Assembly (NCBI GenBank): GCA_019359435.1
Contig: JAHHHI010000014.1
Coordinates: 1-40,895, forward strand
Origin: Kaiparowitsia implicata GSE-PSE-MK54-09C
Lineage (GTDB): Bacteria; Cyanobacteriota; Cyanobacteriia; Elainellales; Elainellaceae
DNA length: 40,895 nucleotides
Direction: 5' to 3'
The position numbers and the translations under genes were made by a program. Below are positions 1-40,895 of this stretch, piece after piece (positions within the stretch are counted from its first letter, which is position 1; every line of letters starts with the position of its first letter). The notes under the pieces were generated by a model. It was not told where the DNA came from, did not search any database, and worked only from the letters and a program-made list of their open reading frames with translations.

Positions 1-56
1 GTCCCGCGAGCACTACGATAATCGGGGACGGTCTGTAAAGCTTCAATGAGATTCAT
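1..56 (-). CDS. N-terminus of an ISAs1-like transposase, cut by the window edge
   Basis: Reading leftward from an ATG at 56, the only visible codons give MNLIEALQTVPDYRSARG and then leave the window. This start resembles the N-termini of ISAs1/H-repeat family DDE transposases, which open with a short helix of the type 'LIEALxxxxDxR' before the first membrane-like hydrophobic stretch. Nothing of the catalytic domain is present, so intactness cannot be judged. A possible element end lies outside the start codon near 110-126. The family assignment rests on 18 residues and is tentative. Confidence 0.5.
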   Translation of the reverse strand, partial: MNLIEALQTVPDYRSARG

Positions 57-365
57 CGCGACACCAGCGTTTAAGGGATGTCTCTATAGCTTAATTTCTA
101 TCTCATCACAGTGAATCAGCCCTACCTTAGGCTGGACTCATTTGTAAGAGGGTTACATTAGAGTTTTATTAGAGGTGCGCTAGGATTTAGGTATGCTGCG
201 GCGCAGCTAGCGTTATGTCTTCGCGACGATGGTCACTACAGAGTCTAGATAGTTATTAAAGCCTTATTCTGCGAGGACTTCACGCACTTTATGCTGCAAA
301 TGCCTCAATTTAGGTGGCCGCAATTGTGATCGTCTAGCCAACATATAGTGGGAGAGTTGAACCTA
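57..365. other. Intergenic region beside the transposase
   Basis: No gene is recognised here. The stretch 110-126 (cagtgaatcagccctac) may be the outer end of the insertion sequence whose transposase begins at 56. A reverse-strand ORF of about 26 codons (roughly 265-342) is basic and looks like a protein C-terminus, but it has no recognisable family. The remainder is AT-rich and unremarkable. Confidence 0.3.
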
Positions 366-587
366 ATGTTTTTAGATGAATTATCGCCTGTTGCAAAGGA
401 ACTAGTAAGTCATCCAGTTGCTTTTCTAGGAGGACTTGCATCTGGGCTGTTTCGCCTTAATTTGTCAGATGACCCTGTCAAAAGTTGGCTAGAACAACAG
501 ACTGGGGCAAGCATTAGCTCACCATCGGCAGATGGTAGTTTGTCTAATGGCCGGGGAAGTGGCCCACAATCAATTTCGATCGACTAA
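366..587 (+). CDS. Small conserved cyanobacterial protein of unknown function
   Basis: A 73-residue protein beginning MFLDELSPVAKELVSHP. The first 50 residues carry a hydrophobic, glycine-rich stretch (AFLGGLASGLFRL), followed by a predicted helix (DPVKSWLEQQ). The last 25 residues are Ser/Gly-rich and probably disordered. I chose the ATG at 366 because a GGAGAG ribosome-binding site sits ten bases upstream; an in-frame GTG at 348 would swallow that site. The N-terminal part looks like short proteins common in cyanobacteria, but I know no function for it. The hydrophobic stretch could be a weak membrane association. Confidence 0.6.
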   Translation: MFLDELSPVAKELVSHPVAFLGGLASGLFRLNLSDDPVKSWLEQQTGASISSPSADGSLSNGRGSGPQSISID

Positions 588-610
588 CGTGCGATCGCCC
601 AACTCCACAA

Positions 611-716
611 CGGCTAATTGACAGGTGCTTATTCGCTGACAGAGCACCTGAAGTGCTAGCCGATACAATCAGTATTGTGGAATCTATGCGAATAGAGAGT
701 TACACAATACTGATTG
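611..716. repeat. Two adjacent long inverted repeats between convergent genes
   Basis: The first palindrome spans 611-662: CGGCTA pairs with TAGCCG, and inside it CAGGTGCT pairs with AGCACCTG. Four bases later a second begins at 666: CAATCAGTATTGTG (666-679) is perfectly complementary to CACAATACTGATTG (703-716). They lie between the 3' ends of the small protein gene and the TPR gene, so a bidirectional terminator is one reading. Neither stem is followed by a good T-run, and the 14-bp perfect arms also fit a small mobile-element remnant. Confidence 0.55.
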
Positions 717-770
717 TTTCAATCCAGTAGATATCTATAATAAAGGACTAAAAGCCCCCTATCAACAGAC

Positions 771-1535
771 TCAAACTTCCAATGGGGACAATAACTCATT
801 CATCCAAGCTGCGACGTGCAAATGAAGCCGCGTGGAATTGTTGTCCACAGCACTCGATTCTGAATGCTTGATAGTATCAAGGGCTCGCTGATAATCGGCG
901 ATCGCACAATTCCAATCACCCCACAGATGATAGGTTCGCCCTCGCTCGCTGTAGACATGACCTTGCAAACAATTCAGCGCGAGTGCAGCATCAAAACTCT
1001 CGATAGCGCGGTCATACATCTGCATATCTCGAAATGTAATACCTTGGTTAATCCAAGCACGTATATTTTCTGGATTTAATTCTAGCGCGGCGTCATAATC
1101 TAGAACTGCCTCGAGTAACTGACCTTGCACAGCATAGTAATTAGCCCGATTGTTGTAGGCACTGTCTAGCATTGGGTTGATATCTAGAGCCCGATTGTAG
1201 TCGGCAATTGCTTCTACCATCCGCCCACCTTGAAAGTAAACTAGCCCTCGATTGTTATAATCGCGAGCGCTAGAGGGGTTAAGGAGTAACAATCGATTGA
1301 ACAAAGATAGAGCCGCATCAAAATTTCCATAATGCACTTGCTCTAGTGCTTGCTGTCGCAACCGGGTTTCGTGCTCGGCTGGCGTCATTGCTATAGGATG
1401 CCCCATGGGTAATCGCTTCGACTGCCAGCGTTTCTGAGCCCGCTTAACAGACTTTTCCAGGATTTGCACCTGGTTACCCACAGCATTGGTTGGGTTTGCC
1501 TTTGTTCGACGGCTAATAAAGGGGCGGGTATTCAT
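771..1535 (-). CDS. Tetratricopeptide-repeat protein
   Basis: A 254-residue soluble protein. Residues 1-50 are basic and probably disordered. From about residue 57 to 222 there are five consecutive 34-residue TPR units with the usual pattern of W/Y-x-x-x-G...Y...A...F...A...P; the second to fourth units (about 91-192) are the clearest, with the repeating A-x-x-D-Y-x-x-A-L-x-x-N-P signature. TPR arrays are protein-interaction scaffolds; the partner cannot be told from sequence. There is no signal peptide or membrane segment. It stands alone, convergent with the small upstream gene. The ATG at 1535 is the first in frame. Confidence 0.8.
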   Translation of the reverse strand: MNTRPFISRRTKANPTNAVGNQVQILEKSVKRAQKRWQSKRLPMGHPIAMTPAEHETRLRQQALEQVHYGNFDAALSLFNRLLLLNPSSARDYNNRGLVYFQGGRMVEAIADYNRALDINPMLDSAYNNRANYYAVQGQLLEAVLDYDAALELNPENIRAWINQGITFRDMQMYDRAIESFDAALALNCLQGHVYSERGRTYHLWGDWNCAIADYQRALDTIKHSESSAVDNNSTRLHLHVAAWMNELLSPLEV

Positions 1536-2455
1536 GGTTTTAGCATCCTTGCGATGAATCAGAGCCTATGGACAGCACCACTAAGATTCAGTCTCTTTAG
1601 ATTCAGTATCTTGTGGTTAGATAACCGATGCATCTATCCCTGTGTCACTTGTTAATGTGTCTTATCGACCGGGTTTGCGGCAGGTTGAAACTACTGAAAA
1701 CAATTCGTAGGCTAAATAACAAAAAATGGTTTTATCTTGCTGAAACCCTTGCACAGAAACCTATCTAGCCCCCAAAGGAGAACTACAACGTCTCTCCGTA
1801 TAATTCCTGAGGAAACGGCATATTTTCTTGAAGAAGCATGAGATTGAAGTCAGAAAGACGCTCGTAAGTATAGATAAATTCATTGAAGATGGCCTCTGGA
1901 GGCCCAAAGAAAATGATGAGGTGCATGCCCATCACATCGTTTTTAACCCAACTAACAGTTTCGCCGTATAGACCGCAGTGAAATCGCTTCAATTACAGTT
2001 GATATAGGACGATCAATAGTTCAGCCACGTTTCTATACAAGCGCTGAAACATCTAAATTTTCTGCTGGGCAAGCTATTGCAGAAGATGGCTAAAACTCGT
2101 TTTCTAACGGTGACTGTCAAAGTTGACCGGGATATGGGTTGATGCTAGTCGTGTTTTTACGTAGTTACTGAGAGATGCAAACGGTGGCTGTGTGAGAGCT
2201 TTTTGCGAGGATAGCCTCACAAGATGCACATACCAATTTCATCCATAGGTACGGGTTTAGATGATTGAGGAACCTGACCTGCAAGGATCCTACGAGAAAA
2301 ATTACCTGGCTCGACTGAAGCAGTTAGGAGTATTCCATCTAAGGTTACGGTCTGCTTTGAGCAGGGCTGTCACCAGTTGTCAGACCTCTGGCTTGGCTGC
2401 GCCAATGCTCCTACGGGGCGTTGCATAATTAAGAGATGAATCAAGGTGATCTGCG
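1536..2455. other. Gene-poor region, probably decayed
   Basis: About 900 bases with no confidently coding sequence. The only open stretch of note is a reverse-strand one at 1783-1992, listed separately. The segment just before the IS1-like remnant contains partly repetitive GC-rich text near 2390-2425, which may be the left flank or end of that element. I see no tRNA or strong terminator. Confidence 0.4.
1783..1992 (-). CDS. Possible small hypothetical protein or gene fragment
   Basis: A 69-codon open frame starting at a TTG directly after an in-frame stop, with no convincing ribosome-binding site. The translation has a natural amino-acid mix, including a hydrophobic run (MGMHLIIFFGPP). The pentapeptide LYGET occurs both near the start and at the very end, which hints at an ancient duplication or chance. 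I do not recognise a family. It could be the surviving piece of a longer gene in this decayed region. Confidence 0.2.
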   Translation of the reverse strand: MKRFHCGLYGETVSWVKNDVMGMHLIIFFGPPEAIFNEFIYTYERLSDFNLMLLQENMPFPQELYGETL

Positions 2456-3217
2456 ATGCAATATCCAGAGTGTGGAGCCACTCCTATCCTTAAGAATGGC
2501 AACAAGAAAGGTAAGCAAAATCAAATTGGTGCAATCTGCGGTCGTCGGTTTCGGGTTTCGGGCCATAGAACGGGTTAAAGGGAGCTTACCAAACGACGGT
2601 GATCACTTGAGTGAAGCAAGTGGGCGAACGATTCAGAATGTTGACGACCCTGAAACGACTCCAGAGGTCGGCGAACTCAACGTAGCTTGCTTCCCGAAGG
2701 GCATTGGGGTCGTGTTGTAGACATGTGGATGATAATTCTGAATGCCCTAAGCCTTAAGCAGTTTAGCAACCCTGACCACAGGTCTAGAACATCACCGGGC
2801 ATTGGAAACCTTTGTCGGCTCAAACAAACAAGATTTGGCTGTAAATGGACGTTGACCAATGCAGAACATAGATTTTAGTGCTCCTAATCCGAGACGTTTC
2901 AACCGCTCTGGACGCGGGTCGCCCATTGGCAGCGCCACTTCTACGTCAACGACGGGTAGACGGTGTATCCCAGGTTTATTCCAGAGGACAATCAAATTGC
3001 CTGCAAATCCTACATGACTTGGTTCGTTTGCGCAGCGTCTCCCTTGGGAACGGGAGACAACACTCGTACGCCCTTGGCGGAGCGAAGCTTTACATTGCAC
3101 TATCTAGCCCGCCAGCACCACAAAACACTCTGCTGCTTCGAGTCCGTAGAAATGCTGGCTCACGCTGTGCGACTGTTACTTTACTGCCTTACGTTCGAGG
3201 GTGTCCCTGTCTCTTCA
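2456..3217 (+). pseudogene. Decayed IS1-family transposase (InsA plus InsB-like parts)
   Basis: From ATG 2456 the frame reads MQYPECGATPILKNG, continues through a GKQNQ stretch to an ICGRRF segment, and stops near 2578. This is the zinc-finger N-terminus of IS1 InsA, with the second Cys of the first knuckle site replaced by Tyr. Further on, one frame reads SETFQPLW...HFYVNDG, hits a TAG at 2957-2959 where the family has an aromatic residue, and continues TVYPRFIPEDNQI. After a 60-80 base disruption it resumes as LHYLARQHHKTL...SVEMLAHAVRLLLY, the InsB C-terminus. The middle of the element is unrecognisable. Several stops, frame changes and an internal insertion make it non-functional. Confidence 0.75.
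3037..3058. repeat. Short palindrome inserted inside the IS1 remnant
   Basis: GTCTCCC (3037-3043) pairs perfectly with GGGAGAC (3052-3058) around an 8-base loop. It falls just where the transposase translation is interrupted between KSYMTW and the LHYLARQ block. GC-rich palindromes of this cgcagcgtctccc type are common interspersed repeats in filamentous cyanobacteria, so this looks like a small repeat that landed in the dead transposase. Confidence 0.5.
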
Positions 3218-3312
3218 AGGTTCATTCCTCAATTCAGCCACATCAAAAAGTCTAAAAAACCTGAGCGATCTGTAGATGCTCAAGTTCGCGCATGGAATTC
3301 GGCGCAATAGGC

Positions 3313-3609
3313 TTAGCGAGTGCCGGAACCTTGTGTATTACCGGGGCCATCTGCAACAGGGGGGCTATAGGGAGGAGAGCTAGACCCGTTCGCAATTTGA
3401 ATAATTAAGTCGGCGGCTATCACACCATTGGCCTCATCAGTATGACGCTCAAACTCTTCAGGCATTAACGTAATAGAAGCAGCAGACGCCTCCACCTGCT
3501 GAGACAAAGGCTCATTACCCAACGTTGATGCCACCGCATGACTTGGTGTCGCGATAGACAGTCCCATCGCAGCACATGCAACCGCTAAAAATTTGAAAAG
3601 AGCGTTCAT
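3313..3609 (-). CDS. Small exported hypothetical protein
   Basis: A 98-residue protein with a classical signal peptide: MNALFKF, a hydrophobic core (LAVACAAMGLSIA) and a likely signal peptidase I site after PSHA (about residue 25). The mature part of some 73 residues is acidic in the middle and ends in a Ser/Pro/Gly-rich tail. There are no cysteines in the mature chain and no recognisable domain. It probably resides in the periplasm or outside the cell. The ATG at 3609 is well placed for the signal peptide. Its stop lies just beyond the IS1 remnant. Confidence 0.6.
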   Translation of the reverse strand: MNALFKFLAVACAAMGLSIATPSHAVASTLGNEPLSQQVEASAASITLMPEEFERHTDEANGVIAADLIIQIANGSSSPPYSPPVADGPGNTQGSGTR

Positions 3610-4192
3610 ACGAGAGCTTTCGGTATTTCTACTTAAAATATACAGCCCTTTACTAAGGAAGACTGCGAAATATTTAGTTATTTCCGAAAAATCTATCAGA
3701 AGGCTGAGGAGTTTTACACATCCTTAAGAGATATTTTGGATTTTGGCAGATATTCCTTCAGTCATAGGCCACGATTTCCTCAGTCATAACGCTAGAAATT
3801 CACAAATTATGCAGTTTTAGCGAACTTCTGACGATATTTAAAAATTCTTCGTGAAGTTTATTTTAGATTTGCATAGCCTCTCGAAACAAAAAAATCAGGA
3901 GATCCGGTCTCTCCGCTTCATTTCTTTGAGGATGATCTGAACTGACGGTTACAGGGAAGTATCGTCATACCTCAGAGGCAAAGGACGCGGATCAGGAGAG
4001 TGTTCACAGATGTTTACAATTCCTAATAGTCTAGGGCCAGGGGAGGAGGCCGGGATGCTGATAGGTCTGTGCGCTAGGCAGGCTACCAGTAGGTCAATTC
4101 CTAGTAGAGATGGCCTTAGCTTGGGGTTGGGCTTCAATGTTGAGCGGGTGTGCGCAGACATAAGCTGGTTATAAAGATGTGGATGATAAAGC
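3610..4192. other. Intergenic region, divergent promoters expected
   Basis: About 580 bases between the exported protein gene (leftward) and the oxidoreductase gene (rightward). The left part (3610-3900) is AT-rich, consistent with promoter DNA. The right part is GC-richer and has a reverse-strand open frame at 3949-4194 of Pro/Leu/His-rich text, which I regard as non-coding. No convincing operator or RNA gene is visible. Confidence 0.4.
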
Positions 4193-5710
4193 ATGCCAGA
4201 TGCAGTGGATGCAGTAATTGTAGGCAGCGGTATTGGCGGGCTGGTGGCAGGCGCAATGCTGGCGCGCTATGGGCGTCGGGTGGTGGTGTGTGAGAGTCAT
4301 GGAATTGCTGGGGGTGCCGCTCATGGATTTGAGCGGCGGGGGTTTCGCTTTGATACGGGGCCGTCGTTTTTCTGTGGATTGAGTGATCGCACCTCCTTGA
4401 ATCCGCTGCGGCAGGTGCTAGATGCACTGGGGGAGACTGTAGAGGCGATCGCCTACGATCCCCTAGGGCATTACCACTTCCCTGAAGGCACGCTGCCCAT
4501 TTATGGCGATGCCGCGCGCTACCGAGAGGCGGTTGCGCAGTTCACCCCGACCGGGGCTCAAGAACTGGCGCAGTTTGAGCAGCAGATGTTGCGTTTATAT
4601 GAAGCGCTGCGGGGCATTCCGACGCTGGCGCTGCGAGCAGATTGGAAGCTGGTGAGCACGCTCATGGGCCGCTATCCGCTGGCGTTGCTGACGCTGTTGC
4701 CTCACCTGCGGCTGATTCGGGGCTCGGTGGGGGATGTGTTGGATACCTGGGTGCGAGATCCCTTTGTGCGGCGGTTGGTGGATTTGGAATGTTTTTTGCT
4801 GTCGGGGCTAACGGCGGCGGGCACGGTGGCCCCTGAGGTGAGCTTTATGTTAGGAGAGCGATCGCGCTCTGTGGTGGACTATCCCCTCGGTGGGGCCGAG
4901 GCGATCGTGGCGGCGCTCGTGCGGGGACTTAAAACGTGGGGCGGCGAACTGCGGCTGAATACTCATGTGGAGGAGATCGTGGTTGAGCAGGGGCGGGTGC
5001 AAGGCGTGCAGGTGCGGGGGGGCGATCGCCTGTTGGCTCCAGTTGTGATCTCCAACGCAACCATCTGGGACACCTATACCCATCTGCTCAAGCCTGACCG
5101 GCTGCCCGCTACCTATCGGCAAACCGCCTTAGACACTGCGGCGATCGACAGCTTTATGCATCTGCATCTGGGCATTCGCGCCGACGGGTTAGAAGGGCTA
5201 ACAGGGCACCATGTCGTCTTGCATGAGGGCGATCGCCCTCTGACAGACCCAGGGAACACCTGCATGATTTCCATTCCGTCTGTATGGGATGCAACCCTAG
5301 CGCCCCCGCAGCACCACGTGGTTCATGCCTACACGCTAGAGCCCTTTGTGAGCTGGCAGCGAGATGGGGACTATGCCCACCGCAAACACGCCAAGGCGGA
5401 GCCGCTTTACCGAGCGCTAGAGCGGGTGATCCCCGATGTGCGGCAGCGGGTGGTTCAAGAGATGATCGGCACGCCGCTGACCCATGCTCACTATCTGCGG
5501 CGCGATCGCGGCACCTATGGCCCCGCGATTCCGGCCAAGCAGGGTATGTTTCCCTCGCCGCAAACGCCCATTGCTGGGCTGTATCGAGTGGGCGATAGCA
5601 CCATGCCGGGAATTGGCGTGCCTGCAGTCGCGGCATCGGGCCTGCTGTGTGCCAACACGCTGGTGTCGCCCCAGCAGACGACAGATCTGCTGAATCAATT
5701 GGGGTTATAG
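4193..5710 (+). CDS. FAD-dependent oxidoreductase of the CrtI / carotenoid isomerase-like family
   Basis: A 505-residue flavoprotein. The N-terminus has the Rossmann dinucleotide motif GSGIGG (11-16) and the acidic residue E34 ending the second strand, followed by the GG...R-G-F-x-F-D-x-G block typical of phytoene desaturase, CrtISO and retinol-saturase-like enzymes. The C-terminus has the second FAD motif (GLYRVGDST...G-V-P-A-V-A-A-SG, about 465-487). The substrate is probably a polyene or another hydrophobic molecule, but the sequence does not show which. It is clearly different from the crtD gene in this window and does not read like typical CrtH, so no symbol is given. The EamA transporter gene follows closely and may be co-transcribed. 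Confidence 0.75.
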   Translation: MPDAVDAVIVGSGIGGLVAGAMLARYGRRVVVCESHGIAGGAAHGFERRGFRFDTGPSFFCGLSDRTSLNPLRQVLDALGETVEAIAYDPLGHYHFPEGTLPIYGDAARYREAVAQFTPTGAQELAQFEQQMLRLYEALRGIPTLALRADWKLVSTLMGRYPLALLTLLPHLRLIRGSVGDVLDTWVRDPFVRRLVDLECFLLSGLTAAGTVAPEVSFMLGERSRSVVDYPLGGAEAIVAALVRGLKTWGGELRLNTHVEEIVVEQGRVQGVQVRGGDRLLAPVVISNATIWDTYTHLLKPDRLPATYRQTALDTAAIDSFMHLHLGIRADGLEGLTGHHVVLHEGDRPLTDPGNTCMISIPSVWDATLAPPQHHVVHAYTLEPFVSWQRDGDYAHRKHAKAEPLYRALERVIPDVRQRVVQEMIGTPLTHAHYLRRDRGTYGPAIPAKQGMFPSPQTPIAGLYRVGDSTMPGIGVPAVAASGLLCANTLVSPQQTTDLLNQLGL

Positions 5711-5798
5711 AGTGCTCGGATACGTTGGATCTACGCTAACAATGACGTGGGTGATCGCCCTTTGCCCGACGACGCTAGGCACCGTTGGGGATGGGGGA

Positions 5799-6719
5799 AT
5801 GGGCTTGCTGATTGCGGTTAAGGGTGAGTTGGCAGCATTGGCCGGAGCAATGATTTGGGCGATCGCCTCGGTCATCTATTCCCACTTGGGGCAGCGTCTG
5901 TCGCCGCTGGTGCTCAACCTAGTCAAAAGTGGATTGGCGATCCTAATGCTGGCGCTGACCTTAGCTGTGCTGCAGCAGCCTCTCACGACCACCAGTCCAA
6001 CGCCAGTGCTGTTGCTGTTGCTCAGCGGTGTCATCGGCATTGGCCTGGGCGACACGGCCTTCTTTGGCTGCATCAACCGCTTGGGGGCGCGCCGTGCGTT
6101 ATTAATGGAAGCCTTGGCTCCGCCGCTGACGGCCCTGCTGGCGCTTCTAACCCTGCAAGAATACTTGCGGGCGATCGCCTGGTGGGGCATTGCACTGACG
6201 GTCGCTGGCGTGACCTGGGTGATCGCCGAACGCACTCGTCCTGCCACCCTGGCGTTACCCATTGACGCCCCGCCGAGCCAGTGGCGAATGGGCGTTGCGC
6301 TGGGTCTATTGGCCGCCCTTGGGCAAGCCGTCGGCGCAGTGCTATCGCGGGCGGCACTGGCCACGACCGATATCAGTCCACTGTGGAGCACGGTGTTGCG
6401 GCTGGTCGCGGGCGTCTTCATCCTATCGTTGGGTGTGGGGCGGCAGCCTCATATACTGAGAGAATTAAAATGGCTGCGATCGCCCAAAGTTCTACAGACT
6501 GTAGTGTTAGTCGCGTTTGCAGGCACCTATCTCGGCATCTGGCTCCAGCAAACAGCGCTGAAATTTACCGCGGCGGGCATTGCCCAAGCGCTAGGAGCAA
6601 CTAGCCCGCTCTTTATACTACCCTTAGCCCTAAGACTCGGCGAGTCTCTTAGCGTGCGGGCCTGGCTGGGTGTTTTGATTGCGCTAGCGGGCATCTGGCT
6701 CCTACTGGCTCGGGGCTAG
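5799..6719 (+). CDS. DMT-superfamily (EamA) transporter
   Basis: An inner-membrane protein of about 306 residues with roughly ten hydrophobic helices arranged as two EamA repeats, one in each half. Glycine-rich helix motifs (GVIGIGLGDTAFF in the first half, GTYLGIWLQQTALK in the second) are typical of the family. Members export metabolites, amino acids or drugs; the substrate cannot be inferred. The ATG at 5799 follows GGGGGA and starts just before the first helix; in-frame starts at GTG 5712 and ATG 5742 would add 29 or 19 residues. The GTG at 5712 begins next to the stop of the oxidoreductase gene, so translation from there is also possible. Confidence 0.8.
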   Translation: MGLLIAVKGELAALAGAMIWAIASVIYSHLGQRLSPLVLNLVKSGLAILMLALTLAVLQQPLTTTSPTPVLLLLLSGVIGIGLGDTAFFGCINRLGARRALLMEALAPPLTALLALLTLQEYLRAIAWWGIALTVAGVTWVIAERTRPATLALPIDAPPSQWRMGVALGLLAALGQAVGAVLSRAALATTDISPLWSTVLRLVAGVFILSLGVGRQPHILRELKWLRSPKVLQTVVLVAFAGTYLGIWLQQTALKFTAAGIAQALGATSPLFILPLALRLGESLSVRAWLGVLIALAGIWLLLARG

Positions 6720-7827
6720 CTTGCTCCTCAGCCAGCATTTAGCCTGAAGTGGCTTGGGCAGGTAGCCATGCTAACCGACTCAAGGGCGATCGCAAGGTTA
6801 AACTAAATATAAGAAAACCTAAAGTCACGCCAAAATTACTAGGGGCTGTCATCAATTAGCCTCTGATATCCCAGAAATCAACCGTCACAGCCCCTAGCCT
6901 GGTTTTTGGGTCGGGCGTAGCAACGCTCATAGCATCAGGCGTTTGGTTGGGATTGATGACACGCCCTAGGGCTTAGGTTAGCGGCTTGTCCCTAGACTGA
7001 GCCTTGCTAGGGCGTTACTCGTTCAGTTCTTCAACATTCATCAATTGATCCACAAGGCACTGTCTAGGTCATTGCCTAGGTTCAACTTTTATGAGCGATA
7101 ACCCCGCCCAAACTATAGCTGGAGCGACGCTACCTCAATTGAACTTGCTCCAGCCTCAAGCGCCTTGTCAGACCTGGTGTCATCCCTCATGGTGCGACGG
7201 CTGATGCTGAGACTCCCTGACGGCTGTCCGACCAGACGATGGAATCTCAGGAATGTCGCAGTGTCTCAGGCCCATACTCGAGCGTGGGAGCTGTTTGCTC
7301 GGCATGAATCTCTCCAGTAGCAGCTTGGGATGCCTCAGATTCAAGCAGACAGCGTGTGGCGATCGCCTGCAGATGTTCCAATCGTCTTAGCAGAAGCCTC
7401 AGAACGCGCCTTAAGCAGGGAAATTAGAAAAAGCCATCTGCTATAGACAGGCGCTAGGGAATTCTAAGATACTCGCGAACTCCGCACTCAAGATTGGTTA
7501 GGAGTTCTAGAGACTTTGGACAGTAGCTGAGAGCCGAGCTTAGGGCAATCTCTGCCAGAGACCCTCCCCGGTCAATTATCAACTACACCGTAGAAGCGAA
7601 CGGTGGTTTATCCAGTCGGGACGGAGCTTTTCGAGAACTGGTCTGCATTCTCCATCCTCCTCAATCCGATCCGTGAGCTGCAAGCGTTCTAGTGAATTGA
7701 GAGCAGCTTGTGATTCTACATTGAGCCCACTAATTGTCACCTATATTTTTACGCTCACCTTCTCTGTCTTGCCCACCTTGAGTTGGATTTATCGATCCGC
7801 CCTGTTTGATCTTTCTGTGTATTTATT
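6720..7827. other. 1.1-kb region with a MITE-like element and possible gene debris
   Basis: Apart from the 130-bp repeat at 6839-6968, this region holds no intact gene. An ATG at about 7092 opens 37 codons (MSDNPAQTIAGATLP...) and stops. The next frame from about 7191 gives 43 codons ending in SQAHTRAWELFARHESLQ before a stop. Codon use looks protein-like, so this may be a frameshifted, dying gene, but I recognise no family. The 7400-7827 part is featureless upstream DNA of the RMD1-like gene. Confidence 0.4.
6839..6968. repeat. MITE-like element A, copy 1
   Basis: A 130-base element bounded by CTA on both sides. Its ends are imperfect inverted repeats: TAGGGGCTGTCATCAA at the left and the complement of TAGGGCGTGTCATCAA at the right. 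Inside, the first 59 bases form their own palindrome (CTAGGGGCTGT ... ACAGCCCCTAG). A second copy of identical length lies at 30101-30230 and differs at only about six positions. There is no coding capacity. CTA-flanked ends of this kind fit a non-autonomous relative of an IS5-type element, which is inference. Confidence 0.8.
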
Positions 7828-8628
7828 ATGGATAAGCACCTGTTTTTAGAGAAAACCTCAGTCAAAGTTCGAGCGCTGTTTTTGGGAGAACAAATTGATC
7901 ACCACGCCTTAGAAAACACAGACTATCTTGCGCACGACCCGCTGGTGGTGACTGCAGGCGATCATGGGTGTGTTGTGCTGTTTCGCTATGGTGCGGTTGT
8001 GCTGTTTGGGCTAGAGCCTATTGAAGAAGCCTCATTCTTAACTAATCTCAAGCCGTTTGTGGTTCAGCCGTTCGAGTCACCCGAGTCTGAAGATGCCCTG
8101 CTGCGGCTTGATCCCGTGGGTGCAGGGCAGGTCGAGAACGGGGTCATTCGTCTGCAAGATTTCACCACAGCGCGAATTCAAATTGTGGCGGATGTGCTGG
8201 CAAAAAGCGTAGTGCTGGCTCAATACGAAAATGGCACCGCCAAGGTGTTTGATCGCTTGGAGCCGTTTGCGACGAGCCTGCAACGCACTACCAAAAACGA
8301 TCAGATGGGGAAGGAGTTGCTTCGGCAATTGGGCACGACCCTTTCGATTCAGCATCGCATGGTAGGGCGTGTAGAAATTATTGATAAGCCAGAACTGCTG
8401 TGGGATTCTCCCAACTTAGATCGCATCTATCAGCGATTAGAAAATGAGTATGAGATTCGAGAGCGTCATCTAGCACTAGAGCGCAAGTTGGGGTTGCTAT
8501 CTACCACCGCAGAGACGGTACTCAATCTGCTGCAACACAACAGCACCCTGCGCGTCGAGTGGTACGTCGTAATTCTGATCGTGGTAGAAATTTTGCTGTC
8601 GGTCTACAGTATCGTGATGAGCCACTAA
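7828..8628 (+). CDS. RMD1/YagE family (DUF155) protein
   Basis: A 266-residue protein matching the RMD1/DUF155 layout. An N-terminal alpha/beta part contains the HGCVVLFRYGAVVLFG hallmark (about 46-62). A helical region follows with the conserved LWDSPNLDRIY segment (about 190-200) and a charged helix (ENEYEIRERHLALERKL). A single C-terminal membrane helix (about 244-263) ends in a short tail. Yeast relatives are mitochondrial membrane proteins needed for translation or sporulation; the bacterial role is unknown. The C-terminal anchor suggests a cytoplasmic domain tethered to a membrane. It is convergent with the DUF1815 gene, with a GGGCGATCGCCC palindrome between them. Confidence 0.85.
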   Translation: MDKHLFLEKTSVKVRALFLGEQIDHHALENTDYLAHDPLVVTAGDHGCVVLFRYGAVVLFGLEPIEEASFLTNLKPFVVQPFESPESEDALLRLDPVGAGQVENGVIRLQDFTTARIQIVADVLAKSVVLAQYENGTAKVFDRLEPFATSLQRTTKNDQMGKELLRQLGTTLSIQHRMVGRVEIIDKPELLWDSPNLDRIYQRLENEYEIRERHLALERKLGLLSTTAETVLNLLQHNSTLRVEWYVVILIVVEILLSVYSIVMSH

Positions 8629-8724
8629 GGATGAGTCACCAAGGCCAGCACAGGCTTCACAGGGCTGGTGGGCGATCGCCCCCAATCGAAACCCCATATC
8701 CTGCCATAACTTAGATCGGATCTT

Positions 8725-9072
8725 CTATCTAGCGGTATTTGCCAGCGTCAATTGCTGATCGGCTGGCTTTACCTGGAATTTGACCAGATTGGCAAGCTCT
8801 TGAAGCTGACTAATAGCTTCTGCGCCTTCTAGCTTCATCAGTTCACGGTCATCTCGCATCTCTGTCCACGTGATGCCGTAGTCAGACACCAGAAACCGAA
8901 TGAGATGATTTTCGCCCAGGCTCACCATGAACGAGGCGCTGTTCATTTGATCCCCGCAGGTATAGCAAGACGCTAAATAACCCTGTCGCTCAAGCACCGT
9001 TGCCAAGGCCTGGAGATTCATCACTAGGTCTTGAACAAACTGTCTGTGCTGGTTTGCAAGTCTTACAAACAT
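8725..9072 (-). CDS. DUF1815 family protein
   Basis: A 115-residue soluble protein that reads like the cyanobacterial DUF1815 family. It has an N-terminal helix FVRLANQHRQFVQDLV, a middle strand-rich part with the Cys pair SCYTCG and the conserved block SFMVSLGENHLIRFLVSDYG, then WTEMRDDRELMKLEGAEAI. Function is unknown in the whole family. The two cysteines (C-x-x-C) could bind metal or form a disulphide, but no other ligands are evident. The last 15 residues look like a variable tail. It is transcribed alone, toward the RMD1-like gene. Confidence 0.75.
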   Translation of the reverse strand: MFVRLANQHRQFVQDLVMNLQALATVLERQGYLASCYTCGDQMNSASFMVSLGENHLIRFLVSDYGITWTEMRDDRELMKLEGAEAISQLQELANLVKFQVKPADQQLTLANTAR

Positions 9073-9778
9073 TCCCGTTCTCCAATCACCACACTCAATT
9101 TTAGTTGATTTTATACTTTCTTAAGAATTCGTTTCACAGTGCATCTTCTGCGGAGGCGCGTCACTACATCTGCTGACCTTTCAGAAAGTGTCGCTTAAAG
9201 TCAATCTGCCCAATTGTTCAACGATTTCAACATTGAACCGCCTGAGCTAAACAGTCTAAAAGTCTAAACCGCTGAAGCTGGACAAAAAAACTGAACAACT
9301 GGGCTAATCACACGCTCAAAGCTTGTAACTAACTATAACTAATACGGTTGGAGCAAGTAGAGGCTCGTGCTGCGGATCATCAGCCCTGACTGATTTTTTG
9401 GCCTACACTTACAACGCACCCAATCTAGGATATTCAATTCGATGCAATCCATAGGTATCGACTGCAACATTCAGCCATGAAATCGGAAATGCCGTTAGTT
9501 TGGCACCACGTTATGACGATTTGCGACTGTGGTTCTATCTTAGTTCTACTTTGGTTTTTTGGGTTCGACAGGATGCTTGCCAACAATTGTGAATAAATCA
9601 AGAAAAATTCATACTTCTCAATCAGGGAGGGAGTTGTGGGAGATGCGCCTAGAGTGCTTTGTTGCCTGCGTCTCTGGGCAAAATCTAAGCAGACCCAGAC
9701 AAAATACTTATGAGACTGTTCAGTAAAACTTGATATTCATCATGCTTTTGAGGAACGGATAGTGTGCTCCGATCGACC
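9073..9778. other. Intergenic region, nothing recognised
   Basis: About 700 bases between DUF1815 and the 3' end of recJ. I see no open frame worth naming, no tRNA fold and no strong terminator; a weak ATCAG/CTGAT stem followed by a T-run lies near 9380-9405. A string resembling the start of tmRNA (gggttcgacagg near 9560) has no matching 3' half. Confidence 0.4.
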
Positions 9779-12700
9779 CTAATTGCGCGGTCCATATAGC
9801 TCTTGCAGTAGACCGCGCTCTATATCCGTGCCGATGACGAGCGATCGCACTAAGTCAAAATGCCATGCGTTTAGGGGCACATCGTCAGCCATCACAATCC
9901 GGTGCAGTTTATCCACCTGATCCAACAGGGATGCAGATGCCTCTAGGTCTTCTAAAAACCAGTCTGCCAGGGGGTGCTCCCAGGTTGTCAGAAACTGTTG
10001 GATCAGGGCGCGATCGCCCTCGCTGACAAACTGCGTGGGGGTTGTGACCCAATACAGTACGGGGTCAGCAGGTTGATTAGATTGGCTGAGCGCCTGAGTT
10101 TGTAAGGTTTCCCATTGGGTTGCGATGAGCGGCGGCACAGCCCCAATGGGGTAGCGTCCCTTCACGTCTAACTCTAGGCTGCCGATGTGCGTTGAGTGCT
10201 GATGCTGCTCTAGATAGGTGTAAAGGGTATTGAAAAAGGGCTGCACTACTTCGCGCTGCACGATAGCACAAAGGCGATCGCCTGCTGCCGAAAAGTCTAG
10301 GCCACCTGTGCTGAGGGCATCTTGATGCAATAGGTGCGATCGCACGAGCGCTTTCTGACTGCGCTCATCGAGGCAAAACCACACCGAGCTCCCCAGTTGG
10401 GTCTTTAGCGCTTGCACGGCGGCATCTCGATCCCCTGATGTGTGGGCCACTGGCGGGATCACTGGGGCAGGTTCGAGCGGTGGCGGGGATGGCGGGGCGG
10501 GAATTGGGGACGACGAGGCAGGGCGATCGCCGTTAGGCTGGAGCGATCGAGGCTGGGGCGATCGAGGCTGGGGCGATCGCTCCACCGTCGGCGCAGGGTC
10601 TGTTGCAGCCTTTCCTTGATCTGGAATACCGGAAATTTCGGAGGCCGTCGTCTGGGGTTGCTCTGCTGAGCTGGCAGCCATTGGGTCGACGCGTTCCGGG
10701 GCTGTTCCGGTAGGGGCAATTGGGGATGAAATTGGAGCGACGTTTTCTAGGGCTGTTGCGCTGGGGACAGGTGGAGGTGAATCCGTTGTGGAGGACTCTG
10801 ATGCCGTCGCATTCTGTTTGGCAGCCGCCTGGGGATCGCTGGCAGTGCCTGGGTGAATTGCTGTTGCATCATCTGCAAGGCGCGGCAGTGGAACGGCACT
10901 GCTTGGGCGTTCCCGGTTTTGGTCAAGCTGGTGCTGCAGGGCGGCAATGTGGGTAGCTTGTTCAGCAATTAGTCGATCTTTTTTTTTAAGCAGGTCGTCT
11001 TTTTCTGCCAGTTGCAAGGCATTGAGTGCGGCATGCATGAGATCGGCATAGAACGGATGCGTGAGATCCACGGTCTGCGCCTCACCCGTTGCCCGCACCA
11101 GTTGCCCCACTTTGTGCTTGGGGCGAATCACCAGCACGCCCCCTTCGGCATTGTGAATATGCAGTTCGCGGCTAGTGTCGTGGGGCAGAATGCTGCACTG
11201 ATAGCGACGACGGCTGAAGGTAAAGGCAATTCCATCAACCAGCGGCGGCGAGACTGGGGACGGCGGCAACGGCTCTGGAGTCGGGCCTATGACAGGAATG
11301 GTCAGTTGCGGAGAGGTCGCGTCAGAGGAGGGGAGATCATCCTCCGCGGGTGAGGAGAGGAGATCACCCTCCGAAGATGCAGCCACGAGGGGGGCCGTCT
11401 CTGACGGGATGCGGCAGGGCAATCGAACCCCAACCAGTTCTAGTTCAACTGACTGCCGCCCGTTCCACTCATTGAGCCGCAGTCGATAGGCAATGTCTAT
11501 GGGGCTTGGCAGTGGGCAGTATTCACCCCAGCGCCAGGCGATCGCCTTCATGGCATCTGCCCCATCTCGGGCTTGCGCCATCGTCACCTTGAGATGATCC
11601 CGGTTCTGCCCGATTGTCTTTTGTTCCAACACGCGCACGTTGGGCGTCCAAAAGACGGGGTCAGGATTCTCGATCCCGCAGGGGTGAAGTTGATCAAAGG
11701 CCTGGTATAGATCCAAGGTGAGGTCTGCGAGTTTGGCTTCGGCATCTACCGACACGAGCGGCTGCAGGTGCTGCGGTTGCAGATGCATGTTGGCGAAAAT
11801 AACCAGGCGCGATCGCATCTCGCCTAGGTGCGCTGCCGCTAGGGAAAAGCCGCCCGCCGCTCGGTGGCCGCCAAACTTCTCCAACACATCAGCACAGCAC
11901 TGCAAGCCTTCAAACACGTTGAATTCAGGAATGCCTCGAGCTGAGCCGCGCACCTGCTGCTGCGCCTCATCCTCATAGGTGCCAATAAACACAGGGACAC
12001 CGTAGCGCTCTACCAAACGCGACGCCACAATGCCGATGACGCCGTGGTGCCAGTCCTTTTGCACCAGCACCAGCACCCGATCCCGCGCTAGGTCATACTG
12101 CTGCGCCTCGCAGTGGGCGATCGCCTCCTGCTCAATCAGCTCGCACATCCGTCGCCGCAGTTGGTTCACTTCTTCGCACTGCTGGGCACGTTCCAGCGCC
12201 ACCTCAAGATCATCCGTCGTCAGCAGATCAATCACCACCTGGGGATCGCCAATTCGCCCCACCGCATTGATGCGTGGCCCCAGCCGAAAGCCAATCGCCT
12301 CAGGCTTGAGCGCCCCTTTTTCTTGACTCACACCCGAAACCTGAATCAGCGCCTGCACACCCGCTAGCCGCGACTGCGGTAGTAGCCCCAACCCCCGCCG
12401 CACCCAGCGTCGATTTACCCCCGTCAGTGGGGCCAGATCGGCAATAGTGCCTAGGGTAAACAGCTCCAATAGGGGATTCGTCAGGGCGGCGGATTGGTTG
12501 AACACTTGCGCGAGGCAGATTGCCAAGATGTAGGCCACGCCCACGCCCGCGACACCGCGAAAGGGAGACTCTTCTCGAATCAATTTGGGATTGAGAATGG
12601 CGTGGGCAGGCGGCAACTGCGGCGGAAGGTCGTGGTGGTCGGTGACAATCACGACCATGCCGAGGTTGCGGGCGTGGGCAATGGGTTCGTAGGCGGCGAT

Positions 12701-13219
12701 GCCGTTGTCGACTGTCAGAATGAGCCGCACGCCTTCTGCGTAAAACTCATCCACAATGCGCTGGTTAATGCCATAGCCCTCTTGCATTCGGCTAGGAATG
12801 GCGTAGCTGACCTGGGCCCCGAGCGATCGCAACGCCCGCAATAGTAACGCTGTACTGGTCATGCCATCAGCATCATAGTCGCCGCAGATGGCAATGGGCT
12901 GCTGCTTCACCACCGCCTCGCCTAAATATTCCAGGGCGATCGCCAGGTCGGGAAATTCTTCTAAGACAGACGGCAACTGTTGCAGTTCTGGGTCAAGGTA
13001 GCGCTCGGCTTTTTGGGGCGTGTCGATGCCCCGATTTAGCATCACCTGCGCCAGCAAGGGGGGTAGGTGATGCTGCTCAGCTAATCGCTGGGTGCGATCG
13101 CCCCCATCCGCTGAAATCTGCCACCGCTGCCGAGGCAGCCGCACAGCCCAAGGCGAGTCAGCAGAATTGGCGTGAGTTGAATCAGGCGAGGACACAGCAG
13201 CTACGGCCAATAAGAACAA
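9779..13219 (-). CDS. recJ: Single-stranded-DNA-specific 5'-3' exonuclease RecJ with a long C-terminal extension
   Basis: RecJ degrades single-stranded DNA 5' to 3' in recombinational, mismatch and base-excision repair. Visible DHH-family motifs (numbered from TTG 13219) are GDYDADG (113-119), VDNG (170-173), DHH (194-196), IAD (259-261) and the DHHA1 loop GGHRAAGG (450-457). The normal RecJ body ends near residue 601. About 545 further residues follow: a linker, a basic patch (RPKHKVGQLVRA), a coiled coil (KKKDRLIAEQATHIAALQHQL), a long Pro/Ser/Thr-rich region, and a folded C-terminal domain (about 945-1146). The start is uncertain: no ATG precedes residue 60, and the candidates are TTG 13219 and GTG 13195, neither with a clear ribosome-binding site. 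Confidence 0.9.
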   Translation of the reverse strand: MFLLAVAAVSSPDSTHANSADSPWAVRLPRQRWQISADGGDRTQRLAEQHHLPPLLAQVMLNRGIDTPQKAERYLDPELQQLPSVLEEFPDLAIALEYLGEAVVKQQPIAICGDYDADGMTSTALLLRALRSLGAQVSYAIPSRMQEGYGINQRIVDEFYAEGVRLILTVDNGIAAYEPIAHARNLGMVVIVTDHHDLPPQLPPAHAILNPKLIREESPFRGVAGVGVAYILAICLAQVFNQSAALTNPLLELFTLGTIADLAPLTGVNRRWVRRGLGLLPQSRLAGVQALIQVSGVSQEKGALKPEAIGFRLGPRINAVGRIGDPQVVIDLLTTDDLEVALERAQQCEEVNQLRRRMCELIEQEAIAHCEAQQYDLARDRVLVLVQKDWHHGVIGIVASRLVERYGVPVFIGTYEDEAQQQVRGSARGIPEFNVFEGLQCCADVLEKFGGHRAAGGFSLAAAHLGEMRSRLVIFANMHLQPQHLQPLVSVDAEAKLADLTLDLYQAFDQLHPCGIENPDPVFWTPNVRVLEQKTIGQNRDHLKVTMAQARDGADAMKAIAWRWGEYCPLPSPIDIAYRLRLNEWNGRQSVELELVGVRLPCRIPSETAPLVAASSEGDLLSSPAEDDLPSSDATSPQLTIPVIGPTPEPLPPSPVSPPLVDGIAFTFSRRRYQCSILPHDTSRELHIHNAEGGVLVIRPKHKVGQLVRATGEAQTVDLTHPFYADLMHAALNALQLAEKDDLLKKKDRLIAEQATHIAALQHQLDQNRERPSSAVPLPRLADDATAIHPGTASDPQAAAKQNATASESSTTDSPPPVPSATALENVAPISSPIAPTGTAPERVDPMAASSAEQPQTTASEISGIPDQGKAATDPAPTVERSPQPRSPQPRSLQPNGDRPASSSPIPAPPSPPPLEPAPVIPPVAHTSGDRDAAVQALKTQLGSSVWFCLDERSQKALVRSHLLHQDALSTGGLDFSAAGDRLCAIVQREVVQPFFNTLYTYLEQHQHSTHIGSLELDVKGRYPIGAVPPLIATQWETLQTQALSQSNQPADPVLYWVTTPTQFVSEGDRALIQQFLTTWEHPLADWFLEDLEASASLLDQVDKLHRIVMADDVPLNAWHFDLVRSLVIGTDIERGLLQELYGPRN
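10536..10580. repeat. Three 15-bp tandem repeats built on HIP1-like sites within recJ
   Basis: Three consecutive 15-base units of the form GGCTGGgGCGATCGa lie inside the proline-rich part of recJ. On the coding strand they encode successive R-S-P-Q-P type pentapeptides. The repeat unit contains GCGATCG, so amplification of a HIP1-bearing unit has lengthened the linker of the protein. Confidence 0.75.
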
Positions 13220-13490
13220 AATCAGCGGTGGTTTAGCCCATGATAATTCTGTTTTATAACTCCGGTTCTACTTTTGTGAGGTCTAATGTCAGGGCTGAGG
13301 GGCATCTTGCTTCGGATGTTCGCTATGGGTGTTTCCCCTATGGGTGTTCTCTCCATGGGTGTTCTTTCTATCAGAGGCTGAACAGGGAGGGGCGATCGCC
13401 GTTCGTTTGGGCTAAAGGTTTCAACCCAACCGGATCAGTCCAAACGGTAGAATACAGGCTTGCCGACCATACTGGGGTTTGACGGGGATC

Positions 13491-14513
13491 ATGGATTATC
13501 GCGAGGCGGGGGTTGATATCGAAGCAGGGCGGGCATTTGTGCAGCGCATTCGCGACTCAGTCGAGAGCACCCGACGACCCGAGGTGTTGGGCGGCCTGGG
13601 TGGATTTGGCGGCTTGTTTCAATTGCCAAGGGGCTATCGGGAGCCGGTGCTGGTGTCGGGCACCGATGGGGTGGGCACCAAGTTAAAGCTAGCGCATCAG
13701 TGCGATCGCCATGACACCGTAGGGATTGACCTAGTGGCGATGTGCGTCAACGACGTGCTCACCTGCGGTGCAGAGCCGCTATTTTTCCTCGATTATCTCG
13801 CTACGGGCAAGCTCAACCCGGCCCAGCTAGCCCAAGTGGTAGAAGGCATTGCCGAGGGCTGTCGGCAAGCAGGCTGCGCCTTGCTCGGCGGCGAAACCGC
13901 AGAAATGCCAGGGTTTTATCAACCGGGCGACTATGACTTGGCGGGCTTTTGTGTGGGCATTGCCGAAAAGCAGCAGATCCTGAATGGCTCTCAGGTGCAC
14001 GTGGGGGATGTGGCGATCGCCCTGCCCAGTAGCGGACTGCACAGCAACGGCTATAGTCTCGCCCGCAAAGTGATAGAGCTGAGCGGCGCAGCCTTGGATG
14101 CACCGATTGCAGCCCTGGGTTCCCAGCCGCTCGGAACCCTGCTGCTAACGCCCACCTATATCTATGTGAAGCCAGTGCGGGCAGCGCTGCGAGCAAATCT
14201 ACCGATTCACGGCATGGCACATATTACAGGTGGCGGCCTACCCGAAAACCTACCCCGCTGCTTGGGCGCTAATCAATCCATTCAGATTCACCAAGCCAGT
14301 TGGTCGATCCCACCGCTGTTTGACTGGATCGCCGCCACAGGTAACATCTCGCGCACAGAAATGTTTAACACCTTCAACATGGGCCTGGGGTTTGTGGTGC
14401 TGGTGCCGGGCGATCGCGCGGATGACGCGTGTGCCCTCTTTCAGCAACAGGGGTTGGCGAGCTGGATCGCAGGCGAAGTTGTGGCCGGTATGGGCGAGGT
14501 TCTTTGGGGATAA
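13491..14513 (+). CDS. purM: Phosphoribosylformylglycinamidine cyclo-ligase (AIR synthetase)
   Basis: A 340-residue enzyme that closes FGAM to AIR using ATP, the fifth step of de novo purine synthesis, in the cytosol. It begins [13 protein letters not shown] as PurM proteins do. It carries the ATP/phosphate-binding [13 protein letters not shown] block (about 53-65), the [18 protein letters not shown] motif and [12 protein letters not shown]. Length is normal for the family. I chose ATG 13491 over an in-frame TTG at 13479 because the protein then starts exactly as in the family. A purine permease gene follows in the same direction about 165 bases on, so the two may serve purine supply together. 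Confidence 0.93.
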
Positions 14514-14677
14514 ACCATGCCGCCATCACCAATTTCTGCCATCACCAATCATTGATCTCACGGTGATCCAACATCAATATCGAATGCCGAATAAGTTCCT
14601 AAAAGTTCCTAAGACACTGCGCGCTGAGCCAAACCTCTTATACTATCCAGATCAACAATTCAGCATCTTAGAGGCTA

Positions 14678-16102
14678 ATGGAAGAAACAACCCTAAATCG
14701 ACCGCAACCTGATCCCGGTGGTGCACCTGATACGGGCGTTTGGGGGGCGATCGCCCGTTATTTTGACTTTGAATCTTACGCCACCACCTTTCGCACTGAG
14801 GTGCTGGCAGGCGTTACCACGTTCATGACGATGGCCTACATCCTCATCGTCAACCCCGCTATTTTGTCCAACGCGATTTTTCTGACTGAAAGCGGCGACC
14901 TGTTTCCTCAATTGGTTGTGGCCACGGCGGTGTCTGCCGCCATCGGCACCTTGCTGGTAGGGGTGCTCGCAAAATATCCCTTTGTCATGGCACCGGGCAT
15001 GGGCATTAACGCCTTTTTTGCCTTTTCGGTTGTGCTGGGGCTGGGGATCGACTGGCGCGTGGCGCTGGCCGCCGTCTTTATTGAAGGCTTGATCTTTATT
15101 CTGCTCACGGTGACAGATATTCGGCGGCACCTGATCACGGCTGTGCCTGACAGCATCAAGTTGGCCACCACAGTAGGGATTGGCCTGTTTTTGGCCTACA
15201 TTGCTCTGGGAGGTGACCCAGCCACAGGCGGTGCGGGCATTATTGTCCCCAATGAAGCGACAAAGACTAGCATTGGCTCCTTTGCACAGCCCCAAGCATT
15301 GCTCGCCATTTTTGGCATCTTTTTGAGTGCAATGCTTTTGGTGCGGCGAGTGAAAGGGGCGCTGCTGTGGGGCATCATGGGCACTGCTATTCTCGGCTGG
15401 GTGTTTGGTGTGGCGAGTCCTCCCCAGGCTGTGGTGGCGCTGCCCGTTTTCCCCGCTGACCTGTTTGGTCAGGCGTTTGTGGGGCTGGGCAGTATTGGCG
15501 CTAATGTGTGGAATTTTGTGGCTATCGTGCTGGTGTTTCTGTTTGTGGATATGTTTGACACCATTGGCACCCTCTCTGCTGTGGGCACCCAAGGCGGCTA
15601 TATTAATGCGCGGGGCGAACTGCCCCGCGCTAACGAAGCACTGTTTGCCGATGCCGTAGCGACGACAGCGGGCGCAATCATGGGGACTTCAACGACCACC
15701 ACCTATATTGAATCGGCGTCAGGTATCGCAGAGGGGGGCCGCACGGGCTTTACGGCAGTGGTGGCGGCCGCGCTGTTTGTGCTGGCGCTGCTATTTGCAC
15801 CCTTGTTTGAGGCAATTCCTGCCTTTGCGACAACTCCCGCGCTGCTGATTGTGGGCGTACTTATGATGAAAAGCGTCCGCGATATTGACTGGACTGACCT
15901 AACAGAAGCAATCCCGTCATTTCTGACGATTTTTCTGATTCCGTTGGGGTACTCTATCGCCGCGGGTCTGGCTGCGGGGATCATCGCCTATCCGATTATG
16001 AAGCTGTTTCAGGGGCGAGCGCGTCAGGTGCCAATTGCCACCTGGATTTTGGCAGCTATTTTTCTCTCTCGATACGTCTTTATGTCGGGCCTGATGGAAT
16101 AA
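14678..16102 (+). CDS. NCS2 family purine permease (AzgA-like, guanine/hypoxanthine type)
   Basis: A 474-residue inner-membrane transporter with about 12-14 hydrophobic segments. Hallmarks of the AzgA branch of the nucleobase-cation symporter-2 family are TFMTMAYILIVNP (about 48-60), the APGMGINAFF motif (about 107-116), FVDMFDTIGTL in the second half and the GTSTTTTYIESASG block that forms part of the substrate site. Family members import hypoxanthine, guanine or adenine with protons. The placement after purM supports a purine substrate. The start ATG at 14678 precedes a short cytosolic tail. Two hairpins follow the stop codon. Confidence 0.88.
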   Translation: MEETTLNRPQPDPGGAPDTGVWGAIARYFDFESYATTFRTEVLAGVTTFMTMAYILIVNPAILSNAIFLTESGDLFPQLVVATAVSAAIGTLLVGVLAKYPFVMAPGMGINAFFAFSVVLGLGIDWRVALAAVFIEGLIFILLTVTDIRRHLITAVPDSIKLATTVGIGLFLAYIALGGDPATGGAGIIVPNEATKTSIGSFAQPQALLAIFGIFLSAMLLVRRVKGALLWGIMGTAILGWVFGVASPPQAVVALPVFPADLFGQAFVGLGSIGANVWNFVAIVLVFLFVDMFDTIGTLSAVGTQGGYINARGELPRANEALFADAVATTAGAIMGTSTTTTYIESASGIAEGGRTGFTAVVAAALFVLALLFAPLFEAIPAFATTPALLIVGVLMMKSVRDIDWTDLTEAIPSFLTIFLIPLGYSIAAGLAAGIIAYPIMKLFQGRARQVPIATWILAAIFLSRYVFMSGLME

Positions 16103-16171
16103 GGGTGCAGATGGCTTGCACTCAGCCTAGAGTGCCATCGATGTCTTGGCCTCCATCGTTCTCTAGGCGAG

Positions 16172-16233
16172 CGTGCTGCCTGCGATGCCAGCAGCACGGT
16201 TGTTTCAGCTCCGCCGCGCAGAGCTGAAACAAC
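16172..16233. terminator. Two adjacent hairpins after the purine permease gene
   Basis: CGTGCTG (16172-16178) pairs with CAGCACG (16192-16198). Immediately after it, GTTGTTTCAGCTC (16199-16211) pairs perfectly with GAGCTGAAACAAC (16221-16233). They sit between the convergent permease gene and the exported hypothetical gene and probably end transcription in both directions. The 13-bp stem resembles a 'GCTGAAACAACGCT' string near 22151-22165, so it may belong to a dispersed repeat. There is no T-run. Confidence 0.55.
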
Positions 16234-16258
16234 GCTATCGACCTCATGTGTTTTTAAT

Positions 16259-17020
16259 TTACTGGGGGGGTGAAAAGGGCGATCGCTCTCCATCTCCATA
16301 GACTGCCCCAGCGCTGCAATCTCGCAGCCATAGCCGCACCGCCTGCGCCACGACTCCATGGCTGTTGTCGCGGGGTGGGCCAGGGGGCAAGCGCGCGGGA
16401 TAGTCTTGAAACGCCGACTGCATCAGCACTAGTTGCCAGCCTAGTTGCGTTGGCGTGAGAAACAGTCGGTGATGCACCTGAAGTTGAGCAAAGCCGCTGA
16501 TGCCATACTGGCGCTCTAACGTGGTGAAAAAAATCGGCGGCGCCTCTGTAGTTGAACCAGCAGTTGAACCAGTCGTGGAATCCATAGTGGAATCCATAGT
16601 GGAATCAGCGGGAAAGGCGATCGCCGCAGTGGCATCCTCTTCTAGGGCTGAGGCCGACTCTGAATTCATCTCTCGCTCAAAGGTGAAACCAGCCTCGTCT
16701 GGCAGATCCGCCTCGTCTGGCAGATTAACATCGGGCTGGCTGGCGAGTAGCACGTAGCCGGAAATATCTTCTGAGCGACGGCGATCGCGCGATCGCTGAA
16801 TCACCCGGTTGGCATAACTGGGCAGGTCACGCAGCAGCAGCGACAGTAGCTCGTCTAACTCGGTTGGGCAAGCGATGCTGGGGCGAATCGGCTCAGACGG
16901 GCTGGCAACGACGCGTTGTCCAAGAGAAAGCATAGTGAGGGCGATCGCCACGCTGATCCCCCAAGCACTCTGAGCCTTTTCCGTTCTCACCATCCTGATC
17001 GCAGCCCTCTTGAGGTTCAT
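16259..17020 (-). CDS. Exported or membrane-anchored hypothetical protein
   Basis: A protein of about 253 residues with a basic N-terminus, one hydrophobic segment (WGISVAIALTMLSLG) and a likely cleavage site after VVAS, so it is probably periplasmic or anchored. A helical block follows (ELDELLSLLLRDLPSYANRVIQRSR), then two low-complexity stretches: a doubled DLPDEA-type motif and a run of (D/G)ST repeats (about 140-158). The C-terminal part is folded-looking, with FFTTLERQYGISGFAQLQVHHRLFLT and WQLVLMQSAF. I do not recognise a Pfam family; the general look is of a conserved cyanobacterial protein. ATG 17020 is preferred; TTG 17029 is the longest option. Confidence 0.6.
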   Translation of the reverse strand: MNLKRAAIRMVRTEKAQSAWGISVAIALTMLSLGQRVVASPSEPIRPSIACPTELDELLSLLLRDLPSYANRVIQRSRDRRRSEDISGYVLLASQPDVNLPDEADLPDEAGFTFEREMNSESASALEEDATAAIAFPADSTMDSTMDSTTGSTAGSTTEAPPIFFTTLERQYGISGFAQLQVHHRLFLTPTQLGWQLVLMQSAFQDYPARLPPGPPRDNSHGVVAQAVRLWLRDCSAGAVYGDGERSPFSPPQ

Positions 17021-17243
17021 CACGCGCAATTGCTATCTCAGTGGGTTATGTAATGGGCGAATCCAATGGGCGAATCCAGTGGGTGCAGTTGATGGATTAG
17101 GGCGACTCATCCCAGCTTACGCCAGACCCTATTACTCATGCAGTCTCCCATTGGGACTCAAATCGGGGATCAGATGCGCGAACAGACTGGGCGATCGCCC
17201 CTTGTTTTGATCACCCCTCATTTTGACCGCCGTTTGACCCCCG

Positions 17244-17969
17244 TTAGCTTGACCCAACTGTGGCGCACTCCTCGCAGACTCGATCAAACGCCACTGCGGG
17301 ATCAGCCGCACCCGTAATCGGTCGCCCCACCACTAGGTAGTCAGCCCCAGCGGCCAGCGCCTCTGCAGGCGTCATCACCCGCCGCTGGTCTGCCGCCACT
17401 GACCACGCGGGACGGACGCCTGGGCAGACCAGCACCGCATCCCGCGTCAGCACTCGCCGCAACTCCGCGACTTCCTGTGGCGAACATACAATGCCCGTCA
17501 CGCCTGCCTCTTGCGCCAGCATCGCGAGTTTGAGCGCCTGCTCCGGCAGTTCTAGCGGCACATTGAGCTCTAGCGCCAGCATCCGCGCGTCGATGCTCGT
17601 GAGCACGGTGACGGCCAGGAGCTGAGGCGGCGCGCAGCCCGTTTCGGCAGCGCCCTCTGCCACCGCCGTCAGGGATGCTGCCAAGGCCTCGTTGCCCGCA
17701 GTGGCATGAACCGTGAGCAGATCGACCCCGTAGCGCCCCACCGCGCGGCAGGCCCCTGCCATCGTATTGGGAATATCGTGCAGCTTGAGATCCAGAAAAA
17801 TTCGCTTGTGCCGATGCTGCAATTCTTGCAAAATCTCTGGCCCAGCGCTGATGAATAACTCTAGCCCCACCTTCCAAAACGACACCTGGGGCAAGCGGTC
17901 GAGCAGGGCGATCGCCCCTGCCTTTGTCGGCACATCCAACGCCACAATGATTCGATCTGAGATCTGCAT
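17244..17969 (-). CDS. pyrF: Orotidine 5'-phosphate decarboxylase
   Basis: A 241-residue TIM-barrel enzyme that decarboxylates OMP to UMP, the last step of pyrimidine synthesis. The start IIVALDVP carries the first substrate-binding Asp. The catalytic D-x-K-x-x-D array is seen as DLKLHD (60-65, with K62). The phosphate-binding C-terminal loop is [12 protein letters not shown]. All expected residues are present and the length is normal. It begins 2 bases after the tyrS stop codon, so translation is probably coupled with tyrS. The ATG at 17969 is the only sensible start. Confidence 0.95.
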
Positions 17970-17971
17970 TC

Positions 17972-19195
17972 TTACATCACCAATCGCACAAACTTGCTCT
18001 TGCCCATCTGCAACACCTTGCCCTCCAGCTCTGCAGCGCTGTCAAAGCTCAGGTCTACGGCCGAGACGCGATCGCCCTCTAGTCGAATTGCACCTCCTTG
18101 AAGCTGCCGTCGCGCCTCAGAACTACTCTTGCACAGGCCCGTCGCCGCCACCAAATAAAACAGCTTCACCGGAAACTGCACCCCCGCCAGAGAGAACTCG
18201 GGCACCGCCTCAGCCGCATCAGCATTGCCCTGAGTCAGGTGGAGTGCAGCTGCCTGAGCCTCTATCGCAGCCGTCTCGCCGTGGTACTGGCTAACCACAG
18301 TGAGGGCGAGGAGCTTCTGGCGATCGCGCGGGTTCTCAGGCAATTGTGCCAGCGATAAATCCGTCAGCAGCTCCACATAGTCGCGAATCAAGCTATCCGG
18401 CGTTTTTTCTAGCTTTGAATACATCGTCAGCGCGTCCTCTTGCAGCCCCACATAGTTGCCCAGTGATTTCGACATCTTCTGGCTGCCGTCTGTGCCAATC
18501 AAAATCGGCATGAGCAAGCCAAACTGGGGCCGCTGCCCAAAGACCCGCTGCAAGTCGCGCCCTACCGCCAAGTTAAACTTTTGATCGGTGCCGCCCAGCT
18601 CAACATCCGCCGCCAGCGCCACCGAGTCATACCCCTGCATCAGCGGATAGAGGAACTCATGCAGATAAATCGGCGTTTGCTTTTCGTAGCGTTCAGCAAA
18701 GCCCTCCTTTGCCAGCATTTGCCCCACCGTCATCGTGCCCAGCAGCCCGAGCGTTTTGCCCAAGTCTAGCTGCGACAGCCACTCCGAGTTATAGCGGATC
18801 TCCAATCGCCCCGGCGTATCAAAGTCTAAAATAGGCCGCACCTGATCCAGATAGGTCTGGGCGTTTTGCTTCACCTGCTCTGGGGTCAACTGCTTCCGCA
18901 CCTCCGACTTGCCGGTGGGGTCGCCAATCTGCGCCGTAAAGTCGCCAATTACCAGCACCGCCGTATGCCCCGCATCCTGAAACTGGCGCATTTTACGAAA
19001 CACAATGCCGTGCCCCAGGTGCAGCTCTGTGCCTGTTGGATCAATCCCCAACTTAATGCGAAGGGGGCGATCGCTCGAAACCAACCGCTGCGTCAAATTT
19101 TCATCTGGGTTTTGCGAATCATCCACATTCGGGAAAATTTCACTAACCCCACGACGCAACCACGGAAACAAAAGAGGAGAAGAATCTAAGTCCAT
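17972..19195 (-). CDS. tyrS: Tyrosyl-tRNA synthetase
   Basis: A 407-residue class I aminoacyl-tRNA synthetase that charges tRNA-Tyr. The HIGH signature appears as HLGH (59-62) and the second signature as KMSKS (240-244), which places it in the KMSKS-bearing TyrZ-like branch rather than the KFGKT branch. The tyrosine site GGTDQKFNL (201-209) and a C-terminal S4 RNA-binding domain (about 345-405) are present. pyrF follows 2 bases downstream on the same strand. No leader motif controlling expression was recognised in the 730 bases upstream. Confidence 0.95.
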
Positions 19196-19929
19196 AGCTG
19201 GCAGGTCGCAAGGTTGATGAGTATGATTGAGACACTAAATAGCAAGACATCAAGACAACCTTGATACTCGCATCCACTTGGCACGCGCTTAGGTCTACTT
19301 CATTCATACTATTCAAGGGGGCGTTGATTCAACCTATTCCCTGATCAACACCCGGCTGAATTGTAAAGGATAGCAATCACTGCATATTTTTTTGCAACCT
19401 TGGCCCATTTAGCCGCTATAACCTGTGTTAGAGATCACGGTTAGAGACACGCATAGGATAACGTTGGATGTTTGATCAACCTGAACCTCGAAAGCAGGGC
19501 TGAATTTCAAATCGGTGCTCTATGAACTCCAAGATTCTGCATGGACTGGCCAATCTCTGTCCTTATGCAGTATCCCTGAAGAGCAAAGACTAGAGATGCT
19601 GAAGAATCGAATTTCCCTAGGCCTATACATCTGTAAATTCTGCACATCTGTAAATTCTGCACCCTACAGAACCTAAGCAGGCCACACCAAGCCTCAGTTC
19701 CACAAGCGGGAGTAAAGGTTAGGGATGAAACCGCTGAGTCACACCGTAAATTGCTCCCACCTACTATGCCCTCACAGTTCAGCGATCTCCTGCTTTCCCA
19801 GCGTTACCGTTCAGTTCATACCTGTTGAATGCACCTTTATTTGACGGCTGATTAAGCCACTGATTCAACATTTCCCCCTCATTCACAAATCAGTTCAGTA
19901 GTCACCACTTTTAAGGATCACAGCCAGCC
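19196..19929. other. Divergent intergenic region with a 17-bp direct repeat
   Basis: About 730 bases between tyrS (leftward) and the penicillin-binding protein gene (rightward). It contains a perfect tandem duplication of ACATCTGTAAATTCTGC at 19627-19643 and 19644-19660. No gene or RNA fold was recognised. Both promoters should lie here; the AT-rich stretch 19380-19395 and the segment before 19925 are plausible places, but I cannot assign boxes. Confidence 0.45.
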
Positions 19930-21951
19930 GTGTCGTCCAATACCGTCAGAAAAGGACAACCTCAAAAACCCCGCAAGCCCAACTCTTCCCAGTCGCCAGC
20001 GGAGACAGGGGCACCCCAGGGCAAAGCTAGCGCCCCATCGACTCCGGGCGTTGCCTACAGTGCGTCTAGCCGTAGTAACGAAACACAGCCGATCTTTCAC
20101 TTTGTGCAAGCGGTCGGAAAGGTCACGGCAGGAACCCTCCTGAGTGCCACAATGCTAGCTAGCTCAGTTGTCGCGGGGGGATTGGTGGGGCTAGCGGTGA
20201 GCTTTCGCAACTTGCCCGACGTGCGCGTGCTGCGGAACTACATTCCGGCTGAAACCACCTATATCTATGATGTCGAGGGCACCCTGCTCGACAGCATTCA
20301 CGATGAATACAACCGAGATATCGTAGATCTCAATGAGGTGTCACCCCATCTCAAGCGAGCCGTACTTGCCATTGAAGACAGCTACTTCTTCTCCCATCAG
20401 GGAATCAACCCCACCAGCATTGCTCGGGCGCTGCTGAGTAACCTGCAGGCGAAGGAAACAGTCGAAGGCGGCTCAACCGTAACCATGCAGCTGGTCAAAA
20501 ACCTATTCCTTACCCCTGAGCGCTCAATGAGCCGCAAGGTCGCGGAGGCCGTGCTAGCCCTGCGCCTAGAGCAGATTTTTGCCAAAGATCAGATCTTTGA
20601 AATGTATCTGAACCAGGTTTACTGGGGGCACAATAACTACGGAGCCGAAACCGCTGCTCGTAGTTATTTCAGCAAAAGTGCGTCGGAGCTTACCCTAGCC
20701 GAAGCCGCTATGATGGCGGGTTTGATTCAGGCACCCGAAGACTACAGCCCCTTTGTGGACTATGACTTAGCAAAACGACGGCAGGCGACTGTACTCAACC
20801 GGATGCTGCATTTGCAGTGGATTACGCCCGCCGAAGCAGAAGCTGCAAAGCAGCAGCCTATAGACTTAGGGCAGATCACTGCTTTTGGGGCCAGCAAGTC
20901 ACCTTATCTCACGGAAGCGGTCGTACAAGAGTTGCAAAGCCGTTTTGGGCGTGATGCGGTCTCAAAGGGTGGTATGAGGGTTCAGACCACCTTTGATTTA
21001 GAATTGCAGCAAATTGCGGAAGACACAGTCCGTCAAGGCCATGCGCGGCTGTCGCGATCGCTCAATGCTGACCAAATGGCATTGGTCGCGGTAGATCCCC
21101 GCACCCATTTTGTGAAAGCCATGGTGGGCGGCGTCGATTATCAAAACAGCCAGTACAACCGTGCTATTCAAGCCTTGCGCCAGCCAGGCTCAGCCTTTAA
21201 GCCTGTAGTCTACTATGCGGCGTTTGCCAGCGGCAAATACGCACCTGAGACAACTGTGGAAGATACGCCCGTCACCTATCCTGACGGCTATGAGTATTAC
21301 GCACCCAAAAACTATGACGGCAGCTTCTATGGCTCCATGAGCATCCGCGCAGCGCTAGAGCAATCGCGCAATGTTCCTGCTGTGAAGCTAGGGCAGGATG
21401 TAGGGATTAATCGGGTCATTGAGATCTCTCGAATTCTAGGCATTAAGAGCCCAATTGAGCCAGTAACCTCGCTGCCGTTGGGGTCGGTAGATTTAACCCC
21501 GCTAGAGATGGCAGCGGCTTATGCCACATTTGCCAACGGCGGATGGAAGTCAGAGACCACCTTTATTGTGCGGGTTACTGATAGCGCGGGGCGAGTGCTG
21601 CTCGACAATACGCCCCAGCCTCAGCTCGTACTCGACCCCTGGTCTGTAGCCGCGTTGAATGATGTGATGCAAGGCGTGATTACTCAGGGAACCGGGACTG
21701 CGGCTCAAATCGGGCGTCCGGCTGGGGGCAAAACCGGCACGACATCGTCTGAGCGTGATATCTGGTTTGTAGGGTATGTGCCCCAGCTATCGGTTGCAGT
21801 ATGGGTCGGCAACGATGACTATTCACCAGTGGGGCGTGGCGCAACTGGGGGTAGTTTCGTAGCACCAATTTGGAGAGATTTTATGCAGCAGGCATTGCGC
21901 GGTGTCCCGGTAGAAAATTTTCAACCCTCGTCTAGTTTCATTCGTCCTTAA
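19930..21951 (+). CDS. Class A penicillin-binding protein (PBP1A-type, bifunctional)
   Basis: A 673-residue peptidoglycan polymerase and cross-linker. There is a basic, Ser/Pro-rich cytosolic tail (1-50) and a membrane anchor (about 68-92). The glycosyltransferase domain carries catalytic E149 in EDSYFFSHQG, then GGSTVTMQLVKN and the EMYLNQVYWG motif. The transpeptidase domain has the SxxK serine at S421 (GSAFKP), the S-x-N-like motif SRN (479-481) and KTGTT (601-605). All key residues are present. The start is a GTG with AAGGA about 13 bases upstream. A strong terminator follows, so this is probably a single-gene unit. Cyanobacteria carry several paralogues, so no symbol is assigned. Confidence 0.92.
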   Translation: MSSNTVRKGQPQKPRKPNSSQSPAETGAPQGKASAPSTPGVAYSASSRSNETQPIFHFVQAVGKVTAGTLLSATMLASSVVAGGLVGLAVSFRNLPDVRVLRNYIPAETTYIYDVEGTLLDSIHDEYNRDIVDLNEVSPHLKRAVLAIEDSYFFSHQGINPTSIARALLSNLQAKETVEGGSTVTMQLVKNLFLTPERSMSRKVAEAVLALRLEQIFAKDQIFEMYLNQVYWGHNNYGAETAARSYFSKSASELTLAEAAMMAGLIQAPEDYSPFVDYDLAKRRQATVLNRMLHLQWITPAEAEAAKQQPIDLGQITAFGASKSPYLTEAVVQELQSRFGRDAVSKGGMRVQTTFDLELQQIAEDTVRQGHARLSRSLNADQMALVAVDPRTHFVKAMVGGVDYQNSQYNRAIQALRQPGSAFKPVVYYAAFASGKYAPETTVEDTPVTYPDGYEYYAPKNYDGSFYGSMSIRAALEQSRNVPAVKLGQDVGINRVIEISRILGIKSPIEPVTSLPLGSVDLTPLEMAAAYATFANGGWKSETTFIVRVTDSAGRVLLDNTPQPQLVLDPWSVAALNDVMQGVITQGTGTAAQIGRPAGGKTGTTSSERDIWFVGYVPQLSVAVWVGNDDYSPVGRGATGGSFVAPIWRDFMQQALRGVPVENFQPSSSFIRP

Positions 21952-21965
21952 TGTGGATTCGAGAT

Positions 21966-22014
21966 AAACCAAGTCCCTTGCTGTGCAGACTGGACAGCAA
22001 GGGACTTGGTTTTT
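21966..22014 (+). terminator. Intrinsic terminator of the PBP gene
   Basis: AAACCAAGTCCCTTGCTGT at 21966-21984 pairs with its exact complement at 21994-22012 around a nine-base loop, and the downstream arm runs into TTTTT. The stem begins 15 bases after the stop codon. This is a textbook Rho-independent terminator. Confidence 0.9.
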
Positions 22015-22063
22015 GGGGCACCGTGCGTCGTTCAATGTCTACAATCTTTTCAAACCGAACTGA

Positions 22064-22200
22064 GTTTAACGTCAGTTCGACAAATGCTTGGAACCGTTCT
22101 GCCCGCATCACAAGCAGAGCGGTTTAGCGTTGTTCGACCCCGCATTGCAAGGCTGAAACAACGCTTTTGGATTCGCGTGGATTTAGCGTCAGTTCGAGAT
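22064..22200. repeat. Pair of degenerate MITE-B end sequences
   Basis: TTTAACGTCAGTTCGA (about 22065-22080) and TTTAGCGTCAGTTCGA (about 22182-22197) recur in the same orientation 117 bases apart. They match the end sequence of the element at 36575-36702. Between them an AGCGTTGTT/AACAACGCT inverted repeat is visible. This looks like a worn copy, or fragments, of the same repeat family. Confidence 0.45.
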
Positions 22201-22283
22201 AGTCTAGATCCTTCCCTCAAACCGACGCCATAGCGCTTAAAATATTGTGGCGATGGAACTATGAAGAATTTGGCCCGAGTCGA

Positions 22284-23096
22284 TTAGGGCTGTGCTAACT
22301 CCCGTTGATAATTGGAGATACTATGGGACGCAAGAGGAGTTGAGTCGTTAGTCTGGTCGTTGTAGAAAAGCTCTGTAGGAGTTTGAGCGCTGGGGCATTC
22401 TGGATTGGCTAGGCGCTTGCGTAATTCTTGCGTGAGGTTTTTTGCATCTTGCTTGGCTGAGCCAGTTACAAAATCTGCCACTGACAGAGCTTCGCCAATG
22501 CGAACGGTAACACTGTCGCCCCAGCGAGGTAACTCTCGACTGTATTCAATCTGAATCGGCAAAATTTTGATGCCCAGTTCTGGTGGATTACCCTCAGCTT
22601 GGATCGCGAGCCGAGCGAGACCTTGTTTGAGCGGGTGTATCGTGCGATCGCGAAAAATGCCGCCTTCTGGGAAAATTACCAACATTTCGCCCTGTTGCAG
22701 CAGTTCTACACCATAACGGAGGCTACTGATGCCAGGGCGACGAGGATCGACCGGAAACCCACCTAACCGGCGGATGAGCCAGCCCTGAATCCCCTTAACT
22801 TCATCTGAGGTGACCATAAACCGCAGATAGCGGCCTGTTAGGTTGGGGCCTGTCACATGGGGGACAACGAGAGCATCCCAGCGCGAGCGATGCATCGGAG
22901 CCAAGATCACTGGGCCGCTTTGGGGCACATGCTCTTGGCCTGTGACGTGAATCTGCCCAAAGAATGCAGGCAGCAGCAACCGGCTCCCTAAGGAATAGGC
23001 GATCGCCGACAGCCAAGGCGAAATCCGAGAGTTAACCGTCGTTGACCGATCCGGTACCTGCATAGTCAAACTGGAACTCCGATTAAATAGACCCAT
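22284..23096 (-). CDS. 1-acyl-sn-glycerol-3-phosphate acyltransferase family protein
   Basis: A protein of about 270 residues that should acylate lysophosphatidic acid, or a related acceptor, in membrane lipid synthesis. The PlsC domain shows the catalytic HX4D motif as HRSRWD (69-74, numbering from ATG 23096) and the glycerolphosphate-binding motif FPEG (142-145) followed by GGIFRD. The C-terminal 30 residues are a variable tail. Three in-frame ATGs (23138, 23096, 23063) are possible; homologues tend to begin shortly before the SRISPWL segment, so 23096 or 23063 is likely. plsC is a family name here, since cyanobacteria have several paralogues. Its stop lies 84 bases from a degenerate repeat pair. 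Confidence 0.82.
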   Translation of the reverse strand: MGLFNRSSSLTMQVPDRSTTVNSRISPWLSAIAYSLGSRLLLPAFFGQIHVTGQEHVPQSGPVILAPMHRSRWDALVVPHVTGPNLTGRYLRFMVTSDEVKGIQGWLIRRLGGFPVDPRRPGISSLRYGVELLQQGEMLVIFPEGGIFRDRTIHPLKQGLARLAIQAEGNPPELGIKILPIQIEYSRELPRWGDSVTVRIGEALSVADFVTGSAKQDAKNLTQELRKRLANPECPSAQTPTELFYNDQTNDSTPLASHSISNYQRELAQP

Positions 23097-23288
23097 AGCG
23101 TATAAAAAAACAGGGCATGGATAATCCAACCCTTGCATCCTCTTGTTCTTCTAGCATAGCTGTGTGGTAGGTGTGCCTCTCTCGCCGGGATGACAGTTGT
23201 CGGTCTGTCATGGCAAAGCCGTAAAAACACTGAACCAGCAAAAAATCTGGATACCGCCCTGAATTTAAGATACCCGTAATGCTAAGGG

Positions 23289-23774
23289 CTAACGCCGTTG
23301 CCGAAACCAATGTTGCAATTGCTGTTGGCAGTCGGCAGCTAAGATGCCGGGCAAAACGGTTAACCGATGATTTGAGCAGGCGCTGTCTGGCAAGTTTGCC
23401 ACGGTGCGAACGGCTCCAGCTTTGGGGTCATCAGCGCCGTAGACCAGCCGACCTAACCGCGCCAGCAGAACGGCACCGGTGCACATGGGGCAGGGTTCTA
23501 GAGTGACGTATAGCGTGCAGTGATTGAGATGCCAAGTGTTGAGGGCTTGCCCTGCTGTTCGCAGGGCGACGACTTCAGCATGGGCTGTTGGGTCGCGATC
23601 GCGCTCCCGACGGTTTTCTCCCTCGGCAATTAAGGTATTTGTAGCATCTACGACCACAGCCCCCACTGGAACTTCGCCAGCTGCACCAGCTGACGCGGCT
23701 AGGGCGATCGCCCGTCGCATCCAGCGGCAGTGGGTTTGGTAATCGGGATGATCTGCCAACGTCAGCATTGGCAT
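23289..23774 (-). CDS. tadA: tRNA-specific adenosine deaminase
   Basis: A 161-residue zinc enzyme that deaminates A34 of tRNA-Arg(ACG) to inosine. The active-site HAE motif is at 65-67 (TAHAEVVAL) and the zinc-binding PCPMC is at 94-98 (EPCPMCTGAVLLAR). The C-terminal helix, with CQQQLQHWFRQRR, is typical. Length is normal and all catalytic residues are present. It starts 2 bases after the stop of the glutaredoxin gene, so the two are probably co-transcribed and translationally coupled. Confidence 0.92.
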   Translation of the reverse strand: MPMLTLADHPDYQTHCRWMRRAIALAASAGAAGEVPVGAVVVDATNTLIAEGENRRERDRDPTAHAEVVALRTAGQALNTWHLNHCTLYVTLEPCPMCTGAVLLARLGRLVYGADDPKAGAVRTVANLPDSACSNHRLTVLPGILAADCQQQLQHWFRQRR

Positions 23775-23776
23775 CC

Positions 23777-24094
23777 TTAGTCCGCTGGCATCTGGCTTAG
23801 CAGCCCATCCAATTGGCCTGCCCGATCTAGCTCATAGAGATCATCACAGCCGCCCACATGCTGATTATTGACAAAGATTTGGGGAACCGAGCGCCGCCCA
23901 TTGGCCCGCGTTGCCATGTTTACCCGTGCTGCCCCATCTCCATCAATCTTATATTCCGTAAAGGGCACTCCCTTCCACCACAGCAGCAGTTTGGCGCGAA
24001 TACAGAAGGGGCAAGTTTGCCAAGTATAGATTTCAACCTGGGCTTGAACTCGCTCAGGGTGCCGATTTAGCCAGCGGTTGATTTGATCCATCAT
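23777..24094 (-). CDS. grxC: Glutaredoxin 3 (dithiol)
   Basis: A 105-residue thiol-disulphide oxidoreductase using glutathione. It has the CPFC active site (28-31) in TWQTCPFCIRAK, the cis-proline loop RRSVPQIFVN and the glutathione-binding GGCDDLYEL. The N-terminal 20 residues are a short extra helix. I chose the paired ATGs at 24094 because GGAGG lies ten bases upstream; the frame stays open to 24187, but that stretch is not glutaredoxin-like. tadA follows 2 bases later. The symbol grxC reflects the CPFC type; equivalence to a named orthologue is inferred. Confidence 0.9.
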   Translation of the reverse strand: MMDQINRWLNRHPERVQAQVEIYTWQTCPFCIRAKLLLWWKGVPFTEYKIDGDGAARVNMATRANGRRSVPQIFVNNQHVGGCDDLYELDRAGQLDGLLSQMPAD

Positions 24095-24421
24095 GATCGG
24101 AGCCTCCTGGATTCCCTCTGGGTCGTGTGGGGTTTGGATAGTGGGATTTGGGTAACAATAGCGAATAGCGCTGGGCGATCGCCCCACGTTACGCTCAGGG
24201 GCTACACGCCATTCAGGTAGCGTTTTCCGAACTTTAGCCCCTCTGCTATCTAGCTTACAATGGGTGTATCTAAACCATCACAGCAACTGCTCCATGCGGG
24301 CGGGCTGCGGTTGCCCCAAACCTGCCGATAGATTGCCAATCGTCTGAGAGAGCCGATGGCATCAGCATCTAGGTGATAAATCTGCTGGGAACGAATTCAG
24401 AACGAGTGGACTGGAGTAGCA
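24095..24421. other. Divergent promoter region
   Basis: About 330 bases between the glutaredoxin gene (leftward) and the DUF1825 gene (rightward). No gene is seen. A HIP1 site lies at about 24176. No clear operator could be picked out. Confidence 0.4.
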
Positions 24422-24739
24422 ATGAGTTTTTTTGATTCCGAACTGGTACAGCAAGAAGCCAAGCAACTGTTCGAAGACTATCAGCAGCTGATGCAGATTG
24501 GCAGCAATTACGGCAAGTTTGATCGTGAAGGTAAAAAGCTCTACATCGACCAGATGGAATCGGTGATGGAGCGCTATCAAATTTTTATGAAACGGTTTGA
24601 GCTGTCAGAAGACTTTATGGCACAAATGACAGTCGAACAGTTGAAGACTCAGCTTAACCAGTTTGGGGTCACACCTCAGCAAATGTTTCAACAGATGCAC
24701 ATGACGCTAGAACGCATGAAGGCAGAAATCAAGGAATAA
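24422..24739 (+). CDS. DUF1825 family protein
   Basis: A 105-residue, almost entirely helical protein beginning MSFFDSELVQQEAKQLFEDY. Conserved stretches include YGKFDREGKKLYIDQME, ERYQIFMKRFELSEDFMAQM and the C-terminal QQMFQQMHMTLERMK. This is the cyanobacterial DUF1825 family, whose function is unknown; charged amphipathic helices suggest a protein-binding role. GGAG five bases before the ATG fixes the start. A CCGCAGG/CCTGCGG hairpin (24755-24786) follows the stop and may terminate it. Confidence 0.85.
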   Translation: MSFFDSELVQQEAKQLFEDYQQLMQIGSNYGKFDREGKKLYIDQMESVMERYQIFMKRFELSEDFMAQMTVEQLKTQLNQFGVTPQQMFQQMHMTLERMKAEIKE

Positions 24740-24754
24740 CTCACAGACGGGAAT

Positions 24755-24786
24755 CCGCAGGTTAATGATGTGCCAGGGGCCTGCGG
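24755..24786. terminator. Hairpin after the DUF1825 gene
   Basis: CCGCAGG (24755-24761) pairs perfectly with CCTGCGG (24780-24786), 15 bases past the stop codon, between convergent genes. There is no T-run, so termination strength is uncertain. Confidence 0.5.
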
Positions 24787-24820
24787 AGGGTTGCTGACCG
24801 ACCTCGTTTGTGATTTGGCC

Positions 24821-24884
24821 AGGTCTTGTCGACATGTCCCGTCTCTTGTTCTTGAGACAGGTCTTGTCCACGTGTCCCGTCTCT
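24821..24884. repeat. 26-bp direct repeat, two copies 38 bases apart
   Basis: AGGTCTTGTC(g/c)AC(a/g)TGTCCCG followed by TCTCT occurs at 24821-24846 and again at 24859-24884, with 24 of 26 positions identical. Each copy contains a partial palindrome around GTCgACATG or GTCcACGTG, and the spacer supplies a GAGACAGG complementary to parts of the repeat. The function is unknown; it lies between convergent genes. Confidence 0.6.
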
Positions 24885-24959
24885 GAACTGGGAAAAACCC
24901 CAATCAGCAGGCTTACTATTTTCTGGTGAGTCTTTAACCGGAACGTAAAGAGACCGCCC

Positions 24960-25835
24960 CTAGCGCAGCAGTGAGGCGATCATGCTGTTTGCCTGAGCGG
25001 CATACCCGCCGCCAAACAGGTTGAAGTGATTCAGGATGTGATACAGGTTGTAGAGCACCTTGCGTCGCTCGTACCCTGGCGCGAGGGGGAAGCTGCTTTG
25101 ATAAGCGCGATAGAAGTCGTTGGGGAAGCGGCCAAACAGCTCGGTCATGGCGAGATCGACTTCGCGATCGCCAAAATAAGTCGCCGGGTCTAAGATCACG
25201 GGCTCTTCGAGTTTGGTAACGGCAGCGTTGCCCGACCACAAATCGCCATGCACCAGTGACGGCTGAGGCCGATGCCCTGCCAACAGATCGGGAAGGGCGG
25301 ACAGAAGGCGATCGCCCTCAGGAAATGAGCCGCCCTGCTGTTTTGCCAGAGTGAGCTGATAGCCCAGCCGATGAGTGCCAAAAAATTCAGTCCAGTCCGC
25401 CGTCCAAGCATTGATTTGGGGGGTTGAGCCGATGGTGTTGTCGTGTTCCCAGCCAAACCCGTGGCTGCTGGTCACGCGATGCATGGCTGCTAGGTTTCGC
25501 CCCATCTCTTCCCACGATCGATGGGTGCCATAGCCCAGATCCAACCATTCCATCACCAGGTAGGCAGACGACTCGGCCACGCCCCAGCAGAGTGGACGAG
25601 GCACGCGAATGGTCTGGGTGTCAGCGATTTGCTGTAGGCCTTTTGCCTCGGCCTCAAACATGGAAAGCTGATCAGCCCGATTGAGCTTCACGAAATAGGA
25701 GACGGCATTGACTGCATCTCCATTAGATACTGCGTAGGCGCGGTTGATGCTGCCGCCGCCCACGGGACGCTGATGCCGCGCTACAAATTCGACTGCTGTA
25801 GCCTGGGAAATATGGGCTGAAATTTGATTCCACAT
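24960..25835 (-). CDS. Fructosamine kinase family protein
   Basis: A 291-residue kinase with the aminoglycoside-phosphotransferase-like fold. Expected features are seen: the nucleotide-binding GGGSINRAYAV (about 27-37), KLN carrying the ATP lysine, EAEGLQQIADT, VMEWLDLG, the catalytic loop LVHGDLWSGNAA and DPATYFGDREVDLAM with the metal-binding Asp. The family phosphorylates ketosamines on glycated proteins or small molecules, leading to deglycation. ATG 25835 gives the usual family start MWNQISAHISQAT; upstream in-frame codons to 25952 do not resemble the family. It is convergent with the DUF1825 gene. Confidence 0.88.
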   Translation of the reverse strand: MWNQISAHISQATAVEFVARHQRPVGGGSINRAYAVSNGDAVNAVSYFVKLNRADQLSMFEAEAKGLQQIADTQTIRVPRPLCWGVAESSAYLVMEWLDLGYGTHRSWEEMGRNLAAMHRVTSSHGFGWEHDNTIGSTPQINAWTADWTEFFGTHRLGYQLTLAKQQGGSFPEGDRLLSALPDLLAGHRPQPSLVHGDLWSGNAAVTKLEEPVILDPATYFGDREVDLAMTELFGRFPNDFYRAYQSSFPLAPGYERRKVLYNLYHILNHFNLFGGGYAAQANSMIASLLR

Positions 25836-25986
25836 CGCAAAATACAGGGGGCGATCGCCCAGAGGTAGGGCGTAGGTCTCACCCACCATAACTCCAGTTT
25901 TGATCAGTAAACCGCTACGCTTGCCCTTTGTATACTTAAAACCCGCATTCACTCGAAACCATGTTCGTTTGACCCCTCAGCGTCTC

Positions 25987-27306
25987 CTAGTCTTCAGGTC
26001 GCATGACCACCACGCCATAGGCTTGAGGGGAGAGGCTGCGCTGGGCGGCGGCTTGCAGTTCTTCGGGATCGAGCGATCGCAATTTAGCAGGATAGTTCAA
26101 GGCGGGCTCTAGGTCGCTCACGGTGGCTTGGTAATACCCATACAGGCTAGCGCGATCGCTCGGGGCCTCATTGCCAAACACAAACCGATTCGTGACGAGG
26201 GTGCAAATGCGCTGCAGCTCAGACTCGGCTACTGGCTCATCATGCAAGCGTTGGATATGCTGGACGATCGCCGCTTCCACCGTCTCGAGATGCTCCACCG
26301 ACAACTGCGCTGAAATGTAAAACAACCCTTGCTGGTGGTAGGTCATGTTGCTTACCCCCACGCTTGACACCAATCGTCGATCTTCCCGCAAATCGCGCAC
26401 TAGCCGGGCCATGCGCCCCTGACCGAGCACCGCTGCCAGCATGTCAAAGACATAGGTTTGCGGCAGGTGCTGCATTCCAGGTACGCGCCAGAGCATCACT
26501 AGCCGCGCCTGTTGCAGGGTCGGATCAACCACTGTCTGCCGCACGATAGAGGTAAAAGGCGGCTCTGGCACGCTGCTGCTGAGGTCTACGGGTGCAGGAT
26601 TGATAGAAGACTTGTGAACCGGCGCGCTGGCGTGGCTAGCAATCGATTCAAACCCATCTATTAGAGTTTCCATCAACTGCTCAACGGGCAAATTTCCTAC
26701 GGCCACTGCTGTCATTCGGCTCGGCTGATACCACTGCTGGTGAAAGTCGCGCATTTGCTGCGCCGTTAGATGTTCTATAACCTCACTCGGCCCCAAGACT
26801 GGGCGACGATAGGGCATGCGGTCGAACCCGGTTTGCATGGCGGTGCGATATAGCCGCCGCTGAGGGCTATCTTGCGACCGACGAATTTCTTCCAAAATCA
26901 CCGACCGTTCACGCTCAAAGGCCTCATCGGGGATCGCCGCATTCAGCACCACCTCGAGCTGGTGGGGCGCCAGATCGGCAAAATCTTGGGGCGCAGTGGT
27001 GATGTAGTAATGGGTATAGTCTTGACTGGTGGCCGCATTCGTCACGGCGCCCCGCTGTTCTATCAGCCGTTCAAACTCGCCGCTTTCTAGACGGTTAGTG
27101 CCTTTGAACACCATGTGCTCTAAATAGTGAGCCATGCCGTTGATGGCATCTGATTCCGCAGATGAGCCCACCCGCAGCCAAAGGCTGAGATTGACAGCAT
27201 TGACGGGAACCTGTTCCGCAATCAAGGTGATGCCGTTAGGCAGGTATTGAATGGTAGGTGAATTAAGGCTGTTGAACTGGGCGGAAGGCGCGAGGGTGAA
27301 GGTCAT
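25987..27306 (-). CDS. M16 family zinc metallopeptidase (pitrilysin/processing-peptidase type)
   Basis: A 439-residue protein with the inverted zinc motif HYLEH (60-64) and the downstream Glu ligand in ERERSVILEEI (about 131-141). The domain pair is complete: the N-terminal catalytic half, then an inactive structural half with RLVRDLREDRRLVSSVGVS, ending near MRPED. It starts YLPNGITLIAEQVP, with no signal peptide, so a cytosolic location is likely. Cyanobacteria often encode two adjacent M16 genes, one catalytic and one partner; here no partner is adjacent. The ATG at 27306 fits the family N-terminus. Confidence 0.9.
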   Translation of the reverse strand: MTFTLAPSAQFNSLNSPTIQYLPNGITLIAEQVPVNAVNLSLWLRVGSSAESDAINGMAHYLEHMVFKGTNRLESGEFERLIEQRGAVTNAATSQDYTHYYITTAPQDFADLAPHQLEVVLNAAIPDEAFERERSVILEEIRRSQDSPQRRLYRTAMQTGFDRMPYRRPVLGPSEVIEHLTAQQMRDFHQQWYQPSRMTAVAVGNLPVEQLMETLIDGFESIASHASAPVHKSSINPAPVDLSSSVPEPPFTSIVRQTVVDPTLQQARLVMLWRVPGMQHLPQTYVFDMLAAVLGQGRMARLVRDLREDRRLVSSVGVSNMTYHQQGLFYISAQLSVEHLETVEAAIVQHIQRLHDEPVAESELQRICTLVTNRFVFGNEAPSDRASLYGYYQATVSDLEPALNYPAKLRSLDPEELQAAAQRSLSPQAYGVVVMRPED

Positions 27307-27523
27307 GAAATCCCGTCTGGATGAGTCTTAATCTATCTTAATCGGCTCGCACCCCAATCGGGCGCAAATCCAGACGGGCAGGTGATTTGCCGGATAGATG
27401 CAAGGCAAGGCTGCTGGGGGGCGATCGCCCTGAACCCAGGCACCGCAGTGGCTTGAGCAGGGCGATCGCCCCCTAAGCTGAATCTGACGTATGATCGAGA
27501 GTGTAACGTTATGTAACCTTCTC

Positions 27524-29038
27524 ATGCTGCCAGCCGCTGAACCCCAGGCTCACCCAGTGATTGTGATTGGCGCTGGAATTGGCGGGCTGACGACGGCGGC
27601 GCTGTTGGCTCATCGCGGCTATCGGGTGCAGGTGTTTGACCAAGCGCTGGTGCCGGGGGGGTGCGCTTCTACCTTTCGGCGGCGAGGATTCACCTTTGAT
27701 GTCGGCGCAACTCAGGTGGCCGGGCTAGAGCCGGGGGGCATCCATCACGACATCTTTGCCGAGTTAGGGGTGGCGCTGCCCGAGGCGGTACCCTGCGATC
27801 CCGCCTGTGCGGTATATCTGCCCGGCGACGCTGAGCCGGTGCGAGTCTGGCGCGATCCCCACCGGTGGCAGGCCGAGCGACAGCGACAGTTCCCCAACAG
27901 CGAACCCTTTTGGCAACTGATGGTAGAGCTGTTTCGCTACAGTTGGGCGTTTCAGCAGCGGCAGCCGGTGCTACCCCCTCGCAGTGGGTGGGATGTAGGC
28001 CAGATGCTGCAAGCAGTGCGCCCGGGCACGTTGATGACGCTGCCCCATACGTTTTCCACGGTGGGGCAGGTGTTGCGGTGGTATGGCCTAAGCCACGACC
28101 ATCGGCTGCGGCGATTTTTGGATTTGCAGCTCAAGCTGTATTCCCAGGTCGATGCCGAAGACACGGCGTTGCTCTATGCCGCTACGGCACTTGCCATGTC
28201 GCAAGCTCCCCACGGGCTATACCATCTCCACGGCAGTATGCAGGTGTTGAGCGATCGCCTGGTAGACGCCCTTGAGCGAGACGGGGGCAGTCTGCACATG
28301 CGCCACACGGTTGAGCAGATTGAGGTGGAGCAAGGGCAGGCGATCGCCGTCTCAGTGCGCAATCAAAAAACAGGCGAATCCCGCCGCATACCTGCCAGCC
28401 ACGTAGTCGCCAACGTCACCGTGCAAAATCTGATGCAGCTCCTGGGCACTGCGGCCCCTCAGGGGTATCGCCAGCGCGTAGACAAGCTGCCGCCCGGATC
28501 GGGCGCATTTGTGGCGTATCTGGGGGTGACCCAGGCGGCGATTCCGCCAGATTGCCCACCTCACCTTCAATTTTTATATGACGACCATGGCCCCATTGGC
28601 GAAAATAATTCTCTTTTCGTCTCTGTGAGCCACCCAGGAGATGGGCGGGCTCCCGACGGCTGCGCCACAATCATTGCCTCTAGCTTTACCGAGCCCGAGC
28701 AATGGTGGCGCTGTGAAGATTACGCAGCGCTAAAGCAGCACTATACCGATGGGGCGATCGCCCGCTTAGCCCAACACTTTCACCTCACGCCCGACACGCT
28801 ACTTCATATTGAAGCCGCCACCCCCCGCAGCTTTGCCCATTACACCGCGCGCGATCGCGGTACTGTCGGCGGCTTAGGGCAGCGGCTCACGACATTCGGC
28901 CCCTTTGGGTTCGCCAACCGCACCCCCATCGCAGCGCTGTGGTTAGTGGGCGACTGCACCCACCCCGGCGAAGGCACCGCTGGCGTCAGCTATGCCGCCA
29001 AAATCGTCGTGCGGCAAATTGAGCAGGCCAACCGCTGA
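27524..29038 (+). CDS. crtD: Carotenoid C-3',4' desaturase (CrtD)
   Basis: A 504-residue FAD enzyme of the CrtI superfamily. The Rossmann motif is GAGIGG (16-21), followed by VPGGCASTFRRRGFTFDVGATQ. The blocks VAGLEPGGIHHDIFAELG, CDPACAVYLPG and VWRDPHRWQAERQRQFP are, from memory, characteristic of the cyanobacterial CrtD family, which adds the 3',4' double bond during myxol-glycoside synthesis. The C-terminal FAD motif LWLVGDCTHPGEGTAGVSYAAK is intact. ATG 27524 is preferred; an ATG at 27491 would add 11 residues. It is a paralogue of the oxidoreductase at 4193-5710 but clearly distinct. A hairpin separates it from the convergent amidotransferase gene. Confidence 0.85.
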   Translation: MLPAAEPQAHPVIVIGAGIGGLTTAALLAHRGYRVQVFDQALVPGGCASTFRRRGFTFDVGATQVAGLEPGGIHHDIFAELGVALPEAVPCDPACAVYLPGDAEPVRVWRDPHRWQAERQRQFPNSEPFWQLMVELFRYSWAFQQRQPVLPPRSGWDVGQMLQAVRPGTLMTLPHTFSTVGQVLRWYGLSHDHRLRRFLDLQLKLYSQVDAEDTALLYAATALAMSQAPHGLYHLHGSMQVLSDRLVDALERDGGSLHMRHTVEQIEVEQGQAIAVSVRNQKTGESRRIPASHVVANVTVQNLMQLLGTAAPQGYRQRVDKLPPGSGAFVAYLGVTQAAIPPDCPPHLQFLYDDHGPIGENNSLFVSVSHPGDGRAPDGCATIIASSFTEPEQWWRCEDYAALKQHYTDGAIARLAQHFHLTPDTLLHIEAATPRSFAHYTARDRGTVGGLGQRLTTFGPFGFANRTPIAALWLVGDCTHPGEGTAGVSYAAKIVVRQIEQANR

Positions 29039-29052
29039 CAGCCGATCTGGGC

Positions 29053-29075
29053 AAGGTTCAAGCTTGGCGAACCTT
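29053..29075. terminator. Compact hairpin between convergent crtD and the amidotransferase gene
   Basis: AAGGTTC (29053-29059) pairs with GAACCTT (29069-29075). The gap between the two stop codons is only 35 bases, and the hairpin fills it. It probably limits read-through in both directions; there is no T-run. Confidence 0.5.
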
Positions 29076-29805
29076 AAGCCGTCGCGCTCAACCAATGCTG
29101 CAAAAACTGATTCAGCCAGCTATTGACGCTCTCACCATAAGCCTGATGCTGGGTCAACTGCTGAGCTGGAGACGGAGCTTCTGGACGTTTTAGAAACTCT
29201 GCGCCACGCACCGTCCACTCCTGAATCATAGCCGCGGTTATTTCAGGATGGAACTGCAACCCATAGGCCGCCGCCCCATAGCGAAACGCCTGATTCATAA
29301 ACGTTTTGCCCTGCGCTAGCCGGGTTCCCCCAGTGGGGATATCGAACCCCTCTCGGTGCCACTGAAACACCTGGCGCAGCTCCGCCAACTCTGGCGCAAC
29401 CTCAACCTGCGGATGAATGGGCACATAACCAATTTCCATAATCCCATCAGGATGAGGCGTCACCGCTGCCCCCAACACCCGTGCCAGCAGCTGCCCGCCC
29501 AGGCAAATGCCCAGATAGGGCTTGCCCGATGTCAGCATCTGCTCAATCCAAGTCAGCTCTTGCCGAATGAAGGGAAGCGTCCCATCATCGTTGGCGCTCA
29601 TGGGGCCACCAAACACCACTGTGCCACTGTGGTGATCCATTGAGGCCGGCAGATCTTCCCCAACGGCAGGACAGCGAATATCAAGATCACAGCCGTGCTG
29701 GCGCAGTAGATGGCCGACTAGGCCGGGGTTGGAGGTAGCTTGATGAACGACCACAAGAACCTTGGGTGTGCTTGATGCGTCAGAAGGAGTAACAGCGGAT
29801 TGCAT
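29074..29805 (-). CDS. Class I glutamine amidotransferase-like protein
   Basis: A 243-residue protein with a complete class I GATase triad: nucleophile C101 in LGICLGGQ, and H186 and E188 in QFHPE. It lacks a fused synthetase domain and resembles stand-alone 'GMP synthase-like' amidotransferases such as gamma-glutamyl hydrolases that act on small glutamyl conjugates. The oxyanion-loop FGGPMSANDDG is present. The true substrate is unknown and no synthetase partner is adjacent. The first 13 residues are a Ser/Thr-rich tail. Confidence 0.82.
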   Translation of the reverse strand: MQSAVTPSDASSTPKVLVVVHQATSNPGLVGHLLRQHGCDLDIRCPAVGEDLPASMDHHSGTVVFGGPMSANDDGTLPFIRQELTWIEQMLTSGKPYLGICLGGQLLARVLGAAVTPHPDGIMEIGYVPIHPQVEVAPELAELRQVFQWHREGFDIPTGGTRLAQGKTFMNQAFRYGAAAYGLQFHPEITAAMIQEWTVRGAEFLKRPEAPSPAQQLTQHQAYGESVNSWLNQFLQHWLSATA

Positions 29806-30100
29806 TCAGAATGTGGAGATTAGCTAGAGGAGAAAATCAAAAAAGCGAGACGTTATCTCAGAATGCTAGCGAATAATAGCTGTTGCGTTGGCTTAGTAGA
29901 GACAGTTGCGAGCAAATGACCTGGTTTGCACCACCCTTGTCTGTGCTATCTCTATCTGCTCTATCACTAAGAGAACCGCTGCAGGTGTACTCCGTGAACC
30001 ATCACAGATTATTGCAGCCCTTAGACTGAACCAAACTTGAGGATGCATGATCAACAGTTAGCCCTGTCTTCAGTCCTATTTTATGACCAGCGGGCGAAAG

Positions 30101-30230
30101 CTAGGGGCTGTCATTAATTAGCCTTTGATATCCCAGAAATCAACCGTCACAGCCCCTAGCCTGGTTTTTGGGTCGGGCGTGGCAACGCTCATGGCATAAG
30201 GCGTTTGGTTGGAATTGATGACACGCCCTA
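30101..30230. repeat. MITE-like element A, copy 2
   Basis: This is the same 130 bases as 6839-6968, in the same orientation, flanked by CTA at both ends and with about six substitutions. One change falls in the left terminal repeat (TCATTAA instead of TCATCAA). The internal CTAGGGGCTGT/ACAGCCCCTAG palindrome is preserved. The flanking DNA is unrelated to that of copy 1, which argues for movement of a defined unit rather than segmental duplication. Confidence 0.8.
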
Positions 30231-30347
30231 AGCCTGCTCTTGTTATCTATGGTGTTATCTACAGGGGAGGTGCATGATTTTCCGGTTCCACTCTGACACA
30301 AGGCCTTGCAGGAACAGGGCTGACGCTAGGTTCTCGATAAAACGATC

Positions 30348-30389
30348 AGGTCTTACACACGTTGTGCGGCGTCCAACTGCGTAAGTCCT
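30348..30389. repeat. Short palindromic repeat with 'tgcgtaagtcct' end
   Basis: AGGTCTTACACA (30348-30359) and TGCGTAAGTCCT (30378-30389) are inverted repeats matching at 10 of 12 positions. The string TAGGACTTACGCA is, from memory, a frequent end of small interspersed elements in cyanobacterial genomes, so this is probably a short remnant of one. Confidence 0.4.
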
Positions 30390-30578
30390 AATAGAGATGA
30401 AAACGCGATGGCGATAACTCCAGCAATGGAGCCGGAACCATGACAAACCCGCTTAACGAGCGAATTCTACGCCCAAGTTCTAGATGCGGGCTGGAACTCT
30501 AAATGGAATTTACCCATGATCTATCGTGATTGAACGCGATAGATCTGACAAATCGCAGGCGAATTGCAGGTTTTCCCG

Positions 30579-30920
30579 ATGCAGTACTCTTTTGAGCTTG
30601 TAGGCATTGCGCCAATCTTGAATTTCTTCAACCATCAATACAACACAGAAGCGCAGCGGTTGAGCGGGGCCGAATATTTGGCGACGCATCGCTGCACGCT
30701 GGATGCATTTCTAGAATCGGCTGAGACTGTGGTGCCAGAACGCGGCTGGAATCTCGATCGCGTGGTAGACGACGTGATCGAGTTCTGGCTGAACAACGCT
30801 GAGCAGGTCAACCACTGGAAGCAGCGATTACAGGATGCAGGAGCGGATACGTTGCTGATTGGTCGCCTTGGCGATTATAAGGCGATGCAAATTGAATTTG
30901 AGTCGTTGCTGGGGAAGTAG
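30579..30920 (+). CDS. Conserved hypothetical protein
   Basis: A 113-residue soluble protein starting MQYSFELVGIAPILNFFNHQ. It is helical and rich in acidic and aromatic residues, with a conserved-looking block ETVVPERGWNLDRVVDDVIEFWLNNAEQVNHWKQRL and a C-terminal GRLGDYKAMQIEFESLL. Codon use is normal and HIP1-like sites occur in it. I do not recognise a family with known function. ATG 30579 is chosen over the in-frame TTG at 30564 because the earlier codons add only five residues. The gene is alone between repeats and the phoH gene. Confidence 0.6.
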   Translation: MQYSFELVGIAPILNFFNHQYNTEAQRLSGAEYLATHRCTLDAFLESAETVVPERGWNLDRVVDDVIEFWLNNAEQVNHWKQRLQDAGADTLLIGRLGDYKAMQIEFESLLGK

Positions 30921-31222
30921 GTTCGGAGGGTGATGTGGGCCATTATCCACCTGGATCACTGGATTGAGGGATCACCCAGCGGCCTCAGTATGAACCTGTG
31001 CAACAGATCTGCCGATCCTCGCTTGCGCTCTCAGACCCATCTGTATCATGATGTAGGCTCTATACGCACAGCGGTCTGGTGATTCTTACCTGAGTGCCAT
31101 GACATTCGGATAGTTCCTGCTTGATAGAGGGTTGGAACGAGATTTTGGTTGGTGTTTTTTAGCACCTTAATCTCTCATCCGAGATCTTGACCGGCTCAGA
31201 CCGCGCCTTATTTCTTTACAGC
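30921..31222. other. Intergenic region upstream of the PIN-PhoH gene
   Basis: About 300 bases with no open frame or RNA recognised. In particular there is no small antitoxin-like gene before the PIN-PhoH gene. Confidence 0.4.
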
Positions 31223-32548
31223 ATGAAAAAAGTTGTTGTTCTCGATACGAACGTTTTGCTCCATGACCCATCTGCGGTGTTGCGTTTCGAGGATAACGAT
31301 GTCGTCTTACCGATGACGATTATTGAAGAGCTGGATCGGTTTAAGCGCCAGCCAGACATGACGGGTCGCAATGCGCGCGAGGTGTCGCGCCTGCTTGATG
31401 CGCTACGGCTGGAGGGGCACCTGATTCAGGGCGTCACCATTAATCAAACGGGGTCGCTGCGGGTGGCGCTATGCAGCCGCGAAACGTTGGCTGGGCTGCC
31501 GCTAGAACTGGAGGGCGATCGCGGCGACAATGCCATTTTGGCTGTGGCAATTGAACTGAAGCACCAGTGCCAGTGCCCAGTGGTGATGGTCAGCAAAGAC
31601 ACGAACCTACGGATTAAAGCCGATGCGCTGGGGTTAACGGCCCAAGACTATGAAACCGATAAGGTGGATGTGGGAGAGCTCTATCTCGGCTTGACGGAAG
31701 CGCTGGTGGATACGGCGCAGATTGATCAACTCTTCAAAGGCGGTGGGGTCACGCTGGAGCGCACGTTCTACCCAAACCAGTCGGTGACGCTTGTTAATGC
31801 TACTAATCCTGACCATACGGCACTGGCGATCGCCGATTCCAAAGGGCGAACGCTGCTGCCCATCACCAAGCTGCCGCATGCGGGCGTTTCTCACATTCAG
31901 CCTCATAATCGCGAGCAAAAGTTTGCGTTGGATCTGCTGCTGCGCGATTCTATTTCACTGGTCACGCTAGTGGGCAAAGCGGGAACGGGAAAAACACTGT
32001 TGGCGATCGCCGCAGGCCTACAAAAAGTATTGGAAGAAGGCACCTATAGCCGTCTGCTGATCTCCCGCCCAATTGTGCCGATGGGGCGCGACCTTGGCTA
32101 CCTGCCCGGTGATATCAATGAGAAGCTATCGCCCTGGATGCAGCCCCTCTACGACAACTTTGACCTGATCTTTAGCCTGCAAGAGGGGTTTGGCAAACAT
32201 ACCCGCTGGTGGCGCGGCTACGACGAACTCATTGAGCAAGGGTTGTTGCAAATTGAGCCACTTACCTACATTCGTGGACGCACCATTCCCCGTCAGTTTT
32301 TGATCGTGGATGAAGCCCAAAACCTAACACCTCACGAGGTAAAAACCATTCTCACCCGGGCCGGAGAAGGCACCAAGATTATTCTCACAGGCGATGTAGA
32401 ACAAATCGACAACCCTTACATCGACGCCGCCAGCAACGGCCTTACCTATGTCAGGGAGCGGTTCAAGCACGATCCGCTAGCAGCGCACATTACCCTGCTC
32501 AAGGGCGAGCGATCAGAGCTAGCAGAACACGCGGCAGCGTTGCTGTAA
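31223..32548 (+). CDS. PIN-domain plus PhoH ATPase protein (PhoH2/YlaK type)
   Basis: A 441-residue two-domain protein. The N-terminal PIN nuclease domain has its acidic residues at D8 (VVLDTNVLL), E35/E36 (IIEELDRF), D99/D102 (GDRGDNAI) and D126 (SKDTNLR). The C-terminal PhoH ATPase has Walker A at 251-258 (GKAGTGKT) and Walker B in FLIVDEAQN (about 359-367), then LTGDVEQID. Mycobacterial PhoH2 homologues are ATP-dependent RNA helicase/RNases paired with an antitoxin; most bacterial copies are not. All catalytic residues look intact, so an RNA-processing role is likely. ATG 31223 is the family start; TTG 31187 would add 12 residues. Confidence 0.88.
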   Translation: MKKVVVLDTNVLLHDPSAVLRFEDNDVVLPMTIIEELDRFKRQPDMTGRNAREVSRLLDALRLEGHLIQGVTINQTGSLRVALCSRETLAGLPLELEGDRGDNAILAVAIELKHQCQCPVVMVSKDTNLRIKADALGLTAQDYETDKVDVGELYLGLTEALVDTAQIDQLFKGGGVTLERTFYPNQSVTLVNATNPDHTALAIADSKGRTLLPITKLPHAGVSHIQPHNREQKFALDLLLRDSISLVTLVGKAGTGKTLLAIAAGLQKVLEEGTYSRLLISRPIVPMGRDLGYLPGDINEKLSPWMQPLYDNFDLIFSLQEGFGKHTRWWRGYDELIEQGLLQIEPLTYIRGRTIPRQFLIVDEAQNLTPHEVKTILTRAGEGTKIILTGDVEQIDNPYIDAASNGLTYVRERFKHDPLAAHITLLKGERSELAEHAAALL

Positions 32549-32563
32549 GGTTCATCTAAAAAG

Positions 32564-32613
32564 CCTGAGTTCGGGATAAGCTCAAAACCCTGTTCCCTCA
32601 AATTGACGTTAAA
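32564..32613. repeat. Short MITE-B type repeat
   Basis: About 50 bases beginning CCTGAGTTCGGGATAAG and ending TTGACGTTAA. The left end matches the reverse complement of the right end of the element at 36575-36702 over roughly 26 bases with about two differences. It looks like an internally deleted copy of that element. Confidence 0.55.
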
Positions 32614-32622
32614 CCCCATCTA

Positions 32623-32667
32623 AAAGCAGTGAGGGTCGGGCGTATTGCGCCCGACCCTCACTGCTTT
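32623..32667. terminator. Strong bidirectional terminator between phoH and pilT
   Basis: AAAGCAGTGAGGGTCGGGCG (32623-32642) pairs without a mismatch with its complement at 32648-32667 around a five-base loop. The ends AAA...TTT give a short U-tract on both strands, fitting the convergent genes on either side. Confidence 0.85.
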
Positions 32668-32714
32668 GTAGTTGCGAATCTAGGGCAGCGAATCTGGAGC
32701 CACGAGTGATTTAA

Positions 32715-34073
32715 TTACACGCGACCGCGCAGAATCTGCGCCATTTCGTTGGGCTTAGGCGACAGTTCCAGTGCAGTTTCTTCCGTAATCCGCCCTGCCT
32801 CATAGAGACGATAGAGGGACTGGTTCATCGTGCACATGCCGTCAAATTCGCAACGGGGCAGGAGCGCTTCAACTTCATCCAGATCACCCCGGCGAATATA
32901 ATCGCGAATCGCGTCGGTGTTAATCAGGATCTCGTGGAAGGCGGCACGTTTGCCGTCGGTGGTGCGGCAAAGGCCTTGGGCCACTACACCCACTAGGGAT
33001 TCGGCGATCGCCAACCGCACCGGGACTTGCTGCTCAGGTTCATAGAGACCCACAATCCGCTCAATCGTCTTCACAGCGCTGTTGGTGTGCAGCGTCCCCA
33101 TCACCAAGTGTCCAGTTTGTGCCGCCTTCAGGGCCGTGTTCACCGTTTCCTGGTCGCGCATCTCACCCACCAGAATAATGTCAGGGTCTTCTCGCAGAGA
33201 CGCCTTTAGCGCAGACTCAAACTTGAGGGTGTGCATGCCCACTTCCCGCTGTTTGATCAAGCTTTTCTGGCTCGTGTGAACAAATTCAATTGGGTCCTCA
33301 ATCGTGATGACATTTTTCGCCATCTCTTTATTGATGTAGTCAATCATGGCAGCCATGGTGGTGGACTTGCCTGAACCCGTTGGCCCCGTTACCAAAATCA
33401 GCCCTTTATGATAGTGGCACATGTCGCGCAGCACGGGCGGCAGGTTCAGCTGCTCCATGGTGGGAATGCGCAGGGGAATTAAGCGCATCACCATAGCAGG
33501 CCCGCGCAACGAATCAAAGATATTGATCCGCACCCGAGCAAACTCATATTGCGTGGCACCATCAAACTCAAGATGATCTTCAAAATGGCGGATTTCTCCG
33601 TCGGTCAGCACCTCACCCAGCCAACTCATGAACGTATCGCGGTCGGTGTTGGGGTAATCCGTAACGTCGATCTCCCCCCGGTTGCGAAAGCGGGGCACTT
33701 CACCCACGCCGAGGTGAGCATCGGAAAAGCCTTTATCGAAGGCTTCGCGCACGATTTGTGCCAGCGTAGGCTGACCCGGCGATAGTTTCGTCTGAGTTGC
33801 TTTTGGCGGGGGAGCACCGGGGCGATGGGCCGCAGGCGGTGGCGGCGGTGGCGCAGCAGGGGCGCCTGCCATGGGTGGCCGTGTGCCTTGAGGTGCATTA
33901 ATCGCAGTCGCCGGCCCCGTGTTGACGCGAGTTGAGGTAGTGGGGATGCCCTGAGTCGGCATGGGGCGCGCCACCTGCGTCACCTCTGGATTGCCCTGAG
34001 CCGCTCTTGGAGGGGGGGCTGGAGGGCGAGGCATAGAAGGTGGCGGATTGAAGGGATGTTGGGCGTCTGTCAT
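32715..34073 (-). CDS. pilT: Type IV pilus retraction ATPase PilT
   Basis: A 452-residue hexameric secretion ATPase that depolymerises pili and drives twitching or phototactic motility. Residues 1-105 are Pro/Ala-rich and probably disordered. The PAS-like N-domain runs about 105-210. The core has Walker A GPTGSGKS (230-237), the Asp box ITIEDPIEFVH (256-266), Walker B DIILVGEMRD (298-307) and the His box TGHLVMGTLHT (320-330). The C-terminus ends with the NEMAQILRGR type tail of cyanobacterial PilT1. pilB and pilC, often neighbours of pilT in other cyanobacteria, are not adjacent here. Confidence 0.92.
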   Translation of the reverse strand: MTDAQHPFNPPPSMPRPPAPPPRAAQGNPEVTQVARPMPTQGIPTTSTRVNTGPATAINAPQGTRPPMAGAPAAPPPPPPAAHRPGAPPPKATQTKLSPGQPTLAQIVREAFDKGFSDAHLGVGEVPRFRNRGEIDVTDYPNTDRDTFMSWLGEVLTDGEIRHFEDHLEFDGATQYEFARVRINIFDSLRGPAMVMRLIPLRIPTMEQLNLPPVLRDMCHYHKGLILVTGPTGSGKSTTMAAMIDYINKEMAKNVITIEDPIEFVHTSQKSLIKQREVGMHTLKFESALKASLREDPDIILVGEMRDQETVNTALKAAQTGHLVMGTLHTNSAVKTIERIVGLYEPEQQVPVRLAIAESLVGVVAQGLCRTTDGKRAAFHEILINTDAIRDYIRRGDLDEVEALLPRCEFDGMCTMNQSLYRLYEAGRITEETALELSPKPNEMAQILRGRV

Positions 34074-34625
34074 AAGCCAGGTCTCACGGTTGGATGTTCA
34101 GGTAGGTCTATCGTAGGTGCTTGTGTCAAAAAAATAATGAAACTTGATGATGAGAGGTGAAAATCAGGACTTGTCCTCACAATACTCAACCAGAATGCCC
34201 AGAAACGACAGGCTTGTTATCAAATTGTTGACCGGCGTTGGACTTCGCTGTCTTAACTCTGGCAGAATAATTAGGCTCACTTGCTGAATCCTGTGCCGCA
34301 GCCTTTGGTTCGTTCAGGCTTGAAGGTCGCTTGAAGGTTGCAGTATCAGCATGGATCAAGGGGCTCAATTCACTTTTAATCCAATTAGAAGTGGGTTTGA
34401 AGTGGGCTAGAGAGGCGTTATCGACGTTGAATTGAACGAGTCCAGTGGCGATCGCAGCACTGACTCACGAGCCGGGGACAGGGAGCATAGCCCATGATGA
34501 TGAATCCATGCTGTCTAGTATAGGAAAACCTGAAGACTGACAAAAGTAAACCTAATGATCTGTCTAATTGATTTACCCTAAAAAGAGTAATGGTTTTTGT
34601 TTAACATCTCAAAAGGTATCGTTTT
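34074..34625. other. Divergent region between pilT and dxs
   Basis: About 550 bases holding the promoters of pilT (leftward) and dxs (rightward). A 60-codon reverse-strand frame at 34186-34368 (SPLIHADTATFKRPSSL...) has an even composition but no ribosome-binding site or family, so I do not call it a gene. The last 80 bases before dxs are AT-rich, with AAAAGG shortly before the ATG as a likely ribosome-binding site. Confidence 0.45.
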
Positions 34626-36542
34626 ATGCACCTGAGTGACGTTGCCCACCCTAACCAGTTGCATGGTCTGTCAATTAATCAGCTAGAGCAAATTGCCCGC
34701 CAAATTCGAGAGAAGCACCTGCAAACCATCGCCGCAACAGGTGGACATCTCGGGCCGGGGTTAGGCGTGGTGGAACTGACGCTGGCGCTTTATCAAACCC
34801 TTGATCTCGATCGGGACAAGGTGGTTTGGGATGTGGGGCACCAAGCCTATCCCCATAAGCTGATCACTGGACGCTATGGCCGCTTCCACACGTTGCGCCA
34901 GAAAGACGGCATCGCTGGTTATCTAAAGCGGTGCGAAAGCAAGTTTGACCACTTTGGCGCAGGCCATGCGTCTACGAGTATCTCTGCGGCTCTGGGGATG
35001 GCGATCGCCCGTGATGCCAAAAACGACGACTACAAAGTCGTTGCGGTGATTGGGGATGGCGCCCTAACCGGGGGCATGGCGCTAGAAGCCATTAACCATG
35101 CGGGCCACCTGCCAGACACCAACTTAGTGGTCGTGCTTAACGACAATGAAATGTCGATTTCTCCGAATGTGGGTGCCATTCCCCGCTATCTGAATAAAAT
35201 GCGCCTCAGCCCGCCGATGCAGTTCCTCACCGATCGGCTCGAAGAAGACTTCAAACACCTCCCGTTTGTGGGCGAAACCCTCACCCCAGAGTTAACCCGC
35301 ATCAAAGAAGGAATGAAGCGGCTGGCGGTGCCGAAGGTTGGTGCTGTGTTTGAAGAACTGGGCTTTACCTACATGGGGCCAGTGGATGGGCACAACCTAG
35401 AAGAGTTGCTGGCCTCTTTTAATCGGGCACATCAGATGACGGGGCCGGTGCTGGTGCATGTGGCTACAACCAAGGGCAAGGGCTATGCGATCGCCGAAAA
35501 AGATCAAGTCGGCTACCATGCCCAAAGCCCGTTCGACCTGGTGACAGGCAAAGCCAAACCGTCCAACAAGCCCAAGCCTCCGAGTTATTCCAAAGTCTTT
35601 GGCGAAACGCTCTCAACTCTGGCCGAGAACGATGGCCGCATCATGGGCATCACCGCAGCAATGGCAACCGGGACTGGGCTCGACATTCTGCAAAAACGCC
35701 TGCCCCACCAATATATTGATGTGGGCATTGCTGAGCAGCATGCCATTACCCTGGCCGCAGGGATGGCCTGTGAGGGCATGCGCCCCGTGGCAGCCATTTA
35801 CTCCACCTTCCTTCAGCGTGCCTTTGACCAGATTGTGCACGATGTTTGCATTCAAAAGCTGCCCGTATTCTTCTGTCTAGATCGAGCGGGAATTGTGGGC
35901 GCAGATGGCCCCACGCATCAGGGGCTCTACGATATTGCCTACCTGCGATGCCTGCCCAACATGGTGCTGATGGCTCCCAAAGACGAAGCTGAATTTCAAC
36001 GTATGATTGTCACCGGGGTGAACTATACCGATGGCCCGATTGCGGTGCGGTATCCCCGAGGCAGCGGCATCGGCGCACCCTTGATGGAAGAAGGGTGGGA
36101 ACCCCTGCCCATTGGTAAGGGCGAACTGGTGCGCCAGGGTGACTCGCTGTTGATGGTGGCCTACGGCACGATGGTAAACACCGCATTGCAGGCAGCAGAA
36201 ATCCTTAGTGAGCATGGGGTAGAAGCGACAGTGATCAACGCCCGCTTTGCCAAGCCGCTCGACACAGAACTCATTCTGCCGCTGGCGCAGCAGATTGGGC
36301 GAGTGGCAACGCTAGAAGAAGGCTGCTTGCCCGGAGGCTTTGGCACGGCGGTGGCCGAAGCGCTGATGGATGCAGGCATTACGGTTCCGGTGACACGCAT
36401 TGGAGTGCCGGATGCGCTGGTGGATCACGCGACACCCGCAGAGTCGATGGCGGCTGTCGGGCTGACGAGTAACCAAATCGCTGAGCGGTTGCTGCAGCAG
36501 TTTAGTGTAGACACGCCCGCAGAGCGCTCAAAGGTTCACTAA
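34626..36542 (+). CDS. dxs: 1-deoxy-D-xylulose-5-phosphate synthase
   Basis: A 638-residue thiamine-diphosphate enzyme joining pyruvate and glyceraldehyde-3-phosphate, the entry step of the MEP isoprenoid pathway that feeds chlorophyll, carotenoids and quinones. Visible motifs are the active-site H41 in GGHLGPGLG, the ThDP motif starting GDGALTGG (143-150) and ending in ND-NE (172-175), the catalytic Glu in [13 protein letters not shown] (about 367-379) and [15 protein letters not shown]. Length is normal. A repeat element and a strong terminator follow, so dxs is probably monocistronic. Confidence 0.96.
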
Positions 36543-36574
36543 ATGTCTGGTGGGCCTAATTTAGTGGGCCTAAC

Positions 36575-36702
36575 TTAACGTCAGTTCGGGATAAGAGGGT
36601 TTTGGGACATCGCGCGACGCGCAATGTCCCAAAACCCTTAATGTGCCGTGCGCATCGCGCACGGCACATTAAGGGTTTGAGCGTATCCCGAACTCAGGTT
36701 AA
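36575..36702. repeat. MITE-like element B with two internal hairpins
   Basis: A 128-base unit with terminal inverted repeats TTAACGTCAGTTCGGGATA (left) and the complement of TTAACCTGAGTTCGGGATA (right). Inside are two strong hairpins: GGTTTTGGGACAT/ATGTCCCAAAACC (about 36598-36638) and CTTAATGTGCCGTGCG paired with its near-exact complement (about 36639-36674). There is no coding capacity. A reduced copy lies at 32564-32613 and worn ends at 22064-22200. The flanks TTAA/TTAA may be part of a target duplication. Confidence 0.7.
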
Positions 36703-36713
36703 CTTAAAGGATG

Positions 36714-36761
36714 AAATAGAGGATGAGGATGCCCAACCGCATTCTCATCCTCTATTTTTTT
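36714..36761 (+). terminator. Intrinsic terminator downstream of dxs
   Basis: AAATAGAGGATGAGGATGC pairs with GCATTCTCATCCTCTATTT, with one mismatch around a short loop, and is followed by a run of T. It is the first good terminator after dxs; the MITE-B element lies between, so transcripts of dxs would include its hairpins. Confidence 0.85.
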
Positions 36762-36865
36762 CGCCTAAGGTCGCGTCAGGCTGGGGAATTCGAGGCGTTA
36801 AGTGCCCCAAACCCAAGGATGCAGGCTGATGCGAGCTTTGAGAGATAACGCCCTTGTTCGCTTGC

Positions 36866-37111
36866 CTAGCGGGTAGACGCAGGCAAGTCTCGGGACGGTG
36901 GGGAGGGCGATCGCACCAACACCGTCATATACTGCCCGTCTATAAACGGCGCAGGAATAATCGGCGTAAACTGCGCTCGATCCGTCGCCACCTTTTTCAC
37001 ATACAGCTCGTTCATTAAGTGGATCACCTGGTCTCTCGTGCCGATGATCCAAATTTGCGCGTTACTCTCGCCCTGGTGCGATCGCACCAAGGCCTTAATC
37101 TCAGAACTCAT
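36866..37111 (-). CDS. Small conserved hypothetical protein
   Basis: An 81-residue protein starting MSSEIKALVRSHQGESNAQIW. It has a compact alpha/beta look: an initial helix, the strand IWIIGTRDQ, the helix VIHLMNELYVKK, then FTPIIPAPFIDGQYMTVLVRS and a disordered Ser/Pro tail. I believe similar short proteins occur in cyanobacteria, but I know no function. ATG 37111 is preferred; the open frame runs back to 37177 but crosses the inverted repeat at 37120-37196, which is more likely untranslated leader. Part of the gene carries HIP1-like sites. Confidence 0.6.
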   Translation of the reverse strand: MSSEIKALVRSHQGESNAQIWIIGTRDQVIHLMNELYVKKVATDRAQFTPIIPAPFIDGQYMTVLVRSPSPPSRDLPASTR

Positions 37112-37119
37112 GGGTTTTT

Positions 37120-37196
37120 GCCTCGCTAATGAGATGTATCGAAGAAACGCGCTCGGGGGTATGGTTGACCCAACCACTTGTCAGCATTAGCGAGGC
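37120..37196 (-). promoter_or_regulatory. Perfect 12-bp inverted repeat in the leader of the small hypothetical gene
   Basis: GCCTCGCTAATG (37120-37131) is exactly complementary to CATTAGCGAGGC (37185-37196). A smaller TGGTTG/CAACCA hairpin sits inside. The outer arm ends only nine bases before the ATG at 37111, so a folded leader RNA would abut or mask the ribosome-binding region. This could be a translation-control structure or a small mobile-repeat remnant. Confidence 0.5.
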
Positions 37197-37431
37197 GCTT
37201 GATAATCATCAAAGCCTGGCTCCTGCCTTCGCCAGGAGTCAGGTCAGCTGGTTAGTGAGTGCTGGATACACTCCTAATCAGCGCCCAAAACCCCAAGCGC
37301 GCATATTACTTGTCACCGGAATCCAATTCCGGTACCGCAAAGAATAAACCAAACGATCAAAGAAAACAAGTATTTTTCTCTACATTTTGTAAGGCCGCGC
37401 CACTGACCCATACAGATGGCACCAGTAGATG

Positions 37432-37639
37432 CTGGATAACCCCGGAAGCGAGGGTATTATCCAGAACATTCGACGGATAAGCACCCCATTCTTTAGGATT
37501 AACCATCAGATCTACTGGATAACACCCCAAAGTCTCAGACTTATCCAGCAAATATTTTGTTTAATTCCTTAAAAACTAAGTATTATCCCATAGATCTGCT
37601 GGATGATGCGGGAAAAGTAGGATCTTATCTAGCAGATCT
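37432..37639. repeat. Three regularly spaced CTGGATAA/TTATCCAG palindromes
   Basis: Three imperfect palindromes of 33-34 bases begin at 37432, 37515 and 37599, that is, 83 and 84 bases apart. The first two have arms CTGGATAA and TTATCCAG; the third (CTGGATGA ... TTATCTAG) is extended by AGATCTGCT/AGCAGATCT arms (37592-37639). Each is preceded by AGAT(c)T(g/a)CT-like bases, and the first two are followed by CCCC-like bases. A single related half-site, CTGGATAC, lies at 37262, about two periods upstream. No open frame explains them. Operator array, iteron-like array or degenerate repeat are possible readings. A separate ACCGGAAT/ATTCCGGT hairpin lies at 37315-37333. Confidence 0.6.
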
Positions 37640-37715
37640 GACGCTTGATACATAGTTAGACATCTCAAAAAATTTAGGAGAGATATGAGTTCATATCTCT
37701 CCCATTTGAAGTTTA

Positions 37716-37807
37716 GAGTTAGTTTTAGTGATGGGTCAATTTATGTTTTGGCCCTTGATATCCGTTGTTCAACTGTTCAACACCAAAACCTCCACTGAAC
37801 GTTAGCC
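37716..37807. other. Possible degenerate attC-like site overlapping the SDR stop codon
   Basis: The right half ends GAACGTTAGCC, close to an integron R' box (GTT at 37801), and contains the SDR gene's stop codon. The left arm TTTTAGTGATGGG pairs partly with CCTCCACTGAAC. The expected left AAC box is not present (GAGTTAG is found instead). Its length, about 92 bases, matches the two better sites. It may be a worn attC, an attI-like junction or coincidence. Confidence 0.3.
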
Positions 37808-38545
37808 TTCAGTCATACTGACCTCGATCACATTCTTAGCAAAGCCTTGGTAAGCACCACCAATTTGCTTGGCCATGGTGTCAGGAAAAACATGGAATTC
37901 ACCGGCTTGAAGTGCGGAAATAATCCCTTCTGCGACTAGGGTAGGCGATTCTGCAATCTCAGTCATTCCAGCAGCATCCCCCATATCGGTTGCAATGGGA
38001 CCAGGATGAACACTTAACACAATGGTGCCTTGCTCATGAAGGAGTTCTCGCAATGCCTGGGTAATAGAATAAGCTGCTGCTTTGGAGGCAGAGTAGGTAG
38101 CAAAGTTTGAGAATGACTTCATCGAAACCACCGAGTTGAGCTGTGCAAAAACTCCCCCTCCATTGGCTTTGAGTACTGGAGCAAAGGCTTGAGCCATAGT
38201 AATCAACCCATATACATTAATGTCCATCTCAAATTTGAGGGATGCGATCGCATCTTCGGCAAACGGGGTTGAAGTTTTGAGCACCCCAGCATTGTTCACC
38301 ACAACCTCTACATCCGTTGCGGTTTGGGCAGCAGCGACAATGGATTGGGAGTCGGACAGATCAATATAAATAGGGACTACTTTGTCACCGTATCGCTCAA
38401 CTAGCGGTGCAGCACTTTCAAGCTTTCGCACAGCAGCATACACTTTAGCCGCCCCGTGCTCTAAAAAAGACTCAACCAATACCTTACCAATGCCGCGATT
38501 GGCACCCGTAACCAGAATTGTTTTGTTAGTAATGTCGAAAGCCAT
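37802..38545 (-). CDS. Short-chain dehydrogenase/reductase (SDR family)
   Basis: A 247-residue classical SDR. The cofactor motif TGANRGIG (13-20), NNAG (84-87), catalytic S138, Y151 and K155 (YSASK) are all in place. R40 after the second strand (AAVRKLES) suggests NADP(H) preference. The substrate is unknown. ATG 38545 has GGAGG seven bases upstream; the open frame runs further to 38584 but is not needed. It lies 63 bases downstream of a TetR regulator gene on the same strand, a usual arrangement for a regulated detoxifying reductase. One HIP1 site (38244-38251) lies inside, so the gene has probably been in cyanobacteria for some time. Confidence 0.88.
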
Positions 38546-38608
38546 TGGAATACCTCCAGAGATGTAAATGAAAAGATTGAACAATCGGTCTAAGTTAAGC
38601 CAAAAAAA

Positions 38609-39199
38609 TTAGCGGCAATCGAGAAGGGAAATGGCGGCAGTAACCGCCCCTTCTAAGGTGGTGTCATCATCCATCACACGCCCCAGCAGGGCAATCCCTT
38701 GGGTGGCGCAAAGCAGTAAACGAGCCAGATTACGCGGATTGGCATCAGGGCTGATTTCCCCTGCCGCTTGGGCACGCACTAGAGTTGCAGTGAAGACATC
38801 TTCAACCTGGCGCAAATAGCCCCGCATAACGTTGGCAATGGCCTCGTCATCGGTATTAAAATCGGCAATGTTGGTGCCGAGCATACAGCCACAGCTACCA
38901 GGTTGACTATGTATTTTCTGCACGTTTCTCAGCAACTGCTTCAAATTGCCTAGTGGAGAACCAGCAGCAGCAAGACAATTCCGCATATCCCGAATAATGG
39001 AGTTGGCATAGTGTTCTAGCGCCTTGAGAAAAAGCGATCGCTTGTTGCCAAAGGTGTCGTACAAGCTTTTTTTGCCAATCCCCATATTTTTTAGCAACTC
39101 AGAGAGGCTTGCGGCTTCGTAGCCATGTGCCCAAAACACTTCCATAGCTTTGGCTAAAGCGATTTCTGTATCGAATTGCTTTTCAGGACCACGAGTCAT
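38609..39199 (-). CDS. TetR/AcrR family transcriptional regulator
   Basis: A 196-residue repressor-type protein. The N-terminal helix-turn-helix occupies about 12-58, with the recognition part SLSELLKNMGIGKKSLYDTFGNKRSLF. The ligand-binding half (60-196) includes a Cys-Gly-Cys (SCGCMLG, near 103-109). It probably controls itself and the SDR gene that follows; the effector is unknown, though the cysteines leave room for a reactive-compound sensor. A HIP1 site lies at 39034-39041. Upstream, about 160 bases from the start, is the attC-like site at 39358-39445. Confidence 0.85.
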   Translation of the reverse strand: MTRGPEKQFDTEIALAKAMEVFWAHGYEAASLSELLKNMGIGKKSLYDTFGNKRSLFLKALEHYANSIIRDMRNCLAAAGSPLGNLKQLLRNVQKIHSQPGSCGCMLGTNIADFNTDDEAIANVMRGYLRQVEDVFTATLVRAQAAGEISPDANPRNLARLLLCATQGIALLGRVMDDDTTLEGAVTAAISLLDCR

Positions 39200-39357
39200 C
39201 GAAAATCTACCCGCTGTTCAAGCACATTACAAGACTAACATAACTTAAACTGAATGGTCAATGTTTTGTTTAGGGATATTTCATTGTGATGTTCCTGATT
39301 TTCAATGCTGAGCCATGCTTGTTATTTCTCAAAGGTATAACTGAGCTGTTGGTAGAT

Positions 39358-39445
39358 GTCTAACAATGCCCATGCACACCGACCGTTGGGAGGTGATCGG
39401 TGAGGTTTGAGAAGTGTGTGCGGCGGGTGATGGGCACCGTTAGCT
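39358..39445 (+). other. attC-like integron recombination site 1
   Basis: An 88-base imperfect palindrome with outer boxes GTCTAAC (39358-39364) and GTTAGCT (39439-39445). The arms pair as GCC-CAT-CAC-CCG against CGG-GTG-ATG-GGC, with a G and an A on the left arm left unpaired. One-sided extrahelical bases are the hallmark that gives integron attC sites their polarity. The loop region holds a further CACCGA/TCGGTG stem. It lies 59 bases beyond the stop of the leftward HxlR gene and about 160 bases before the start of the TetR gene. No similar structure explains it as an ordinary terminator, and there is no T-run. Confidence 0.65.
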
Positions 39446-39503
39446 AGCTTCGGTTGCGAGTGGTGGCATTATTTGAAAAACATCTGTGATGTTCAAGCTT
39501 TGG

Positions 39504-39836
39504 TCAGCCAACAGCTTTTGGGTCATTGCCGTACCATCGCGTAGCCAGTTCATAAAGGTGATCAAGTGTTCCCGATAATTCTTTGCCGCGTTCAGTGAGC
39601 GTGTAGGTGACCTGCGGTGGAATTGTGGGTTCGTGGTGACGGTGGACAAGTTCAATTGATTCCAAAAGCCTTAACCGCTCGGTAAGCACTTTAGTAGAAA
39701 TGCCGTCTACTTTTCGTCTCAGTTCACCAAAGCGAAGTGTACCATTCGTGTCAAGGATCCAGATAATGTAGATTGTCCATTGTCCTGAGATGTGTCTTAG
39801 CAGAGTTTCCAATGGACAGCACTTAAACTCAGTCAT
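39504..39836 (-). CDS. HxlR family (winged-helix) transcriptional regulator
   Basis: A 110-residue MarR-like regulator of the HxlR/DUF24 type, starting MTEFKCCPLETLLRHISGQW, with the winged helix at about 8-95 (FGELRRKVDGISTKVLTERLRLLE as recognition region, YTLTERGKEL as wing). Cys6 and Cys7 occupy the position of the N-terminal redox cysteine through which Bacillus YodB, HypR and similar proteins sense quinones, diamide or hypochlorite. It is divergent from an azoreductase gene 90-110 bases away, just as yodB relatives control azoR. The intergenic palindromes are candidate operators. I infer a thiol-based switch; the ligand is not proven. Confidence 0.87.
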   Translation of the reverse strand: MTEFKCCPLETLLRHISGQWTIYIIWILDTNGTLRFGELRRKVDGISTKVLTERLRLLESIELVHRHHEPTIPPQVTYTLTERGKELSGTLDHLYELATRWYGNDPKAVG

Positions 39837-39886
39837 GTCGACTCACCAGTTTCCCTTAGGTTTCTAGTTACTTTTTCGTTTCTACT

Positions 39887-39922
39887 TTACTTCAGTAAGT
39901 TGCCAGTCTACTGTCTATGTAG
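39887..39922. promoter_or_regulatory. Candidate operators between the HxlR gene and the azoreductase gene
   Basis: TTACT-TC-AGTAA (39887-39898) is a perfect palindrome, and CTAC-N7-GTAG (39908-39922) is a second one, 21 bases centre to centre. HxlR-type proteins bind short dyads with TAC/GTA half-sites, so these are natural candidates for autoregulation and control of the azoreductase. No confident -35/-10 boxes could be assigned. Confidence 0.45.
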
Positions 39923-39946
39923 CAAATGAAAGTACTGGTTAAGGTT

Positions 39947-40567
39947 ATGGAAAACATTCTGCATATTGATTCGAGTCCGCGTGGTGATAGCTCCAAATCT
40001 CGCAAGTTAGCCAAAGAGTTCATGGCTGCGTGGCAAGACCTACATCCTGATGATGTGATCACCTATCGTGATTTAAGACAAACGCCAGTTCCTCATGTCA
40101 CCGAAGACTGGATCGCGGCTGATTTTACTCCTCCGGAAGCGCTTACCCCAGAAATGGCTGAACTGCTTAAGTTTTCTGATGAGTTGGTGGATGAGTTTTT
40201 GGCGGCTGATCGGTGTGTTTTCAGTGTGCCGATGTACAACTTTAGCATTCCGTCCAACTTCAAAGCGTACATTGATCAAGTGGTTCGTGTAGGTCGCACA
40301 TTCACAGTTGAAGATGGTCAATTCAAAGGACTTGCGAACGGTAGAAAAGTTTTGTTCATTACATCACGAGGCGTTGAGTATGGAGCAGGTTCTCCTTATG
40401 AAGGGTGGGATTGTCAGGAACCTGCGCTCCGGTATGCTTTTCAATTCATAGGTGTGACTGATATTCAGTTTATTCATGCCAATGGTCTAGACATGGGAGA
40501 CGAGGCACGGAAACGGGGGCTAGACGAAGCACAATCTAAAATTCAAGAACTAGTTGGCGGTTGGTAG
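39947..40567 (+). CDS. azoR: FMN-dependent NADH-azoreductase / quinone reductase
   Basis: A 206-residue flavodoxin-like enzyme that reduces azo compounds and, physiologically, quinones by two electrons, using NADH and FMN. Visible features: the phosphate-binding HIDSSPRGDSSKSR (6-19), the FMN loop PMYNF (95-99) in VPMYNFSIPSNFKAYIDQVVRVGRTF, and the SRG loop (140-142). Length is usual for AzoR. ATG 39947 gives the family-like start MENILHIDSSPRG; an ATG at 39926 would add seven residues. It is divergent from an HxlR regulator gene, and an attC-like site begins nine bases after its stop, as expected for the last gene of an integron cassette. Confidence 0.88.
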   Translation: MENILHIDSSPRGDSSKSRKLAKEFMAAWQDLHPDDVITYRDLRQTPVPHVTEDWIAADFTPPEALTPEMAELLKFSDELVDEFLAADRCVFSVPMYNFSIPSNFKAYIDQVVRVGRTFTVEDGQFKGLANGRKVLFITSRGVEYGAGSPYEGWDCQEPALRYAFQFIGVTDIQFIHANGLDMGDEARKRGLDEAQSKIQELVGGW

Positions 40568-40575
40568 CGCCAGCC

Positions 40576-40661
40576 AGCTAACAAGTCGATGAAGCGGACA
40601 GTACAGAGATTATCGATGAGGATTCAAGTTTATTTGCCGCCGCTTATCTTAGTCGTTATGC
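40576..40661 (+). other. attC-like integron recombination site 2
   Basis: An 86-base imperfect palindrome: outer boxes AGCTAAC (40576-40582) and GTTATGC (40655-40661). The inner arm GAT(G)AAGCGG pairs with CCGCTTATC, leaving a single G unpaired on the left arm. The segment after the AAC box, TAACAAGTCGATGAAGC, closely parallels the same part of classical aadA-type attC sites (TAACAATTCAATCAAGC, from memory), including the position of the unpaired base. Its polarity fits the azoreductase gene as the preceding cassette gene. A GNAT gene starts 115 bases later. It resembles site 1 in length and layout but not in inner sequence, as is normal for attC sites. Confidence 0.7.
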
Positions 40662-40776
40662 CGCTGATTAGTTGGTGAGGGCGCAGCCGAAAGCTTACTT
40701 GTTGGTGCTTGAAGTTAAGGTGGTGTAGAGCTGTCGTGCAGGCGGCGTTTTGGAGCTATTGGCGAGGCATCGCAAT

Positions 40777-40895
40777 ATGTTGTTGGAAACTAAACGGTTA
40801 ATTTTGCGAGAATTGACTCCCAATGACGTGGATGATTTACTTGAAGTCCTCTCTGATCCAGAAGCGATGCAGTTTTATCCACAGCCGTTTGACCG
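40777..40895 (+). CDS. GNAT family N-acetyltransferase, N-terminus only
   Basis: An ATG at 40777 opens a frame that runs off the window after 39 codons: MLLETKRLILRELTPNDVDDL, then LEVLSDPEAMQFYP. This is the usual opening of RimJ/RimL-type acetyltransferases, which acetylate protein N-termini or small molecules with acetyl-CoA. The acetyl-CoA motif lies beyond the edge. It follows the attC-like site at 40576-40661, and GNAT enzymes are frequent integron cassette genes. Confidence 0.75.
   Translation, partial: MLLETKRLILRELTPNDVDDLLEVLSDPEAMQFYPQPFD

Follow-up and report, generated by a model that had tools for sequence, protein, structure and literature searches.

The window analyzed here is the entire contig JAHHHI010000014.1 of the draft genome of Kaiparowitsia implicata GSE-PSE-MK54-09C, 40,895 nucleotides in length. 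Toward its right-hand end, an array of regularly spaced dyads is joined on one side to the leader of an open reading frame (ORF) for a 68-aa protein and is followed on the other by two gene cassettes, each closed by an attC site, and by what is presumably the start of a third.

The dyad array and the cassettes beside it

The features of this region are as follows.

36908..37111 (minus strand): the 68-aa small ORF, with 22 copies in the genome; at some loci of relatives, it lies downstream of pieces of the integron integrase gene, intI
37112..37391 (minus strand): conserved leader/promoter region of the small gene, a repeat module of the small-gene copies
37392..37424: presumed former site of the missing intI, between the leader module and the intI-side end of the array, placed by comparison with loci L148 and L150/L018
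37432..37464: first palindrome of the sequence-only reading, formed by facing arms of neighboring units
37457..37480: dyad 1, TTATCC-N12-GGATAA
37499..37522: dyad 2, TTAACC-N12-GGATAA
37515..37548: second palindrome of that reading
37541..37564: dyad 3, TTATCC with a weak second arm, GTTTAA
37583..37606: dyad 4, TTATCC-N12-GGATGA
37599..37632: third palindrome of that reading, imperfect
37625..37648: dyad 5, TTATCT, whose second arm, GCTTGA, coincides with the presumed attI L box by comparison with attI1 in L180
37643..37661 (plus strand): presumed attI core, with an L-box-like GCTTGAT, a spacer, and the R box GTTAGAC, placed where the array copies diverge and where the junction complements the R'' box of the first attC site
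37656..39439 (plus strand): cassette 1, with an SDR gene (37802-38584) and a TetR-type gene (38609-39199), both on the minus strand
39358..39448 (plus strand): attC site 1, R'' GTCTAAC and R' GTTAGCT (56 bits, E 3.7e-11)
39440..40655 (plus strand): cassette 2, with an HxlR-type regulator (39504-39836, minus strand) and a Flavodoxin_2/azoreductase-like gene (39926-40567, plus strand)
40576..40664 (plus strand): attC site 2, R'' AGCTAAC and R' GTTATGC (58.7 bits, E 7.7e-12)
40656..40895 (plus strand): presumed start of a third cassette, ended by the contig end and placed by the R' box GTTATGC at 40655

A sequence-only reading of this DNA had pointed to palindromes with an 83- to 85-bp period that would not be expected by chance. 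These palindromes are real: CTGGATAA-N17/18-TTATCCAG matches exactly at 37432-37464 and 37515-37548 and not once in 100 shuffles, and a third unit, at 37599-37632, carries one mismatch per arm. Their starts are indeed 83 and 84 bp apart, but this distance spans two units of an array whose true period is 42 bp. The TTATCC-type first arms lie exactly 42 bp apart, at 37457, 37499, 37541, 37583, and 37625, and each is followed at 18 bp by a partner arm, which is weak in units 3 and 5; because the palindromes first noticed consist of the facing arms of adjacent units, they are visible only at every second unit. At lag 42, the array reaches its top repeat score, 47.2, whereas none of 500 dinucleotide shuffles exceeded 18.4. 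A half-site at 37262, which had been counted as a further member of the series, belongs instead to the leader module of the small gene and is conserved in only two of the five own-genome copies that span it (L006 and L008). The expectation that the units would be conserved while the spacers diverge was borne out, identity to the window being 0.86 for arms and 0.65 for spacers over 18 of the 25 other rows (the seven partial or badly aligned rows were removed by hand, and the window sequence itself served to define the arms). Among 228 circular shifts of the mask, the unshifted mask alone reached this difference. An Rfam search found nothing relevant close to the array.

At the right end of the array, GTTAGAC at 37655 forms the G^TTRRRY crossover of the window, with the cut between G 37655 and T 37656. 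Most full-length copies of the array likewise have their right end at ...TAGTT, beyond which their sequences differ; the copy on contig C64 is without the crossover end. After insertion, the junction before a cassette must complement the R'' box of that cassette's own attC site. Both junctions of the window are exact complements of the R'' box that follows (GTTAGAC/GTCTAAC and GTTAGCT/AGCTAAC), and the SDR and TetR-type genes as well as the HxlR-type and azoreductase-like genes are therefore cassettes. Each of the two carries a regulator together with an enzyme, and three of the four genes are antisense to the array.

The same rule was scored at other loci. Among first cassettes, 13 of 18 (window included) obeyed it exactly, compared with an average of 2.5 in permutations, none of 20,000 of which reached 13; allowing one mismatch, the count rises to 16 or 17 of 18, depending on how the R'' box of L020 is read. 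These counts cover loci with a usable attC site in the retrieved DNA and so exclude loci with an attI but no such site (e.g., L147, L148, L152, and L153). At three additional loci judged by eye, one junction was exact, one had a single mismatch, and one was not scorable. For later cassettes, four of nine scorable junctions were exact and seven were within one mismatch, three more being not scorable.

The attC sites were called with a covariance model built from seven sites of relatives, hand-picked from the output of a crude script with others omitted, and these seven match the model by construction. At an E value of ≤1e-5, the model has matches in 36 of 40 genomes and none in G025, G028, G034, and G038, of which G034 nevertheless has an intI above the cut-off. 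In the K. implicata genome, 67 attC calls were made at an E value of ≤1e-3. Within 9 kb of a platform, 28 of 29 calls lie on the attI side in the right orientation, and they serve 12 of the 23 platforms. The idea that the attC sites themselves carry the attI motif was dropped, no such motif being visible in them by eye.

Related arrays and the missing integrase

The search for further copies that the sequence-only reading had proposed was successful both in this genome (6.7 Mb in 109 contigs) and in relatives. K. implicata has six copies of the array: that of the window, four on contigs C18, C64, C89, and C97, and a stub on C56. Related arrays were found in 8 of the 39 other genomes searched. 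We inspected the neighbors of 26 array loci, 5 in K. implicata and 21 in other genomes. At 7 of these 21, a piece of intI lies at the left end of the array, with the codons for its first residues no farther than about 60 bp from the array edge; the gene is full length at L095 and L104 and fragmentary at L078, L079, L088, L091, and L092. No intI piece was detected beside the array at the other 14 or at any of the 5 own-genome copies. Solitary arrays are thus common, and the window is no exception. Window-type arrays without a detectable intI at the left end include L081, L082, L080, L090, L097, and nine further loci. At L138 (G021:C81), a second, partial window-type array (6436-6595) lies about 2.8 kb from the intI-adjacent one.

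The window contains no intI, and the integrase gene that adjoins the site in a complete integron was accordingly not found there. Nor did we find an intact intI elsewhere in the genome: C85 holds an internally deleted remnant, and C7 and C104 hold N-terminal fragments; as the assembly is a draft of 109 contigs, this absence is not absolute. The integron integrase model TIGR02249 has matches at an E value of ≤1e-10 in 32 of the 40 genomes, 17 of them above the curated cut-off; among 14 control genomes, 13 match at the loose limit and none above the cut-off. Two loci suggest where the gene of the window would have been. An N-terminal intI fragment is retained between array and leader at L148, and an intI C terminus is retained beside the small-gene leader at L150/L018. 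The internally deleted remnant of L150 (G000:C85:3381-3759) sits between the small-gene leader and an attI array of its own, beyond the remnant, with a 40-bp period and a different motif.

Periodic arrays at intI are not confined to the motif of the window. The scoring covered 45 regions upstream of intI, each at least 150 bp long; 25 came from relatives and retrieved loci and 20 from a 386-genome sample of the phylum. This set includes intI fragments and the window-type motif itself and leaves out three loci of the phylum sample, L163, L170, and L171, which are without the first residues of the integrase, and L115, where the region is too short. A score of 20 or more at lags of 39 to 43 was obtained for 24 of the 45, against 10 of 685 background tiles, 6 of which overlap such arrays. 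Plasmid pB of Kovacikia minuta, for instance, has an annotated integron integrase accompanied by an array of 40-bp period and by two attC calls. The motif varies by lineage and mostly differs from that of the window, while period, dyad symmetry, and position are constant. Since a single-dyad detector proved too noisy, dyads were sought by folding each array on its own period: the folded unit is a dyad with a z score above 3 in 15 of 27 periodic regions, and the score is 3 or less in 12. The remaining 21 of the 45 regions, including L112, L118, L130, L156, L168, and L172, score below 20, and none of the six loci of the small-genome family f2 (2.6 to 3.7 Mb; presumably picocyanobacteria) has the array. 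Among the high scorers, L173 is probably a HIP1 artifact, being a HIP1-rich stretch without dyad symmetry. Two noncyanobacterial attI controls have no such array, which indicates that arrays are not required for an integron as such. Within the K. implicata genome, 23 loci were considered, namely the 22 ORF copies and an array that lacks the ORF; at L021, the available DNA was too short for scoring. At 15 of the 23, an adjacent stretch has a best repeat score that beats all 20 shuffles at a lag of one or two 40- to 42-bp periods, and at least four motif families can be told apart by eye.

The array as a probable attI site and competing readings

We conclude that the array of the window is very probably the attI site of a cyanobacterial integron whose intI has been lost. 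This identification follows from three observations: related arrays abut the start of intI where that gene persists, the right end of the array is a G^TTRRRY crossover, and the attC-bounded cassettes obey the insertion rule in the complementarity of R'' box and junction. The 14 related arrays without a detected intI piece lower our confidence in it slightly. The earlier suggestion of a protein-binding array bordering a cassette-like region thus came close, the cassettes being real and the array in all likelihood an attI site, with the integrase as the candidate binding protein. As no intact integrase was found, the site is probably an orphan in this genome, and its captured cassettes are probably immobile unless an integrase is supplied in trans.

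Binding of the integrase to the dyads appears reasonably likely. In this scenario, each 24-bp dyad (TTATCC-N12-GGATAA) would be the site for a pair of cognate integrase monomers, and the 42-bp spacing, equal to four helical turns at 10.5 bp, would line up all of the sites along the same side of the helix. The array may then correspond to the accessory DR sites of attI1 in extended form and would load or orient the integrase next to the L/R core, the place at which the folded strand of attC would be inserted.

The strongest rival, which we consider possible if rather doubtful, assigns the dyads a regulatory role as operators, through which a transcription factor or the integrase represses intI and/or an outward cassette promoter. 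Operators are classically arranged in phase with the helix, the DNA upstream of intI in relatives is taken up by the array, and a single weak promoter-like match lies within the array. For an outward promoter Pc, weak consensus matches only were obtained. However, the motif changes between integron lineages while the layout stays constant, and conservation of the motif would be expected for a host regulator but not necessarily for a cognate integrase. The merging of the last dyad with the attI core also speaks against operators. The lineage-specific motifs point to the integrase as the binding protein, in which case the dyads could serve both roles.

The 68-aa protein is unlikely to be the partner that binds the array DNA, as an integron accessory factor in loading or directionality. 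Such a role would fit the position of its ORF, which at three loci of G009, in G002, G012, and G022, and on C85 of K. implicata lies downstream of intI or of pieces of that gene, as well as its retention beside the array after intI loss in four own-genome copies and at L078. It would also fit the median dN/dS of 0.066 (170 pairs among 19 copies, 3 divergent copies of the 22 not being recovered), which indicates strong purifying selection. One relative, G022, has 40 matches to the ORF, and in G011 and G008, no intI match adjoins an ORF match. Against a partnership, nearly identical ORF copies in the K. implicata genome adjoin at least four array motifs, as sorted by eye. Outside this genome, an array scoring 20 or more lies within about 1.6 kb upstream at only 16 of 48 ORF loci (2 of the 48 have too little upstream DNA) and at none of the seven CCP2 loci, one short-DNA locus among them; ORF and array are hence not obligatorily linked. 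The protein has no match in Pfam, NCBIfam, PHROGs, or PADLOC, and a sequence search of the PDB gave weak matches only (best E value, 0.0063). Its structural model (pLDDT 67) shows no recognizable DNA-binding fold, and Foldseek found no PDB match for it at an E value of ≤0.001.

A reading of the array as a tandem repeat in decay or as a dispersed repeat of the MITE type, functionless and sometimes located upstream of intI, seems quite improbable. The sequence-only reading had offered a decayed tandem repeat as one option, and tandem 42-bp units with weak arms are indeed present: unit 3 is degenerate, the genome holds six copies of the array (one of them a stub), and two-thirds of the related arrays (14 of 21) are without a detected intI piece. 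Decay is nevertheless insufficient as the sole cause, since arrays with other motifs at many intI genes share its position, phase, and dyad symmetry. Conservation of the arms over the spacers argues against it as well, as does a right end that is a cassette junction obeying the R'' rule. The tandem units might also suggest iterons, as in the replication or partition region of a plasmid that has integrated, but this reading can be dismissed almost entirely, given that the nameable neighbor of the array in relatives is the integron integrase, which 7 of 21 related arrays abut, that attC sites follow in the window, and that no replication-initiator gene is found among the neighbors there (the 68-aa ORF without family match, SDR, and TetR).

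Relation to known integrons

Integrons are already known in Cyanobacteria, as the accessible part of one report states (PMC2426708). In attI1 of class 1 integrons, according to the available text of PMC8946536, L and R are accompanied by a further two direct repeats, DR1 and DR2, described as supplementary binding sites that favor attI1 x attC recombination. Like the window-type array, attI1 lies between intI and the first cassette, has a GTTRRRY R box, and carries extra sites beyond L and R, repeated elements that the window has in the form of its five phased dyads. The agreement extends to the geometry beside the core, where the outer TTA..TAA pair measures 25 bp in attI1 (L180) and 24 bp in the window and its TTA lies 32 and 31 bp, respectively, before the crossover TTA. 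The two differ in number and in constancy: attI1 has two extra sites, whereas the window has five dyads spaced by 42 bp and another motif family of the same genome has up to about eight by eye, and the motifs of the cyanobacterial arrays vary between lineages. The simplest reading is that cyanobacterial attI sites repeat an attI1-type, core-adjacent dyad unit at four-turn spacing, as the likeness in geometry would suggest. The attIA site of the Vibrio cholerae integron is also a cassette insertion site beside intI, but by its description in the available text (PMC8946536), on which alone the comparison is based, it is without the DR1/DR2 repeats and thus differs from the window in having no repeated accessory sites.

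With at least two attC sites and no intact integrase detected in the genome, the window also resembles a CALIN, defined in the accessible part of PMC9024848 as a cluster of attC sites lacking an integron integrase. It differs from one in retaining a full-length attI together with a small gene that has 22 dispersed copies in the genome and lies downstream of intI at some loci of relatives. Platforms of the attI type with a linked small gene occur in over twenty places in a genome in which no intact integrase was detected, which bears on integron loss and on what persists after it.

We found no published description of phased dyad arrays at cyanobacterial attI sites in the accessible parts of the literature, which included PMC2426708, PMC3108266, PMC8946536, PMC4792948, PMC9024848, and PMC9668308; subscription papers were mostly outside this set, and an earlier description is possible. 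Coevolution of attI sites with their cognate integrases has been proposed, as the available text of PMC8946536 relates. Repeated, lineage-specific phased dyads would offer several presumed recognition motifs per site, making such coevolution readable and testable. A wider proposal, tentative and on balance somewhat unlikely, combines a distinct class of cyanobacterial attI sites, with phased integrase-dimer sites whose motif coevolves with the integrase, and a dispersed, integrase-free module of attI array and small gene. Selection on the small protein, as an unrecognized integron accessory factor, would maintain this module.

A separate repeat lies to the left of the small gene. At 36575-36702, just downstream of dxs, a G+C-rich double-palindrome element looks like a REP/MITE-type repeat and is unrelated to the attI array; with 40 of 314 first-look candidates scored, its unit is matched at 91 to 98% in at least 18 other places in the genome.
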